Assembly (NCBI RefSeq): GCF_900104475.1
Contig: NZ_FNJR01000007.1
Coordinates: forward strand, 124,001-188,000
Length of the DNA stretch: 64,000 nucleotides
Direction: 5' to 3'
Origin: Actinopolyspora xinjiangensis
GTDB taxonomy: Bacteria; Actinomycetota; Actinomycetes; Mycobacteriales; Pseudonocardiaceae
Below the pieces are notes generated by a model, which had not been told where the DNA came from, searched no databases, and saw only the letters and a program-made list of their open reading frames with translations. Positions 1 through 64,000 of the stretch are shown here, piece by piece. Position 1 is the stretch's first letter. Each line of letters opens with the position of its first letter. Position numbers and translations under genes: made by a program.

Positions 1-1710
1 TTCGGAGAGGTTGATCAACGAGGTTTCCAGCAGTTCGACGACCACCCGGTTCTGCTGAAGGCCCGTTTCGGCCGAGGCGGCGTCGAGGGTGGCCACGAAG
101 TCGGGATCTCCCGGGGAGAGTTCGGCCAGGTTGATCGAGACCGCAGCCTGTTTCCCGTCGGGCTTGACCGGCCAATCGGAGGTGTCGCGCATGGCGTTTC
201 GCAACACGCAGCGGTCGAGTTCACCGAGCAGGTCGGCACGCTCGGCCACCGGCAGGAACACCTCGGGGCCGAGCAGTCCCCGCTCGGGGTGGTTCCAACG
301 CACGAGCGCCTCGGCCGCGACGATCACCCCCGTGGCCCGCACTATCGGCTGGTAGTACAGGCTCAGCTGGTCGGACTCGATCGCGGTGCGCAGCTCGCTC
401 TCCAACTCCACCTGGCGGTCCATCGCCGAGATGAGGGTGGGACCGGCCACCGCGATCCGTCTGCGCTCGTTCGACTTCGCCTCCATCACGGCGGCCCCGG
501 CGGAACGCAGCAGATCGTCCGCGCCCGTGGTGTCGTCGCCCACCGCGATCCCGATGGAGGCCGAGACCTGGATAGGGGGATGCCCGCGCAGGTACACCGG
601 GCGATGGAAGAGTTCGCCGACGATATCGGCTATCGCGTCGACACCACCGGTCTCCTCGGGGGCGGGGCAGACGATCAGGTACTCGTCGGCGGCCATCCGG
701 GCGGCCAGCCACTCCCGGGGCAGATCACTGCGCATCCGTTTCGCCATCTCGATGAGCAGTTCGTCCCCCGCGCGCAGCCCCAGGGACTCGTTGATCCGCC
801 GGAAGTTGGTGATGTCGCAGTACAGCATCGCCAGGCCCCGCATGTCGGCCCCGCTGAGCAGCTCGTGAACGGCTGTTCGGTTCGGCAAGCCGGTCAGGCT
901 GTCATGCGTCGCCCAGTAGCGCCACTCCTCGGCACGCCGATGACGTTCAGTGACGTCCTGGAACACCGCCAACCAGAACGGCTCCCCGGTGTCGCGCAGC
1001 GATTTCGCGACGTGCAGCTCACAGATCACCCGCCGCCCGTCGGCACGGATCATGGACCACTCTCGGGGGGTGTCGTCCTCCGGGGGTTTCCCATCCCGGA
1101 ACTCGCACAGCAGGGACTGCCTGTCCGGTTCGTCGGGATGGAGCATGTCGGCGATGTGCGCGCTCCGCATCTCGTCCTCGCCGTAACCGAACAGCTCCCG
1201 CAGCGCCGGGTTGGAGTCGAGCACACAGCCGTAGCGGTCGAACACACCGATACCGACGGGCGTGAGCCCGAACAGGTCGCGGAACCGCCGCAACGATCGT
1301 TCGAGCCGGGAGTGCGACTCGGTGTCGTCCCTGGTCACACGGGCGAATCCCTGCAGGGTTCCCGTGCTGGACCACAGCGCGATGGTGGTCACGTGCGCCC
1401 AGAACCTGGTGCCGTCCCTGCGCACCCGCCATCCCTCGTCGGTGTAGCTGCCGAGCCGAGCGGCCTGTTCGAGCAGCTGCGCCGGGTACCCGGCCGCGAG
1501 CTGCTCGGCGGTGTAGAACACCGAGATGTTGCGCCCGACGACCTCCGACGCGGCAGCACCGGTGATTCGTTCCGCTCCCGGGTTCCAGGTCGAGACGATC
1601 CCCTCGGGATCGAGGGTGTAGACCGCGTACTCCCACAGCGAGGCGCCGAACCTGCCGATCAGTTCCTCCGCGTCGGCCCGAAAACCGGGGCCGTTGTCCG
1701 CACCGCTCAT
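1..1710 (-). CDS. PAS-PAS-GGDEF-EAL signalling protein, 3' end cut by window edge
   Basis: The frame is open from an ATG at 1708-1710 to the window edge, 570 codons, and lacks its C-terminal end. It has two PAS-type sensor segments (about residues 10-110 and 125-240), a GGDEF-type domain (about 255-420) and the front part of an EAL domain. The GGDEF signature reads AADEY near residue 340, so diguanylate cyclase activity is doubtful. The EAL signature is intact (AEALVRW near residue 465), so the predicted activity is hydrolysis of cyclic di-GMP, with the degenerate GGDEF perhaps binding GTP. No membrane segment is seen, so the protein should be cytosolic. GGAG lies just before the start codon. 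The family call is firm; the signal sensed is unknown. Confidence 0.88.
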   Translation of the reverse strand, partial: MSGADNGPGFRADAEELIGRFGASLWEYAVYTLDPEGIVSTWNPGAERITGAAASEVVGRNISVFYTAEQLAAGYPAQLLEQAARLGSYTDEGWRVRRDGTRFWAHVTTIALWSSTGTLQGFARVTRDDTESHSRLERSLRRFRDLFGLTPVGIGVFDRYGCVLDSNPALRELFGYGEDEMRSAHIADMLHPDEPDRQSLLCEFRDGKPPEDDTPREWSMIRADGRRVICELHVAKSLRDTGEPFWLAVFQDVTERHRRAEEWRYWATHDSLTGLPNRTAVHELLSGADMRGLAMLYCDITNFRRINESLGLRAGDELLIEMAKRMRSDLPREWLAARMAADEYLIVCPAPEETGGVDAIADIVGELFHRPVYLRGHPPIQVSASIGIAVGDDTTGADDLLRSAGAAVMEAKSNERRRIAVAGPTLISAMDRQVELESELRTAIESDQLSLYYQPIVRATGVIVAAEALVRWNHPERGLLGPEVFLPVAERADLLGELDRCVLRNAMRDTSDWPVKPDGKQAAVSINLAELSPGDPDFVATLDAASAETGLQQNRVVVELLETSLINLSE

Positions 1711-2042
1711 CTCCAGCTCCGGTCACCGGGTCACGACGGCTTCCAGGGCCGAACCGGTTCGGAAAACCCCGGTTCCACCGCGCACGACCGCCACCCAACG
1801 GCAACCGGGGCTCGCGGAACCGCGGTTTCCGACCCACAGGCCCGTTCTCGAGTGTCCGCCCGCACCACGGACCGCGCACGGCATCCGGGAACGGAGCCCG
1901 CCTCCTCGTCGGGACGACCTGCGCGGATGTCGAACGTGAGCTGACGCCCCCTCATCCTGCTCGCTCACCGAACGAGGACGACGATGACGCTCCCCAGCGG
2001 TTCCGCCACCCGGTCACCTCGGCGCACCGGAGCGGCGAACCC
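1711..2042. other. intergenic, no gene seen
   Basis: This 332-base stretch lies between the GGDEF-EAL start and the stop of the secreted hydrolase. Its short frames are compositional shadows. Several imperfect inverted repeats built on GGTTCC/GGAACC are present, but none forms a convincing terminator. Confidence 0.5.
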
Positions 2043-2936
2043 CTACTCGCTGGAGATCCATTCGAAGCGCACCATGTGCGGGAAGTGGTCGGACAACGGC
2101 TCGCCCGCCTCGTCCAGGAACGCGGTGTGCTCGTTGCGGTAGTCACTCGCGGTCAGGTCGAGCCCACCACCGTCGCGGTACAGGATCTTGTCCACGACCT
2201 CGCAGGAGTCGCTCGGTGAGTCGGGGTCGCACTTCAGCGGTGCGGACCCCTCGGCGGGACGCTCCCCGTCCCGTTCGAGCCGGACCCAGGCGTCGGTGAG
2301 CCCGTTGTCCTCGACCAGCTCCCGGATGTTGTCGCCCTCCCTGGTGTAGCGGGTGTTGGTGTCTCCCATGACGACCACGGCCCTGCCCCGTGAGTTGCGC
2401 TGGATGTACTCGGAGAGCTGCGTGATGTTGGACCGGCGCGCCGCGAGGTCGCCGGGGTCGGTTCCCGCGTTGGCGTGCACGTTGTAGAGGTCGAACCCGG
2501 TTCCCCCGGCGAGCTCGATCCGGGCGTGGCTGAAGCCTTTGGGGGTCAGGCAGTCCGTGCCGTGGCAGTCGTCCCAGGTGACACGCCGAAAACCGGAGAA
2601 CGGGGCCCTGGAGAGGGTGTTGAGCCCGTCGCCGAACAGGGCGGGGCCGCTCGTCTCGGTACGGTACTGGTGGTCGTCGTCGCCGTACAGCTCGTCGTGG
2701 TAGTTGAAGTCCTCCTGGACGTTGACGAGGTCGTAGTCGGGCAGTCGGCCGCTGATCAGCGGGGTGTTGGTGGCGGGGTCGCTGCCGGAGATGAAGTCGG
2801 GCAGCCCGGCCACGTTGTAGGTCAGCGCGGTGAGACTCCCGCTCGACGGGGGCTGTTCGGCCGCGTGCGCGACTCCGGATCCGGTGGCCAGCAGCACGGC
2901 CAGCGCGGCCGAGCCGAGAATGCTGCGTCGCGTCAT
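2043..2936 (-). CDS. secreted endonuclease/exonuclease/phosphatase-fold hydrolase (sphingomyelinase-C-like)
   Basis: This 297-residue protein has the EEP-fold signature set: an early Asn in TYNVAGLP, a metal-binding Glu in NVQED, the GDTNTR loop, and a terminal SDHFP with the catalytic His. The N-terminus MTRRSILGSAALAVLL followed by AHA-AE is an export signal with twin arginines, so it may use the Tat route. Secreted members of this fold cleave phosphodiesters in lipids or nucleic acids; the substrate here cannot be decided. ATG 2934-2936 is preferred over an upstream in-frame GTG at 2945, because GGAG lies 8 bases before the ATG and overlaps the GTG. It appears monocistronic. Confidence 0.8.
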   Translation of the reverse strand: MTRRSILGSAALAVLLATGSGVAHAAEQPPSSGSLTALTYNVAGLPDFISGSDPATNTPLISGRLPDYDLVNVQEDFNYHDELYGDDDHQYRTETSGPALFGDGLNTLSRAPFSGFRRVTWDDCHGTDCLTPKGFSHARIELAGGTGFDLYNVHANAGTDPGDLAARRSNITQLSEYIQRNSRGRAVVVMGDTNTRYTREGDNIRELVEDNGLTDAWVRLERDGERPAEGSAPLKCDPDSPSDSCEVVDKILYRDGGGLDLTASDYRNEHTAFLDEAGEPLSDHFPHMVRFEWISSE

Positions 2937-3070
2937 GTCGAACACTCCAAGGGATTACTACCGTCCGTCATAAACGAAAACAATTCGCGTTGACGGTACG
3001 GCGGGTCCACTTCGGCCTCAACCGACGACAGGAGCACTCGACAGGGCCCGATGGAAGTATGCTCTGTGCC

Positions 3071-3655
3071 ATGCCGAGCGAATCGCCCGACTTCCGCGCG
3101 TCCGACGCCGACAGGGAGAAGATCGCGACGCTGCTGCGGCAAGCGCAGCGGGAAGGCCGGCTGACGCTGGACGAGTTCGACGAACGAGTCGCCGGAGCCT
3201 ACCGGGCACGTACCTACGGCGAGCTGACACCGCTGGTCGACGACCTCCCCGACGAGACCGGCGGAACCTCCGCGACGGGACCTCCCCGCTCCCCCGACTC
3301 GCGCACCGGCCGCGCGGCGCTGGGGATCATGAGCTACGCCGAACGGATCGGCCCCTGGCGAGTGCCACCCCGTTTCACCACGTTCGCCTTCTGGGGTGGC
3401 GGCAAGATAGACCTGCGGGACGCCTTCCTCGACGCCGCCGAGGTGGAGATCCACTGCTACGCCGTCATGGGCGGGATCGAGGTCGTCGTCTCCCCCGGGA
3501 CCAGGGTCGAGGACCGCTGTACGGCGATCATGGGAGGCGTGGAGCGGGACGTGCGCGGTGCCGCCTCGCACGGTGAGTCCAAAGTAGTCATAACCGGCTT
3601 AGCGTTCTGGGGCGGGGTGTACATCCACAGCCAGGAACCCGACGGTAAGCACTGA
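3071..3655 (+). CDS. DUF1707 protein with LiaF-like C-terminal domain
   Basis: The 194-residue product begins with a typical actinobacterial DUF1707 segment (FRASDADREKIATLLRQA, then GRLTLDEFDERV and YGELTPLVDDLP; residues 5-60). The C-terminal half has two copies of a short beta-rich repeat (AVMGGIEVVV and AIMGGVERDV) ending in FWGGVYI, which resembles the cell-wall-active antibiotic response (LiaF-type) domain. No membrane helix is present. These proteins are thought to be envelope-stress accessories, but no biochemical role is settled. The ATG at 3071 is chosen because the conserved domain begins there; an upstream in-frame extension is unlike the family. It is divergent from the preceding hydrolase. 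Confidence 0.75.
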   Translation: MPSESPDFRASDADREKIATLLRQAQREGRLTLDEFDERVAGAYRARTYGELTPLVDDLPDETGGTSATGPPRSPDSRTGRAALGIMSYAERIGPWRVPPRFTTFAFWGGGKIDLRDAFLDAAEVEIHCYAVMGGIEVVVSPGTRVEDRCTAIMGGVERDVRGAASHGESKVVITGLAFWGGVYIHSQEPDGKH

Positions 3656-3710
3656 CGACCGTGGGCACTCGCGCTCGCCGCCCCCGCCGAGCCGACCCGG
3701 TACCCCCGGC

Positions 3711-4481
3711 TCACCACGGCCCGTCGGCGGGCGTGAGCTCCTCGACCGCGGGGTGCACCGCGCGGGCCTCGGCGAGCCGCCGCCGCGCGGTGACCGCGTC
3801 CGGAGCGAGCACCGTGGTCAACGAACCCCCACCCGCCAGCGGCAGCAGGGCCCAGTCCGGCTCCGAGCGCGGTAGTTCGGGGTCCCGCCCCCAGGCCACG
3901 ACCTCGTTGGCCAGCACCCGGGCACCACCGAGGTGTCCGTGGCTGGCGCGCAACCGTTCCCCACCGGGTTCGAAGGTGTGGCGCAGCAAGGGTTCGCCCT
4001 CGCGCTCCAGGCTCGTACTCGTCACCAGCCCGCCCGGTGACTCCCCACTGCGCCCCAGCACCAGCGTCTCCCGGCAGCACGCCCGCGCCGACCGCGCCAA
4101 CCGCACGACGAGTTCGGCGCGGTGCTCGGCCCGGGCGGTTATCACGGTCGGCTCCGGCAGATACTCGACGGTGCCGCCCTCCTCCACGTCGATGCTGATC
4201 GAGCTGCGACTTCCTCCGGGGCGATGCCCCGGCAGCGCGAGGGCGGCGGCGATACCGCGCAGCAGCAGGCGGGCCCCGGCCTCCACACGCACCCGCAGTG
4301 CGAGATCGTCACCGCCGAGCGGCGAGGTGGCCGACCCCACCAGGTGCACCACCGCCGGACCGGGAGCGCCGGTGCCACGGCGTCGCGGCACCAGCGTCAG
4401 CGGCGCCGCGGAACGCAGCCCGCGCACCACGGAACCACCGGTGCCGTCCAGCTCCACCGTCAACGAGGCGGCCGACCTCAT
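3711..4481 (-). CDS. ureD: urease accessory protein UreD
   Basis: This 256-residue protein is the last gene of the urease operon. UreD (UreH in some species) forms a complex with UreF and UreG on apo-urease, allowing carbamylation of the active-site lysine and nickel insertion. The sequence shows the family's beta-rich pattern with segments such as [14 protein letters not shown] and [11 protein letters not shown], and the family's usual length. Its ATG overlaps the ureG stop codon in an ATGA arrangement, so the two are translationally coupled. UreD is poorly conserved, so the call rests on position as much as on sequence. Confidence 0.9.
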
Positions 4482-5218
4482 CCGGCCGCCGGTCCGACGG
4501 CGGAGCGGTGGGCGGCCAGCTGTTGGCGCACCCAGTCGGCGGCCGCCGAGGCGGCCGGGTCGTCGGTCAGCGACTGGGCGAGCACGGGCAACTCACCACG
4601 CATTCGGTGCGCGTCGGCGAGCATGACCTCCATGTCGGCACCGACCCGTTCCGCCAGATCCACCTTGTTGATGACCAGCAGATCGGCGGTGGTCACCCCC
4701 GGGCCGCCCTTGCGGGGAACCTTGTCGCCTCCCGCCACGTCCACCACGAAGACCTGCACGTCGGCCAGTCCACGGCTGAACACGGCGGTCAGGTTGTCCC
4801 CACCGCTCTCCACCAGAACCAGATCCAGAGTGGAGTACCGCTCGCACAGCCGCTCCACCGCGTCCAGGTTCGCCGTGATGTCGTCCCTGATGGCGGTGTG
4901 CGGGCAGGCGCCGGTCTGCACCGCCTCGATGCGTTCGCGCTCCAGTACACCCGCCTGCCGCAGGAAGTCGGCGTCCTCGGTGGTGTAGATGTCGTTGGTG
5001 ACCACGGCGAGTTCGAGTTCTTCCCCCAGCGTTCGGCACAGCGCCGCGGTCAGCGCGGTCTTGCCGCTGCCGACCGGTCCCCCGATACCGATCCGCAACG
5101 GCCTGCCGCCCACCCCCTCCGGCGGGAACGGATCGGGACCGGCCGCGGTGGGGTCGAAATCGACCGGATGGCGGTGACCGTCCGATCCGTGCACGTGGTC
5201 CCGGTGTTCAGCTTGCAA
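4478..5218 (-). CDS. ureG: urease accessory GTPase UreG
   Basis: UreG is the SIMIBI-class GTPase that delivers nickel to urease. The P-loop [11 protein letters not shown], the VTNDIYT segment, the nickel-linked Cys-Pro-His in [10 protein letters not shown], the LVESGGDN switch and the NKVDL guanine-binding motif are all visible. A His-rich tail precedes the G domain ([13 protein letters not shown]), as in many UreG proteins, and may hold nickel in the absence of ureE. TTG 5216-5218 is preferred because GGAAGAGG lies about 8 bases upstream, inside the ureF end; GTG at 5194 is an alternative. It overlaps both neighbours slightly. Confidence 0.93.
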
Positions 5219-5918
5219 AGAGACGCACCTCTTCCCGGTGGTGTCGTTGGTGTTCCTGAGCGAGCAGATCGAGGGCGGGGGCGCTGGTACCGGGCAGGTC
5301 CTCCGGCGACTCACCCGCGCTGCGGGCCGCCGCCTCGGCGACGCCCTCGGCCTCGTGCTCCAGCGCGGCGACCGCCGCGTTGGCCGCGAAGGGGTCCAGC
5401 CCCAGCAACCGGACGGCGGCCGAGGCCGGACCGCTGACCGACAGGTAGGCGGTCACGAACGCGGCCTCGACCGGGGTTCCCGACGCGCCTGCCCCCAACA
5501 GCACACCCACCACGACGGGGTGATGCGGGCTGCCGGTGATTGTGAGCAGCTCGTCGAGCACCTCGGAAGGCCAGGCCGCCCGCCCCGCCCGGAACGTGCC
5601 GCGCCCCTGGGCGCGACTGGCCGCGCGCTGCGCGGGCGAGGGGGTGCGCGCGTCGAACTCGGCGTCCAACCGCGACCAGTGGTGCGGGTGGACGCGCCGG
5701 GCGGCCGCGTGGGCGGCCGCGGCCGCGAAGACCGCCGCCTGCGCACCCGCGCCGTGCAACCTGCCGTGGAGGAACTCGCGCAGCTGCCGGGGATCGGAGA
5801 CCGCGCCCCGGTGCACCGCCTCCTCCAGGCCGCCGGAGTGCGCGTGACCACCGCCGGGGAACCGAGCGTCGGCGAGGGTGAGCACGGCCAGCGAGGCCGT
5901 CGTGGTCCGGAGTGCCAT
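5208..5918 (-). CDS. ureF: urease accessory protein UreF
   Basis: The 236-residue protein matches UreF: an N-terminal [20 protein letters not shown], the Ala-rich all-helical body and the terminal [11 protein letters not shown]. UreF works with UreD and UreG in nickel-centre assembly and gates GTP hydrolysis by UreG. Its ATG shares a base with the ureC stop (TGATG), and its stop lies inside the ureG start region, so ureC, ureF and ureG are tightly coupled. The protein is unusually Ala-rich, as expected in very GC-rich DNA. Confidence 0.92.
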
Positions 5919-7657
5919 CAGAACAGGAAGTAGCGCTGTGCCATGGGGACTTCGGAGACCGGCTCGGGCTCGACGAGTTCACCGTCCACCCGCACCGCGA
6001 AGCTGTCCGGATCGACCCGGACGTCCGGGGTTGCCCCGTTGTGTCGCATGTTCTCCTTGGTCACCCCGCGCGTGTCGGAAACCCCGACGAGCTCACGTCG
6101 TAGCCCCAGCCGCTGATCCACCCCCGCTTCCAGGGTCTCGGGGGCCACGAAGGACACCGCTCCGGTTTCGGCCGCTCGCGGCTCGGCTCCGAACATCGAG
6201 CGGGAGAGCACCGGTTGCGGCGTCGGTATGGAGGCGTTGGCGTCCCCCATCGCCGCCCGAACCGCGAATCCGCTCTTGAGCACCATGTGCGGTCGTACTC
6301 CGAAGAACCTCGGCTCCCACAGCACGAGATCGGCGAGTTTTCCGACCTCGACGGAGCCGACGGAACCGTCGATGCCGTGGGCGATGGCCGGGTTGATGGT
6401 GTATTTGGCGACGTAGCGCCGGGCACGCAGGTTGTCCGCCGTGTCGTCGCCCGGCAGCGCTCCTCTGGCGCGCTTCATGACGTGCGCTGTCTGCCACGTA
6501 CGCGTGACCACCTCACCGATCCGCCCCATGGCCTGGGCGTCCGAACCGATCATGGAGATCGCGCCGAGATCGTGCAGCACGTCCTCGGCCGCGATGGTGG
6601 TCGGGCGGATGCGGCTCTCCGCGAAGGCCAGGTCCTCCGGGACCGAGGGGTTCAGGTGATGGCAGACCATCAACATGTCCAGGTGCTCGTCGATGGTGTT
6701 GACCGTGTGCGGCCGCGTCGGGTTGGTCGAGGAGGGCAGTACGTGGGGGTGGCCGGCCACCTTGATGATGTCAGGTGCGTGCCCGCCGCCCGCGCCCTCG
6801 GCGTGGTAGGCGTTGATCGAACGCCCCGCGATGGCGTCCAGAGTGGATTCCAGGAAACCCGCCTCGTTGAGCGTGTCGGTGTGGATGGCCACCTGGACCC
6901 CGCTGCGGTCGGCGACGCGCAGCGCGGTGTCGATGGCCGCGGGTGTCGCGCCCCAGTCCTCGTGCAGCTTGAGCCCGCCCGCACCGGCGCGCAGCTGCTC
7001 GTCCAGCGCCTCCTCGCTCACCGTGTTCCCCTTGCCCAGCAGCAGGGTGTTGACCGGCGAATTCTCCAACGACAGCAGCATCCGGGCGAGGTTCCACTCA
7101 CCCGGCGTGACCGTGGTGGCCTTGGAGCCCTCCGCCGGACCGGTACCGCCGCCGATGAGCGTGGTGACGCCGGAGGCCAGCGCGACGTCGATCTCCTGCG
7201 GACAGATGAAGTGCACGTGGCAGTCGATGCCGCCCGCGGTGAGAATCCTGCCGTTGCCCGCGACGATCTCGGTGGCGGGGCCTATCATCATGGCGGGATC
7301 GACCCCGGCCGCGGTGTCCGGGTTGCCGGCTTTTCCGATGCCGACGATCCGCCCGTCGCGGACCGCCACGTCGGCCTTGACCACGCCCCAGTGGTCGAGG
7401 ATCACCGCTCCGGTGACGACCAGGTCGGGCGCCCCTTGCGCCCTGGTGGCCACCGACTGCCCCATGGACTCGCGCACGACCTTGCCGCCGCCGAACACGG
7501 CTTCCTCACCGGAGCCGTGCGGACCGGCGGCACGGTCCTCGGTGATCTCCACCAGCAGATCGGTGTCGGCGAGGCGGATGCGATCCCCCGTGGTGGGACC
7601 GAAGAGTTCCAGGTAGCGCTCCCGCCCGATCTCGTGAACACCGTTCGGCTCAGTCAT
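5918..7657 (-). CDS. ureC: urease catalytic subunit alpha
   Basis: At 579 residues this is full length for UreC. All nickel-site residues are present: His147 and His149 (DCHVHF), the carbamylated Lys230 (GLKLHEDWG), His259 ([12 protein letters not shown]), His285 ([14 protein letters not shown]), the flap His pair in VCHHLNP (333-334) and Asp373 (GSDAQAMGR). The enzyme hydrolyses urea to ammonia and carbamate in the cytosol. The ATG overlaps the ureB end by 8 bases. Nothing suggests loss of function. Confidence 0.98.
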
Positions 7658-8012
7658 CGCGGTCCTTTCCCGGTCTGTCCGGACCGTCGGCGTCGACCCG
7701 GTCGGCGTCGAGACTTCCGGAGTGTTCGGTGCGCAGTCCCGGTACGGTACGGGTACCGCCGATCGGGACGAGCTCGACCTCGCGTTCGATGCCCGGTTCG
7801 AAGCGAACCGCCGTGCCCGCAGCGATGTCCAGCCGGTGCCCCCAAGCGGCGTCCCGGTCGAACTCCAGGCCGGAGTTGGCCACGGCGAAGTGATAGTGCG
7901 AGCCGACCTGGACCGGGCGGTCGGCCCGGTTGAGCACGGTCAGCCGCACTCGCGGACGGCCGGGGTTGAGCGGCACGGCCTCGTGGGCGGGGATGATCTC
8001 TCCGGGATACAC
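7650..8012 (-). CDS. ureB: urease subunit beta
   Basis: The 120-residue subunit starts with [20 protein letters not shown] and contains [18 protein letters not shown] and [18 protein letters not shown], all diagnostic for urease beta. The start is GTG 8010-8012, placed by an AGGAG that overlaps the ureA stop codon (TAGGAG) 6 bases upstream; a longer open frame in phase upstream is only a shadow of ureA. The C-terminal tail (about residues 95-120) is Asp/Arg-rich and longer than in many homologues. The subunits form the usual bacterial three-chain urease. Confidence 0.94.
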
Positions 8013-8020
8013 GCGGTCTC

Positions 8021-8323
8021 CTACTGGATCGGCGAGTGCACCGTGACGAGCTTGGTGCCGTCGGGGAACGTGGCCTCCACCTGGACGTCGTCGATCATCT
8101 CGGGGACGCCGTCCATGACCTGGTCCCTGGTGAGCACGTGGCGGCCGCTGGACATCAGCTCGGAAACGCTGCGGCCTTCCCGGGCCCCCTCGACCACGTG
8201 ATCGGTTATCAACGCGATCGCCTCGGGGTGGTTCATCCTCAGCCCGCGCTCCAGCCTGCTGCGAGCGAGCTGGGCCGCGACGTAGACGAGCAGCTTGTCG
8301 CGTTCCTGAGGTGCCAGATGCAT
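8021..8323 (-). CDS. ureA: urease subunit gamma
   Basis: The 100-residue gamma subunit reads [14 protein letters not shown] at the start, then [32 protein letters not shown] and [10 protein letters not shown], as in all UreA proteins. It is the first gene of the operon. No clear Shine-Dalgarno site precedes the ATG, so a very short or leaderless transcript is possible. An AT-rich control region with an inverted repeat lies directly upstream. Confidence 0.95.
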
Positions 8324-8339
8324 GCCATGTTTTTAGCAT

Positions 8340-8357
8340 TGCGAATGATTTTTCGCA
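8340..8357 (-). promoter_or_regulatory. inverted repeat upstream of ureA, possible Nur- or nitrogen-regulator site
   Basis: TGCGAA and TTCGCA form a perfect 6-6-6 dyad 17 bases upstream of the ureA ATG, in one of the most AT-rich patches of the window. The arms resemble the TTGCAA-type half sites of actinobacterial nickel-responsive Nur, a Fur-family repressor. At this distance it would overlap the promoter of a short-leader transcript. Control by GlnR or another nitrogen regulator is an alternative. Confidence 0.4.
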
Positions 8358-8498
8358 TCAGCGCCACCGCGGAATTCATCATACCGAAACAGAATTACTC
8401 AAAACGTTCATATTCCGAAGAGGACGGCAAAACACCGAGACACCCCGCCTCGTCGCGTTCAACCGATCGGTTGACGAGACGGGGAACGAGGAGTTTCG

Positions 8499-9440
8499 TC
8501 ACGAATCGGTGATTTCGAGCGTTCCGCGTGGTGCCCGGGCCTCCCCCGCGATGTCCACCGGCTCGGCGGGCACCGGACGCGCCGTGGGCAGCCAGTCGCG
8601 CGCGGTGCGCCAGGCCCAGTCGATCAGCGCCGCGGAGTACCCGAAGGAGTAGGGCGAAAGCCGGTCGACTCTCGGCGAGGGAAGGACGTAGAGCTCACAC
8701 CGCGCCGCGTTGAGCTGCATGTCCAGCGTCGAGGCCGCGAACATCGCCGCGCTGAGCGCGGCACCGTTGATACCGCTGATCGATCTGGCCGGCCGTTTCG
8801 GCGGCGGCAGCACGCCGAACCGCGCCTGCTCGGCCTCCAGAGAGCGGGTCCCACTGCAGGGCAGCACGTACACGCGGTCAGCTCCCTGCTCCACCGCGCG
8901 GCTGATCGGCATGAACGCCGCCGGCCCGCCGTCCACGAGCGAGCGCCCGCCCAGCTCCACGGGTGGGAACACGCCGGGGATGGCACAGGATGCGACCAGC
9001 GCGGGCAGCGCCGGACCACTGTCCAGGAACACTGCCTCGCTGGTGTCCACATCGGTCGCGCTGACCGTGAGCGGTAACCGCGCCTGCTCCAGCCGTCGGA
9101 ACGGCAGGGTGCGGTGCAGCCACGACGCCAGGCCACGGTTGCTCATCAGGTGGTTCGACAGCCCCAGCTTGCCCGCCAGGATCCGCAGCGGCTCGACGGG
9201 GAACACGTCACGGCGGCGCATGCCGCTCCACAGCTCGCGGAGCCGTTCGGCGCCGCGCGGGGTCGGATCCCCGGCCAGCCATGCCGAGTTCAGCGCGCCG
9301 GCCGAGGTCCCGACCAGCAGGTCCGGGGTGCTCCCCGCCTCGAACAACGCGCTGACCAGGCCCGCCTGCACCGCACCGAAGGTGGAACCGCCCGGCAGCA
9401 CCCAGGCGGTGGTCCCGTTGGTCATACTTCCGCCACTCAC
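8499..9440 (-). CDS. patatin-like phospholipase family protein
   Basis: The 313-residue protein has the Ser-Asp dyad architecture of bacterial patatins: an oxyanion loop (GGSTFGAVQAG), the nucleophile elbow GTSAGAL, and the catalytic Asp in DGGPAAFMP. These enzymes act as acyl hydrolases on lipids. No signal peptide or membrane segment is evident, so it is probably cytosolic. The start is unclear: GTG 9438-9440 or ATG 9423-9425, both with weak ribosome sites. It is separated from the urease operon by about 175 bases and appears unrelated to it. Confidence 0.85.
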   Translation of the reverse strand: MSGGSMTNGTTAWVLPGGSTFGAVQAGLVSALFEAGSTPDLLVGTSAGALNSAWLAGDPTPRGAERLRELWSGMRRRDVFPVEPLRILAGKLGLSNHLMSNRGLASWLHRTLPFRRLEQARLPLTVSATDVDTSEAVFLDSGPALPALVASCAIPGVFPPVELGGRSLVDGGPAAFMPISRAVEQGADRVYVLPCSGTRSLEAEQARFGVLPPPKRPARSISGINGAALSAAMFAASTLDMQLNAARCELYVLPSPRVDRLSPYSFGYSAALIDWAWRTARDWLPTARPVPAEPVDIAGEARAPRGTLEITDS

Positions 9441-9664
9441 GACCCCAAGATATCCGCACCCCGCCGGGGTCGCCGTGCCTCGCGGTCACGGATCACATTC
9501 TCGTGGGTGCCACGAGCGGGTGCGGCGGGAACCGACCACTCGCCAAACGCCCCTCATCCCGGTAGGTATACCCGGCCACCCGAGCACCCCCGGCACGATC
9601 CGCTCCGCCCGCCGCGCCGCGGGAGTCCGGTTCCGAGGCCGACTACTCCCCCGAACGTACCCTG
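9441..9664. other. intergenic, no gene seen
   Basis: This is the upstream part of the region between the patatin gene and the PQQ-type dehydrogenase. It holds no supported frame; the promoter and operator of the downstream gene begin at 9665. Confidence 0.5.
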
Positions 9665-9694
9665 TTGTACTTGGGAGCGCTCCCATAACATACT
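9665..9694 (+). promoter_or_regulatory. promoter with CebR/LacI-type operator in the spacer
   Basis: A -35 TTGTAC (9665-9670) and a -10 CATACT (9689-9694) are 18 bases apart. The perfect palindrome TGGGAGCGCTCCCA (9672-9685) fills the spacer. This sequence equals the well-known operator of CebR, the LacI-family cello-oligosaccharide repressor of streptomycetes. A bound repressor would block polymerase. The leader to the ATG is about 130 bases. Confidence 0.75.
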
Positions 9695-9832
9695 CACCGC
9701 CCTGTCGTACGGGGCGAGCACCGAACCGGGCCCGACCGCACCGGGCCCGCCAGAGCGGTCCGGGGCGGACCCCGCCGAAACCGTGGACACCGGTGTCCTC
9801 CCGAACCGCACGATCCGACGACGGAGAACGAG

Positions 9833-11059
9833 ATGCGACGAAGAACCGGCACGGTACTCCTGTCACTCCTCCTGGGAGCGGCGACGCTGGGTTCACCGGC
9901 GGGCGCCGAACCCACCGGGAAGACCGGCTCCCCCACGGCGGGAACCGCCCGTCCCGACCTGACGGAACTGAACGTGACGGCCACCCGGGTGGACACCGAC
10001 CGGCTGCGACGCCCCACCGACATCACGTCCGCCTCGGACGGCAGCGGCCGGATGCTCATAGCCGAGAAGCCCGGCACCGTACGCGCCTACGACCCCGACA
10101 GCGGCACCATGGGGCAGCCGCTGCTCGACATAACGAACCGGGTGGAAAACGCCGGTAACGAGCAGGGACTGCTCGGCATAGCCCCCTCCCCCGAGGACAC
10201 CGGGGAAGACATCCTCTACGCCGCCTACACCCGGGCATCCGACGCCGCCGTGACCCTGTCACGGTTCTCGCTGGCGGCGGACGACCCGGCCGCCGGCGAG
10301 GAGGTCCTGCTCAGCCAGCCGCACTCCGAACACACCAACCACAACGGCGGCGACCTCGCCTTCGGACCCGACGGGTTCCTCTACATGGGAATCGGCGACG
10401 GCGGAGGCGCGGGAGACCCGCTGCGCAGTGGGCAGGACCTCAGCACCCTGCTGGGCAAGGTGCTGCGGATCGACGTCAGCAGGCAGTGCGGTGAGCAGCC
10501 GTACTGCGTCCCGCCGGACAACCCGTTCGCCTACACTCCCGGCGCACGCGGCGAAATCTGGAGCTACGGACTGCGCAATCCGTGGCGGTTCTCCTTCGAC
10601 CCGGAGGGAAGATCGCTGTGGATCGCCGATGTGGGACAGGGGTCCCTCGAGGAGGTGAACCGAATCCCGCAAGGGGTTCGCGGTCAGAACTTCGGATGGT
10701 CCTGTATGGAGGGAACGGAGCGGTTCGCTCCGGACCGGTGTGAGCCGGCCGCCGACTACGTGGAGCCGGTGCTGACCTACCAGACCTCGGTGGAGGGCTG
10801 CGCCGTGATCGGCGGGCGCGTCTACCGGGGAGAGCGGTACTCGGACATCGCGGACGGCACCTACCTCGCGGCGGACTACTGCTCGGCCGGCGTGTGGGGC
10901 CTCCGCAGCGACGACGGTGGGCACACCTATCAGAGCGCCAAGCTCGGGGAACTACCCATCCAGGTGACCGCCTTCGGAGCGGACAGCTCCGGTGAGCTGT
11001 ACGTGGTCAACGACCTGCCCGGCATGCTCTACCGGCTGTCCTTCTCCACCGACTCCTGA
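9833..11059 (+). CDS. secreted PQQ-dependent sugar dehydrogenase (glucose/sorbosone dehydrogenase family)
   Basis: The 408-residue precursor has a signal peptide (MRRRTGTVLLSLLLGAATLGSPAGA) and a six-bladed beta-propeller of the soluble glucose/sorbosone dehydrogenase family: RPTDI near residue 62, EQGLLGIA, THNHNGGDLAFGPDG-type blade (TNHNGGDLAFGPDGFLY), GKVLRIDV, GLRNPWRFSFDP and DVGQG. Such enzymes oxidise sugar aldehydes or pyranoses at C1 using PQQ; some feed electrons to lytic polysaccharide monooxygenases. No carbohydrate-binding module or anchor is present. GGAG precedes the ATG. A CebR-like operator links it to the convergent xyloglucanase gene. Confidence 0.88.
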   Translation: MRRRTGTVLLSLLLGAATLGSPAGAEPTGKTGSPTAGTARPDLTELNVTATRVDTDRLRRPTDITSASDGSGRMLIAEKPGTVRAYDPDSGTMGQPLLDITNRVENAGNEQGLLGIAPSPEDTGEDILYAAYTRASDAAVTLSRFSLAADDPAAGEEVLLSQPHSEHTNHNGGDLAFGPDGFLYMGIGDGGGAGDPLRSGQDLSTLLGKVLRIDVSRQCGEQPYCVPPDNPFAYTPGARGEIWSYGLRNPWRFSFDPEGRSLWIADVGQGSLEEVNRIPQGVRGQNFGWSCMEGTERFAPDRCEPAADYVEPVLTYQTSVEGCAVIGGRVYRGERYSDIADGTYLAADYCSAGVWGLRSDDGGHTYQSAKLGELPIQVTAFGADSSGELYVVNDLPGMLYRLSFSTDS

Positions 11060-11089
11060 GACTCCGACACGGCTCGTGGACGGATAAGC

Positions 11090-11122
11090 ACCGGCCGGGT
11101 GGAGACCTTCCACCCGGCCGGT
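11090..11122 (+). terminator. terminator-like hairpin after the sugar dehydrogenase
   Basis: Arms 11090-11103 and 11109-11122 are perfectly complementary over 14 bases around a 5-base loop, starting 30 bases after the stop codon. There is no T-run, as is common in high-GC actinomycetes. Confidence 0.8.
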
Positions 11123-11408
11123 TCATCCGCTCAGCGGAGCGAGCTCTCACCACGAGGAGCGCTGCACGGCCCTACCTCACCCGCATCGCCGCTTTCGGGG
11201 GAGTCGATTTCTCGCGGAATCGCCGCGCCGCTCCTCGGAACGGGACCACGCGGGTAAGCAGCGCATGGAACCCCGGTGCGTGAGTCGGATGCATTGCAAG
11301 GCCGGGCCGCTCGCCGCGTAGATCGCTACTCAAGAGCCGGCCCAACGCGGCAAGGCGCCGACTCACGTGACGGCTACCCGGCCACACGGGCAACTGCCAC
11401 TACGGATT
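11123..11408. other. intergenic between convergent genes, no gene supported
   Basis: The region lies between the terminator and the xyloglucanase stop. A 73-codon minus-strand frame (11172-11393) has no ribosome site or recognisable domain and is not called. Confidence 0.4.
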
Positions 11409-13727
11409 TTAGTTCGCGGGGTCGGCGTATATGACGCCTCGTCCGTTGGTTCCGAGGTACACCCGCCCGTACACGTCCGGGTCACCGGTGATGGCGTCAC
11501 CGATGTTGCCGTACTGGTGCTGGTCGTCGTTGATGCGAGTCCAGCTCTGCCCGGCGTCGTCGGAGCGGAACACGCCGGTCACCCCGTCGATCGTGGCGAT
11601 CGAGTACATGGCGGGGTAGTCACTTCCCGGCGCGGACTTGCCGAACCCGATGTTGTCGGAACCCGCCACTCCGGAGACCTCGCTGAAGGACTCCCCGGCG
11701 TCGGTCGAGTGCCACAACCCTCCCTCGCCGGTGAGCCAGATGTCACCGGAGCGCCCGGGCACGGCCTTGAAGTAACCGCTGCCCGAGGGGAGCCCGGAAG
11801 CCGGTGAGGCGGTGAAGCTGGCTCCGCCGTCGGTGCTGACGTAGAAGGTCCCCTGGTGGAAACCGTAGAACCTGTCCGGATCGACCCGGTCGGACTCCAC
11901 GCGCGCGCCGCTGGGGATTCCCGTGGACGCCTGCCAACTCGCGCCCTGGTCGGTCGTGTAGTGCACGCCGGTGCCCTCGGGACTCCAGACGAATCCGCTG
12001 CCGTCCGCTGCCGCCGCGACGGTTCCGCCGCCGGTGACACCGGACGGTTCGGTGTTCTGGAACCAGCTCTTCCCGCCGTCGTAGGAGAACGCCACCCGAC
12101 TGTCGTCGGGCCTGCTCGACTTGTCGAACTCGCCCACGCGCACCATCGTCCCCGGCGACATCCCGGCGTAGTCCATGCTGGTGGTGCTGGTGAAGACGGG
12201 GTTCTCGTACATCATGTCCGGCACCTCGTCCAGTCGTTCGTGCCGGAAACCGCCGATGTCACCGAGAGCGGAAAGCACCGGCGCACCGCCCGGCGGACTG
12301 ATCAGGTCGAGTACGGCGGTCTCCTCCAGTCCGGCCACGCTGGGTTCGATGTCGATCTTGTTTCCCCGGTCCCACCGGGTGAGGTTGTCGGTGCCGTAGA
12401 TGGTGGCCCCGGTGCCGTAGAGCATGTGGTCGGAGTCGAACGGGTCTATCGCCATCGCCTCGGTCATCCAGCCCAGCTTCGGCGAGGTCTCCGGCGGGAC
12501 CGGCTGCTCGGTTCCGAAGGTCAGCCAGGGCACCGAGGAGACGTCCATCTCGTAGTTCAGTTCCCGCTCGGGGTAGGCACCCCAGTCCCAGATACGACTC
12601 CAGCTCTGGCCGCCGTCGGTGCTGCGGAAGAGGATCACGTCGGGCCACCACGAGATCTGGGTGGCGACCATGAGTGTGTCCGGGTTCTGCCGGTCGATGG
12701 TCAGCCCACTGTAGCCGTAGTCGTTGTCGGCACTGGTGGACGGCACCGGGCTGATCCGGGTCCACTCCCCGCTGTCGGTGTCGAGCTTCCACACGTCACC
12801 GGCGCTGCCGTCGTAGGGGCCGCCGGTGTCGCTGGTGGCCATGTACAGGTAGCCGTTCTCGCTGTCGACCACGGCCTGGTGCGCGAGATAACCGGTCGGC
12901 TGGTTCGGTACGCGTTCCCAGGTGGCCCCCGCGTCGGTGCTGCGGTAGATCGTGTTCTGCTTGTCCGCGACCCCGACGTAGATGTCGCTGGTGGGGCTGC
13001 CGCTGGTTCCGCTGCCACGGTCGAAGGTCACCCAGGTGACACCCTGGTTGTCCGAGTAGAAGCCGGTCGAATCAGTCGGGTCGGCGACGTAGTCGCCGGG
13101 ATTGGGAAAGTTCTCCACCTCGGACCAGGTGGCCCCGTGGTCGGTGCTGCGCCACAGTCCGTTCCCACTCGGGGTCCCCAGGTAGAGCACGCTGTTGTCG
13201 TTGGGGTCGATCGCCAGCCGTTCCCCCATGCCGCGACCGGGCATGTTCCCGCCGAGCTTGAAGGGGAGCTCGCTGATCTTCCAGGTCTCGCCGCGATCCG
13301 TGGAACGCAGCACGGCCCCGTTGTTGGGGTCCCAGCTGTTGGTGTACATGCCGACGGCGGCGTAGACCCGGTCTGGGTCGACGGGGTCGGTGGCCACGCT
13401 CGCCACCCCGTTGTAGCCCCAGTTGTCCTGGCCGACCCAGTCCAACAGGGGCTTCCAGCGTCCGTCGGTGCCGGAGTCACGGCGGTAGACGCCGCCGATG
13501 TCTGTTCTGGCGTAGACCAGGCCCGGCTCGGTGCGGTTGAACACGATGCCGGGCACGAATCCGCCACCGCCGATCTCGGCGTTGCGCCAGTCGTAGTTCT
13601 CACTGTCGGCAGTGGTTCCGGTCGCGGTTCCGGCCTCCGCCGCCGAGGGGGTCGTGGTCGCCGGACTCGTCAGCGTCACGGCTGACAGCAGCGCGGCCGT
13701 GAGGAGCACGGGTAACCGTCTCCGCAT
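11409..13727 (-). CDS. secreted GH74 xyloglucanase / xyloglucan-specific glycosidase
   Basis: The 772-residue precursor has a signal peptide (MRRRLPVLLTAALLSAVTL..ATTTPSAAEA) and repeated BNR/Asp-box blades such as STDRGETW, STDHGATW, STDAGATW, STDGGQSW and SDDAGQSW, the tandem seven-bladed propeller pattern of GH74. The N-terminal YDWRNAEIGGGGFVPGI and DIGGVYR segments are typical of the family. It should cut xyloglucan outside the cell. The carbohydrate-binding module that many GH74 enzymes carry is absent. GGAGG stands 6 bases before the ATG. Promoter and operator are described separately. Confidence 0.93.
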   Translation of the reverse strand: MRRRLPVLLTAALLSAVTLTSPATTTPSAAEAGTATGTTADSENYDWRNAEIGGGGFVPGIVFNRTEPGLVYARTDIGGVYRRDSGTDGRWKPLLDWVGQDNWGYNGVASVATDPVDPDRVYAAVGMYTNSWDPNNGAVLRSTDRGETWKISELPFKLGGNMPGRGMGERLAIDPNDNSVLYLGTPSGNGLWRSTDHGATWSEVENFPNPGDYVADPTDSTGFYSDNQGVTWVTFDRGSGTSGSPTSDIYVGVADKQNTIYRSTDAGATWERVPNQPTGYLAHQAVVDSENGYLYMATSDTGGPYDGSAGDVWKLDTDSGEWTRISPVPSTSADNDYGYSGLTIDRQNPDTLMVATQISWWPDVILFRSTDGGQSWSRIWDWGAYPERELNYEMDVSSVPWLTFGTEQPVPPETSPKLGWMTEAMAIDPFDSDHMLYGTGATIYGTDNLTRWDRGNKIDIEPSVAGLEETAVLDLISPPGGAPVLSALGDIGGFRHERLDEVPDMMYENPVFTSTTSMDYAGMSPGTMVRVGEFDKSSRPDDSRVAFSYDGGKSWFQNTEPSGVTGGGTVAAAADGSGFVWSPEGTGVHYTTDQGASWQASTGIPSGARVESDRVDPDRFYGFHQGTFYVSTDGGASFTASPASGLPSGSGYFKAVPGRSGDIWLTGEGGLWHSTDAGESFSEVSGVAGSDNIGFGKSAPGSDYPAMYSIATIDGVTGVFRSDDAGQSWTRINDDQHQYGNIGDAITGDPDVYGRVYLGTNGRGVIYADPAN

Positions 13728-13745
13728 GAGTCACCTCCGAGGTTT

Positions 13746-13787
13746 CGGGAGCGCTCCCAGAATCGAAGCGCTTCACCGCGCTGTCAA
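13746..13787 (-). promoter_or_regulatory. promoter and CebR/LacI-type operator of the GH74 gene
   Basis: Reading the minus strand, TTGACA (13782-13787) and GATTCT (13759-13764) are spaced by 17 bases, a near-consensus sigma-70-type promoter. TGGGAGCGCTCCCG (13746-13759) begins at the end of the -10 box and covers the transcription start. It matches the operator of the sugar-dehydrogenase gene in 13 of 14 positions. Confidence 0.8.
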
Positions 13788-13938
13788 CGAGGGACCTCGC
13801 GGAAACGCCGGAACGGACCAGTGTGGACTCCGGACGCGCGAGGCACCCGGCTCCCGCCTCGGAACCATCGGTGGCACGCGTTGACGTCGTCAACGGCTAC
13901 GGCGTCGAACAGCACCTCCGGGGTTTCGCACTCGTTCG

Positions 13939-14200
13939 CGTGGACGCGGATCGCGGCGACGAGCCGCGAGTGCCGCCCGGGTGCGGCGGACGCCCGGGTA
14001 GGCGACGTATTCACGGGCGTACGCTCGGTGCCCAGGGACGGCATGTCCGTCATCGGGCCGGTCCCCGGAGACGAAGGCCCCTACGTGATCGCCCCCACAG
14101 CGCCGTGACTCTGGGCCCGGTGCTCGGCGAGATCGCGGCGCGGGAAGTGCTCGGCACCCGGCACCCGCTGGCCGAACCGTTCCGCCCGAACCGCTGCTGA
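13939..14200 (+). pseudogene. frameshifted C-terminal remnant of an FAD-dependent oxidoreductase (DAO family)
   Basis: Two adjacent frames together encode what looks like the end of a D-amino-acid-oxidase/sarcosine-oxidase family protein. The first frame gives DARVGDVFTGVRSVPRDGM then SVIGPVPGDEGPYVIAP before a stop; the second continues SAVTLGPVLGEIAAREVLG and ends PLAEPFRPNR with TGA at 14198-14200. Intact homologues join these as ..IGPVPG..LYVA..HSGVTLGPLLG..PFRP.R. The switch near 14094 suggests a one-base change. The rest of the gene upstream is missing or unrecognisable. Recognition is from memory of the family pattern. Confidence 0.6.
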
Positions 14201-14285
14201 ACCGTCCGGCTCGGGAATCCTCGCCGAACCGGAGCCCGAATCGCGAGCCGAGACCTCCGCGAGGCCCTCGCGCGGCGAGCACCGG

Positions 14286-14321
14286 CCGGTGCTCCCATCA
14301 CCCTGGCGGTGGGAGCACCGG
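14286..14321. terminator. terminator-like hairpin after the aldehyde dehydrogenase
   Basis: CCGGTGCTCCCA (14286-14297) and TGGGAGCACCGG (14310-14321) form a 12-base-pair stem, about 115 bases beyond the stop of the minus-strand dehydrogenase. It could serve transcripts from both sides. Confidence 0.65.
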
Positions 14322-14437
14322 GCTCGCCCACACGAGCACTCGACCGGCGGAACTCGATCACCCGGTCGGCGCGAGCTCCGATCCCGCCCGGAATTCGCCG
14401 ACAGAGCTCCGTGGCAGCCGGTGAGGGCGGCATCCGA

Positions 14438-15928
14438 TCAACCCTGCTCGGGCGACTCCATCCGCCCGTTGACGCGACGCGGGATCCCCAGCGGGTTCCC
14501 GTCGCGCAGCGCCTCGGGAAGCACCGCGCGCGGTGCGCTCTGGAACGACACCGGGCGCAGGAACCGGTCGATCGCGGCCGTTCCCACCGAGGTGTGCGTC
14601 GGGGCCGTGGTGGCCGGGTAGGGTCCGCCGTGCTGCATCCCGTGGCTGACGCTGACGCCGGTGGGCCAACCGTTCCAGACCAACCTGCCCGCGCGGGCGC
14701 GCAGCGTGCGGAACAGCGGCGCGACGACGCTCTCCTCCTCATTGCCGTGCACGGTGGCCGTCAGCTCCCCGGAGAAGACCCCCGCCGCCTCCAGCAGCTC
14801 ATCGGTGTCGGAGTAACCCACCAGCAACGAGACCGGACCGAAGCACTCACCCGCCAGCTCCTGCCGGTTGTCCACGAGCTGGCGCGCCCCGGTGTAGAGC
14901 AGGCTCGGGCCCACCCCGTCCTCGGTGCGCCGCCCCGAGACCAGCGTCTCCACCGCCGGGTGGTTGCGCAGCGAACCCAGCGTGTCGTGGAAGGCGGTCT
15001 CGATCCCCTCGTTGAGCATGGGAGCCGGGGCGCGCTGCTCCACCTCCGGGATCAGCACGTCGCGGAACCGCTGCGCCGCGCTGGCCGGCACCAGCAGCAG
15101 GCCGGGCTTGGTGCAGAACTGTCCGACCCCCAGGGTGTAGGAATCCAGGTAGCCCCGGGCGATCTCCGCACCACGGCCCGCCGCCGCTTCCGGCGTCACG
15201 AAGGCGGGGTTGACGCTGCCCATCTCGGCGTAGAAGGGGATGGGGGACTCGCGGGAGGAGGCGAGGTCGAACAGCGCGCGTCCCCCGCTGTTGGAACCGG
15301 TGAAGGCACCGGCCCGGACCCGCTCGTCCAGCAGCGCGGCCCTGGCCGGTTCGTTCCCCTCCAGCAGCGCGAAGGTCCCGTCGGGCGCACCCGCCTCGGC
15401 CAGCGCGCCGGTGACGATCTCCGCCGTCCTGCGGGAGAGCTCGGGATGGCCCGGGTGTGCCTTGACCACCACCGGGCAACCGGCCGCCAGCGCCGAGGCG
15501 GTGTCGCCACCGGCCACGCTGAAGGCGAAGGGGAAGTTGCTCGCGGCGAACACCAGCACCGGACCGAGCGGCAGCAGCGTGCGACGCAGGTCGGGACGGG
15601 CGCCGGTCGGCCACTCCGGATCGGGGGAGTCGATCGTGGCCTTCAGGTGCGCGCCCTCCTCGACGGTCTCGGCGAACAACCGCAGCTGGAAGGTGGTGCG
15701 GACGAGCTCGCCGCGCAGCCTCCCCTCCGGGAGGTGGGACTCGCGCCGCGCCAGCGGCACCAGCTCCTCGGTGTGGGCGTCCAGCTCGGACGCTACGGCC
15801 CGCAGCAGGCCACCGATCTCGGCGGGGCTCGTCGCGGCGAGCCTCGTCGCGGCGGCGGTGGCGTTGTCGAGCACGGTTTCGAGCCCGTCACTCGTGGAAA
15901 CGCTCTGGGACGGTGTCATGGGACTCAC
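14438..15928 (-). CDS. aldehyde dehydrogenase, 2,5-dioxovalerate (alpha-ketoglutarate semialdehyde) type
   Basis: The 496-residue enzyme has the ALDH catalytic set: Asn131 (ASNFPFAFS), Glu235 (YAEMGS) and Cys272 (GVGQFCTKPG), plus the cofactor loop FTGSNSGGRALFD. The GNEPARAALL and SSRESPIPFYAEMGSVNP patterns match the alpha-ketoglutarate semialdehyde dehydrogenase branch, which oxidises 2,5-dioxopentanoate to 2-oxoglutarate at the end of non-phosphorylative pentose, hexarate and hydroxyproline routes. The start is GTG 15928 or ATG 15919, both served by the same AGAGGAGG. It follows the Zn-dehydrogenase gene by 132 bases and is probably part of that operon. Confidence 0.83.
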   Translation of the reverse strand: MSPMTPSQSVSTSDGLETVLDNATAAATRLAATSPAEIGGLLRAVASELDAHTEELVPLARRESHLPEGRLRGELVRTTFQLRLFAETVEEGAHLKATIDSPDPEWPTGARPDLRRTLLPLGPVLVFAASNFPFAFSVAGGDTASALAAGCPVVVKAHPGHPELSRRTAEIVTGALAEAGAPDGTFALLEGNEPARAALLDERVRAGAFTGSNSGGRALFDLASSRESPIPFYAEMGSVNPAFVTPEAAAGRGAEIARGYLDSYTLGVGQFCTKPGLLLVPASAAQRFRDVLIPEVEQRAPAPMLNEGIETAFHDTLGSLRNHPAVETLVSGRRTEDGVGPSLLYTGARQLVDNRQELAGECFGPVSLLVGYSDTDELLEAAGVFSGELTATVHGNEEESVVAPLFRTLRARAGRLVWNGWPTGVSVSHGMQHGGPYPATTAPTHTSVGTAAIDRFLRPVSFQSAPRAVLPEALRDGNPLGIPRRVNGRMESPEQG

Positions 15929-16060
15929 TTGCCTCCTCTCGTTGCGGTTCTTCCCGGGGGAGGCGGCGGAACAACGGATCCCGCGACTCCCACCGGGTTC
16001 GCTGCGGTGCCCGCCACGTCAGGCGGGCACCACCGGCACCTCGGCTCCCGGAACGTTCGA

Positions 16061-17074
16061 TCACGGCCGCAGCAGGATCTTCACGTCCGAGCCCCGCCGC
16101 TGCCCCAGCAGCCGGAGGGCCTCGGAGGCCTCCTCCAGTTCCAGCTCGCGGGTGACGAGCAGCCCCGGATCCAGCACACCGCTGGTGAACGCCGACACGG
16201 CGTGGGCCCACGCCCGCGAGGGCGCCCCGAAAACGGTGTGCACCGTGACCTGCGAGAGCACCAGCCGAGCCGGATCGGGCGGCCGGGGATCGTCGGCGGC
16301 CACTCCGGTGAGGACCACGCGCCCGCCGGGGCGGACGAGTCTGGTGGCGAGGGCGGCTGTGCCCGGGGCACCCGCCGCCTCCAGCACCGCGTCGTAGCCA
16401 CCGGCGAGGCGTTCGGCCTCCTCGGGCTCCCGGATATCGGTGGCGCCGCAGGCGGTCGCGATCTCGGCCCGTTCACCCGGCTCCACCACGGTCAGCTCGA
16501 CGGGCGAGGACGCCGCGATCAGCTGGGTGGACAGCAACCCGAGACTGCCCCCGCCGACCACCGCGACGCGTTCGCCCGGGACCACCGCGAGCTTGAGGGT
16601 GGCCGCGGCCGCACACGCGGCCGGTTCCAGCACCGCCGCCCCGCGCGGATCGGCGTCGTCGGGCAGCGCGTGCAGCAACCTGGCGGGCAGGGTCAGGTAG
16701 TTCGACCAACCACCGGGACGGGTGAAGCCGGTTTCGTCGTACTGCGTGGCGCAGAGGTTGTTGTCACCCCTGCGGCAGGCGGGGCACACCCCGCAACCGC
16801 GGAACCCCTCCCCCACGACCAGCCGACCGCTGAGCTCCGCGGGCACGTCCGCGCCGACCTCGACGACCCTGCCGGACCACTCGTGCCCGGGAACCACCGG
16901 GTAGCTCACGAAGTCGGCGGGCCGGTTCCCGGTGAACACCTCCCGGTCGGACCCGCAGATCCCGCTGCGGGCGACCTCGACGAGGGCCTCCCCGGGACCG
17001 GGTTCGGTGGGTTCGGTCGGGACGGTGCGAATGCTGCCCGGCTCGTCGATGCGAACCGCCCTGGCATCGCTCAC
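16061..17074 (-). CDS. zinc-dependent medium-chain alcohol/sugar dehydrogenase
   Basis: The 337-residue MDR enzyme has the catalytic zinc site Cys in SGICGSD, the GHEWSGRV segment, the structural zinc cluster CGVCPACRRGDNNLC and the nucleotide-binding VVGGGSLGLLS. It should oxidise a sugar, sugar acid or polyol with NAD(P). Its ATG overlaps the preceding dehydratase stop (ATGA), so the two act in one pathway. In known sugar-acid routes such an enzyme either makes the aldonic acid or oxidises a 2-keto-3-deoxy intermediate. The exact substrate is not readable from sequence. Confidence 0.85.
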   Translation of the reverse strand: MSDARAVRIDEPGSIRTVPTEPTEPGPGEALVEVARSGICGSDREVFTGNRPADFVSYPVVPGHEWSGRVVEVGADVPAELSGRLVVGEGFRGCGVCPACRRGDNNLCATQYDETGFTRPGGWSNYLTLPARLLHALPDDADPRGAAVLEPAACAAAATLKLAVVPGERVAVVGGGSLGLLSTQLIAASSPVELTVVEPGERAEIATACGATDIREPEEAERLAGGYDAVLEAAGAPGTAALATRLVRPGGRVVLTGVAADDPRPPDPARLVLSQVTVHTVFGAPSRAWAHAVSAFTSGVLDPGLLVTRELELEEASEALRLLGQRRGSDVKILLRP

Positions 17075-18234
17075 GAAGCACTCGCCCCCTTGGTGCCCCG
17101 GAACTGCCAGTCCTCCGCGTAGAGGTCGAACCTCGCGCCGCTGGCGGGGTACTCGCGCACGAAGTCGACGTCGAGCTCGACACCCAGCCCCGGAGCGGTC
17201 GGCAGCGCGAAGAAGCCGTCCTCCACCTCGGGCAGTCCGGGGGCCGCCTGCTTCACGTGGGAGTCGGCGAAGTCGTTGAAGTGCTCCTGGATCTTGAAGT
17301 TCTCGGTAACCGCGGCCAGGTGCAGGTTGGCCGCCGTGAGCACCGGGCCGCCCACGTTGTGCGGGGCCACCAGCACGTAGTGGGTCTCGGCCGTGGCGGC
17401 CACCTTGCGGGCCTCCAGCAGCCCCCCGAAGTGACCGATGTCCGGTTGGATGACGTCGGCGGCCTGCAGACCGAACAGCTCGCGGTACTCGATGCGGTCG
17501 TGGATGCGCTCACCGGTGGCCACCGGCAGCCTGGCCTCGCGCGAGACCTTGGCCAGCGCCTCGGGGTTCTCCGGCGGGACCGGTTCCTCGATCCAGCTGG
17601 GATCGAAGCGCTCCAGCTCACCGGCGATCCGGGTGGCCTCGGCCGGGGTGAACCGGCCGTGCATCTCGACCAGGATCTCCACGTCGGGTCCGACCGCGTC
17701 CCTGACCGCGGAGACGAGCTCCACCGAACGGCGCACCTCCGCCGGTTCCAGCTCCCAGCGGCCGGGGCCGAACGGGTCGAACTTGAGCGCCCGGTACCCC
17801 CGGTCGACCACCGCGCGGGCGGCCTCGTGGAACTGCTCCGGAGTGCGTTCCACCGTGTACCAGCCGTTGGCGTAGGCCTTCACGCTGTCCCGGACGTTTC
17901 CGCCCAGCAGCCGCCAGACGGGTTGGCCGAGCGCCTTGCCGACGATGTCCCAGCAGGCCATCTCCACGCAGGCGATCCCGGACATCACGACCTCACCGGC
18001 CCGGCCGTAGTCCCCGCGCTTCATGCGCCACACCAGCGCCTCGATGTTGAAGGGGTCGGCGCCGATCACGTGGTTGCGGGCGGCCTCGTTGAAGTAGCCG
18101 AGCAACGCCTCGGTGTGACCGAGCATCCGGGTCTCGCCCACTCCGACGATGCCGTCGTCGGTGTGCACCCGCAGATACGTCAGATCGCGCCAGGGGGTGC
18201 CGAGCACCAGGGGTTCGATTTTCGTGATCTTCAT
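17071..18234 (-). CDS. enolase-superfamily (mandelate racemase/muconate lactonising type) sugar-acid dehydratase
   Basis: The 387-residue protein has the enolase-superfamily barrel residues: Lys151 (ALKFDPFG), metal ligands Glu190 (ILVEMHGRF), Glu216 (WIEEPVP) and Glu242 (TGERI), then QPDIGHFGG and His292 (VAPHNVGG). His192 beside the first metal ligand and His292 fit acid-sugar dehydratases of the galactonate/gluconate type. The predicted reaction is removal of water from an aldonic or aldaric acid to a 2-keto-3-deoxy acid. Its ATG overlaps the upstream U32-like gene by an ATGA. Specificity (galactonate, arabinonate, xylonate or other) is open. Confidence 0.85.
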   Translation of the reverse strand: MKITKIEPLVLGTPWRDLTYLRVHTDDGIVGVGETRMLGHTEALLGYFNEAARNHVIGADPFNIEALVWRMKRGDYGRAGEVVMSGIACVEMACWDIVGKALGQPVWRLLGGNVRDSVKAYANGWYTVERTPEQFHEAARAVVDRGYRALKFDPFGPGRWELEPAEVRRSVELVSAVRDAVGPDVEILVEMHGRFTPAEATRIAGELERFDPSWIEEPVPPENPEALAKVSREARLPVATGERIHDRIEYRELFGLQAADVIQPDIGHFGGLLEARKVAATAETHYVLVAPHNVGGPVLTAANLHLAAVTENFKIQEHFNDFADSHVKQAAPGLPEVEDGFFALPTAPGLGVELDVDFVREYPASGARFDLYAEDWQFRGTKGASAS

Positions 18235-19175
18235 CGGTTTTCACCAGCCACATCGGTCGGAACGGCCAGATCGGCCACGGGCAGCTCGGAGGTCTCGGCT
18301 TCGGGCAGGTAGCGGTGCAGCATGTCCAGCCCGATGCGGGCGCGGCGGACGCGTTCCCTGCCGAGCCCCACCGCCGTGTCGGTGAGGTGGGTTCCGCTCG
18401 GATAGATGTTGGGGGCGTTGCGCAGCCCGAACTTGACGTACACCGGGGCGGCCACCCGCACGATCTCGGCGATCTCGTAGTGACGGACGAATCCGCCGAG
18501 GTCGTCGGGGGACTCGATGTAGACGTCGAGCGGAAGATCGGTGGCCGCGCGGATAGCGGCCAGCTGTGCCGGGGAGAGATCGGTGGGCACGTTGTAGGTG
18601 TCGGCGCCGAACTCCTCGGCGATGCGGATCGAGGCGGGGTTGGACAGGGCCATCTGGACGCTGATCTTGAAGCGCATGTCGGCGGGCAGCTCCCGCTGGG
18701 CGCGCATCCTGGCCGCGACGGACAACACCCCCAGGTCGGTGATCAGCACGCTGCGCACTCCGGCCGCCGCGCTTCTGCGGATGTCCTCGAGCACGTGGAC
18801 CAGCTGCTCGGTGCCGCGTACCTGGGAGGCGACCGCTCCGCCGGTCGGCGACGAGCTCATCGCTCCGGTGTGCCAACCGGCTTGCGGGCGGGCGAACAGG
18901 CTCAACTCGACGTGGTTGCGGGCGGCCGTGCCCGCCATGCGCGCGAGCTCGTCGTCGGTGAGCAGCATCGCCCCGCTTCCCTGGGAGATCCGGTGCACCG
19001 GGACGTCCCGCTCGGCTGCCTCCGCGAGCACCGCGTCGAGTACCTCCGGTCCCTCGGTGCTCGGGATCTCGACCCGGTACCGCGCACCGTCCGGGAAACG
19101 CTTGGAACTCGCCGGAGGAGCCTCGGCGTCCCCGGTGGGCAGTCCTTGGGATCGCAAGAACGTTCGTGCTTCCAA
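18231..19175 (-). CDS. TIM-barrel protein resembling peptidase family U32, first gene of the sugar-acid operon
   Basis: The 314-residue protein is not a familiar sugar-acid enzyme. Its segments SVLITDLGVLSVAARMRA, FKISVQMALSNPASIRIAEEFGADTYNVP, LSPAQLAAIRAATDLPLDVYIES and VYVKFGLRNAPNIYP follow the strand-helix rhythm of a TIM barrel and recall U32-type proteins. A typical U32 signature is not clear, and peptidase activity is unlikely in this setting; an aldolase- or dehydratase-like role would fill the gap between the dehydratase and the aldehyde dehydrogenase. The start is TTG 19173-19175, with GGAG 6 bases upstream. It heads the operon directly after an IclR-type operator. Confidence 0.6.
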   Translation of the reverse strand: MEARTFLRSQGLPTGDAEAPPASSKRFPDGARYRVEIPSTEGPEVLDAVLAEAAERDVPVHRISQGSGAMLLTDDELARMAGTAARNHVELSLFARPQAGWHTGAMSSSPTGGAVASQVRGTEQLVHVLEDIRRSAAAGVRSVLITDLGVLSVAARMRAQRELPADMRFKISVQMALSNPASIRIAEEFGADTYNVPTDLSPAQLAAIRAATDLPLDVYIESPDDLGGFVRHYEIAEIVRVAAPVYVKFGLRNAPNIYPSGTHLTDTAVGLGRERVRRARIGLDMLHRYLPEAETSELPVADLAVPTDVAGENR

Positions 19176-19185
19176 CGCCTACTCC

Positions 19186-19242
19186 GTTCGAAATATCGGA
19201 CGTTGTTCGAACAACTTAGTCGCGAAGGTTCCGCGAGGTCAA
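19186..19242 (-). promoter_or_regulatory. promoter and double IclR-type operator of the sugar-acid operon
   Basis: On the minus strand TTGACC (19237-19242) and TAAGTT (19213-19218) are 18 bases apart. The perfect palindrome GTTGTTCGAACAAC (19202-19215) overlaps the -10, and GTTCGAAATATCGGAC (plus-strand reading, 19186-19201) fills the space to the ribosome site. The second element recurs at 19285-19300 and 22699-22714. The leader is only about 30 bases, so a bound protein would block initiation or early elongation. Confidence 0.75.
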
Positions 19243-19284
19243 TAGGCGGCACCGGAGGCCGGCACCCACACCGTTCGGTACGCT

Positions 19285-19300
19285 GTTCGAAATACCGGTC
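19285..19300 (+). promoter_or_regulatory. IclR-type operator upstream of the regulator gene
   Basis: GTTCGAAATACCGGTC matches the 19186-19201 element in 14 of 16 positions. It lies about 82 bases before the regulator's start codon, so the regulator probably controls its own transcription. Confidence 0.65.
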
Positions 19301-19381
19301 AACACACCGATGGAGATCCGGCGCGACATCGGGGACCGGGCCGTGGCGCGTCCCGACCCGAGGACGGTAGGAGCTGATCCG

Positions 19382-20143
19382 GTGGCACGAGCAGTACCCG
19401 CACTGCAGCGGGCATTCGACATCCTGGAGCTCTTCCTGGACGAGCCGGAGCTCAGCGCTCCGGAGATCACCGGGAAGCTGGGACTGCCGCGCACCACGGT
19501 CCACGAACTGCTCAGCACGCTGGTCGAACGCGGCTACCTCGTCCCCTCCGGCCGGGGCAGCACGCGCTACCGGCTGGGGGTGCGGGGGTTCCAGCTCGGT
19601 TCGGCCTACGCCGACCGGCTCGACCTCGCCCGCGAGGGACAGCTCGTCGCGGAGGAAGTGGCCGCCGAGTGCAACGAGACCGTGCACATCGGCATCCGGG
19701 AAGGCACCGAGGTGCTCTACATCGCCAAGGTGGACAGCGGACACCCGGTCCGCATGGTCTCGGCCGTCGGGAGGCGGCTACCGGCCCACTGCACCGCGGT
19801 CGGCAAGGCCCTGCTCGCCTCGCTGTCCCGGCAGGAGCTCGACGAGCTCTACGGGGCGGAACCGCCGCGTCCGATGACGGACAACAGCATCACCGATCCG
19901 GCGAGGCTGCGCGAGGAACTCGACGGCGTCGCCGAGAACGGCCGGGCACGGGAGTACTGCGAGTCCAACGACGCCGTGGCCTGCGTGGCCGCTCCGGTCC
20001 GCGACCACTACGGAGAGGTGGTGGCCGCGATGAGCATCGCGGTTCCCATCCTGCGCTGGAGCGAACGGTCGGAGCGCGAACTCGCCGAGACCGTCGTCCG
20101 GGGTGCGACGAACCTCTCGGAACGTCTGGGCAACCGCGCCTGA
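19382..20143 (+). CDS. IclR-family transcriptional regulator of sugar-acid catabolism
   Basis: The 253-residue protein has the N-terminal winged helix of IclR regulators (RAFDILELFLDEPELSAPEI, then GLPRTTVHELLSTLVERGYL, residues 8-60) and the GAF-like ligand domain (YIAKVDSGHPVRMVSAVGRRLPAHCTAVGKALLA and CVAAPVRDHYGEVVAAMSIA). It is divergent from the sugar-acid operon. GTG 19382-19384 is chosen because AGGAG stands 8 bases upstream and the domain starts there. The effector is likely the pathway's sugar acid or its 2-keto-3-deoxy product. Operators are seen at three places in the window. Confidence 0.9.
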   Translation: MARAVPALQRAFDILELFLDEPELSAPEITGKLGLPRTTVHELLSTLVERGYLVPSGRGSTRYRLGVRGFQLGSAYADRLDLAREGQLVAEEVAAECNETVHIGIREGTEVLYIAKVDSGHPVRMVSAVGRRLPAHCTAVGKALLASLSRQELDELYGAEPPRPMTDNSITDPARLREELDGVAENGRAREYCESNDAVACVAAPVRDHYGEVVAAMSIAVPILRWSERSERELAETVVRGATNLSERLGNRA

Positions 20144-20245
20144 CGGCGCTTCTGCGCGCGGGCTCCGAGGACGGCGCTCATGGGCCCACCGGGCCCGCTG
20201 TGAACGGAAAACGGTGGCGGTCCCGCTCCGGGGACACCGCACGAA

Positions 20246-20288
20246 CGGAACCTCCCGCCAGCGGCGAACCGCGTGACGGGAGGTTCCG
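20246..20288 (+). terminator. hairpin after the IclR gene
   Basis: CGGAACCTCCCG (20246-20257) and CGGGAGGTTCCG (20277-20288) are perfectly complementary over 12 bases with a GC-rich loop. It lies about 100 bases after the IclR stop and before the convergent small membrane-protein gene. Confidence 0.65.
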
Positions 20289-20328
20289 AGGTACGAGCGT
20301 TCCCGACAGCGGGAAGCGGCGGACTCGC

Positions 20329-20613
20329 TCAGTCGCCCTCGTCCGTCGCCGTGGGGGTCTCCAACGGCCTCAGCCGTACCCAGAGCAGGAAGATCCCACC
20401 CACGAGCAACATCGACAGCCCCGTCCAGAGGTTGATGTTGACTCCCTGCGCCTTGTCCAGTCCCTCCTCGGTGGGAAAGAGCCCGGCCGATCCCACCAGC
20501 ACGCCGTACACCAGGAACAGGCCACCTATCACCGTCCGCACGTCGAACAGCTTCGCCGATCTGTCCCGCCGCGCACTCGGCTGCTCGCTTTCCCGTTCAC
20601 GCGACTCCGACAT
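20329..20613 (-). CDS. small two-helix membrane protein
   Basis: The 94-residue protein has a charged N-terminus (SESRERESEQPSARRDRS), two hydrophobic helices (about residues 27-46 and 63-82) joined by an acidic loop, and an acidic tail. Similar short proteins occur in many actinomycetes without an assigned function. It lies downstream of the SSS transporter on the same strand but is separated by 370 bases that contain a structured repeat, so co-transcription is uncertain. Confidence 0.6.
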   Translation of the reverse strand: MSESRERESEQPSARRDRSAKLFDVRTVIGGLFLVYGVLVGSAGLFPTEEGLDKAQGVNINLWTGLSMLLVGGIFLLWVRLRPLETPTATDEGD

Positions 20614-20813
20614 CGCTCACCTCCACCGAACCTGCTGTCCTTCTTGATGCAAAAACCTCAGTCCCCGCCCAACGGACAATGCTCACCGGCCGGCACCCGC
20701 GCCGTGGTGAACCGCGCCGGCTCGCGATCACACCCTGCGGCGTGCCCGCACGGAACTCTTACCGATCGGGCAGTTCCCGGTGCTCCGATCTTCCTAGGCG
20801 TGCGAGCACCGAG

Positions 20814-20950
20814 CCACCACTCACGCACCCGGCAAGGCCGCGGGTTCTCTCGTGGTGGTCTCGCGGGGAAGGCCCGACGTCGTGTAGTACCCACCCGATG
20901 TCGGGCCTCCCCGGATCGAGAGCCCACGAGAGGTTCCGCCAAGCGACCAC
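20814..20950 (-). repeat. dispersed structured intergenic repeat, copy A
   Basis: This 137-base element matches 45730-45866 over its full length and 59393-59470 over its core. The core hairpin pairs GGCCCGAC (20871-20878) with GTCGGGCC (20900-20907). An outer pair, CTCTCGTGG (20847-20855) with CCACGAGAG (20924-20932), encloses it. The conserved end GGTTCCGCCAAGCGACCA lies just downstream of the SSS transporter stop, read on the minus strand. Confidence 0.8.
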
Positions 20951-20983
20951 CCCGGCGGCCCGGCCGCGAAAGTCCGTCCGAAA

Positions 20984-22651
20984 CTATAAGGAGAAGGGGA
21001 CGTAACAGAGCACGGCGAGCACGATCGCCCCCCAACCGAGCAACGCCGGTTTGCGGTACCAGGCCTCGTCACCCCGCTGCATCTCGCCCGAATCCGTGGC
21101 GTCGGCCTTCGTGTAGACCAGTCCGGCGAGTTCGGCGGCGGGTTTCGGCTTGGTGGCCAACGCGATCGGGACACTGACCACGAGGTCGGTCACGAGCGCG
21201 ATGATGGCGGCGATCATGTTCACGCCCTGCGCGCTGTCCATGTCCACGATCCCGGCACGGTACATGCTGTAGAAGGCGATCGGAGCGAGCGTTCCGAGGA
21301 GCAGCCCCCAGAATCCCGCCTTGGCGGTCATGCGTTTCCAGAACAGTGCGAGAATGAACGTCGCGAACAGCGGGACGTTGAAAAAGGAGAACAACGTCTG
21401 CATGTAGTTCATGATGTTGCTGAAGGAAGCCGCGATGAACGCCGTTCCGATACCGACGAGCACACCTATGGCTGTGATGACACGACCGACCGTCAGGTAG
21501 TGCGAGTCGGGCATGTTCGGCTTTATGTAGGGGCTCCAGATGTCATTGGTGAACACGGTGTTGAAACTGGAGACGTTCGCCGCCATACCGGCCATGAACG
21601 AAGCCATCAGCCCCGTGACCGCCAAGCCCAGCACACCGTTCGGCAACAATTGCGCCATGAGCAGCGGAATGGCCGAATTGTAATCGTACTCACTGCCGGG
21701 CTGACCGATGTTGGGCTGCATGATCAGCGCGATCAGTCCGGGAAGAACCACGATCAGTGGAATGAACATCTTGGGGAACGCCGCGATCAGCGGAGTCCGC
21801 CGGGCCGCCGACAGGTTCTTGGCGGACAGCGAACGCTGCACCTCGGCGAAGTTCGTCGTCCAGTAGCCGAACGAGATGGCGAAACCGAGACCGAGCGAGA
21901 TGGTGAGCCAGTTCGCTCCCAGCGGGTTGTCCTGCCCGAAGCCGGTGCCGCCCCAGGCAGTGAGGAACTGCGCCCCCTCGGCGGCGGTCACCTTGTCGAT
22001 GACTCCACCGATGCCGCCGACCCGGATCAGCCCGAGCACGGTCAGTGGCACCAGCGCCGCCACGATGACGAAGAACTGCAGCACCTCGTTGTAGATGGCC
22101 GAGGTGAGTCCACCGACGGTGATGTAGATCAGCACGAACACACCGGCTATGACGATGGACAGCGGAATCGGCCACCCGAGCAGGGCCCGCAGCACGATGG
22201 CCAGCGCGTAGAGATTCACCCCGGCTATCAGTACCGAGGCGACCGCGAATATGACCGCGCTCAACAGGTGCGAGGAACTGCTGAATCGGCGCAGCAGGAA
22301 TTCCGGGACGCTGCGCACCTTCGAGTTGTAGTAGAACGGCATCATGACCAGGCCGAGGAAGACCATGGCCGGAATCGCGCCGATCAGGTACCAGTGCACG
22401 GTGTAGGCGCCGTACTGCGCTCCGTTGGCGGCCATGCCGAGAATCTCGGTAGCTCCCAGATTCGCCGACACGAACGCCAACCCGGTCACCCATGCGGGTA
22501 GGGAACGCCCGGACAGGAAGAAGTCGAGCGTGGAGTGGACGCTGCGTTTCGCGGCGAACGCGATACCGAGCACGACCACGAAGTAGATGACAAGAATGAG
22601 GCTGTCCATCCAGTTCATGGACAGCCGTAGCCCATCGGCCAGAGTGTGCAT
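20984..22651 (-). CDS. sodium:solute symporter (SSS family), probably sugar or sugar-acid uptake
   Basis: The 555-residue protein has about 14 hydrophobic helices. It carries SSS features: the N-terminal YFVVVLGIAFAAKR, FFLSGRSLPAWVTGLAFVSANLGATEILG with the sodium-site region in the unwound first core helix, and the central TGLMASFMAGMAANVSSFNTVF. The pattern is closest to galactose/glucose transporters of the SGLT group. The ATG at 22649-22651 is chosen; the longer open frame upstream would translate the control region. The promoter carries the same operator design as the sugar-acid operon, so its cargo is probably that pathway's substrate. Confidence 0.87.
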   Translation of the reverse strand: MHTLADGLRLSMNWMDSLILVIYFVVVLGIAFAAKRSVHSTLDFFLSGRSLPAWVTGLAFVSANLGATEILGMAANGAQYGAYTVHWYLIGAIPAMVFLGLVMMPFYYNSKVRSVPEFLLRRFSSSSHLLSAVIFAVASVLIAGVNLYALAIVLRALLGWPIPLSIVIAGVFVLIYITVGGLTSAIYNEVLQFFVIVAALVPLTVLGLIRVGGIGGVIDKVTAAEGAQFLTAWGGTGFGQDNPLGANWLTISLGLGFAISFGYWTTNFAEVQRSLSAKNLSAARRTPLIAAFPKMFIPLIVVLPGLIALIMQPNIGQPGSEYDYNSAIPLLMAQLLPNGVLGLAVTGLMASFMAGMAANVSSFNTVFTNDIWSPYIKPNMPDSHYLTVGRVITAIGVLVGIGTAFIAASFSNIMNYMQTLFSFFNVPLFATFILALFWKRMTAKAGFWGLLLGTLAPIAFYSMYRAGIVDMDSAQGVNMIAAIIALVTDLVVSVPIALATKPKPAAELAGLVYTKADATDSGEMQRGDEAWYRKPALLGWGAIVLAVLCYVPFSL

Positions 22652-22698
22652 TGTCGTCCGATCCTGTCGCCGTCCGCGAGTTGGCTCTCCAATCGCAT

Positions 22699-22753
22699 GT
22701 CCGGAATACCGAACGTTGTTCGACAACGTACGACACGATCGGGTGACGGTCAA
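22699..22753 (-). promoter_or_regulatory. promoter and double IclR-type operator of the SSS transporter
   Basis: On the minus strand TTGACC (22748-22753) and TACGTT (22725-22730) are 17 bases apart. They are followed by GTTGTTCGACAAC (plus reading, 22715-22727) and GTCCGGAATACCGAAC (22699-22714). The order, spacing and boxes copy those of the promoter at 19186-19242. Confidence 0.75.
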
Positions 22754-22882
22754 CACATGAGTAGCCCGGGTTTTCCCTCGGACGGAGTACCGGCCCCACC
22801 GTCCACTCCGCTCGACAACACACGGCGAAGCCAACGACACAGTGCGTTCACACCAGACTCCCCAGTAGCTCCCACTGCCCGC

Positions 22883-22896
22883 TGGGAGCGCTCACA
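22883..22896. promoter_or_regulatory. degenerate CebR/LacI-type site
   Basis: TGGGAGCGCTCACA differs from the two full operators by one base in the right arm. It lies about 130 bases upstream of the SSS transporter promoter, a distance that makes direct repression doubtful. Confidence 0.3.
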
Positions 22897-23329
22897 AAGC
22901 GTCGATCATCCGGAACCAACCGAACGGTCGCGGGGAATCGGAAACCAGCGCTGCTTCCGCCTCGACGACCGGGACGGATACAGGGGCGGAGCGCTCATGT
23001 GTCGGGGTTCGAGACGCGCGGTCCTACCGACCCCACGGGGACGGAAGTCAGAGATGACCCCGAACGGGGCAGCACTGTCCGCCCACCGAAGCGGCACTCG
23101 ACGTGCTCCGCGTCATGTTTCCGCCTCGCCCGAGGGAAGCAACGGACATCCGGCCGGCCTGCTTCGGCGCGGCGATTCCGAAACAGCCGGTCTCGCGGAT
23201 CGACCGCCGAGAGGCGTCCCGTGCGGTTTCCGCCGGGGACGACCTCGAACATTGTGGGACCGTCACCCGAGGTCGGGGCGCTCACGGCGGGAGCCGTGCG
23301 AGAGGTTCCACCGGACGAGTCACCGCGAA
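22897..23329. other. intergenic, no gene seen
   Basis: This stretch lies between the SSS transporter control region and the terminator of the serine-hydrolase gene. Open frames cross it on both strands, but none has a start context or recognisable domain. Confidence 0.45.
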
Positions 23330-23363
23330 GGTCGGGCCCACGAACTCCTTCGAAGGCCCGACC
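23330..23363 (-). terminator. terminator-like hairpin after the serine hydrolase
   Basis: GGTCGGGCC (23330-23338) and GGCCCGACC (23355-23363) form a perfect 9-base-pair stem, 6 bases beyond the stop of the minus-strand gene. Confidence 0.7.
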
Positions 23364-23369
23364 CGGTTC

Positions 23370-24731
23370 TCACTCCCAAGGCAACGTCCCACCCGGCACG
23401 GGCGCGGCGGGATCGTAGGGCTTTCTGGTGAGGATGAAGGTGTTGAGGTCCAGGTACGGGGTGGTTCCGTCCTCGGCACGCAGGACCCGCAGCCGCTCAC
23501 CGCGGTGGTACCCGTCCAGTCCGATCCAGTCGCCTTCCCCGTCCGGCCGGAAGCGCGACGCTCGCCCCGGCCCCTGCCAGGCCGAGAGGTCGAGCATTCC
23601 GTCGGGCAGCACCCGGAGCAGGTGCGGCACCGGCCCCCAGTACCACAGTCCGGTCAGCTCCAGCAGTTCCGCTGACACCTCTCCGTCGGGCGTCCACTCC
23701 GGAGGGATGCGGGGTTCGTGCTCGGCGAGGATGTCGAGCAGGTCGGTGGCGAGCGCGCCGCTCACCCCCGATGTGGTGTTGGCCAGGAACACCACGCCGG
23801 TGGACTCGGCGGGGTCGGCCAGCACGTTGGCCAGAAAGCCCGGCATGGAGCCACCGTGCCCGACGAGGGCGCGTCCGTCGTGCCGGGCCAGCTGCAGCCC
23901 CAGCCCCGCTCCTCTGGTCCACTGCGGACCGTCATCCACAGTGGCTGGTTGTCGCATCTCGTCGAGCGTGCCCGGGTGCAGCACCTCCCCGGTCTCGCCA
24001 GCGAGAAAACGCAGCCATCGGACCATGTCATCCACAGTGGACCACAGCTGGCCGGCCGGAGCCATCGCGGCGGCGTCGGCGAACGGCTCGGGCTGCAGCA
24101 CGTCCGCCCAGGGGTGCACCGCCAGGCCTGGAGCGTACGGCGCCACGGGGCTCTCCGTGGTGCGACGCATCCCCAGCGGCTCCAGGATCTCCCCCCGGAG
24201 CACCGCCGCGAACTCCTTGCCGCGCACCCGCTCGATCAGCTGCCCCAACAACCCGAACGCGGTGTTGGAGTAGTGGAACACGTGCCGCGGTTCGGGACGC
24301 AGCTGGGCACTGTCCACCCCCGCGAGAAAGTCCTCGGCAACGTCGCCCTCGGTCCGCTCCCACCACTGCCCGGCAGGTTCGGAGCTGAGGCCGCTGCAGT
24401 GCGCGAGCAACTGCCAGACCTGCCGATCGTCGACCGCCGTTCCCGGCACGTGGTCACCGAACCGGTCGGACAACGACAGCAGCCCCTCGTCGCGCAGCCG
24501 CATCACCAGCACCGCCACGAAGGTCTTGGTGATGGAACCGATGCGGTACTGCGTGTCGGCCTCGGGGCGCCGGTCGTCCACCCGACCCCGGGAATCGACC
24601 CAGATCGTCTCACCGTCACGCACCAGCCCCGCGATGAGTGAGGGAACGCGATTCCTCGACTGTTCCAGAGCCAGCCGGCGCGACAGCGCGCGTCGAGTCG
24701 CCGGCAGAAGTTCACTCGCCATGAACCACAT
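23370..24731 (-). CDS. serine hydrolase, beta-lactamase class C / penicillin-binding family
   Basis: The 453-residue protein has the three serine-hydrolase motifs: SITK near residue 65 (nucleophile Ser, Lys), YSN near 155, and HGG in ALVGHGGSMPGF. A beta-rich C-terminal domain follows (about 360-453). No signal peptide is obvious, so a cytosolic esterase or peptidase role is more likely than antibiotic resistance. The start is ATG 24731 or ATG 24722; neither has a strong ribosome site. It is divergent from the metE leader. Confidence 0.85.
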   Translation of the reverse strand: MWFMASELLPATRRALSRRLALEQSRNRVPSLIAGLVRDGETIWVDSRGRVDDRRPEADTQYRIGSITKTFVAVLVMRLRDEGLLSLSDRFGDHVPGTAVDDRQVWQLLAHCSGLSSEPAGQWWERTEGDVAEDFLAGVDSAQLRPEPRHVFHYSNTAFGLLGQLIERVRGKEFAAVLRGEILEPLGMRRTTESPVAPYAPGLAVHPWADVLQPEPFADAAAMAPAGQLWSTVDDMVRWLRFLAGETGEVLHPGTLDEMRQPATVDDGPQWTRGAGLGLQLARHDGRALVGHGGSMPGFLANVLADPAESTGVVFLANTTSGVSGALATDLLDILAEHEPRIPPEWTPDGEVSAELLELTGLWYWGPVPHLLRVLPDGMLDLSAWQGPGRASRFRPDGEGDWIGLDGYHRGERLRVLRAEDGTTPYLDLNTFILTRKPYDPAAPVPGGTLPWE

Positions 24732-24902
24732 GCTTTCGCGGCGCCACCGGACTTGGCAAGTTCACCCCCCGCCTTGGACACGGTGTGACCGCTGATACAC
24801 CGAGCGGCGAAACGGCAGCCGAGCGATGGTGTGAGCACCCCGCACGCGAGCCACGAGAGGCGGTCGGCACTTGCCAAACCGGACAGGGCGCGTGATCATA
24901 CG
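24732..24902. other. divergent intergenic region upstream of the metE riboswitch
   Basis: This segment must contain the promoters of the serine hydrolase and of the metE transcript. No promoter boxes could be picked with confidence. Confidence 0.35.
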
Positions 24903-25150
24903 AGCGCCGGTGGTTCAGCGGCGAGGGCGCACGACCCCGCCGGTGAGGCAAGAGGGAATCCGGTGCGAATCCGGAACTGCCCCGCAGCGGTGAGTGGGAA
25001 CGAACGTCGTCACGGCCGCGGCCCCTCGAGGGTCCGCGAGCGGAGCACGGCACTGGGGTCCGACCCCCGGGAAGCCGACGACCAGTAGGAGAACCGGCGA
25101 GAGCCGGCCGGCCCACGAGTCCGAAGACCTGCCATCGGTGCGCACCGGAA
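24903..25150 (+). promoter_or_regulatory. adenosylcobalamin riboswitch upstream of metE
   Basis: The leader has the conserved cobalamin-aptamer blocks in order: GAGGCAAGAGGGAATCCGGT, the GAATCCGGAACTGCCCCGC core, GGGAAGCCGACGACCAGTAG, and a clear B12 box AGTCCGAAGACCTGCCA (25118-25134). Location before the cobalamin-independent methionine synthase is the classic arrangement: when B12 is plentiful, metE is switched off and MetH is used. Downstream, TCGCGAGCTC (25200-25209) is complementary to GAGCTCGCGA (25272-25281), whose last base begins the AGGAG of metE, suggesting translational control. Confidence 0.92.
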
Positions 25151-25291
25151 GAGGTGCGCCGGTCCGGGGCCTCGAGGGAAGGTCGGCAGGACGGGCACGT
25201 CGCGAGCTCCCACGCGACCGTGGACACGTGTGCCTTCCGCTGCCTCGAGGCGCTCGGTCGACCATGTCGTCGAGCTCGCGAGGAGAGAGCT

Positions 25292-27583
25292 TTGACCAGC
25301 GAAATCGGATCCACCGTACTCGGCTATCCCCGTATCGGCCCCAGGAGGGAACTCAAGCGGGCCCTGGAGGCGTACTGGGCGGGCGACAGCGGTGAGGACC
25401 AGCTGCGCGAAACCGCCCGTTCGCTGCGCGTCCAGAGCTGGCGGGAACTGCACGGGGCGGGCCTGGGATCCGTTCCCAGCAACACGTTCTCCTACTACGA
25501 TCAAGTCCTGGACACCGCGGTGACCTTCGGCGCCGTTCCGAAGCGCTACCGCGAGCTCGGATTGGGCCCGTTGGACACCTACTTCGCCATGGCACGCGGC
25601 GTGGAGTCCACGCCGCCGCTGGAGATGACGAAGTGGTTCGACACCAACTACCACTACCTCGTTCCCGAGATCGGCCCGGACACCGAGTTCGAACTCGCCG
25701 ACCGCACCCCGGTGGAACGGTTCCTGGAGGCACGGGAACTCGGGATGACCACTCGTCCCGTACTGGTGGGACCGCTGACCTTCCTGCTGCTGTCCAAGAG
25801 CGCCGAGGGCGCGCCTTCCTCCTTCGCGCCGCTGCACCGGCTGGACGACCTGATCGAGGTCTACGCCGAGCTGCTGGCCGAACTCCACCGCGCCGGGGCG
25901 GAATGGGTGCAGCTGGACGAGCCCGCGTTCGCCGCCGACCGCGAGCCCGCGGAACTGGAGAAGCTGCGCGGGGCCTACCACCGGCTCGGTGAGCTCACCG
26001 CCCGGCCGAGGCTGTTCGTGCCCACCTACTTCGGCGATCCGGGCGAAGCGCTCGGCGTGCTGGCCGCCTCACCGGTCGAGGCGGTCGGGGTCGATCTCGT
26101 GGCGGGCTCGACCACGATGGAGGTGCTGTCCGGGCTGACCGGGCTGCGGGACAAGACATTGGTGGCCGGTCTGGTAGAAGGCCGCAACATCTGGCGGACC
26201 GACCTCGACGGCGCGCTGTCCAAAGCGGCCACACTGCTCGGTCTGGCCGGTGAGGTCTCGATCGGCACCTCGTGCTCGCTGCTGCACGTTCCCTACGACG
26301 TCGAGGCCGAGGAGGACATCGATCCGCAGGTCAAGTCCTGGCTGGCGTTCGCTCGGCAGAAGGTCGAGGAGGTCGTGCTGCTCGACCGTGCCCTGCACGA
26401 GGGACGCGAGGCGGTGCGTGACCAGCTGGACCGGGCACGCGCTCCGATCGAGGACCGACGAAACGCGGCCAGGCCGCACGACAGGGCGGTGCGTGACCGC
26501 ACCTCGAAACTGCGGCCCGAGGACGCGGAACGCGGTGAGTACGGCAAGCGGCGTGCGGATCAGCAGCGAGCACTGGGACTCCCGCCACTGCCGACCACGA
26601 CGATCGGCTCCTTTCCGCAGACCACGGACGTGCGCAAGGCGCGCGCCCAGCTGCGGGACGGCAGGATCGACGAGGCCACCTACAACACCAGGATGGTCGA
26701 CGAGATCCGGCGCGTGATCACCATGCAGGAGGAGCTCGGCCTCGACGTGCTCGTGCACGGCGAGCCCGAGCGCAACGACATGGTGCAGTACTTCTCGGAG
26801 TACATGAACGGCTTCGTCAGCACGCTCAACGGCTGGGTGCAGTCCTACGGCTCGCGCTGCGTGCGCCCGCCGATCCTGTTCGGCGACGTCTCGCGGCCCG
26901 AACCCATCACGGTCGAGTGGACCAAGAAGGCCCAGAGCATGACCGACAAGCCGGTCAAGGGCATGCTCACCGGGCCGGTGACCATCCTGGCCTGGTCCTT
27001 CGTCCGGGACGACCAGCCGCTCGGCGAGACCGCCAACCAGGTGGCGCTGGCGATCCGCGACGAGGTGACCGACCTGGAGTCGGCCGGTATCGGCGTGGTG
27101 CAGGTCGACGAGCCCGCCCTGCGCGAGCTGCTGCCGCTGCGCTCCGAACTGCACGGGCAGTACCTGGAGTGGGCGGTGCGCTCGTTCCGGCTGGCCACCT
27201 CCGGGGTGACCGACGCCACGCAGATCCACACCCACCTGTGCTACTCCGAGTTCGGCGAGGTCATCAACGCGATCGTGGACCTCGACGCGGACGTGACGAG
27301 CCTGGAGGCCGCGCGCTCCCGGATGGAGGTGCTGGACGACCTCAACGAGGTCGGCTTCGCCAGGGGCGTCGGTCCGGGTGTCTACGACATCCACTCGCCG
27401 CGCGTGCCGGATTCCGCCGAGATCGAGAAGCTGCTCAGCGCGGCGCTGGAGGCGGTGCCCGCCGAGCGGCTGTGGGTCAACCCGGACTGCGGGCTCAAGA
27501 CCCGTGGCTACGAGGAGGTGCGGACGGCCCTGGAGAACATGCGCGTGGCGACCGAGCGGGTGCGCGGCTCCTCGCGGAGCTGA
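25292..27583 (+). CDS. metE: cobalamin-independent methionine synthase (5-methyltetrahydropteroyltriglutamate-homocysteine methyltransferase)
   Basis: The 763-residue enzyme transfers the methyl group of methyl-tetrahydrofolate to homocysteine. The N-terminal half starts with [21 protein letters not shown]. The C-terminal half has the zinc site: His and Cys in [12 protein letters not shown], a Glu downstream, and Cys in [23 protein letters not shown] marks the start of the second barrel. Start TTG 25292-25294 is supported by AGGAG 6 bases upstream; the longer open frame runs through the riboswitch. The whole gene is under the B12 riboswitch. The terminator lies about 160 bases downstream. Confidence 0.97.
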
Positions 27584-27745
27584 GGGAACCCGTCCGGCTG
27601 TCGGCCCCACCGCCGCGGGGCGGTCACCAGCCATGAGCTCCCGCGACGAGACCGGACGCCCGGTTCGGGACGAGCGGGGCGGGCGAGCCGCCGCCCGGCA
27701 GGACGGTTCGCGTGGGAGCACCGCGCACGCGGCGGTGTGAGACGA
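27584..27745. other. intergenic after metE, no gene seen
   Basis: No supported frame or RNA is visible between the metE stop and the terminator. Short frames here are continuations of shadows. Confidence 0.45.
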
Positions 27746-27782
27746 GGGTGTCCCGGAGTTCCTCCGGAATTCCGGGACACCC
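27746..27782 (+). terminator. hairpin downstream of metE
   Basis: GGGTGTCCCGGA (27746-27757) and TCCGGGACACCC (27771-27782) form a perfect 12-base-pair stem. Confidence 0.75.
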
Positions 27783-27915
27783 CGTCGCCACCCGGACCAC
27801 GCTCGGTTCGCCGTGCGCGCGGGCCCGATGGGAACACACACCCCGCCGGCGAGATCCGGGGAACACCGGAAATCACCCGCTGTGTGCGGGCGACGTCGGT
27901 TGGCAGAATATCCGG

Positions 27916-28878
27916 ATGAACTCCGAGTACGACCGAGTGGATGTTCGCGGTGTGGTCGGCTTCGTGCTGATCGCCTACATACCGGCGTGGTTGCTGACCC
28001 TGCCGCTGTGGCTTTCCGGCAAGGGGCTGACCTCGGACTGGTATCCGGCGCTGCTGATCGCGATGATGTTCATGCCCGCCGTGGCGACGTTCGTGACCAA
28101 CCGGTGGATCAGCCCGCGAGCGAGGATGCTCCGTGAGACGGGCGTCACTCACCCCAGCGGGGTGCGCGGCTGGTGGCGCCACGGCCTGCTCGCCTGGATC
28201 GGCGCCCCGGTGGCCATGCTGCTGGCGCTGGTGGTCGGCTGGGCGCTGACCGTCTACGACGCGCACTGGTTGGACTTCACCGGCCTGCCGGGACAGCTGC
28301 GGTTCTCGCTGACCGACCAGGCCCCGGACTCCGCGTTCACCGGCCTCGCGCTGGTGCTGGCGCAGGTGTTCGTGTTCGGCTGGCTCAACGTGATACCCGC
28401 CGCCGGGGAGGAATGGGGCTGGCGTGGCTACCTCACTCCCGCTCTTCTCCCGCTGGGACAACCCGCCGCGTTCCTGGTCACCGGAGTGCTGTGGGGGCTG
28501 TGGCACGCGCCGCTGCTGGTGCTCGGCTACAACTACCCCACCGTTCCGGTAGTGGCCGCCTTCATCATGATGGTCGTGTTCTGCGTGCTGGTCAGCGTGC
28601 TGCTCGGCTGGCTCAGGCTCGCCTCGCGCAGCGTGTGGCCGGCCGTGATCGCGCACGGCTTCCTCAACGCCGCGGCCGTGCTGCCCGGCGTGTTCAACGC
28701 CCCGGGGGATCCGGTTTCCAACGCCTCGGTCGGGCTGCTCGGCTGGACCGGCTGGATCGTGCTGGGGCTGCTGATCCTGCTGCTGATCGCGCTGCACCGG
28801 CTGCCGGTGAGCCTTCCCCGCGAGCAGCGGGTCGAGGAGGGCATCAGCAGCGGCGTCTCCCGGTTCCACCACCGCTGA
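27916..28878 (+). CDS. CPBP-family intramembrane glutamic endopeptidase (CAAX protease-like)
   Basis: The 320-residue membrane protein has about eight hydrophobic helices. It shows the three CPBP/Abi motifs: EEWGWRGYL (EExxxR, about residue 165), WGLWHAPLL with the catalytic His, and AHGFLNA with the third-motif His and Asn. Related enzymes cleave prenylated or membrane-embedded peptides; some protect producers against bacteriocins. The substrate here is unknown. ATG 27916 is chosen because the first helix follows it at once; the ribosome site is weak. It stands alone. Confidence 0.85.
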   Translation: MNSEYDRVDVRGVVGFVLIAYIPAWLLTLPLWLSGKGLTSDWYPALLIAMMFMPAVATFVTNRWISPRARMLRETGVTHPSGVRGWWRHGLLAWIGAPVAMLLALVVGWALTVYDAHWLDFTGLPGQLRFSLTDQAPDSAFTGLALVLAQVFVFGWLNVIPAAGEEWGWRGYLTPALLPLGQPAAFLVTGVLWGLWHAPLLVLGYNYPTVPVVAAFIMMVVFCVLVSVLLGWLRLASRSVWPAVIAHGFLNAAAVLPGVFNAPGDPVSNASVGLLGWTGWIVLGLLILLLIALHRLPVSLPREQRVEEGISSGVSRFHHR

Positions 28879-28990
28879 GCCGCCGTGCTCGATCCGGCCG
28901 GGCTTCGGGGTCACCCCGGCACCACGGGGGCCGGGATGAGTGAACGAGTGGCGGCTGCGCCGACACCGGCGATGACACAACGGAAAAACC
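28879..28990. other. intergenic after the CPBP gene, no gene seen
   Basis: This is the first part of the 345-base gap between convergent genes; the shared terminator follows. Confidence 0.4.
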
Positions 28991-29030
28991 CGGCCCGGCC
29001 GGTCGCTCGGTGGTGCGACGGGCCGGGCCG
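28991..29030. terminator. bidirectional terminator between the CPBP and PBP genes
   Basis: A 16-base-pair stem (28991-29006 with 29015-29030) has one mismatch and an 8-base loop. On the minus strand it is followed by a T-run (complement of 28984-28988), a true intrinsic terminator for the PBP transcript. On the plus strand TACTGCTCTT follows. Confidence 0.85.
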
Positions 29031-29223
29031 TACTGCTCTTCGAGTGGCCACTGCCGGAAACTCCGGCTGCGCGGTCCCGGCCGTCCGCGAAGACTACCGA
29101 CCGGCCTTCCCGCGAGGACGGTCCGACCTCGTGCGGAGTCTCATCCGACGCCGGGACCCGGTAAGAGGGCGGGAGACGCCGCCGGACGGGTTACCCGCGC
29201 GGCGGGGACCGGAACGAGCCCCG

Positions 29224-31365
29224 TCAGAACTCGGGGAGCTGCTTGACCGGGAGGCCCTCGTGCACCTTCTTCATGGCCGGATAGAACGTCCGCGCCGGGA
29301 TGGTGCCACCGTAGAGGTTGCCGCCGGTGTCGCTGCACTGGTACGGCGGCGCGCTGCCGTTGACGCAGATGCCGTCGTAGGGCGGCCCGTCGGTGTAGGT
29401 CATCACGGCGCCCGCCATCTGCGGGGTGGCGCCGACCAGCACGGCGGACTGGTAGTACTGCGTGGTTCCCGTCTTGGCCATCAGCGGGCGGCTCCAGCCC
29501 GCCGCCTCGGCAGCGGCGTGCGAGGTGCCGCCCGCCTTGTGGTCGTCGGCCAGCCCCTGCGCGAGGCCGTGCGCGGTGCGCGGCGCGATCGCCCGCTCGC
29601 AGGGCTTCTCGTCGATCTCGACCGGCTCACCGTCGCGGTCGGTGATCGATTCGACCGGGGTGGGCGGGCACCACGTGCCGTCGCTGGCGATGGTGGCCAT
29701 CACGTTGGACAGCTCCAGCACGCTCACCGGTGTGACGCCGAGCGTGAACGAGCCCTGCCTGCTCCGCTTGATGTCCTTCGCCTTGGTGATCTTCTTGTCC
29801 GTGTCGGATTCACCGTCGGCGTCCACCTTCCGACCGAGGCTGTCGCGCAGCCCCAGTTTCCGGGCCATGTCCACGGCGTTGTTCAGGCCGACCTGCTCCA
29901 GCAGCCACACGAAGCCGGTGTTGGGCGAGGTCGCCAGCGCGTCCCGCAGACTTCTGCGGCCGGAGGCGACGCCCTCGGCGTTGTGCACGGTCCACTTCTG
30001 GCCGTGGCCGAACTCGTACGTCGTGTACTCGGACGGAACCGGGATCGTGTCGTTCGGATTCCAGCCCTGCTGGATCGCGGCGGCGGCCGTGAAGATCTTG
30101 AACACCGACCCGGAACCGTAGGGAATCACCTCGGTGGTGATGTTGTAGGCCGTCTGGCCCTTGCTGGCGTCGTTGCCGTAGTCGCGGTTGGCGACCAGCG
30201 CGCGGACTTTGTGGCTGTTCTGGCCCGGCTCCACGATCGCCATCGGGTTGGCGATGTTGTCGGATTTCTTGGGCACCTGCGCCTCGGCCGCCTTCTTCGC
30301 GGCCTCGGTGGCCTCGCGATCCATCGTGGTGTGGATGGTGTAGCCGCCGCGCTCCAGCTCCTTGTCACTGAAGCCCGCCTCGTTGAGGTAGTCCCGCAGG
30401 TAGGAGCAGAAGAAGCCGTTGGTGGCGCTGCCGCCCGCGCTCACGCAGCTGCTCGGCGGACGTCCCAGCGGGGACAGCACCCCCAGAGGCTGCTTCTTGG
30501 CGCGGTCGGCGTCCTCCTCGGTAATCCGGAAGTTGTTGTTGGGCTCGGCCATCCGCTCGATGACCTCGTTGCGGCGGGCCTTGGCGGCGTCCGGGTTGGT
30601 GTTCGGGTTGAGCGCGCCGGGGGCGTTGACGATCGCCGCCAGCAGTGCCGCCTGCTGGATGTCGAGCTGGTCCGGACCGATGCCGAAGTAGGTCTGGGCG
30701 GCGGCGCCGACGCCGAAGGTCTGGTTGCCGAACGGCACCACGTTCAGGTAGGCGGTGAGGATCTCATCCTTGCTCATGGTGCGCTCCAGCTCCACGGCCA
30801 GTCGCGCCTCCCGCAGCTTGCGCGCGATGGTGGTCGCCTGCGCGTCGTGTCGCTCCATCTTGTTGTCGGCGGCCACGTGCACCAGGTAGTTCTTCACGTA
30901 CTGCTGGGTGATCGTGGAGGCGCCCTCCTCCACCGAACCGCTGCTGATGTTGGTGGCCAGCGCACGCATGGTGCCCTGCCAGTCGACACCGTTGTGGTCC
31001 CAGAACCGCTTGTCCTCGATCGCGGTGATCGCCGCGCGCATCGTGTCGGCGATCCGGTCCGAGGAGGTCGGCACGCGGTAGTCCTCGTAGAAGTGGGCGA
31101 TCGTATTCCCGTCGCGGTCGAGCACCTCGGTGGTCAACGGCATCCGCGCCTTCTCCAGCGAGTCCGACATCCTCGACATCGCCGAGGTCGTCTCGTTGAC
31201 CATCGCACCGGCACCGATGGCTGCGGGCAGCATCAGGCTCGCCACCAGCACACCGGAGAGCACACAAAGACCGAAGAGTTTCAACAGCACGCCGCCGCGC
31301 CGCACGCCAGCCCCAATCACACTCGTGTCCACCGAGCAGAGCATCGACATCGGGCCCCGGAACAT
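29224..31365 (-). CDS. bifunctional class A penicillin-binding protein (PonA-type)
   Basis: The 713-residue protein builds peptidoglycan. One membrane anchor (FGLCVLSGVLVASLMLP) is followed by the GT51 glycosyltransferase domain: AIEDKRFWDHNGVD with the catalytic Glu, EGASTITQQYVKN, and SKDEILTAYLNVVPFGN. The transpeptidase domain has GSVFKIF (SxxK), SPN (ATSPNTGF) and KTGTT. There is no long C-terminal PASTA or Pro-rich tail. ATG 31363-31365 is preferred, with GGAA about 6 bases upstream; an in-frame TTG at 31377 is less likely. A bidirectional terminator lies downstream. Confidence 0.95.
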   Translation of the reverse strand: MFRGPMSMLCSVDTSVIGAGVRRGGVLLKLFGLCVLSGVLVASLMLPAAIGAGAMVNETTSAMSRMSDSLEKARMPLTTEVLDRDGNTIAHFYEDYRVPTSSDRIADTMRAAITAIEDKRFWDHNGVDWQGTMRALATNISSGSVEEGASTITQQYVKNYLVHVAADNKMERHDAQATTIARKLREARLAVELERTMSKDEILTAYLNVVPFGNQTFGVGAAAQTYFGIGPDQLDIQQAALLAAIVNAPGALNPNTNPDAAKARRNEVIERMAEPNNNFRITEEDADRAKKQPLGVLSPLGRPPSSCVSAGGSATNGFFCSYLRDYLNEAGFSDKELERGGYTIHTTMDREATEAAKKAAEAQVPKKSDNIANPMAIVEPGQNSHKVRALVANRDYGNDASKGQTAYNITTEVIPYGSGSVFKIFTAAAAIQQGWNPNDTIPVPSEYTTYEFGHGQKWTVHNAEGVASGRRSLRDALATSPNTGFVWLLEQVGLNNAVDMARKLGLRDSLGRKVDADGESDTDKKITKAKDIKRSRQGSFTLGVTPVSVLELSNVMATIASDGTWCPPTPVESITDRDGEPVEIDEKPCERAIAPRTAHGLAQGLADDHKAGGTSHAAAEAAGWSRPLMAKTGTTQYYQSAVLVGATPQMAGAVMTYTDGPPYDGICVNGSAPPYQCSDTGGNLYGGTIPARTFYPAMKKVHEGLPVKQLPEF

Positions 31366-31738
31366 GCCGCGTTCCAACAGCGCTGGCAGACCTGGAACCC
31401 ACGAGGGAAACGTGGCGCCGGGTCGGACCGGGCACCGCCCCGAGTCCCCCGTCGTCGCTCAACTACTTGATATCACACCGAGCGGTGCCGGTGACCGGCA
31501 TCTGCGAGGAAAAAGCGGGTCACACCGGGAAAACCACCCGAATGTCCGCCTCCGGGTGAGTGATGTCACCGAAAAGCAACCCGCGGCCGCACGACGACGC
31601 TCGGTAGCGCGAAACGTCGCGGCACGGACCGCCGAACCTCCCACTCCGGTTCGGACGGGCTTCCCGTCCTCGAACCAGCGGCGGAAAACCGCACTACCGG
31701 AGCCGCACGTTCGAGAACACAATGGATAGCGGGATGGA
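31366..31738. other. divergent intergenic region between the PBP gene and the Bell-like effector
   Basis: No gene is supported here. A cluster of CGG/CCG inverted repeats lies near 31460-31500. The effector's probable -10 box begins at 31739. Confidence 0.4.
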
Positions 31739-31744
31739 TACACT
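31739..31744 (+). promoter_or_regulatory. candidate -10 box for a leaderless effector transcript
   Basis: TACACT lies 6 bases before the effector ATG with no ribosome site between them, so the transcript would begin at the start codon. Leaderless genes are common in actinobacteria. No good -35 box is visible. Confidence 0.4.
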
Positions 31745-31750
31745 GGGCGA

Positions 31751-32131
31751 ATGACCGATCCCTTCCTGGAGTCCATCGCCGCCGCACTGGCGGGGCAGGC
31801 CGCGGCGACACTCAGCAGTGCGGGAGCGAGCGCGCTGCGCAAGGTACGCGAACTCGTGCGCGGCAAGTCCGAAGCCGATCCGCGAACCGAGGCAGCGCTG
31901 GAAGCCGCCGAGGACCGCCCACCCGAGCACCCGAAGGTCACGGCGCTGGCCGAACGCCTGGAGCGGCTGGAGAGCGAGGACCCGGAGTTCGGCGAACGGC
32001 TGCGTGATGCGGGAGATCCCGTTCACCAGGAGCTGCGTGCCTCCGGGAACCGGACTGTCAACCAGTTCAACGGCAACGCCCACAACGTGGTGCAGGGCGA
32101 GCGTTTCGACCGGATCGAGTTCAACGGTTGA
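31751..32131 (+). CDS. Bell-like (bacterial HeLo-like) putative cell-death effector with C-terminal RHIM-like amyloid motif
   Basis: The 126-residue protein has a helical N-terminal domain starting MTDPFLESIAAALAGQAAAT, then SAGASALRKVRELVRG and an acidic linker. This resembles the Bell domain of bacterial amyloid-signalling effectors, thought to damage membranes like fungal HeLo proteins. The last 23 residues read NQFNGNAHNVVQ then GERFDRIEF, a short beta-prone motif of the RHIM-like/BASS class. The same motif, with 9 of 21 residues identical, opens the NLR-like protein at 37489. No other neighbour looks related. The domain call is by pattern from memory and needs profile searches. Confidence 0.6.
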   Translation: MTDPFLESIAAALAGQAAATLSSAGASALRKVRELVRGKSEADPRTEAALEAAEDRPPEHPKVTALAERLERLESEDPEFGERLRDAGDPVHQELRASGNRTVNQFNGNAHNVVQGERFDRIEFNG

Positions 32132-32350
32132 TCGAAGTTTCCGACTGGCTGCCGTAGGTACGCGTGCGTCGGAACCGCTGGCGCGGCGCTCGCCGCGGCC
32201 AGGCGCGACATCGAGTAGCGACACACGACGTCGGCCTTCCTCACGAGAATCTCGCGCGAGAACCCGCTGCTGTGCCGACTACGTGAGCCGATGAGAGCGA
32301 CACCGCGCCGAGTGCGCGGCGAGCTCGTGGGAAACCGGGGCGGGCGAGGA

Positions 32351-32839
32351 TCAACGACGCCGGGAGTCGGCGGCGTTGAGTTCGGCCAGGTAGCGGTTGT
32401 ACTCGGCGAGCTGCGGGTCCTCCTCCTCGGTGACCGAGGGGGCACGCTCCGGAACGGGGGAACGCCGGGGACGCCCGGAGGCGCCGCGACTGTCGGCATC
32501 GGCGGCGTCCCCCGCACCCGGCTGCGTGCACTCGGAGTCCCCGCCTGCCGGGCTCCTATCACCATCACCGGACAGCGCCGGGTCCATCACGGGTTCGGCG
32601 GCTTCCTCGCCATCGGTGCCGTTGGCCATCCGGGCCACCTGGTACCACAGGAAGAGAGCGAAAGCTCCGAACAACGGCCACTGCAGTGCGTAACCGAGGT
32701 TCTGGAAGCTCCCTCCGGCCTCGTGGGCGCGTTCCCACTGCCACCAGCCCAGCCAGCCGGAGGCCACGACGGCGGCGAGGAACACCAGGTGCAGCAGCAC
32801 CCAGCTCGGCGTAAGCAGACGGCCCTTCACGCTCGCCAT
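32351..32839 (-). CDS. small membrane protein with two N-terminal helices and charged tail
   Basis: The 162-residue protein begins LTPSWVLLHLVFLAAVVASGWLGWWQW, followed by NLGYALQWPLFGAFALFLWYQV, giving two membrane helices. A long Asp/Glu/Ser-rich tail follows and ends DPQLAEYNRYLAELNA. Proteins with this exact start pattern are widespread in actinobacteria with no proven function. It is convergent with the Bell-like effector and precedes the next minus-strand gene by about 77 bases. Confidence 0.75.
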   Translation of the reverse strand: MASVKGRLLTPSWVLLHLVFLAAVVASGWLGWWQWERAHEAGGSFQNLGYALQWPLFGAFALFLWYQVARMANGTDGEEAAEPVMDPALSGDGDRSPAGGDSECTQPGAGDAADADSRGASGRPRRSPVPERAPSVTEEEDPQLAEYNRYLAELNAADSRRR

Positions 32840-32916
32840 TGTAGGTTCGTGGCCCCCGTCCCGCCCCGACAGCCCTGGCCGAACGCTCGCCCATCCGACC
32901 GTGGCAGCGGGGGGCG

Positions 32917-33714
32917 TTACTGACTGCCGAGCTCCTGCAGCCTGCGCTGGGCCTCCTCCAACTCGCGCTGCAACTGCTCGACCCTGGCCCGCTGGTGTTC
33001 ACGCTCGGCCTCCAGCAGCGGTTCCACCGCCTGCGCCACGTCCTCGTGCAGCGCCTTCGCGGCCTGCCCCACCGCCGAGGCCGGAACATCGGTCGGACGC
33101 AGTACCCGCTTCCTGCCGTTGCTGACCTCGACGCTCCATTGCCCGTCCTCACCGGCGGTGAGGATGATCGTCGCTCCCGAGGGGCGCCGGGAGGGGGCCT
33201 TGGCACCGTTGCCGTTCGACCGGGAGGAACTCGTGCGTTTGGTGCCGCTCGACTCGCTCTTGCCCGAAGACTTCGAGCCGGATCCCGACGATCCCGACCC
33301 CGACGGGGCGGTGGAACCGCCGAAGGAGGCCGTGCCGTTCGTACTCCCGACCGGCGCGGGCTCCTCCGCCCGACCCGTCGCACCACCCGAGGTCCGGGAT
33401 GCGGCGGACTCGGTCGCGGTCGTCGCCGCCGAGCTCTTCCGGGTGGCGCCGCGACCGGCCTCCTTGCGCTTGGGAGCGGGCTTGTCCAGGGTCACCTCGA
33501 CCGCCGAGAAGGAGAGCACGTCCTTGGAACCGGCAGGCTTGACCTGGAGGAACTCACCCTCGGCCGGCTCTTCCATGGCGACGACCTTGCCGGAACGCCC
33601 CGGATCGACGCCGACGGCCGAATCGGTGAACCACACGGTCGGTGTGGTTCCGTTGTCCAGTTCCTCGCGGAGACCGCGGATCTGCTCGGACGACAGCGCA
33701 CGGGCCTCGGACAT
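32917..33714 (-). CDS. conserved actinobacterial protein with low-complexity middle and C-terminal coiled coil
   Basis: The 265-residue protein has three parts. An N-terminal domain (residues 1-75: LREELDNGTTPTVWFTDSAVG, KVVAMEEPAEGEFLQVKP) is conserved in Pseudonocardiales-type proteins. A Ser/Gly/Thr/Lys-rich linker (80-185) follows. A C-terminal segment has TIILTAGEDGQWSVEVSNG and a coiled coil (about 225-262: EREHQRARVEQLQRELEEAQ). It may belong to DUF6319, but I could not verify this. There is no signal peptide; a nucleoid- or polymer-binding role is possible but unproven. Confidence 0.7.
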   Translation of the reverse strand: MSEARALSSEQIRGLREELDNGTTPTVWFTDSAVGVDPGRSGKVVAMEEPAEGEFLQVKPAGSKDVLSFSAVEVTLDKPAPKRKEAGRGATRKSSAATTATESAASRTSGGATGRAEEPAPVGSTNGTASFGGSTAPSGSGSSGSGSKSSGKSESSGTKRTSSSRSNGNGAKAPSRRPSGATIILTAGEDGQWSVEVSNGRKRVLRPTDVPASAVGQAAKALHEDVAQAVEPLLEAEREHQRARVEQLQRELEEAQRRLQELGSQ

Positions 33715-33884
33715 CTACTCCCCCGAGTGGACAACGGCAGCCGCCCGCCCCGCCGCTCGGCGTCTCGGAGGGTGCGTTCCCGCATCGGGTTCGGGAACCA
33801 CTTCGACACGCGGCGGCCGGGAGCTTGCCGGAATGGGCTCACACGACTTGACCGCCGCAGCTTATCGAACGTCCGTGCGAATCC

Positions 33885-35381
33885 TCAACGCGCCCCGGAG
33901 CGCTGGAGCTCGTAGTCCCTCGGGTCGGCCTTGCGGGTCTGCCACCAGTAGTTCCAGGTGAATCCCGGCCACAGCGTCCGGTTCACCCCGTTGGCGTCCA
34001 GGTACCAGCTCTGACACCCCCCTTCCGACCACACCGCGCCGGAGAGGTGGGACTGTATCCGCTCGTTGAACTCGTCCTGCGCCGACTGGCGCACGTCGGC
34101 CTGGGTGAACTCGCCGCGCAGCAGCGGCCGCAGGATGCTGAGCACGTAGTTGATCTGCGACTCGATCATGAACACGACCGAGTTGTGCCCCAGTCCGGTG
34201 TTCGGCCCGAGCAGGAAGTACAGGTTGGGGAAGCCGGAGACGGCTATCCCCTTGTGCGCCTCCATGCCGTCCTTCCAGGCGTCCCGCAGTTTGCGGCCGC
34301 CCCTGCCGACGATCTCGAGGTGGTCGAACGCGTCGGTGACATGGAATCCGGTGCCGAAGATGATCGCGTCCACGGGATGTTCGACCCCGTCCCCGTCGAC
34401 CACCGAGTTCTCTCGCACCTCGGTGACCCCGGTGGTATTCAGGTCCACATTGGACCGGTTCAGCGAGGGGTAGAAGTCGCTGGAGAGCAGGATTCGCTTG
34501 CACCCCATGGCGTAGTCCGGGGTGACGGCCTCGCGGACGCGCTCGTCGTGCACCTGCTTGCGGATGAAACGTTTGGCCAGCCACTGCGAGACTCGCTGCA
34601 ACCTCGGGTCCCGCAGCACCGCCACCGAGCGGATCTCCAGCGTCATGTAGATGGCGAACCGCACGGCACGCTGCAGGAACGGCACGTACCGGAAGGCACG
34701 ACGCAGCTTCGCCGGGATCGGCCGGTCCGGCTTGGGCTGGATCCACGGCGGCGTCCGCTGGAACAGGTTCAGCTTCGCCGCCCGCTCGGCGACCTTGGGC
34801 ACGAACTGGATGGCACTGGCGCCGGTTCCCACCACCGCGACCCGCTTGCCGTCCAGGTCGTAGTCGTGATTCCACTCCGCCGAGTGAAAGGCCTCGCCCT
34901 GGAATCGCTCCAGCCCGGGAAGATCCGGGTAGTTCGGTATGTGCAGCGCCCCTACCCCGGAAACCAGCGCCCTGCCCACGTACTCGGTACCGTCGGCCGT
35001 GGAGACGTGCCAGCGGTGGGCGTGCTCGTCCCACTCCGCCCCGGTGAACTCGACGCCGTAGTGGATGTGCCGTTCCACGTCGTACTTCTCGGCACAGTGA
35101 CGCAGATAGTGCTCGATCTCGCCCTGTTCCGCGAACATCCTCGACCAGTCGGGATTCTGCTCGAAGGAGAAGGAGTACATCAGCGAGGGGACGTCACAGG
35201 CACAGCCCGGATAGGTGTTGTCCCGCCAGGTTCCCCCCAGGTCCCACGACTTCTCCAGCAGGACGAAGTCCTCTATGCCCTCCATCTTCAGCCGGATGGC
35301 GGTGCCCAGCCCCGAGAAACCGCTGCCGATGATGACCACGGAGGTCTCGTGGCCCCGGCGTTCCCGCAGTCGATTGCCCAT
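33885..35381 (-). CDS. flavin-containing monooxygenase, Baeyer-Villiger type
   Basis: The 498-residue enzyme has two dinucleotide motifs (IIGSGFSGLG near residue 17 for FAD; VVGTGASAIQ near 185 for NADPH). Between them is the Baeyer-Villiger fingerprint FQGEAFHSAEW (FxGxxxHxxxW). GGTWRDNTYPGCACDVPS and GFHVTDAFDH also fit. Such enzymes convert ketones to esters or oxidise heteroatoms using NADPH and oxygen. The TetR gene is divergent and starts about 75 bases away, so it is the likely regulator. Confidence 0.92.
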   Translation of the reverse strand: MGNRLRERRGHETSVVIIGSGFSGLGTAIRLKMEGIEDFVLLEKSWDLGGTWRDNTYPGCACDVPSLMYSFSFEQNPDWSRMFAEQGEIEHYLRHCAEKYDVERHIHYGVEFTGAEWDEHAHRWHVSTADGTEYVGRALVSGVGALHIPNYPDLPGLERFQGEAFHSAEWNHDYDLDGKRVAVVGTGASAIQFVPKVAERAAKLNLFQRTPPWIQPKPDRPIPAKLRRAFRYVPFLQRAVRFAIYMTLEIRSVAVLRDPRLQRVSQWLAKRFIRKQVHDERVREAVTPDYAMGCKRILLSSDFYPSLNRSNVDLNTTGVTEVRENSVVDGDGVEHPVDAIIFGTGFHVTDAFDHLEIVGRGGRKLRDAWKDGMEAHKGIAVSGFPNLYFLLGPNTGLGHNSVVFMIESQINYVLSILRPLLRGEFTQADVRQSAQDEFNERIQSHLSGAVWSEGGCQSWYLDANGVNRTLWPGFTWNYWWQTRKADPRDYELQRSGAR

Positions 35382-35423
35382 CCCCCGGTACCTCCCGAAC
35401 GAAGCGGTGTGAGCTTACCAAGC

Positions 35424-35448
35424 AGTAGGTTACTATGAGTAGGTTACT
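35424..35448. promoter_or_regulatory. tandem AGTAGGTTACT repeats between the monooxygenase and TetR genes
   Basis: AGTAGGTTACT occurs twice (35424-35434 and 35438-35448), 14 bases apart, in the short divergent control region. The repeats are good candidates for the TetR regulator's binding sites and would cover both promoters. Confidence 0.55.
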
Positions 35449-35457
35449 TGCGGTAGG

Positions 35458-36114
35458 GTGGATTTCGTGGAGACCGCACAGCAGGCGAACCCGGGCCGCA
35501 AACGGATGTCGAGAGCCGAACGGGAACAGCAGATCCTGGGGATCGCGGAGGAGGTTTTCGCCGAACGTGGCTACCAGGGCACGGCCATGGACGACATCGC
35601 GCAACGCGTCGGCCTGTCCAAGCCGATGCTCTACGAGTACTTCGGCTCCAAGGAGGGTCTGCTGCTGGCCTGCCTCGAACGTGCCAAGCGCGAGCTGCTG
35701 GAGTGCACCTCGACGGCGGCTGCCAACGCCGAGACCCCCGAACAACTGCTGCACGACGCCCTGCTGGCCTTCTTCAGGTTCGGCGAGGACCACAAGCAGG
35801 CATGGGCCCTGCTGCGCAACGAGTCCGCCGTACCCGGTGTGGAGCTGGACACCGAGCTGGAGGGCATCCGAGGACAACAGGTCGGCTTCACCACGGACAT
35901 GCTGCGCATGTCGCTCCCGGAGGCCGACGAGTACCGGCTGGAGGCCTTCGCCGAGGCCATCATCGGAGCCTGCGAACGGATGGCACTGTGGCGGGAGAAC
36001 CACCCCGAGATCACCCCGGAGACGGTCACCGATCACCTGATGGCGCTCATCGGCCCCAGCCTCTCGGGGGAAGCGCGCGCTTCCCAAGCGCGACACTCAC
36101 ACGATCAGGGGTAG
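35458..36114 (+). CDS. TetR/AcrR-family transcriptional regulator
   Basis: The 218-residue protein has the TetR DNA-binding domain at residues 20-65 (REQQILGIAEEVFAERGYQG, then MDDIAQRVGLSKPMLYEYFGSKEGLL). A helical ligand domain follows. It is divergent from the Baeyer-Villiger monooxygenase and probably represses it, with the monooxygenase substrate or product as ligand. The start could be GTG 35458 or GTG 35467; the conserved domain is unaffected. Confidence 0.9.
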   Translation: MDFVETAQQANPGRKRMSRAEREQQILGIAEEVFAERGYQGTAMDDIAQRVGLSKPMLYEYFGSKEGLLLACLERAKRELLECTSTAAANAETPEQLLHDALLAFFRFGEDHKQAWALLRNESAVPGVELDTELEGIRGQQVGFTTDMLRMSLPEADEYRLEAFAEAIIGACERMALWRENHPEITPETVTDHLMALIGPSLSGEARASQARHSHDQG

Positions 36115-36260
36115 TAGGCGCACAGCACTCAAGATCCACTACTCCCCTTCCGATGCGATCGCGTAGGTCGATTGTCACGTGCGCGCGCGTCCACTGACAG
36201 GACGCCGCGCCCGGCGTGTCACGACCACGCCCGTGAACTCGGAATCAAGGAGTACTGATC

Positions 36261-37130
36261 TTGCGCCCCTGGACCACGCGCACGTTGAACGCTGTTGTTG
36301 TGGCCGCGGGGTTCGCCGCAGCCGGAACGGGAGCGGCAGCGGCCGACTCCCCCGAAGCAACGACGCCGGACCTCAACAAGCCGGACCTGTCACAGGTCCC
36401 CGATGAGATCGACTTCACCGTTCCGCTCGACACCTGCAAGAACCCGGGTGTCCCAGGACGGGAGAAGATGCCCTGCGCGGACACGACGCTGCGGACGAAC
36501 ACCCCGAACCTCGTCAAGGAGGTCGGCGCCGAGATCGCCAGGCTCGGGTACGGTGTCGGCAACGAGGTCCGCGATGGCGAACCGACACTGCAGTCCGGCG
36601 AGGCGACCAGGCTGCTCGGACATGTGGCTACCACCACCGCCAAGGCCGAACAGCTGACCAAGACCCGCCCGGAGGTCGGCGTCAACGTCAGGCCCGACCA
36701 CACGGGCGTGCTGCGTCAGAACAGCGGGGAGACCGAGCTGCTCGACGCCGAGGTCGGCCCACGCGGCGAGAACCACGAAGGCGCGTCCGCACTGGACACC
36801 GCCGTGGACGCCACCGTCGCGCAGGGCTACGACAGCAAGCCGATGACCAATCCGGTCGGCACGCTGGGCAAGGTGGTCAGCAACAACCCGCTGCAGACGT
36901 CCGGCAAGCCGGTGGAGCTGCCCGAGGTGGAACACGTGGTGCCCGCCACGCAGGACGTCCCGACGGTTCGCCGGCTGGACGACGACCCGTCCGGCGCGGT
37001 GCGCGACGCCGCGACCGGTCTGGTGACCAACCCCTCGGAGACGCTCTCGATGGGCGAGGGAACCAGCCTCAACGAGGCCAAGACGTTGCCGGTGGGCGAC
37101 GTCCTGAGCAGGGCGACGGGCCTGAAGTGA
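36261..37130 (+). CDS. secreted protein of unknown function
   Basis: The 289-residue precursor starts with a signal peptide (RPWTTRTLNAVVVAAGFAAAGTGAAAA, cleaved before DSPEA). The mature part is acidic and Thr/Pro/Asn-rich, with one Cys pair (DTCKNPGVPGREKMPCADTT). No domain is recognised. Start TTG 36261 has AAGGAG 8 bases upstream; no ATG lies near. A very strong hairpin terminator follows at once, so it is a single-gene transcript. Streptomycete-type cell-surface proteins with this composition are common, but no relation is claimed. Confidence 0.75.
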   Translation: MRPWTTRTLNAVVVAAGFAAAGTGAAAADSPEATTPDLNKPDLSQVPDEIDFTVPLDTCKNPGVPGREKMPCADTTLRTNTPNLVKEVGAEIARLGYGVGNEVRDGEPTLQSGEATRLLGHVATTTAKAEQLTKTRPEVGVNVRPDHTGVLRQNSGETELLDAEVGPRGENHEGASALDTAVDATVAQGYDSKPMTNPVGTLGKVVSNNPLQTSGKPVELPEVEHVVPATQDVPTVRRLDDDPSGAVRDAATGLVTNPSETLSMGEGTSLNEAKTLPVGDVLSRATGLK

Positions 37131-37134
37131 CCGA

Positions 37135-37171
37135 CGCTCGGGCGCGGGAACTCCGTTCCCGCGCCCGAGCG
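37135..37171 (+). terminator. terminator hairpin after the secreted protein
   Basis: A perfect 17-base-pair stem (37135-37151 with 37155-37171) around a 3-base loop starts 5 bases after the stop codon. Confidence 0.9.
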
Positions 37172-37488
37172 GCGCGGTCGAGCGAGTGAGCTCCCCACCA
37201 ACCGATCCGAAAAAGCACCGGCGAATCACCCACTCGGACGAAGAATTCAGTCCACAGCCGTTGAAGTGGCGGGGCTCCGGTTCCCTCCGTGGTTCCGATG
37301 CCATTCGCCCGAAAAGCGGCTCGCGGTACGAGGAAAGTCGGAAACCGGACCGACGTTCGGTGTAGCACTTGTCACCGACATCTGGGACCGGTCCTTCACG
37401 GCAAAGCTTCACAGCCGCGTCTCCACCGCCAGTTCCAGCCCGACCGCCTGCTCCGAATCGACAAGAACTACTGCGTCGCAAGTCGATC
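37172..37488. other. intergenic upstream of the NLR-like gene
   Basis: No gene is supported. The NLR reading frame stays open back to about 37369 (TTG), but that extension lacks a ribosome site and its sequence is low-complexity, so I treat it as untranslated. Confidence 0.4.
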
Positions 37489-40092
37489 GTGCGATACACC
37501 TCGGATGTGGCCGAAACGCACAACATATTCAACGGCAAGGCCGAACGGGTCGTGCAAGCAGGGCGGGTCGAAACCATGCATATGCATGTCTCATCCCCCG
37601 CTCCCGAGTCCCTGAGTGTCCTACCACCGGCTCCGAACACGTTCACCGGCCGTGTTCCGGAACTCGACGAGCTGGTGGGGAAACTGTCCACCACCGGCTC
37701 CCCCGAGAGGAACAGTGTAATCACCATCACCGGACCGCCGGGAGCGGGCAAAACCGCGCTGGCACTGACGGCGGCTCATCGAGCCGTGGAGGCAGGGCGG
37801 TTCCCGGGAGGGACGCTGTTCGCCGATCTGCACGGCTACGACTCCGATCAGCGTGCTGCTCCGGAGAACGTACTGAGCGGTTTCCTCCGTTCCATGGGAG
37901 TTCCTGGCGAACATCTGCCGCACGCCCTCGGCGAGCTGAGCGCGCTGTTTCGGAAACGACTCTCCAACTGCTCATCCACTTTGCTGGTGCTGGACAACGT
38001 ATTCCACATCGAGCAGATCGAATCCTTGCTACCGCACCACACGGAGCACCGCATACTGATAACAACTCGCAACGAACTAGCTTTGCCCGAAGCACGGCGT
38101 CTGGTTCTCGGCACGCTCTCGCCAACCTCCTCCGTAGATCTGCTCAGCGATATCCTGCGAAAAACGAACAGGGATGACAACCGCATCCGTGAGACCGACA
38201 AACTTAAGGCACTGGCACGGAAGTGTGATCACCTCCCCCTCGCCCTCCGGATCCTGGCCGGAATCCTGGTGACCGAGCAGGACAGACCGCTGGACTCGGT
38301 GCTCGACTCCCTCAACCACGACGGCGACCGGCTCGATCAACTCGACCCGGGAACCGGATACAGCGTGCGGACCGCGCTGACGCTGTCCTACCGGTGCTTG
38401 GACGCCGAGGCGGCGAACGTATTCCGACTTCTCGCGCTGCATCCGGGCAACGAGTTCACCCACGACCAAGTAGCCACACTCGTAGGACGAACGTCGAACA
38501 AAACCGACATCCTGCTGTGGCGACTACGCAGGGCGCACCTACTACAGCCTGGCACTCATCCCGAGAACCACAGTTTCCACGACCTCACCCGCCTTTATGC
38601 GCGTGAACGCCTGGAAACCGACGAACCGGCCACGAACGCGCAGGAAGCGCTGGGCCGACTCCTCGAGTTCCACACAAGACAGGCGGACGCGGCAGCCTAC
38701 CTCCTTTCGGAGGAAGCGGACGACTCTGTCGTGGAACGGGCTTTCGAAACCCCGGTGGAAGCGCTGGAGTGGGCCGGAGAGCAGTGTGAGACGCACGTAG
38801 CCCTCGTGTCACTGGCGGTGCGGCACGGACATCACGAGCGCGCGCACGAACTGGCGTGCGCCCTGGATCCCCTGATGTGCTTCCGGCACAGCTGGATCGA
38901 GCGAATGCACGTACTCCACTCGACCATCGAAGCGACTCAGCGATTGGGGGACAAGAAATCGGAGGTATTCGCCTTCCAAAAATTGGCGAACACTTACCGA
39001 TGGCTAGCGGAACACGAAGAGTCATTGAATTGCCTGCAAATCACCGTTTCACTCGCAAAAGATATTTCCGAGCGCATACTGCCGGCGAAAGTAACCCTCG
39101 AACTCGGTGAAATACTACTCGAAACCGGCGACACCAAAAAAGCAGTTCGCATACACAAGAGGGCGGAAAAAATTTTCCGCCTGACAAACGAAGACAGTTT
39201 TCGTGTCGCGGCGCTGTGCGGGATCGGGGAATCCCAATACGCGATAAACGAAAACGAAAACTCCCGGAAAAATTTCCAAAAAGCGCTAAAACTTGCCGAC
39301 AAAACAAACGACCGCCCGGGCAAACTCCGCGCTTCGAGTGGTTTGGGAAGCGTGTTCATCGCCGAAGGCGACCACGAAAACGCCGCCGAATACCTGACTC
39401 ATGCCGTGAAACTGACTCGACCCGACAGCGATATCGAGAAAGCCGATATACTAGAACGTTCCGCTGACCTGAACATAGCATTCGGCGACCTCGACGAAGC
39501 CGTCAAATTCCTGAATAGGGCACTTGATCTATACTGCCACCTGGGAAAACACAATAATTTTTCCCTTGCCCTGGAAAAGTTGAGAACAATCCTGCCGCCA
39601 AACGAAAAAACCAACCTCGAAGAAACCGCGAAATTCACCGAGAACGCATTCACCGAAACATCGTCACCCTCTTATCGTGTACTATCCACTCCGCCCCCTT
39701 CCACATCTTCCCCGACACTTCCAAGGCTAAAATACGGTTACCTGGCCAGAACAGCGACACTGACAATCTGCTGGACTTGGTTGTTCGTCGACAGCATGGT
39801 CCAGAAAAAGCAACCGGATTGGCTCCCCAGCTGGTTCTGGCTGTTCTTGTTCGTCAACGAAATCCTAGTGGGAACATACTACATGTATGAACCGAAAAAA
39901 CGATCAAAATTATTCGAAACAACCGAAAAAATATTCATTAAAATTGCCATGGTTCACAGCTTGATCACCCCTATTGGAGCAATACTGGCAACGTGGTTAA
40001 CCTTTGGTCCGATCGCCGCGATCGCAGTGTCGACAATACTTGCCACAATTAACTTGACAGGATTGTCAAAATCAAAAAGAATAAATATATGA
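37489..40092 (+). CDS. NLR-like receptor: RHIM-like motif, NB-ARC ATPase, TPR array, C-terminal membrane helices
   Basis: The 867-residue protein opens with NIFNGKAERVVQ then AGRVETMHM (residues 12-32), an amyloid-signalling motif. An NB-ARC domain follows: P-loop GPPGAGKTAL (82-91), LLVLDN Walker B (165-170), ILITTRNE, HLPLALRILAG, and an MHD-like HDLTRLYARE. TPR repeats occupy about 480-730 and three or four membrane helices about 760-860. NB-ARC/TPR proteins of bacteria sense infection or stress and trigger an effector by templating; here the matching effector is at 31751. The membrane tail is unusual. Base composition becomes visibly AT-richer after 38900. The start (GTG 37489) is uncertain. 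Confidence 0.8.
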   Translation: MRYTSDVAETHNIFNGKAERVVQAGRVETMHMHVSSPAPESLSVLPPAPNTFTGRVPELDELVGKLSTTGSPERNSVITITGPPGAGKTALALTAAHRAVEAGRFPGGTLFADLHGYDSDQRAAPENVLSGFLRSMGVPGEHLPHALGELSALFRKRLSNCSSTLLVLDNVFHIEQIESLLPHHTEHRILITTRNELALPEARRLVLGTLSPTSSVDLLSDILRKTNRDDNRIRETDKLKALARKCDHLPLALRILAGILVTEQDRPLDSVLDSLNHDGDRLDQLDPGTGYSVRTALTLSYRCLDAEAANVFRLLALHPGNEFTHDQVATLVGRTSNKTDILLWRLRRAHLLQPGTHPENHSFHDLTRLYARERLETDEPATNAQEALGRLLEFHTRQADAAAYLLSEEADDSVVERAFETPVEALEWAGEQCETHVALVSLAVRHGHHERAHELACALDPLMCFRHSWIERMHVLHSTIEATQRLGDKKSEVFAFQKLANTYRWLAEHEESLNCLQITVSLAKDISERILPAKVTLELGEILLETGDTKKAVRIHKRAEKIFRLTNEDSFRVAALCGIGESQYAINENENSRKNFQKALKLADKTNDRPGKLRASSGLGSVFIAEGDHENAAEYLTHAVKLTRPDSDIEKADILERSADLNIAFGDLDEAVKFLNRALDLYCHLGKHNNFSLALEKLRTILPPNEKTNLEETAKFTENAFTETSSPSYRVLSTPPPSTSSPTLPRLKYGYLARTATLTICWTWLFVDSMVQKKQPDWLPSWFWLFLFVNEILVGTYYMYEPKKRSKLFETTEKIFIKIAMVHSLITPIGAILATWLTFGPIAAIAVSTILATINLTGLSKSKRINI

Positions 40093-40215
40093 CAAAAACC
40101 GACGAAGCGACACCGCGCCGCCGTTCTCAATTCTATTCTTTCTTTGTCCTCGATTCTGAATCGGGACCATGCTGCTTCCGACTCCTGCTGATCCGGCAAA
40201 ACGACGGAGTCGATT

Positions 40216-40253
40216 GGGTGGGCCGCGTCCCCATCCAGGGAAACGACCCACCC
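40216..40253. terminator. hairpin between the convergent NLR and fadB genes
   Basis: GGGTGGG (40216-40222) pairs with CCCACCC (40247-40253), followed on the plus strand by ACGTTTT. It may end both the NLR and the fadB transcripts. Confidence 0.55.
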
Positions 40254-40274
40254 ACGTTTTGAGCCGCAGCGGTA

Positions 40275-42497
40275 TCAGGCCGCAGCGGCGGTCACGATCT
40301 CCTCGTCGGGTTCCCCGACGTCGAAGACCTCACCGGACTCGGCCTTGGCCACCAGCGAGGCGGGCGGCTCGAACCGGCTGCCGTAGCGTTCGGCCAACTG
40401 CTTGGCACGCGCCACGAAACCGCGCAGCCCACCCGGATAGCCGTTCATGTACTGCACCACGCCCCCGGTCCCGGGCGGGAAGCCGATCCCGAAGATCGAC
40501 CCGATGTTGGCGTCCGGCACCGAGTCGAGCACTCCCTCGTCCAGGCAGCGCACCGTCTCCAGCGCCTGCACGAACAGCAGGCGTTCCCGCAGGTCCTCGA
40601 ACACCACCCGCTCCGGATCGAGACGGCCCGCACCGAAGTGCTCGGCCAGCCCCCGCCACAGCCCCAGACGCTTGCCGTCCTCGGAGTACTCGTAGAAGCC
40701 CGCACCGGAGGAACGCCCCTTGCGCCCGAACTCGTCGACCATCCGGTCCAGGATCGGGTCGGCGGGGTGGTCGTTCCAGCTGCCGCCCTGGGCCTCGACC
40801 GCCTTGCGCGTCTCCTCCCTGATCTTGCGGGGCAGCGTGAGGGTGAGCTCGTCGAACAGCTGCAGCACCGGAGCGGGGAAGCCCGCCTGCGAGGCGGCCT
40901 GCTCGATCGAGGGCGCCGCGACCCCCTCACCCAGCATCGCCACTCCCTCGTTGAGGAAGGTGCCGATCACCCGGCTGGTGAAGAAGCCCCTGCTGTCCCG
41001 CACCACGATCGGGGTCTTGCCGATCTGGCGAACGACGTCGAAGGCCCTGGCCAGCGCCCGGTCGCTGGTCCGCTCACCACGGATGATCTCGACGAGCGGC
41101 ATCTTGTCCACCGGGGAGAAGAAGTGCAGCCCGATGAAGTCCTCCGGCCTGCTCGCGCCCTCGGCCAGGTCGGTGATCGGCAGCGTGGAGGTGTTCGAGG
41201 TGATCAGGGCGTCACCGGAGACGTACTGCTCGGCTTCGGCGTAGACCTGGTGCTTGACCTTCGGGTCCTCGAAGACCGCCTCGATGACCAGGTCGCACCC
41301 CTCCAGCTCCGCCGCCCGGTCGGTGGGGGTGATCCTGGCGAGCACGTCCTCGCGCTCCCGTTCGGAGATCCTGCCCTTGCCGAGCGCCTTGTCCAGCACC
41401 TGGGCGGAGTACTGCTTGCCCTGCTCGGCGGAGTCGGCGGAGACGTCCTTGAGCACGACCTCCATCCCCGCCTTGGCGCAGACGTGGGCGATGCCCGCTC
41501 CCATCATCCCGCCACCGAGCACGCCGACCTTTCCGGCCGACCACTCCGGCTGCCCGTCGGGCCTGCTGCCGCCGGAGTTGATGTGCTCCAGGTCGAAGAA
41601 GAAGGCCTTGCTCATGTTCTTCGAGGTCTGCCCGCACATCAGCTCGACGAAGTAGCGCCCCTCGATGGTGAAGGCGGTGTCCACGTCGACCTGGGCACCC
41701 TCCACCGCGGCGCAGAGGATGTTCTCGGGGGCGGGCAGGTCGGCACCCTTGAGCTGCTTGCGCAGGTTCGCGGGAAAGGCGGGCAGATTCGCCGCGAACT
41801 TCGGGTCGGAGGGGGTGCCACCCGGAATCCGGAAGCCCTTGCGGTCCCAGGGCTGGCTCGCCTCCGGATTCTCCTTGATCCAATCCCTGGCCGCTCGCAT
41901 CATGACGTCCCGGTCCTCGACGATCTCGTCGATCAACCCCAGCTCACGGGCCTTCTCCGGACGCAGGCGCTGGCCCTGCGTGAGCACGCCGAGCAGCGCG
42001 TCGGCTATGCCGAGCATCCGCACGGTGCGGACGACACCGCCCCCGCCGGGCAACAACCCCAGGCTCACCTCGGGGAAGCCGAACCGGGCCTTGGGCGAGT
42101 CCAGCGCGACGCGGTGGTGACAGGCGAGAGCGATCTCCAGCCCGCCGCCGAGGGCGGTGCCGTTGAGGGCGGCGACGACCGGCACGCCGAGGGTCTCCAG
42201 CCTGCGGAGCTGCCGCTTGGCTGTGGTGCTGCTCTCGGCGGCGCGCGCCACGTTCTCGGGACGCGCCTTGATCAGCTCGCGCAGGTCGCCACCGGCGAAG
42301 AAGGTGCTCTTGGCCGAGGTGAGGACCACTCCGCTGATGTTCTCGCGCTCGTCCTCCAGCCGCTGCACGGTCTGCTCCATGGAGCGCAGGTAGCGCTCGT
42401 TCATGGTGTTGGCCTGCTGCTCGGGGTCGTCGAGGGTGAGGACGACTACCCCGTCGGCGTCTGGGCCCTCCCAGCGGATGGTGCTCTGTTCACTCAT
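40275..42497 (-). CDS. fatty-acid oxidation complex alpha: enoyl-CoA hydratase/3-hydroxyacyl-CoA dehydrogenase
   Basis: The 740-residue bifunctional protein has an N-terminal crotonase domain (NGTALGGGLEIALACHHRVA oxyanion region, then FPEVSLGLLPGGGGVVR) and a C-terminal NAD-binding dehydrogenase: GVLGGGMMGAGIAHVCAKAG, then VIEAVFEDPKVK, NTSTLPITDLA and LHFFSPVDKMPLVEIIRG with the catalytic His and Glu. It hydrates trans-2-enoyl-CoA and oxidises the 3-hydroxyacyl-CoA. The thiolase gene upstream forms the other half of the beta-oxidation module, separated by 87 bases on the same strand. FadB is the analogue in E. coli. Confidence 0.95.
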   Translation of the reverse strand: MSEQSTIRWEGPDADGVVVLTLDDPEQQANTMNERYLRSMEQTVQRLEDERENISGVVLTSAKSTFFAGGDLRELIKARPENVARAAESSTTAKRQLRRLETLGVPVVAALNGTALGGGLEIALACHHRVALDSPKARFGFPEVSLGLLPGGGGVVRTVRMLGIADALLGVLTQGQRLRPEKARELGLIDEIVEDRDVMMRAARDWIKENPEASQPWDRKGFRIPGGTPSDPKFAANLPAFPANLRKQLKGADLPAPENILCAAVEGAQVDVDTAFTIEGRYFVELMCGQTSKNMSKAFFFDLEHINSGGSRPDGQPEWSAGKVGVLGGGMMGAGIAHVCAKAGMEVVLKDVSADSAEQGKQYSAQVLDKALGKGRISEREREDVLARITPTDRAAELEGCDLVIEAVFEDPKVKHQVYAEAEQYVSGDALITSNTSTLPITDLAEGASRPEDFIGLHFFSPVDKMPLVEIIRGERTSDRALARAFDVVRQIGKTPIVVRDSRGFFTSRVIGTFLNEGVAMLGEGVAAPSIEQAASQAGFPAPVLQLFDELTLTLPRKIREETRKAVEAQGGSWNDHPADPILDRMVDEFGRKGRSSGAGFYEYSEDGKRLGLWRGLAEHFGAGRLDPERVVFEDLRERLLFVQALETVRCLDEGVLDSVPDANIGSIFGIGFPPGTGGVVQYMNGYPGGLRGFVARAKQLAERYGSRFEPPASLVAKAESGEVFDVGEPDEEIVTAAAA

Positions 42498-42584
42498 TGA
42501 TCCGTCCTTGGACGCTGTTGTCGGAAGTCGGTCGAGCGGCCCGGGCGAATGGCCGCGGCATCGTCGGGGTCTCGGGATGGCCGT

Positions 42585-43802
<1,218 letters not shown>

Positions 43803-43843
43803 GTGTGGGGTGCCTCCTCGTTGCGGCGGTCCTCCATGAAGAG

Positions 43844-43864
43844 TGTGACACCAAGACTGTCACA
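43844..43864 (-). promoter_or_regulatory. 21-base dyad upstream of the thiolase gene
   Basis: TGTGACA and TGTCACA are perfect inverted arms separated by 7 bases, placed where the thiolase promoter should lie. The same design, TGTTACA-N7-TGTCACA, is at 57738-57758 between the CaiB and MerR genes. The pair suggests one regulator for acyl-CoA metabolism. Confidence 0.6.
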
Positions 43865-44258
43865 GTCAATGGGCTACGATTCTCCCCGCCCCGAGGAGTG
43901 AAAACGGGTTTGGCCGGACGACACGGCCCTCCAGCGCGCTTCGATCCGAGACGTGGACCCGTCCGCACGATCGGCTCTCCGGTTCGACCATTCCTGACGG
44001 AACCGCGTCGTGCCTTCGCAGAACACGCGCAGGGGATCGTCGGGCACGGAGTGGGCCCGTGAGGATCCTACCGCCACCCGGATCCGGGTCATCCCGCTCG
44101 CCGACCGGCGGAACGGCGTGGAGATCGGCAGCGCACCGCGACGTGACGGCGAGCTCCGATCCGGTGGGCGTTACCTCCGGGTGCTCGCGTCCCACCACGA
44201 GGCCCCACCCACGTGCGGGACGCGACGCCGGCCGAAAGCCCCGTCCGGAGAACCGCTG
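43865..44258. other. intergenic, no gene seen
   Basis: This stretch lies between the thiolase control region and the glcF stop. Long overlapping frames on both strands have no start signals or domain similarity. Confidence 0.45.
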
Positions 44259-45593
44259 TCAGCCGGTCTCACGGAGCAGCGACTCGGACGAACGACCACG
44301 AATCGCGGCGTCGAGCAGCTGCACGGTGTGGGCCATCGGCATCCGCGCTCCCCTGGCCCGCAACGCCCCTCGGATCTGCATCGAGCAACCGGGATTGGCG
44401 GTCACCAGCAGATCCGCCCCGGTGTCGAGCACGTTGTCCGCCTTGAGCTCGCCGAGCTCGGCCGCGGCGTTCGGCCGCAGCAGGTTGTACACCCCGGCCG
44501 AACCGCAGCAGATCTCGCCCCGGTTGATCTCGCGGAGCTCGATTCCCGGGATCGCCCGCAGCAGTTCGCGCGGTTGCGCGCGGATTCCCTGACCGTGGCT
44601 GAGGTGGCAGGCGTCGTGGTAGGCGACCCGCATCGGCAGCGGGGCGCGCCGAGCGACCGGTCCCAACTCGACGAGCACTTCGGACACGTCACGCACCCGC
44701 TCGGCGAACTCCGCCGCGCGGGAGGCGTACATCGGGTCCTCGGCGAGCAGCCGGGAGTAATCCTTCATCGCCGAGCCGCACCCGGCCGAATTGACCACCA
44801 CGTAATCCACCCCGGCCGTGTCGAGGGCGTCCAGCGTGGCCCGCGCGAAGCGCTTCGCCTCCCGTTCACGTCCCGAGTGCTCGCTGAGCGCTCCGCAACA
44901 CCCCTGCGCACGCGGAATCACCACCTCGCAGCCCTCGGCGGCGAGCACCCGCGCGGTGGCGGCGTTGACTTCCGGGAAGAAGACGTGCTGCACGCAACCG
45001 GTGAGCATGCCCACGACGGCCCTGCGCGTCCCCGCCGCCGGTACCCGTTCGGGCAGCGGAACCGAACGCCTCACGGGCGGCACGAGCGACTCCATCGTGC
45101 GCATCCCGGCGGGCAGCCTGTTCAGCAGGCCGGTGCGGCGCAGCAGCGCCCCTATACCGAGCCGCTGGTAGAGCGCGAGCGGGCCGCGCAGCGCTCGCAG
45201 CCTGCGCCGGTGGGGGAACAGCGCGAAGATCACCGCGCGCCACCAGCGCTGCCCCGGCTCACGGCGGTGGTTGCGCTCCACCTGCGCACGGGTCCGGCTC
45301 AGCAGCGTCCCGTACCGCACCCCCGAGGGGCAGGCGGTCACGCAGGCCATGCACCCCAGGCAGTTGTCGAAGTGCTCGACCATGCTCTCCGAGAGGGGTT
45401 CCCCGTCGAGCCCGGCCTCCATCAGGTGGATGCGGCCACGCGGGGAGTCCATCTCCTCGCCCCACAACTCGTAGGTGGGGCAGGTGGGCAGGCAGAATCC
45501 ACAGTGCACGCAGTCGTCGATCAGCTCCCGTTCGGGCGGGTTGAACACGTCGAACGCGCCCTCCGCGCCGGAGCGCCCCGACTCCTCACTCAT
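44259..45593 (-). CDS. glcF: glycolate oxidase iron-sulfur subunit
   Basis: The 444-residue protein has two ferredoxin-type clusters (CVHCGFCLPTCP near residue 30 and CLGCMACVTACP near 80) and two CCG domains (QGCCGALSEHSG and GEICCGSAGVYN, with further Cys). It passes electrons from the flavin subunits of glycolate oxidase to the membrane quinone pool. ATG 45591-45593 is preferred over the adjacent GTG, with GAGGGG 5 bases upstream. It is separated from glcE by about 300 bases that hold a structured repeat, unlike the tight glcD-glcE overlap. Confidence 0.93.
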   Translation of the reverse strand: MSEESGRSGAEGAFDVFNPPERELIDDCVHCGFCLPTCPTYELWGEEMDSPRGRIHLMEAGLDGEPLSESMVEHFDNCLGCMACVTACPSGVRYGTLLSRTRAQVERNHRREPGQRWWRAVIFALFPHRRRLRALRGPLALYQRLGIGALLRRTGLLNRLPAGMRTMESLVPPVRRSVPLPERVPAAGTRRAVVGMLTGCVQHVFFPEVNAATARVLAAEGCEVVIPRAQGCCGALSEHSGREREAKRFARATLDALDTAGVDYVVVNSAGCGSAMKDYSRLLAEDPMYASRAAEFAERVRDVSEVLVELGPVARRAPLPMRVAYHDACHLSHGQGIRAQPRELLRAIPGIELREINRGEICCGSAGVYNLLRPNAAAELGELKADNVLDTGADLLVTANPGCSMQIRGALRARGARMPMAHTVQLLDAAIRGRSSESLLRETG

Positions 45594-45729
45594 CACTGCC
45601 CCTCGGAAGTGTCTGGAGTTGTTCCGATGTTCACCGAACCGAGCGCCGGACCGAAGCTACGGACACACCGCCGAACATTTCGCGTACCGACATCCGGTCA
45701 TCCCTTCTACTCGGCGCGACAGCGCCGAA

Positions 45730-45866
45730 CCACCACTCACGCCGCTCGACCACCCGCGGGTTCTCTCGTGGTGCTCTCGCGAGGAAGGCCCGACGTTGTG
45801 TAGTACCTACCCGATGTCGGGCCTGGCCGCAGCGAGAGCCCGCGAGAGGTTCCGCCAAGCGACCAC
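45730..45866 (-). repeat. dispersed structured intergenic repeat, copy B
   Basis: The same 137-base length as copy A, with high identity throughout. The core hairpin pairs GGCCCGAC (45787-45794) with GTCGGGCC (45816-45823). It lies between glcE and glcF, 28 bases after the glcE stop read on the minus strand, and so may split or attenuate the glcDEF transcript. Confidence 0.8.
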
Positions 45867-45894
45867 CTACGGCGACCGAGCCGACAGTGCGACA

Positions 45895-47184
45895 TCAGAG
45901 ACCTCCCACGAAACGCCCGGGCGCGAGCCGGTACTCCGGGTCGAACTGCTCCTTGACGCGGCGCATCAGGCCGAACACTCCCTCCTCCGGCATTTCCCAG
46001 GGATCGACCAGTTCCAGCACCGGGGTGGGAGCGCACAGCACCGTGGTGTGACCGTGCAGCGTCGTGGTCGCCGCCCGCAACCGCGAGACCGCGTCAGCCG
46101 TCCGAGCCGCTCCGGCGTTCGCGGGAACACCGCCGAACAGCACTCCGGCACCGGCCGAGCCGCGCACGGCCAGCGGAATCCCCGCTTCCGCTGCCGCCCG
46201 ACCGGCGTCGTCGAGCAGCCGTGCGAGGTCGGCGGGCGCGGCGGCGAAGCGCAGGCCGGTGTCGCCCGTCAGGGGAGCGAACGGATGAGCGCCCCACCAG
46301 TCCGGTGCCGCGTGCCCGACCTCGGCGGTGACCCCGAACTCGGCTCCGAGGCGCTCGGCCAGCTCGTGCGCGCGCTGGTCGGTGGCTTTCGGCATCCCCT
46401 CCAGTTGCGCACTCACCTCGACGGGGGACTCGGGACTCGGCCGGTCTAGCTCGATTCCGGTGGGCACGGCCTGCGAGGCACGCAGCGACCGCACCGCCGC
46501 GCCCGCCGTCCCGGCGTCGGGCACGCGCAGCGTGACCCAGCGGTGCTCGGCGGCCAACGGGTGCAGCCGGAAGATCGTCTCGGTGATCACGCCCAGGGTT
46601 CCGTGGGAACCGGTGTAGAGCTTGCCCAGGTCGTAACCGGCGACGTTCTTGACGACTTTGCCCCCGGAGGCGGTGACCTCACCGTCGGCGCGGACCACCG
46701 TGATGCCGATGAGCAGGTCCCGGATCGTGCCGAACGCCTGGCGGCACGGCCCTGCCGAGGCGGTGGCCACGATCCCGCCGAGAGTGGCGCCGGGCAGCGG
46801 GTGGTCCACGGACAACCGCTGCCCCGCCTCGGCGACGGTTCGCCGGACACGGGACAACGTGGTGCCCGCCGTGGCCCGCAGCACCAGGTCACCGGAGGCG
46901 TGTTCGAGGACGCTCTCGGTTCCCGAGGTGTCGAGCACCAGGTCCACCCCGGTGGGAGCAGCGCCCCAGTCCAGCTTGCTCCCCCCGCCACGCGGCACGA
47001 TCCGCAGCCGGTGCGCGGCGGCCACCCGTAGCACTTCCGAGGTCTGTTCCGTGCTGCCCACCCGCGCCACCCAACGCGGCCTGACCCCTCGCACGGCGTC
47101 GGACTCCGCGGCCTCGTGGAGTCCTTCTGGGCCCAGTACGTCCGACAGTTCGGTCTGTGCGGAATCCAGGGTGCGGGAGGTCAT
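45895..47184 (-). CDS. glcE: glycolate oxidase FAD-binding subunit GlcE
   Basis: The 429-residue protein has the FAD-binding domain of the vanillyl-alcohol-oxidase type: VPRGGGSKLDWG, GDLVLRATAGTTL, HPLPGATLGGIVATASAGPCRQAFG, KVVKNVAGYDLGKL and GSHGTLGVITE. It is shorter than GlcD and lacks its C-terminal substrate site. Its ATG overlaps the glcD stop (ATGA). GlcD, GlcE and GlcF together oxidise glycolate, and often D-lactate, to the 2-oxo acid. Confidence 0.92.
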   Translation of the reverse strand: MTSRTLDSAQTELSDVLGPEGLHEAAESDAVRGVRPRWVARVGSTEQTSEVLRVAAAHRLRIVPRGGGSKLDWGAAPTGVDLVLDTSGTESVLEHASGDLVLRATAGTTLSRVRRTVAEAGQRLSVDHPLPGATLGGIVATASAGPCRQAFGTIRDLLIGITVVRADGEVTASGGKVVKNVAGYDLGKLYTGSHGTLGVITETIFRLHPLAAEHRWVTLRVPDAGTAGAAVRSLRASQAVPTGIELDRPSPESPVEVSAQLEGMPKATDQRAHELAERLGAEFGVTAEVGHAAPDWWGAHPFAPLTGDTGLRFAAAPADLARLLDDAGRAAAEAGIPLAVRGSAGAGVLFGGVPANAGAARTADAVSRLRAATTTLHGHTTVLCAPTPVLELVDPWEMPEEGVFGLMRRVKEQFDPEYRLAPGRFVGGL

Positions 47185-48707
47185 CAGAATTCGTCCGCCA
47201 ATCCGGCCTCGGCGAGTGGGTGGGCGCCGCGCCGTGGCCCAGGCACCTCACCGCAGAGGCGGGGCGTGGGGAACACCTTGCCGGGATTGCACATCCCGGC
47301 GGGGTCGAAAGCGCAGCGCAAGTACTGCATGGTGTCCAGGTCCTGCGGGGTGAACATGCGCCCCATGTAGCGGACCTTGTCCGCGCCGACGCCGTGCTCA
47401 CCGGTTATGGAGCCGCCGTGTTCGACGCACAGCTCCAGGATGGCGCCGGAGACCTCCTCCGCCCGTTCGGAGGCACCGGGCACCGAACCGTCGAACAGCA
47501 CCAGCGGATGCAGGTTCCCGTCGCCCGCGTGGAAGACATTGGCCACCCGTACCCCGGACCGCGCGGACAGCTCCGCGATCCGGCGCAGCACTTCGGGAAG
47601 CGCGGTTCTGGGGATCACGCCGTCCTGCACGATGTAGTCGGGACTGATCCGTCCGACAGCGGCGAAGGCCGACTTGCGGCCCTTCCAGATCAGAGCTCGT
47701 TCCGCCTCGTCGGCCGCGCTCCGGATCTCGAAGGCGCCGTGCTCCTCGCAGTGCCGCCTGACCTCGGTGAAGGTGTGTGCCACCTCGGCCTCGGGGCCGT
47801 CCAGCTCCACGATGAGGACCGCTCCCGCACCCTCCGGGTAACCGCACCGGACGGCCTGTTCGGCGGCGGCGATGGAGAGCTGGTCCATCATCTCGATCGC
47901 CGCCGGGGTCACTCCGGCCGCGATGATGGCCGAGACGGCTTCCCCCGCCTCGTCCGTGGACGCGAATCCGGCCAGCAGCGTTCGCACGCTCTCGGGCTTG
48001 CGCAGCAGTCGCACGGTGATCGAGGTGACCACGCCGAGAGTGCCCTCGCTGCCGACGAAGGCCCCGAGCAGGTCGTAACCGGGGGCGTCCCTGGCCGGGC
48101 CGCCCAGTTCCACGGTCTCGCCGCCGGCGGTGACCACGGTCATCGACAGCACGTGGTTGGTGGTGAACCCGTACTTCAGACAGTGCGCTCCCCCGGAGTT
48201 CTCGGCCACGTTGCCGCCCACGGAGCAGACCTGCTGGCTGGAGGGGTCGGGAGCGAAGTAGTAACCGTGGGGAGCGGCGGCCCTGGTGACGTCGAGGTTG
48301 ATCACCCCGGGTTCGACCACGGCCCGCTCGTTGTCGATGTCGATCTCCAGGATGCGCCGCATCCTGGAGGTCACCACCAACACACCGTCCGACCGGGGCA
48401 GGGCCCCCGCGGAGAGACCGGTTCCGGAGCCGCGCGCCACGAAGGGCACCCCGTGCTCGGAACAGCTCGCCACCGTCGCGGCCACCTGTTCGGCGTTCTC
48501 GGGCAGTACCACCACGGCGGGCACCGTGCGGTGGGAGGCGAGGCCGTCGCACTCGTAGGTGAGCAGCTTCTGCCGGTCGGTGATCACCGACCGCTCGGGC
48601 AGCGACGAGCGCAGTCGCGCGAGACATCCCTCGATGTCCGGCGGACCCGCCACGTCCCCCGTCGAGGAGACCGCTTCCTCTTGCCGGGGGGCCTCAGTCG
48701 AGGACAT
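47184..48707 (-). CDS. glcD: glycolate oxidase FAD-linked subunit GlcD
   Basis: The 507-residue flavoprotein has VARGSGTGLSAGALP, GGNVAENSGGAHCLKYG and GAFVGSEGTLGVVTS for FAD binding. The C-terminal catalytic part has VFHAGDGNLHPLVLFD and EHGGSITGEHGVGADK, with the metal or substrate histidines. It is the catalytic subunit. ATG 48705-48707 is supported by AGGAG 7 bases upstream; the longer open frame is discarded. It is the first gene of glcDEF and is divergent from the YbaB-type gene. Confidence 0.95.
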   Translation of the reverse strand: MSSTEAPRQEEAVSSTGDVAGPPDIEGCLARLRSSLPERSVITDRQKLLTYECDGLASHRTVPAVVVLPENAEQVAATVASCSEHGVPFVARGSGTGLSAGALPRSDGVLVVTSRMRRILEIDIDNERAVVEPGVINLDVTRAAAPHGYYFAPDPSSQQVCSVGGNVAENSGGAHCLKYGFTTNHVLSMTVVTAGGETVELGGPARDAPGYDLLGAFVGSEGTLGVVTSITVRLLRKPESVRTLLAGFASTDEAGEAVSAIIAAGVTPAAIEMMDQLSIAAAEQAVRCGYPEGAGAVLIVELDGPEAEVAHTFTEVRRHCEEHGAFEIRSAADEAERALIWKGRKSAFAAVGRISPDYIVQDGVIPRTALPEVLRRIAELSARSGVRVANVFHAGDGNLHPLVLFDGSVPGASERAEEVSGAILELCVEHGGSITGEHGVGADKVRYMGRMFTPQDLDTMQYLRCAFDPAGMCNPGKVFPTPRLCGEVPGPRRGAHPLAEAGLADEF

Positions 48708-48937
48708 CACCGAACTCCTCACCTGGTTGTGGGATACGGAACGCACCTGGCAACCGCGTGACGCGGACCATAGGACCGCGCGGACACCGACCACAACAGA
48801 TCAACCGGGTGTGTTCGAGACCACATCGCGAGTGTACGCGCAACCGGGAGAGCCCCGATTTCGCGAACAACCCACCGAGTTCCGCGCCGGCGCGGTAGGG
48901 TCCGTCACAGGCGAAGTCGATCTCTCGGGGGAACATC

Positions 48938-49438
48938 GTGGACGTATCGGAACGCATCCAGCGGATGATGTCCGACTTCGAACAGCAGGCCGCCAAGGCC
49001 GCCGAGGTCAAGGAGAGGATGAGCGAGCTGCGTGGCACGGCACGCAGCGAGGACGGCACGGTCGAGGTCACGGTGGCTCCCTCGGGAGCGGTGCTGGACC
49101 TGCGCCTCGAGTCGGGGGCCGTGCGGCAGTCCCACACCGCGCTGCAACGATCCCTGCTGGACACCATCCGGCAGGCCACCCAGGACGCAGCCGCGCGGAT
49201 GGACGAGACCGTGCAGCCGCTACTGGGTGACAGGGCCGAGCAGTTCAAGCAGGCGTTCAACTCGCACGGCGCCCAGCCGGTCACCCCGGAGCCGGGCGGC
49301 GGGACACCGGAAAGCGGGGCAGGCACCGCGTCCACCGACTCGACGAACGCGGCGCGCGGTTCCTCCGGCGCGGGTGGCGGCCGCCCGGACTGGGAGGACG
49401 AGGACGACGACTTCTCCGACGGTTCCTTTCTGAGGTGA
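48938..49438 (+). CDS. YbaB/EbfC-family protein, secretion-locus type
   Basis: The 166-residue protein has a YbaB core (residues 1-95: IQRMMSDFEQQAAKAAEVKERM, then GTVEVTVAPSGAVLDLRLES and LDTIRQATQDAAARMDE) and a disordered, acidic Gly/Ser-rich tail that ends DWEDEDDDFSDGSFLR. In actinomycetes such proteins often sit beside WXG100-like genes. The next gene begins 7 bases after its stop, so they are co-transcribed. GTG start with GGGGA upstream. DNA binding is known for the short YbaB proteins but unproven for tailed ones. Confidence 0.82.
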   Translation: MDVSERIQRMMSDFEQQAAKAAEVKERMSELRGTARSEDGTVEVTVAPSGAVLDLRLESGAVRQSHTALQRSLLDTIRQATQDAAARMDETVQPLLGDRAEQFKQAFNSHGAQPVTPEPGGGTPESGAGTASTDSTNAARGSSGAGGGRPDWEDEDDDFSDGSFLR

Positions 49439-49445
49439 TGTGCCG

Positions 49446-51125
49446 ATGTCCACGAAACTGGGAGTCCAAACCGAGGCGCTCTACGCCTACCGAGACGGTT
49501 CACAGCGGGTGGCGGAACATCTGGAGCAATTGTCCTCGCTGCTGGAGCAGGCCAGGGTCAGCGACGACTGCTTCGGGCCGCTGGGCGAATTCCTCGCGTT
49601 CAGCTACTTCAACTCGCTGGAGGAATGCCAGAACACGGCCACGAAGGCCGGGCGATTCATGGAGAAAACCGGCAAGGCCGTCGGCGAGTGCGCCCAGAAC
49701 TACACCGATACCGACGGGTCGGAGGCCGACAAGATCGCCAAGCTCGACCTGAGCGCCATGCGCGCGGACGGCTCCGGGCCGGGCGGCTTGTCCGAGGTGA
49801 ACAGCGCGGGCGCCGACCAGGCCCGCACCGAGATGGAGCAGATCGCGAACTACGGCAGCTCCTGGGCCTCGGCGTCGCAGAGCCTGGCGCGGGCCAGTGA
49901 CCCGCCGAGCGTCGCCATCGCCACGGTCAACATGCGCTCCGAGCAGCTCAACGCGCTGACCAGCCCCGGGCAGGCGTTCGTCGACAACGGGCTGGGCTTT
50001 CTCATCTCGATCGTGATCAGCCCACTGGTGGAGCTGATCCTGGAACCGGCCGTGGGCGATCCGGCGCAGATGCGCAGTACCGGCAAGGGTTGGGCCGAGG
50101 TGGCGGACTGGGTGGACCGGCTCGCCGAGCACGAGGGCGAGCGCGCGCGGGCGACCGAACCCGTCTGGGAAGGACAGGCCGCCGACGCCTTCCGCAAGCA
50201 GATGGACGAGTTCGTGTCGGGCGCCAAGGCCATGGCCACCGACGTCCGGGGGCTGAAGGAGGCCCTGGACCTGGCGGCGGACCTGTTCGACGCGTTCGTG
50301 GAGATGTGCATCGACATCATCCAGGAACTGGTGATCGGACTGATCGTCGAGTGGTTGGCCGCGCTGGCCGCCTCCTGGATCACCGCCGGTGCGTCGGTGG
50401 GCGCGGCCTCGGGAATGACCACCGCACAAGTGGCCATCACCGGCACCCGGCTGGGCAGCAAGGTCGCCAACCTGCTGCACAAGCTCAAGCCCATCGTCAC
50501 CAAGCTCGAGGACCTGCTGCAGAGTCTGCGCAAGGGGCCGTTGCGAAAGGTCGTCGACAACATGGACGACTTGCGCAACGGGAACAAGATCGAGCAGTGG
50601 GTCTCTCGCAAGATCGATTCCAAGCCGGTGGGCAAGATCCTGACACACGGCGACACCACGGAGATCCGCAAGGCTGAACGAGCCTTGGAGGAAACGAGGG
50701 AAGCCGCGGCGCGCGGCGAGAAAACAGCTGCGGACGTGGCAGCCGCCCAACGTAGGCTCGACGAAGCGAACATCCCCTCAACGACCGGAAACCGATTCGC
50801 CAAACAGGCTTCCCTGGACGACGAGGGAACCGTGATAGCTCAAACGGATCGCAACGGAAACCCGAAGACGTCGTGGAGCGGTGATCTGCATCCTGAGCTG
50901 GAGAAGGCCCGAGAAGAACGAGCCGTGGCAGCTAACCTGGCGCAAGCTGGTCTGAACACGGTGGGTCTGAACGGCGAGGCACGTTGGCAGGACGCGATCC
51001 TCCACCAAGGAACCTCGGCTGTGGTCAACGAAGGTGTCGAACAGGGCATCAAACAGGGTTACGACGAGACCACCGAACGCAGCGACGAACAGCGGCAGGC
51101 CGCCCAGGAACGCGGCTTCGACTGA
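49446..51125 (+). CDS. large WXG100-like putative type VII secretion substrate
   Basis: The 559-residue protein has an N-terminal helical segment resembling ESX-secretion-associated proteins (residues 1-100: LGVQTEALYAYRDGSQRVAEHLEQLSSLL-type, kept short here), and a WXG100-like hairpin at about 215-285 with WEGQAADAFRKQM as the turn. Two hydrophobic segments (about 175-200 and 285-325) follow. The C-terminal 200 residues are charged and helical (ETREAAARGEKTAADVAAAQ) with no known toxin fold. It may be a secreted effector or scaffold. It is translated in an operon with the YbaB-type gene and the two paralogous genes downstream. Confidence 0.7.
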   Translation: MSTKLGVQTEALYAYRDGSQRVAEHLEQLSSLLEQARVSDDCFGPLGEFLAFSYFNSLEECQNTATKAGRFMEKTGKAVGECAQNYTDTDGSEADKIAKLDLSAMRADGSGPGGLSEVNSAGADQARTEMEQIANYGSSWASASQSLARASDPPSVAIATVNMRSEQLNALTSPGQAFVDNGLGFLISIVISPLVELILEPAVGDPAQMRSTGKGWAEVADWVDRLAEHEGERARATEPVWEGQAADAFRKQMDEFVSGAKAMATDVRGLKEALDLAADLFDAFVEMCIDIIQELVIGLIVEWLAALAASWITAGASVGAASGMTTAQVAITGTRLGSKVANLLHKLKPIVTKLEDLLQSLRKGPLRKVVDNMDDLRNGNKIEQWVSRKIDSKPVGKILTHGDTTEIRKAERALEETREAAARGEKTAADVAAAQRRLDEANIPSTTGNRFAKQASLDDEGTVIAQTDRNGNPKTSWSGDLHPELEKAREERAVAANLAQAGLNTVGLNGEARWQDAILHQGTSAVVNEGVEQGIKQGYDETTERSDEQRQAAQERGFD

Positions 51126-51134
51126 GGAGAACGG

Positions 51135-51896
51135 ATGGGTTTGGACTCCCCACTGCCCAGATCGCTGGAGGCACGCGCCACCTGGTGCCACCCAGACGAA
51201 GCGATCCGCTGGGTCTTCGCGCAGCAGTCGATCCGTTACGACGTGGCGGGACTCGACTCCACGGGCAGCCCACTGCCCGGTTGGGGCAAACGACTCGGCC
51301 AAGGGATCAAACGAGCGGCGGGCAACGCTGGTGGTGTCGCGTTGGAAGTAGGGATATCGGTCGCGAGTGGTGACTGGATGGGCGGCGGCGACGAGCGGCG
51401 GAACGAGTCGGTTCCCGATCTCCCCGATGTCACCGTGTTCGGACCGGGCCCGGACAGCGAGGCGGCGCGCCTGCTGTCGCAGCACGAGCTGGCACGACTG
51501 ATGGGAAGCGACAAGCTCGACCTCGACAAACTGGCCGGCGACTGGATCCTCACCTCGCGACGACTGGCGATCCTGGTACCGGAGAACGGGAGCTCCCGGG
51601 ATTCGAGCGCTTCCGGCACGGTGCGCGGTGCTCTCGCCCGGGTCGGCGAGAACATGCGGAAATCGGAAGGAACGTCGGGACGTCGATCGGAACCGGACGG
51701 CCTCTCCAGCTTCCTCGAATTACCGGTTTCGAACATCACTGACATGGCGATCGTCGACAGGACTCCGGGGAAAGCACACGAATCTGAGCCGCGAAAGTGC
51801 TTTCGGACGACACTGTTCGACGGCTCCGGTTTCGATTTCCACAAACCCGAACCTGCCGCCGAGCAGATGTTCGAAATGGCTCGAGGAAAATCCTGA
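51135..51896 (+). CDS. hypothetical protein, paralogue of the next gene
   Basis: The 253-residue protein has no recognised domain. Segments WILTSRRLAILVPE, FLELPVSNITDMAIVDR and FRTTLFDGSGFDF match the rhythm of the following protein (EILATNERLALVLD, FYEITLNTIRSFG and LRFDFSDGSNVMIE). The shared core looks like a small beta barrel, possibly PH-like. GAGGAG stands 5 bases before the ATG. Tandem paralogues after a putative effector could be immunity proteins or chaperones; this is inference only. Confidence 0.6.
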   Translation: MGLDSPLPRSLEARATWCHPDEAIRWVFAQQSIRYDVAGLDSTGSPLPGWGKRLGQGIKRAAGNAGGVALEVGISVASGDWMGGGDERRNESVPDLPDVTVFGPGPDSEAARLLSQHELARLMGSDKLDLDKLAGDWILTSRRLAILVPENGSSRDSSASGTVRGALARVGENMRKSEGTSGRRSEPDGLSSFLELPVSNITDMAIVDRTPGKAHESEPRKCFRTTLFDGSGFDFHKPEPAAEQMFEMARGKS

Positions 51897-51897
51897 C

Positions 51898-52614
51898 ATG
51901 TCGCTGGACAAGGACTCGCAAAAAGAGATAGACGATATGGTGAGGAGATACGAGTCCCTCGCCGCGAGCTGGTTGAGCCCCGGAGAGGAGATCATCTGGC
52001 AGAAACCCGCTCCTGAAGCACATGCTGCCTCTTTCGTGGGCGACCTGTTGCGGGCTCCTCATACCCCGCTCGGGGACACCGAGACGGTCAAAGGAGACTC
52101 ATCCGAGTGGCGGCTTCCCTCCAGGGTGGTAACCGATCGAAGGTTCCTGACCGACGAATGGGCCGATGACCCCGCGATTCACTGCTGGGCCACCGCGGAA
52201 CGCCCCGACGACGAGTCGATCCGTTTCGCCGACCACTTGGCTGCCTCGCACGGCCACCCGGAAATACTTGCTACCAACGAACGGCTGGCGCTGGTGCTCG
52301 ATGCGAGCCTGATCGCCACAGCGGAGCAAAGCGTCGAACCGGGTTCGTCAGGAATTCTCGGCAAGGCGCGACGAATGGCTCGGCACGCCCGGGAAACCGC
52401 GAGCGAGCTGTCACACCGGAACGGAACAGGTAAGATGATCTCGTTCTACGAGATCACACTGAACACGATCCGAAGCTTCGGATCCTCATACCGGGGAAGA
52501 TCGATACCCCGCCGAGAATTCCTCCGGTTCGATTTTTCCGACGGATCCAACGTGATGATCGAGACCGGACACGCCGACAAACACGCTCGGAAACTCAACG
52601 AGCTGCTTCGCTGA
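51898..52614 (+). CDS. hypothetical protein, paralogue of the preceding gene
   Basis: The 238-residue protein starts at ATG 51898, overlapping nothing but leaving a one-base gap after the preceding stop (TGACATG). An N-terminal helical part (SLDKDSQKEIDDMVRRYES) is followed by ATNERLALVLDASLIAT and a C-terminal FYEITLNTIRSFG...FDFSDGS region shared with its neighbour. No signal peptide or membrane helix is evident. It is clearly co-translated. The open frame extends upstream, but the ATG fits the operon spacing. Function unknown. Confidence 0.6.
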   Translation: MSLDKDSQKEIDDMVRRYESLAASWLSPGEEIIWQKPAPEAHAASFVGDLLRAPHTPLGDTETVKGDSSEWRLPSRVVTDRRFLTDEWADDPAIHCWATAERPDDESIRFADHLAASHGHPEILATNERLALVLDASLIATAEQSVEPGSSGILGKARRMARHARETASELSHRNGTGKMISFYEITLNTIRSFGSSYRGRSIPRREFLRFDFSDGSNVMIETGHADKHARKLNELLR

Positions 52615-52655
52615 AAAAGACCCCACGGCCGGACTCACCTACGCGAAGGAGTTCC

Positions 52656-53012
52656 ATGGTAAAGGTCAAGACGAACGAGCCGAAGCGGCGCAAGGACAGG
52701 TCGGCACCGTTCTGCGTCGTCACCGGCGCCCTCTTCGTGGTCTGCGTCGCGCTGGCCGCCACGATAACGGAGCTGGACCTGAACTACGGAGCGAGTGGTG
52801 ACACCTGGAGCCCGGTGCTCAACACCGCGCTCGTGGCCGGTTGGGCGTTCGACCTGCTGTTTCTGATCGCCTACCTGAACGCGGGCGAAGTCTCCGGACC
52901 CTCCGACAGCATCGTGGCCAACCTCGCCAAGGGCGCGCTGAAGGTGGTCATGCTGCTGGCCGGGTTCGTCTACCTGATCATCATGCCGATCAACCTGTTC
53001 GCGATCTGGTAG
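52656..53012 (+). CDS. small three-helix membrane protein
   Basis: The 118-residue protein has a basic N-terminus (VKVKTNEPKRRKDRS) and three hydrophobic helices (about 20-36, 58-73 and 95-115). AGGAG lies 5 bases before the ATG. It follows the hypothetical pair by 41 bases on the same strand and is probably the last gene of the cassette. No family is recognised. Confidence 0.6.
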   Translation: MVKVKTNEPKRRKDRSAPFCVVTGALFVVCVALAATITELDLNYGASGDTWSPVLNTALVAGWAFDLLFLIAYLNAGEVSGPSDSIVANLAKGALKVVMLLAGFVYLIIMPINLFAIW

Positions 53013-53144
53013 AACTCCGATCCGGCCACGATGCCTCCCCCGAGCGGGGAACCTCCCATCGCTCCCCACTCGGGGCTCGCCCGGCTACCGCGAAGCGGCG
53101 CGGCGACTCGACCACCCTCGCGCGGCTCACCGGACGGTCGTGGC

Positions 53145-54029
53145 TCACCGGTCCGGCAGCGCGCCGAGGTCTCCGAGCCGGTAGCCGTTCGGATAGCCCG
53201 GATAGCTCAGCTTCCTGCCCCGTCCGAGCCTGCTGACCTGGCGCGCGGGCAACAGGCGCTCGGCCATCCCGTGCAGCCGCAGCGCCGCGGTCACGGCCCG
53301 CGTCTCCCACCGCCTCGGTTCGGGAAATCCGAACGCCGTGCGCATCGCGGGCTCCAACCCGGCGATGAAACCACGGCGGACCAGCCCGTGCAGCGGTTTC
53401 GGGAACCACGCGCAGACCATCGCCAGGTTGTCGTGACCGACCTCGCGGTTGCTCTCGGCGTACCTGAAGTGCTCGGCCTCGTAGTCGCGGTTGAACCGGT
53501 CGAACTCCTCGTAGCCCGGAATCCCGCGTATGCCCATCCGCAGCCCGATCTGGTGGTAGTGCCAGTACGCCGCCGTTCGCTCGTGGTCGCTCAACGGGCG
53601 CCAACCGTAGGCGTCGATCCACCTGATCGGTTCGTAGATGAACGTGGACAGCACGTAGAGCATGTCGTCGTTGCTGATGTCGTAGCGGCCGTGCATCCGG
53701 TTCACCATGCGCAGCGCCTGCTTCCCCCGCTGCGAGTCGTAACCGTGCCTGCCCATCTCCTCCATCAGTATCGAGGTGTCGTCGTAGCGCTTCTGTGCCC
53801 TGCACCCGAACTCGCCGGTCTGCCGCAGCAGTTCGGAGATACTGGGCACGCAGAAGGTGCGGAACAGCGCCAGCTCCAGCGCGCGCGTGTAGTCCCAGGG
53901 GAACTCCAGTCCCGCCGATATGCGATAGATCAGCGTGTGTTCGCGCTCCGGGTCCAACCGCTGGATCAACCGCAGCCTCGCGTACTTGCCCAGCGGATCG
54001 AGTCCGCGCGTGCGCCCGGGACGTGACAT
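53145..54029 (-). CDS. MpaB-family oxygenase (DUF2236)
   Basis: The 294-residue protein matches the ER-bound oxygenase mpaB/DUF2236 family: PEREHTLIYRISAGLEFPWD, RAQKRYDDTSILMEEMGRHG, VNRMHGRYDISNDDMLYVLSTFIYEP-type segment (here split: VNRMHGRYDISND, MLYVLSTFIYEPIRW) and WHYHQIGLRMGI. Conserved His and Asp residues would hold heme or another metal. Members cleave carbon-carbon double bonds, including rubber-type oxygenases. ATG 54029 has GAGG 9 bases upstream. Its start overlaps the end of the phosphatase gene. Confidence 0.78.
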   Translation of the reverse strand: MSRPGRTRGLDPLGKYARLRLIQRLDPEREHTLIYRISAGLEFPWDYTRALELALFRTFCVPSISELLRQTGEFGCRAQKRYDDTSILMEEMGRHGYDSQRGKQALRMVNRMHGRYDISNDDMLYVLSTFIYEPIRWIDAYGWRPLSDHERTAAYWHYHQIGLRMGIRGIPGYEEFDRFNRDYEAEHFRYAESNREVGHDNLAMVCAWFPKPLHGLVRRGFIAGLEPAMRTAFGFPEPRRWETRAVTAALRLHGMAERLLPARQVSRLGRGRKLSYPGYPNGYRLGDLGALPDR

Positions 54030-54034
54030 CGGCA

Positions 54035-55186
54035 TCAACCTCGCGCCAACAGCAGTGGGACGTACTGCTCGTCGGCGGTCAGCGAACCGTGCTGTCCCAA
54101 CAGCGCGGCGGCGTTAGGCTCGGCCGACGAGCGGATCACTCCATTGTGGCGTGCCAGGGCGATCACGTCACCGATCCTGGCACGAACTCCCTCGGATATC
54201 ACCGCGCCGAACCAGCCTGCCTCGACGGCCTCCTCCGCCGTGACCACCACCGCGTCGGAGCCGAGCTTCTCCCGCCAGGTGTCCAGCACGTCCGGCGTGG
54301 CACCCGGTTCGGTGTAGACGTGCCGCACGCGCACCTCGCCCCCCACCAGCCGGACCCCCCGGGCGAGTTCTTCGTCGGTGTCGACATCCGGCGCACGGCC
54401 GGGATCGGAGGGAACCATGCCGTGATCGGCCACCACGAGCAGCTGACTACCGGCGGGCAGCCGCTCCGCGACCGATTCCACCAGCCGGTCCACCTGGCGC
54501 AGCTGCATCCGCCACGGCGGCGAACCCGGCCCGTGCACGTGGCCCAGCATGTCCAGCTGGCCGTGGTAGCCGTAGCACAGCACGGGAGCTGGCTCCGCCA
54601 TCGCCGCGAGCAGCTGGGAGGCCAGATCCCCGAGGGCGTGGACCCCCCGGACGTCGCCGCCCCGCAGCGCCGCCCTGGTCAGCCCGGTCCCCTCGAACTC
54701 GGCGGGCACGACCAACCGGGTGTCCACCCCGGCGGCCACCGCACGCTGCGGCACGGTCCGGTTCGGCTGCACCGTTTCGGGAGGCCACGCGGCGAGCATA
54801 CTCGTGTCCTGACCGGATCCGTCCCGCCTGGTCCACGACAGCGGCCGCAGCAGTGCTCCACCCGGCTCGGCGAAGGAGTAGCCGACCACGCCGTGCTCCC
54901 CGGAGCAGCAGCCGGTTCCCAGCGAAGCGATGCTGGTCGCGGTGGTGGTGGGGAAACCGGCCGTACCCGGCCTGGCGGTGTCCAGCTCGCTCAGTGTCGG
55001 GGCGTCGGCGGCGTGCTCGCGCAACAGCCGCCAGCCGAGCCCGTCGACCAGCAGCACCGCGGCGGAGGAGCACTCGGGAAGTCCGATCCGGTCGGTGAAC
55101 CCCGCGGTTCCCATCGCTCCCAGTGCCGAGGGCAACGTGTCGGCCAGCTGCCACTCGGCCGCGTCCGGGGCGACGATCCAGTCCAT
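54035..55186 (-). CDS. alkaline-phosphatase-superfamily protein (nucleotide pyrophosphatase-like)
   Basis: The 383-residue protein has the alkaline-phosphatase fold: VLLVDGLGWRLL (metal Asp), the Thr nucleophile in GFPTTTATSIASLGTG, YGYHGQLDMLGHVHGP and VVADHGMVPSD. Related proteins hydrolyse phosphodiesters or pyrophosphates. No signal peptide is present, so it probably acts in the cytosol. It is minus-strand, between the MpaB-type and acyl-CoA dehydrogenase genes, and overlaps the former. Confidence 0.87.
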   Translation of the reverse strand: MDWIVAPDAAEWQLADTLPSALGAMGTAGFTDRIGLPECSSAAVLLVDGLGWRLLREHAADAPTLSELDTARPGTAGFPTTTATSIASLGTGCCSGEHGVVGYSFAEPGGALLRPLSWTRRDGSGQDTSMLAAWPPETVQPNRTVPQRAVAAGVDTRLVVPAEFEGTGLTRAALRGGDVRGVHALGDLASQLLAAMAEPAPVLCYGYHGQLDMLGHVHGPGSPPWRMQLRQVDRLVESVAERLPAGSQLLVVADHGMVPSDPGRAPDVDTDEELARGVRLVGGEVRVRHVYTEPGATPDVLDTWREKLGSDAVVVTAEEAVEAGWFGAVISEGVRARIGDVIALARHNGVIRSSAEPNAAALLGQHGSLTADEQYVPLLLARG

Positions 55187-55291
55187 GGCCGAACCTCCGT
55201 CGGTGCCTGGGTCACTGGGCGGTTTACCGGCCTACGGGCTCCGCGCCCGCGCGGAACGGGAGTACGGAGCCGCCGGCCCGGTTACAGCCTC

Positions 55292-56434
<1,143 letters not shown>

Positions 56435-56510
56435 TCGACTCACGTTCCTTTCGGTGTGCTTGGGGGAACCGGACGGTCTCGGTCCCGCCGGCCTCGGTCG
56501 TCGCGGCGGG

Positions 56511-57674
56511 TCAGGAGTGGTCGCCGAGCTCTCCGTGCACGGCACCGGAGGAGATCAGGTCTTCGCGGTCGGCGACCCGCCAGTCCCGCAGTACCCGACC
56601 GCTGTGCGCTCCCGGCTCGGCGACGCCGCCCGGCGGCGGCGCGGGAGTGTGGGAGAACCGGGGAGCGGCGGCGGGCTGCACCACTCCACCGGACTCGACG
56701 AGGGTGTTCCTGGCCCGCACGTGCGGGTGCGCGGCGGCCTCGGTCATCGACAGCACCTGGGTCACGCAGGCGTCGGAGCCCTCGAAGACCTCGGTCCAGT
56801 GCCGTGCGGTCCCGCTCGCGAAGGTCTCGGTGAACCGTTCGCGGATCTCGGACCAGTTGGCGGGGTCGTCACGGTCGGGCAGTTCACCGGACAGCCCCAG
56901 GCCTTCCAGCAGCCGCTCGTAGAACTGCGGTTCGAGCGCGCCGACCGCCATGTACCGCCCGTCGGAGGTGGCGTAGACGTCGTAGAACGGTGCTCCGCCG
57001 TCGAGCAGGTTGGTACCGCGCTCGGTGCTCCAACCTCCGGTGGCGAGCATGCCGTGGAGCATGGTGGCCAGATGGGCCGATCCGTCCACGATGGAGGCGT
57101 CGACCACTTGCCCTCCTCCTCCGGCACGAGCTCGCAGCAGGGCCGCCAGCACCCCCACTGCCAGGTACATCGCGCCGCCGCCGAAGTCCCCGAGCAGGTT
57201 CACCGGTGGCCGAGGCGGGCCGTCCGCGTCGCCGATCGCGTTCAGCACGCCGCTGAGCGCGATGTAGTCGATGTCGTGCCCCGCGCTCCGCGCCAGCGGG
57301 CCGTCCTGGCCCCAGCCGGTCATGCGTCCGTAGACGAGGTCGGGATTGTGCTCGAAGCAGGGATCGGGCCCTATGCCGAGCCGCTCCGCGACGCCGGGGC
57401 GGAATCCCTCCAGCAGGACGTCGGCGCGTCCGGCCAGCGCCAGCAGCGCCTCGGGGCCGCGCTCGTGCTTGAGGTCGAGCTGGACGGATCGCTTGCCCCG
57501 GTTGAGCAGGTCCTCGCCACCCCCTGCCCCGGGACGGTCGACCCGCACCACGTCGGCTCCCAGGTCTGCCAGCAGCATGGCGCAGAACGGCGCGGGTCCG
57601 AGCCCGGCCACTTCGACGACCCGAACTCCGTCCAGCGGGCCGGATCCGCCCACTCGCTCAGCCGACTGCGCCAC
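56511..57674 (-). CDS. CaiB/BaiF CoA-transferase family protein (alpha-methylacyl-CoA racemase-like)
   Basis: The 387-residue protein shows class III CoA-transferase features: PLDGVRVVEVAGLGPAPFCAMLLADLGADVVRVDRPG, RGKRSVQLDL, the catalytic Asp region in GHDIDYIALSGVLN and LGDFGGGAMYLAVGVLAAL. It should move CoA between acids or epimerise 2-methylacyl-CoA, a step in branched-chain and sterol-side-chain oxidation. GTG 57674 is preferred (AGGGAG 9 bases upstream); GTG 57701 is possible. It is divergent from the MerR gene, with a shared dyad between them. Confidence 0.87.
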   Translation of the reverse strand: MAQSAERVGGSGPLDGVRVVEVAGLGPAPFCAMLLADLGADVVRVDRPGAGGGEDLLNRGKRSVQLDLKHERGPEALLALAGRADVLLEGFRPGVAERLGIGPDPCFEHNPDLVYGRMTGWGQDGPLARSAGHDIDYIALSGVLNAIGDADGPPRPPVNLLGDFGGGAMYLAVGVLAALLRARAGGGGQVVDASIVDGSAHLATMLHGMLATGGWSTERGTNLLDGGAPFYDVYATSDGRYMAVGALEPQFYERLLEGLGLSGELPDRDDPANWSEIRERFTETFASGTARHWTEVFEGSDACVTQVLSMTEAAAHPHVRARNTLVESGGVVQPAAAPRFSHTPAPPPGGVAEPGAHSGRVLRDWRVADREDLISSGAVHGELGDHS

Positions 57675-57737
57675 CTCGGCACGCTCCCTCGTTCCGCACA
57701 CGGGTGATCGCGACCACCCCTATTTCGACGGAGCTAG

Positions 57738-57758
57738 TGTTACATTTCTGGTGTCACA
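57738..57758. promoter_or_regulatory. 21-base dyad between the CaiB and MerR genes
   Basis: TGTTACA-N7-TGTCACA, one mismatch from perfect, has the same arms and spacing as the site upstream of the thiolase gene at 43844-43864. It starts 46 bases before the MerR start codon and so could serve both divergent promoters. Confidence 0.6.
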
Positions 57759-57783
57759 TTGGTCAAGTAGTATCCTGCGGGGC

Positions 57784-58509
57784 ATGCTCCGAACAGTCGA
57801 CGAAGAGCTCACGATCGACGAGCTGGCCTCCAGGGCGGGCGTGACCGTGCGCACGGTGCGCTTCTACGCGTCACGCGGCCTGCTGCCGCCACCCCGACTG
57901 CGCGGCCGCGTCGGGCTGTACGGGGCGGACCACCTGGCGCGGCTGGACCTGATCAGGGAACTGCAGAACCTCGGGTTCACGCTGACCGCCATCGAGGGAC
58001 ACCTGGAGCGGATTCCCGAGGACGCTCCCCCCGAGGAGCTGGCACTGCAACGCGCGCTGCTGGCCCCCTGGACGAGTGACCAGGCCGAGGAGATCGACCG
58101 GGCGGAGCTGGACCGCCGGGCCGGGCGCGCGCTCTCCGACGAGGAGACCGAGCAACTGCTGACGCTGGGCATCCTGGAACGGATCACCGACGACAGCGGG
58201 CGAGAACGACTGCGGCTGACCAGCGCGTCGATGCTCAACGTCGGGTTGCAGATCACCGAGCTCCAGCTGCCCTCCGAAATGCTGTTGCAGGCCAAGCACA
58301 TCGTGGAGCAGCACACCTCGCAGATGGCAGGCGAGCTTCGCGAACTGTTCGCGGCCAACGTGCTGCGTCCCTACGTGGAGCGGGGACGCCCGGAATCCGA
58401 GCGGGAAAGGGTCAGGACGGCGGCGGACCAGCTACGCCCCCTGACGATCCAGGTGCTGGTCAACGGTTTCCAGCGTGCCGTCAACGAGGTCATCCGCAAT
58501 CATGTCTGA
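57784..58509 (+). CDS. MerR-family transcriptional regulator
   Basis: The 241-residue protein has the MerR DNA-binding domain (residues 8-75: LTIDELASRAGVTVRTVRFYASRGLL, then YGADHLARLDLIRELQNLGFTL). A long helical C-terminal domain follows that has no metal-binding Cys, so the ligand is probably organic, perhaps an acyl-CoA. It is divergent from the CaiB-type gene and likely regulates it. The dyad beside it recurs at the thiolase gene. ATG 57784 fits the domain start; only GGGGC precedes it. Confidence 0.9.
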   Translation: MLRTVDEELTIDELASRAGVTVRTVRFYASRGLLPPPRLRGRVGLYGADHLARLDLIRELQNLGFTLTAIEGHLERIPEDAPPEELALQRALLAPWTSDQAEEIDRAELDRRAGRALSDEETEQLLTLGILERITDDSGRERLRLTSASMLNVGLQITELQLPSEMLLQAKHIVEQHTSQMAGELRELFAANVLRPYVERGRPESERERVRTAADQLRPLTIQVLVNGFQRAVNEVIRNHV

Positions 58510-58520
58510 CCGAGGACCTT

Positions 58521-58548
58521 CGCTCGGCCGTGGGGTCCTGGCCGAGCG
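58521..58548 (+). terminator. hairpin after the MerR gene
   Basis: CGCTCGGCC (58521-58529) and GGCCGAGCG (58540-58548) form a perfect 9-base-pair stem 12 bases after the stop. Confidence 0.7.
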
Positions 58549-58766
58549 GAGGCCCCGAAGGGGCCCGGCAGGAGGCGGACACCTCGAACGGATCGACCGA
58601 GGAGGTCCGACGGAACCGCGCCGGTCGGCCGCCACCCGATAGCCGACTTCCCGGATCGGGGGAAACCCGATCCGGTGAGATTACCGCTCGAATGCGGCGT
58701 AGGCCCGCTTCCAACGGGTAAGCATTCCGGGTGTCAATCCCCTACCCGTACGCGAGGAAACACACC

Positions 58767-59216
58767 ATGAGCTTTTCCGGAGCGCTCGGTCGTACCCTGC
58801 TCACCGCCACGGCGGTCGCCGCGGTCTCGCTCGTGCCCGCCGTATCGCACGGGGGCGTCGAAGAAGCGTCGGCCGCCGCCCCGACGACGGCGGACGGAAC
58901 CGACCGGGGAGTCAGCGTGCTCAGCCTGCGGGTCGTACCGGGCGACCGCGCGGAGCGTGCGCGCTCGGCGATCCTGCGCTGCGGACCGGCGGGTGGCACC
59001 CACCCGAAGGCGGAGGCCGCGTGCGAACGGTTGGTGAAGGCCGGCGGCGAGTTCGGCGCGCTCCGCGCGGATCGGGACCCGATGTGCCCGTTGGTGTACC
59101 GACCGGTGACCGTGCACGCCACCGGGACCTGGCGGAACCAGCCCGTCGAACACCGCGAGACGTTCTCCAACGAGTGCGAGATGAGCGCGCACACCGGCAA
59201 GATCTTCAACTTCTGA
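58767..59216 (+). CDS. secreted subtilisin-inhibitor-like (SSI, I16) protease inhibitor
   Basis: The 149-residue precursor has a signal peptide (residues 1-38, ending in SHGGVEEASA-AA) and the SSI fold: SVLSLRVVPGDRA, the Cys pair around LRCGPAGGTHPKAEAAC, the reactive loop CPLVYRPVTV and the end FSNECEMSAHTGKIFNF. By comparison with SSI (CPMVYDP), the P1 residue is Leu and the P1' residue Val. Such inhibitors block subtilisin-type proteases around the mycelium. ATG 58767 is preferred to an upstream in-frame ATG-like start because AGGA stands 9 bases before it and the signal begins there. Confidence 0.92.
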   Translation: MSFSGALGRTLLTATAVAAVSLVPAVSHGGVEEASAAAPTTADGTDRGVSVLSLRVVPGDRAERARSAILRCGPAGGTHPKAEAACERLVKAGGEFGALRADRDPMCPLVYRPVTVHATGTWRNQPVEHRETFSNECEMSAHTGKIFNF

Positions 59217-59392
59217 CCGCGGAGCCGTCGTCCTGTCCTCGGAGGACTCGCTCGGCGGAACCTCCCGCACGGCTCTCGCCGCGTCGCTGGTCCGATCGGG
59301 CTGGCGCGGTGGTCGCGCAGCCCGCGCGTGAGGCGGCGCCCAGCCACGTTGGACCGCTGGTGAGCAGTGACCCGCGGGGGTGAGGCGGCCCG
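59217..59392. other. intergenic with an inverted GGCGGAACCTCC element
   Basis: GGCGGAACCTCC at 59254-59265 is complementary to GGAGGTTCCGCC at 59450-59461, at the end of repeat copy C. The pair could close a long stem around the repeat. Confidence 0.45.
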
Positions 59393-59470
59393 GCCCCGAC
59401 GTTGTGTAGCACCTACCCGATGTCGGGGCACCCGCAGCGAGGCGCCGCCGGAGGTTCCGCCAAGCGACCA
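59393..59470 (-). repeat. dispersed structured intergenic repeat, copy C (core and 3' end)
   Basis: This shorter copy keeps the core hairpin, with CCCCGAC (59394-59400) pairing GTCGGGG (59422-59428), the loop GTTGTGTAGCACCTACCCGAT and the conserved GGTTCCGCCAAGCGACCA. It starts 30 bases after the serine dehydratase stop, read on the minus strand. Confidence 0.75.
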
Positions 59471-59499
59471 GCTACGGGTGCCGCGGCGAGAGAATGCCC

Positions 59500-60855
59500 T
59501 CAACACTCGATGACGTTCACGGCGAGCCCGCCCCGGGCGGTCTCCTTGTACTTGTCCTTCATGTCCTCGCCGGTGGCCCGCATGGTCTTGATGACCTTGT
59601 CCAGCGATACGAAGTGACTGCCGTTGCCGCGCAGCGCCATCCTCGCGGCGGTGATCGCCTTGACCGAGGCCACGGCGTTGCGCTCGATACAGGGGATCTG
59701 CACCAACCCGCCGATGGGATCGCAGGTCAGACCGAGGTTGTGCTCCATGGCGATCTCGGCGGCGTTCTCCACCTGCGCCGGAGTACCACCGAGCACTTCG
59801 GCCAGCCCCGCCGCCGCCATGGAGCACGCCGATCCCACTTCGCCCTGGCATCCCACCTCGGCACCCGAGATGGAGGCGTTCTCCTTGAACAGCACGCCGA
59901 CGGCACCGGCGGCGAGCAGGAACCGCACCACTCCGTCCCCGTTCGCTCCCGGCAGGAACCGCATGTAGTAGTGCAGCACGGCGGGAACGATCCCGGCGGC
60001 GCCGTTGGTCGGTGCGGTCACCACTCGCCCGCCAGCGGCGTTCTCCTCGTTCACCGCGAGGGCGTAGACCGTCACCCACTCCATAGGGTCATCGGTGTCG
60101 CTCAGTTTGGCGCGCAGCTCCGCCGCGCGTCGCTCGACCCGCAGTCCGCCGGGCAGGGAGCCACCGCTGTTGCAGCCGTTGTGCACGCACTCGCGCATGA
60201 CGTGCCAGATCGACAGCAGTTCGTCGTGCACCCGCCGTTCGTCGCGCCAGGCCAGTTCGTTGGCGAGCATGAGCTCGCTGACCGAACAGCCGGTCCTGGC
60301 GCAGTGCTCCAGCAGCTCCGCCCCGGTTCGGAACCGATGGGGCAGTTCGGTGGTGTCGTGTTTGATGCGGTCGGTGCCCGCGGCCTCCTCGTCGACGACG
60401 AAACCGCCGCCGACGGAGTAGTACACCGCGCCGCACAGCCGCTCGCCCGCGTCGTCGAAGGCGGTGAACCGCATGCCGTTGGGGTGCGCCGGTAGCGTCT
60501 CGCGCCGGTACAGCACGAGATCCTCGTCGAAGTCGAAACCGATTTCCTGGGTGCCGCCGAGCAGCAACCGGCCGGTCGAGCGGATCTCGTCGACCCTGCC
60601 GGAAACCGCGAGCGGATCGACCGATTCCGGTAGGTGGCCCTCCAGGCCGAGCAGCACCGCCTTGGGACTGCCGTGACCGTGCCCGGTCGCGCCGAGCGAG
60701 CCGAACAGCTCGGCCCTGACCCCGACGGCGCGGGACAGCAGGTCCTCGTCACGCAGTCGCGCGACGAACCGCGCGGCCGCACGCATGGGTCCGACGGTGT
60801 GCGAGCTGGAGGGGCCGATCCCCACCGAGAAAAGATCGAAGACACTGATCGCCAT
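59500..60855 (-). CDS. sdaA: L-serine ammonia-lyase, iron-sulfur single-chain type
   Basis: The 451-residue enzyme has the N-terminal beta domain ([21 protein letters not shown]) and the C-terminal alpha domain. The cluster cysteines are seen in [12 protein letters not shown]..., [18 protein letters not shown] and [12 protein letters not shown]. It deaminates L-serine to pyruvate. ATG 60855 is chosen (the family start). It follows gcvH in the same direction, with a terminator hairpin between. Glycine cleavage makes one-carbon units that form serine, so the two genes fit one amino-acid catabolic unit. Confidence 0.95.
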
Positions 60856-60890
60856 TGATCGTCTCTTCTTGGTTCGTACGTGGTTCGCGG

Positions 60891-60916
60891 ACCCCGCCAC
60901 CTCGTCGTGGCGGGGT
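60891..60916 (-). terminator. hairpin between gcvH and serine dehydratase
   Basis: ACCCCGCCAC (60891-60900) and GTGGCGGGGT (60907-60916) form a perfect 10-base-pair stem about 20 bases after the gcvH stop, so sdaA gets only partial read-through or its own promoter. Confidence 0.75.
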
Positions 60917-60937
60917 CTCAGTCAGCTCCGGTCGGAG

Positions 60938-61309
60938 TCACTCACCCGTGAGCTCGGCGTACTGCTCGGCGTCCAGCAGCTTGCCGTACTCGCTGACCCG
61001 CAGCTCCAGCAGCCAGCCCTCACCGAACGGATCGTCGTTGATCTGGGAGGGGTCGTCGACGACCGCCTCGTTGACCGCCACGACCTCGCCGGTGGCGGGA
61101 GCGTAGAGGTCGCTGACCGACTTGGTGGACTCCAGCTCGCCGCAGGCCTCGCCCGCGGTGATCTGCTTGCCCACCTCGGGCAGGTCCACGTAGACGATGT
61201 CGCCGAGCGCGTTGGCCGCGTAGGGGGTCACGCCGACGCGCACGACATCGCCGCGCTCGGCGAGCCACTCGTGCTCTTCGGTGTACTTGAGATCGGTGGG
61301 CAGGCTCAT
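60938..61309 (-). CDS. gcvH: glycine cleavage system H protein
   Basis: The 123-residue protein carries the lipoyl arm that moves the aminomethyl group between the P, T and L enzymes of glycine cleavage. The lipoylation Lys is in [12 protein letters not shown] (near residue 64). GIVYVDLP-type strands ([13 protein letters not shown]) and [11 protein letters not shown] are diagnostic. ATG 61307-61309 has GGAG 6 bases upstream; the long open frame upstream runs through the riboswitch. The gcvP and gcvT genes are not in the window. Confidence 0.96.
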
Positions 61310-61346
61310 GGGGAGGCTCCATTGCTGTCGTTTGGACACCGGCATC

Positions 61347-61367
61347 CGACGGCCGGCCGGGCCGTCG
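61347..61367 (-). terminator. hairpin in the gcvH leader, possible riboswitch platform
   Basis: CGACGGCC (61347-61354) and GGCCGTCG (61360-61367) form an 8-base-pair stem between the glycine riboswitch and gcvH. It may be the terminator or a structural element of the expression platform. Confidence 0.45.
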
Positions 61368-61445
61368 ATCACGAGCATTCTCGCGTGTGGCGCTGCCACC
61401 CGCTCGGGCGGTGCGCCGCGAACACCGGAGTCCGCGTACTTGGTG

Positions 61446-61640
61446 GCCTCCCCCTCTGTTGCGGAACCTGAGAGTTTCACCGCGTCGTCGCGGTTTGCAC
61501 CGTGGGTGCGCACGGCGGCGCTTTCCAGAGTTGCCTCGACCGGACGGTACGGATGCCTGAGAGTTTGCGGGGAGGTTTGCTCCTTCGGCGCCCGTTCGGT
61601 GACACCGTGCGTACGGTGCTCACCCACGGGACTCTCCCGC
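61446..61640 (-). promoter_or_regulatory. tandem glycine riboswitch upstream of gcvH
   Basis: On the minus strand the first aptamer reads GCGGGAGAG, GCCGAAGGAGCAAACC and CCGCAAACTCTCAGGCA. The second follows with CTCTGGAAAGCG, CACGGTGCAAACC, GGTGAAACTCTCAGGT and CAGAGGGGG. This is the known gcv-type double aptamer. Glycine binding normally turns expression on, so that gcvH is made when glycine must be broken down. The second aptamer departs more from consensus than the first. Confidence 0.93.
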
Positions 61641-61902
61641 CCGGTGTCACGGGCCGGTATGCGATTGTCGCTGTGTTCGGCAACGATAACCCGGCGGGTG
61701 GGCGTGTCCAACCCCGGATGCCGCGAAGCGGCGAACACCACCGGCGAACGGAGGGCCGACTCACGCGCGCTGTGCGCACGATCACTGTCGTGGCCGCGAC
61801 TGGACCCGGTGACAGGATCCGGTCGCGCGCTCGTGCCGAACACCCCCGTCGAGAAGGCAGAACGGGGATCTCCATCCGTGGTGAACGATCCCGGGAGCGG
61901 TG
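61641..61902. other. divergent control region between the glycine riboswitch and the PucR gene
   Basis: This segment should hold the gcvH promoter (minus) and the PucR promoter (plus). No box pair stands out, and no gene is supported. Confidence 0.4.
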
Positions 61903-63489
61903 ATGGTCGACATACGGGGCCTGGTCGAGCGGGTCGGCCCCACACTGCTGCGTCCGGTGGTGGTGCCGGAGAAGGCGGGGGGTGTCGGCGACGTGGTCAT
62001 CGCCGAGACCGAGGACCTCGGCGAGATCGGAACCGCCGACGTGGTCCTCGGGGTGGGGGTGGCGAGTCGGGCGAGCGCCCTTGAGCTGGTGCGTGAATGC
62101 GGGGCCCGGGAGGCCACGGCCGTGCTGCTGAAACCACCGGTGTCCTGCGAGGATTCCGTGGTCGCCGCCGCGGCGGACGCCGGGCTCGCGCTGGTCGAGG
62201 TGCGGCGGGGCACGGCGTGGGCGCAGTTGGTGTGGTTGCTGCGGAGCGCGCTGGCCGGAACCGACACGGGTCCGGCGGGAGGTTCCCAGCAGCAGGTGGG
62301 GTCGGCCGGTCTCGGCGACCTGTTCCGGGTGGCCGACGCGGTGGCGGAGGTCGTCGACGCTCCCGTGACCATCGAGGACGCGCACTCGCAGGTGCTGGCC
62401 TACTCGGCCCGGCAGGACGTGACCGATCCCGCTCGGGTATCCACGATCATGGGTCGCAGGCAGCCGGACGACGTACTGGCGAAGTTCCGGGCGCGGGGCA
62501 CGTTCCGACAGCTGAGCCGGGGAGGTTCCGCGATCTACGTCCCGGAGCAGCCGGACGGCACCCTGCCCAGGCTGGTGGTCCCCATCCGGATGGGTGGTGA
62601 GCTGCTCGGCTCGATGTGGGCGGTGGTCACCGACGAGGTCTCCGAGCAGCGGGCCTCGGCGTTCGCCGAGACCGCCGCGCTGGTGGCACTGCAGCTGCTT
62701 CGCTGGCGGGTGATCACCGACTCGGAGCGGCAGCGCTCGGCTCGGTTGGTGCGCTCGCTGCTGGAGGGCTCGGAAGGGTGGCGCGCGGCGGCCAACGAGT
62801 TGGCGGTCGGGGCGGAGCCGCACCGGGTGGTGGCGATCGACGTCCGCGCCAGCGACGGCACCGACGAGGGGCATCGGCTCGCGATGTGGGAGTGGATCAC
62901 GCGGGGCATCGGCCGGGGGCCGATGGTGGCCGAGGTCGGTGGGGTGCTGTACGCGGTGGTCCCGGACCGCTCCGGCACGGGTGGGTGGCCCGCGCTGCGG
63001 GAAGCGCTGCTGGGCCACATCCGTGAGATGGACGCGGCCGACCCGCGCCCGCTGGTGGCGGTGGGCACGGCGGCTCCGCTCGCGGAGCTGCCGGTATCGC
63101 GCGGCAGGGCGGACGAGGTGCTGGCGCTGCTGCGGACGGGCATGGTCGAACGCGAGATAGCCGTGCACGAACAGCTCTGGCACACCCTGGTGCTGACCCG
63201 GATGGCGGGTGCCGCGAGTGACGCCGGGGTGGACGCGCTCGGCCCGCTGGCCCGACTCCGCGACAACGACCGCTCCCAGGGGACCGAGTACCTGCGCACG
63301 CTGCACTCCTGGCTCCGTCACCCCGGAGACCCCCGCGCGGCGAGCGGGGAGCTGAACGTGCATCCGAACACCTTCCGGTACCGGATGAAGCGGGTCAGCG
63401 CGCTGCTCGGGGCTGATCTCGACGACGCGGACGTGCGGTCGGCGCTGCTGGTGCAGTTGCTGGCCGAGCGGTGGAATCCGCACGGGTGA
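61903..63489 (+). CDS. PucR/CdaR-family helix-turn-helix regulator, probably of alanine dehydrogenase
   Basis: The 528-residue regulator has an N-terminal PucR-type domain ([24 protein letters not shown]-type; residues 1-110), a GAF-like middle, a GGDEF-like CdaR segment, and the C-terminal HTH at 455-520 ([23 protein letters not shown]). It is next to alanine dehydrogenase in the same direction. In Bacillus, AdeR of this family activates ald. ATG 61903 has GGGAG 5 bases upstream. Alanine or a related metabolite is the likely signal. Confidence 0.85.
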
Positions 63490-63605
63490 GTTCACCGCCC
63501 CCGTTCGAGCCAGGGGGGTGCCGCCGGCCCCGCTCTGGAGCACACCGCGCGCCGACCGCTGCGCATGCTGGCACGAGAGCGCGGACCAACGGTACGGAAG
63601 CCGTG
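63490..63605. other. intergenic after the PucR gene, no gene seen
   Basis: No gene or clear terminator is visible. The operator-like palindrome of the ald promoter region follows at 63606. Confidence 0.4.
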
Positions 63606-63647
63606 TTGTGCCGAGAGCACAACAGCACCCGTGGAATCTCATTGTGC
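63606..63647 (+). promoter_or_regulatory. TTGTGC palindrome and half site upstream of ald
   Basis: TTGTGC-N5-GCACAA (63606-63622) is a perfect dyad. A third TTGTGC half site lies at 63642-63647, 36 bases from the first. The group is about 200 bases before the alanine dehydrogenase start and is a good candidate for PucR-type activator sites. Confidence 0.55.
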
Positions 63648-63840
63648 GGGAATGATGCGGTCGAACCGGTGACGGCGCATCGTGGTGCGCGACAGCGCTG
63701 ATCCCCGGCTCCCGATCACCGGATGCCCGGCGGACTGATGCCCGGCGGACGGCGCGGTACGGAGAACACCTCCGACAACCACCACCGGTTCGGTGATCAC
63801 CCGAACGGAAGGCAAGACCAGTCCTCGGAAGGGAAGAGCA

Positions 63841-64000
63841 GTGAAGATCGCCGTACCCCGCGAGATCAAGAACAACGAATACCGCGTCGCGCTCACACCA
63901 GCGGGGGTGCACGAGTTCGTCGGCAGGGGGCACGAGGTGTTCGTGGAGGCGAACGCGGGCGCGGGCTCGTCCATACCCGACGAGGAGTTCCTCGCGGCCG
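63841..64000 (+). CDS. ald: alanine dehydrogenase, N-terminal part cut by window edge
   Basis: Fifty-three codons are visible. They start at GTG 63841 and read KIAVPREIKNNEYRVALTPA, then GVHEFVGRGHEV and GAGSSIPDEEF, a perfect alanine dehydrogenase start. The conserved Arg and Lys near residue 15 bind pyruvate. GGGAAG is 4-5 bases upstream of the GTG. The enzyme interconverts L-alanine and pyruvate plus ammonia with NAD. The rest of the gene lies beyond the window. Confidence 0.93.
   Translation, partial: MKIAVPREIKNNEYRVALTPAGVHEFVGRGHEVFVEANAGAGSSIPDEEFLAA

Follow-up and report, generated by a model that had tools for sequence, protein, structure and literature searches.

The first gene of a four-gene operon in Actinopolyspora xinjiangensis (18231..19175, minus strand) encodes a cysteine-free, U32-like TIM-barrel protein of 314 amino acids, referred to here as T, which is a candidate 2-keto-3-deoxypentonate (KDP) dehydratase. 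We judge the chances to be about even that T is a KDP dehydratase unrelated to the known ones, giving α-ketoglutarate semialdehyde (KGSA) in non-phosphorylative sugar-acid breakdown. In the pathway that we infer, a sugar (probably a pentose) would be taken up by a sodium:solute symporter (SSS) and oxidized by the Zn-dependent dehydrogenase of the operon; the lactone would be opened by a lactonase or spontaneously, and the sugar acid would be dehydrated to KDP by an enolase-superfamily enzyme. KDP would then be dehydrated to KGSA by T, and KGSA oxidized to 2-oxoglutarate by an aldehyde dehydrogenase (ALDH). The conversion of KDP to KGSA is used in the bio-based production of KGSA-derived chemicals and 2-oxoglutarate. 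If T catalyzes it, this would be a third unrelated solution to the same reaction, and the missing step of non-phosphorylative pentose and sugar-acid breakdown would be filled in many actinomycetes. Among the matches listed in searches of the literature on U32 proteins and on sugar-acid and Weimberg-type pathways, no publication on the function of T was found.

The gene starts with TTG, with GGAG located 6 bases 5' of this codon. Orthologues with 81–98% identity are present in 9/9 other genomes of the genus that were searched; the open reading frame is genuine and conserved across these genomes. Downstream of T, on the same strand, follow the genes for an enolase-superfamily dehydratase (MR_MLE_N/C according to Pfam and NCBIfam; 17071..18234), a Zn-dependent dehydrogenase (Pfam, NCBIfam; 16061..17074), which is possibly a sugar 1-dehydrogenase, and the ALDH (14438..15928). 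The junctions between T and the dehydratase and between the dehydratase and the Zn-dehydrogenase are both 4-base overlaps, and a gap of 132 bases separates the Zn-dehydrogenase from the ALDH open reading frame. The operon begins with T, since the gene of an IclR-family regulator (Pfam, NCBIfam; 19310..20143, plus strand) is divergent from it and starts at 19310. The preliminary description of this DNA, made from its letters, had read the operon in this way, as translationally coupled in part and led by T. It had also stated that no recognized second dehydratase or aldolase is encoded here, and Pfam indeed finds none among the four proteins; the place where an enzyme acting on 2-keto-3-deoxy acids is needed is real. 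The best NCBIfam models for the enolase-superfamily dehydratase stay below their cut-offs (gluconate/galactonate dehydratase, 312.5 of 750 bits; galactonate dehydratase, 299 of 311 bits).

The source genome possesses one DHDPS-family protein, presumably that of the lysine pathway, a single HpcH-family protein above the cut-off, two KDPG-aldolase-family proteins (one of them encoded after gluconolactonase-like and PfkB-like genes) and five FAH-family proteins. The best library match of the latter is diketo-hydrolase-like and not KdaD, in one case weakly, and this label itself rests on NF053535 matches that fall short of the 500-bit cut-off (304 and 225 bits). The inventory leaves no recognized KDP dehydratase for the operon and makes T the only candidate within it. 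FAH proteins of another branch (MhpD type) with KDP dehydratase activity are described in a previous study (PMC6336799), and by analogy one of the five FAH-family proteins might be an MhpD-type KDP dehydratase.

The fourth protein of the operon had been called a 2,5-dioxovalerate-type dehydrogenase. It is an ALDH; the 2,5-dioxovalerate dehydrogenase model gives 80 bits against a cut-off of 750, and the protein reaches the cut-off of no curated NCBIfam model. In the PDB it matches, at E ≤ 1e-30, only 1eyy and 3v4c, which belong to the class named 'type III KGSADH'; KGSADH3 served as a gene label. We read it as a KGSA dehydrogenase because its relatives with 54–55% identity are found in KdaD operons. 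Two genomes of the same genus (G008 and G009) possess such a second operon, KdaD-ALDH-EDD, divergent from an IclR gene. The name KdaD is used here for certain FAH-family proteins; for the one at locus L137 (66–67% identity with the G008 and G009 proteins), the PDB offers a single match at E ≤ 1e-20, namely 2-keto-3-deoxy-D-arabinonate dehydratase, and the same is true for the one at L111. The ALDH next to the latter, which belongs to another subfamily, passes the cut-off of the curated KGSA dehydrogenase model (895 vs 770 bits), and the same model is the best match, below cut-off, of the ALDH at L125 (544 bits). In G008, the T operon with the enolase-type dehydratase, Zn-dehydrogenase and ALDH genes is located on another contig (L032), and the components of the two operons of this genome pair off: IclR and IclR, EDD and the enolase-type dehydratase, ALDH and ALDH, KdaD and T. 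In G009, the genes for T, the enolase-type enzyme and ALDH are found together elsewhere than its KdaD operon. T and the FAH-type KDP dehydratase KdaD (PDB 2q18) occupy the same operon place, with an IclR gene, a dehydratase of sugar acids and an ALDH of shared type as neighbors, but T belongs to an unrelated family (no PF01557 match at E 0.01).

ALDHs of the window type (the window being the whole stretch of 64,000 nucleotides analyzed) were found as 128 copies in 84/150 related genomes. Within 6 kb, 18 of these copies have only T (that of G032 on the opposite strand), seven only KdaD, one both (G044) and 102 neither. Counted by genomes, 19 of the 37 that possess T have such an ALDH no more than 6 kb away from it, 18 of them without adjoining KdaD. 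Within the genus, T and ALDH are found together in 10/10 genomes, and KdaD is present anywhere at E ≤ 1e-30 in 4/10; the remaining six, including the source genome, have the T operon and no KdaD at this threshold. In a set of 30 genomes (28 picked for T, the source genome and that of L046), a relative of the window ALDH at E ≤ 1e-40 is missing in nine (six of family f32, two Thermomicrobium-like and one Dictyobacter). A KGSA dehydrogenase over the NF042993 cut-off is found in 1/12 genomes, and the six f32 genomes reach 523–539 bits. The copies near T or KdaD speak for the proposed role of T, and these gaps, together with the 102 copies near neither, speak against it.

The distribution of T is patchy: it is present in 37/150 related genomes (counting one marginal partial match in G149 and one broken gene in G026) and in 40/396 genomes drawn across the phylum. 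At least 561 relatives were confirmed in the genome collection. We compared 105 loci, i.e., the window, the best 80 of these at least 561 relatives, four of the five plasmid records with a match, and 20 loci chosen by hand from the searches of related and of phylum-wide genomes. Genes were predicted with a codon log-odds caller, which trims some starts, and neighbors were labeled by BLAST (E ≤ 1e-6, with 45% or more of the shorter protein aligned) against a small library annotated by Pfam, by NCBIfam/PDB match or as E. coli genes, so that families outside this library are missed. A sugar-acid dehydratase is encoded within seven genes of T in 57/105 loci and in 37/59 genus labels (names or genus codes). 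The opposite outcome, homologues lying mostly away from sugar-acid genes, had been named as evidence against the earlier reading; what we see is a modest majority near such genes, concentrated in the adjacent gene, with 48/105 loci lacking a recognized sugar-acid dehydratase within seven genes, so that the earlier reading passes here by a narrow margin. Among these 48 are ten Saccharopolyspora loci with an MFS gene, some also with a P450 gene, and four loci of Thermogemmatispora at which a gene of the carboxylesterase family is present. The neighbors of T in the 105 loci are largely carbohydrate genes, and SGL or MBL genes, which we read as lactonases, occur in 24 loci.

The dehydratases near T are of the enolase type in 45 loci (including three Saccharopolyspora loci, L036, L040 and L056, with a different MR_MLE protein on the opposite strand), of the IlvD/EDD type in eight, of the GarD/UxaA type in four and D-Ser-dehydratase-like in three, with more than one type at some loci. 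Using distance as an internal control for adjacency, and ignoring the relatedness of the loci, we found dehydratase homologues at 32/208 positions directly next to T, 11/200 at distance 2, 5/197 at 3, 6/192 at 4, 2/186 at 5, 7/177 at 6, 1/155 at 7 and 0/217 at 8–10; all 32 adjacent dehydratase genes are on the strand of T. In a tree of the 105 T proteins, in which long branches leave some placements unsure, the EDD-only label (six rows) needs 5 changes, of which supported branches force at least 4; for the enolase-only label, 13 changes are needed and at least 6 are forced. The dehydratase family changes while T stays, and the dehydratases of the different families share a product type, 2-keto-3-deoxy acid. 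The EDD and D-Ser-dehydratase-like families have this function, the latter as enzymes of the D-glucosaminate-dehydratase type; for the enolase and UxaA/GarD types, the function as sugar-acid dehydratases giving 2-keto-3-deoxy acids is described in the literature (PMC6336799). The company of dehydratases with a common product type points to an action of T on or near a 2-keto-3-deoxy acid. In the 150 related genomes, T is present in 25/26 genomes with an orthologous enolase-type enzyme (at least 64% identity; three weaker matches of 44–47% were dropped) and in 12/124 others, relatedness being ignored in this comparison.

The AlphaFold2 model of T (50-row alignment) is a TIM barrel with a mean pLDDT of 90.5 and a pTM of 0.89. 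PF01136 (peptidase U32) is its sole Pfam match at E 0.01, with 34 bits against a cut-off of 22.4, residues 132–220 covering profile positions 8–90 of 233. A profile of 50 homologues matches E. coli UbiU, UbiV, TrhP and RlhA with 95.7% probability (E 9e-9, residues 123–221), and D217 faces in this alignment E161 of UbiU, the invariant glutamate of the E. coli U32 alignment. Judged by this part of its sequence (~100 residues), T is a distant U32 relative. It is far from the UbiU equivalog (NF047963, 23.6 bits vs a cut-off of 440). Structure comparisons, by Foldseek with models from 12-row and 50-row alignments and by VIA-align, give general barrel matches. The U32 structure 5d88 takes rank 3 in both programs (Z 14.8, rmsd 2.7, 184 residues), but other barrels score as high: CutC exceeds it in VIA-align (Z 15.8), and RuBisCO-like and aldolase barrels reach 14–15. 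PDB sequence searches with T alone and with the homologue profile revealed no relative above noise. T does not contain a single cysteine, and therefore lacks the U32 Fe-S signature as well as the TrhP-type E...C...C catalytic signature. Cysteines are absent from nine and present in 41 of the 50 aligned homologues; the richest column has Cys in 16/50, and a conserved Cys column does not exist across the 50. Of the earlier label 'U32-like barrel', the predicted barrel and the partial PF01136 match stood; an intact U32 signature and catalytic site, which had been named as evidence against the earlier reading, is not found.

A conventional U32 protein, peptidase or O2-independent hydroxylase, would agree with the PF01136 match over the cut-off, with the profile similarity to the four E. 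coli proteins and with the name 'U32 family peptidase' that relatives carry in 2/5 plasmid records with a match. However, TrhP requires E162, C170 and C177 (PMC6599085), and UbiU and UbiV bind a 4Fe-4S cluster through conserved cysteines (PMC6747719). The latter study lists conserved four-Cys clusters in 8/10 U32 families and describes PepU32#5 as devoid of conserved cysteines; the trhP1 orthologues belong to PepU32#5 (PMC6599085). The total absence of cysteine made us set aside T as a U32-type hydroxylase or peptidase; with its carbohydrate neighbors, which differ from those of the U32 family, such a function is highly improbable. Twelve residues are invariant in 50 homologues (E36, R62, E90, D147, K170, S172, N195, D199, D217, Y219, E221 and K248), and nine remain so in a 44-row alignment with the 29%-identical Enterobacter homologue (E36, R62, D147, K170, S172, D199, D217, Y219 and K248). 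K170 and K248 are predicted on strands 5 and 8. From the alternation along the predicted strands, most of the invariant residues should point into the barrel, and the charged E36, R62, D147, K170, D217 and K248 would likely be suited to a lyase mechanism, by Schiff base or by acid/base catalysis, that needs no Fe-S cluster. DHDPS enzymes are TIM barrels with the lysine on strand 6. T resembles the DHDPS-type L-KDP dehydratase (COG0329) in the barrel and in the reaction proposed for T, but it has no PF00701 match at E 0.01 and its invariant lysines are not on strand 6.

The invariant lysines would serve as well in an aldolase that cleaves 2-keto-3-deoxy acids; the ALDH would then oxidize the aldehyde released along with pyruvate. 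We regard an aldolase as unlikely. It is in line with the place of T beside dehydratases and directly before an ALDH gene (L046, L047, L057, L125, L126 and L135), and the best Foldseek matches of the model are class II (fructose-bisphosphate) aldolases (E about 1e-7, TM about 0.5). Nevertheless, this similarity is generic (TM 0.38–0.52 on model length among the 50 rows listed, i.e., general barrel level), the best profile match in PDB sequences being a tagatose-bisphosphate aldolase with E 0.035 only. Furthermore, the neighboring ALDHs that could be typed look like KGSA dehydrogenases and not like glycolaldehyde or lactaldehyde dehydrogenases, i.e., those of L111 (over cut-off) and L125 (below it) and the window type by its company. 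A role ahead of the dehydratase, with T as an epimerase, isomerase or lactonase whose substrate is the sugar acid or its lactone, is similarly improbable. In its favor, the T gene is often located before or right next to that of the first dehydratase, and the gene sets of L111 and L137 carry T in addition to a dehydratase, KdaD and a KGSADH-type ALDH; in L137, T, KdaD, ALDH and EDD form a single run of overlapping genes. On the other hand, ALDH directly follows T in three Amycolatopsis loci (L046, L047 and L057) with no enolase-type gene within seven genes, G072 has a T-ALDH pair but, at the thresholds applied, neither KdaD nor an orthologous gene of the enolase type, and putative lactonase genes are already present in the 24 loci mentioned. 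The preliminary description had left the choice between a new dehydratase, aldolase or epimerase. A dehydratase fits best, but several lineages pair T with a KDP dehydratase of known type, and the 48 loci without sugar-acid dehydratase weigh against it as well, so that the earlier reading is partly supported overall.

A role of T as the sole KDP dehydratase everywhere was rejected, as KdaD accompanies it in 11/105 loci. KdaD is found in 11/37 genomes with T and in 7/113 others (relatedness ignored), and at L149 and L150 (family f32) a KdaD-ALDH pair lies 7–8 kb from T. One gene cluster with two KDP dehydratases is reportedly that of Herbaspirillum huttiense. Two such enzymes of different D/L preference in one cluster are described in PMC6336799, and redundancy of T and KdaD is therefore possible.

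With somewhat less than even confidence, we extend the proposed KDP dehydratase function to an enzyme family of its own. T would be its founding member, unrelated to the DHDPS and FAH types, and would have arisen from a U32 barrel that lost its Fe-S cluster, and its active-site lysine would lie on strand 5 or 8; members in Actinomycetota, Chloroflexota, Thermomicrobiota and Bacillota would serve as an interchangeable component of routes for pentoses and sugar acids. If true, this would show a role of a U32 barrel without iron-sulfur cluster, and the present family name, peptidase, would have to be changed (at least 561 relatives). The function need not be uniform across the wider family. Among its distant members (29–39% identity), some are encoded next to panB (1-Mb genomes), others ahead of a gene for asparagine synthase or in a plasmid cluster of Enterobacter, and these surroundings include a biosynthetic-looking cluster; the homologue at L135 (39%) is followed by ALDH, with EDD three genes on.

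Upstream of T, a 25-base motif (19186..19210, minus strand) is a candidate operator of the IclR-family regulator. A second copy, different in 4/25 bases (22699..22723, minus strand), lies at the start of the SSS symporter open reading frame as listed (20984..22840, minus strand; Pfam, NCBIfam); these coordinates are those of the longest open reading frame, and the true start is probably further downstream. The exact motif of T matches only itself in the window at three mismatches, and a degenerate pattern built on the two sites finds no third site in the window at two mismatches and has zero matches in 100 shuffles. The presence of the motif at both genes suggests that the symporter may belong to the same regulon as the T operon and could be its uptake system.

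Downstream of the operon containing T, the cysteine-free, U32-like TIM-barrel protein proposed as 2-keto-3-deoxypentonate (KDP) dehydratase, lies a gene for a BNR/Sortilin-repeat protein of 772 aa (window 11409-13727, minus strand), which might provide the sugar for this operon; against the NCBIfam glycosylhydrolase model F510_1955 it scored 101 bits, under the cut-off of 175 bits. Upstream of the SSS-family symporter gene, a beta-lactamase-fold protein with a DUF7586 domain is encoded (window 23370-24731, minus strand).

Other genes are found close to T elsewhere. In Saccharopolyspora elongata (locus L036, 14795-17385, minus strand), these encode an enolase-superfamily (MR_MLE) protein, a DapA-like protein and a 91-aa piece of an aldehyde dehydrogenase that looks broken or mis-assembled. 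Lar_N-like genes are located close to T in three Bacillota loci; in L111, such a lactate-racemase-family gene (6420-7754) lies among genes for a TRAP transporter, an IlvD/EDD-type sugar-acid dehydratase, T and the FAH-type KDP dehydratase KdaD. In L080 (9995-19045; the one of these two loci on which Pfam was run) and L098, the genes that follow T may form a nitrogen-compound pathway: they encode RidA, a permease of the purine/cytosine type, a hydrolase of the nitrilase family, an amidohydrolase, an Asp/Glu/hydantoin racemase, a D-Ser-dehydratase-like protein and an aldehyde dehydrogenase of the window type.

Furthermore, a homologue with 38% identity to T directly precedes an asparagine-synthase gene (L134, 5509-8252), perhaps in a natural-product cluster. 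The gene run around a 29% homologue on an Enterobacter chuandaensis plasmid (L112, 7977-8915; annotated as 'U32 family peptidase') looks biosynthetic, with phosphotransferase, aminotransferase, oxidoreductase, iron-containing redox enzyme, M14 peptidase and MFS transporter genes as neighbours. In actinobacterial genomes of one genus (1.0-1.4 Mb, GC ~0.30), a gene for a 286-292 aa protein, assigned by Pfam as panB in L119, the one locus of the three so analyzed, precedes a 33-35% homologue (L119, 6338-8177; L120, 925-2866; L121, 7466-9417).
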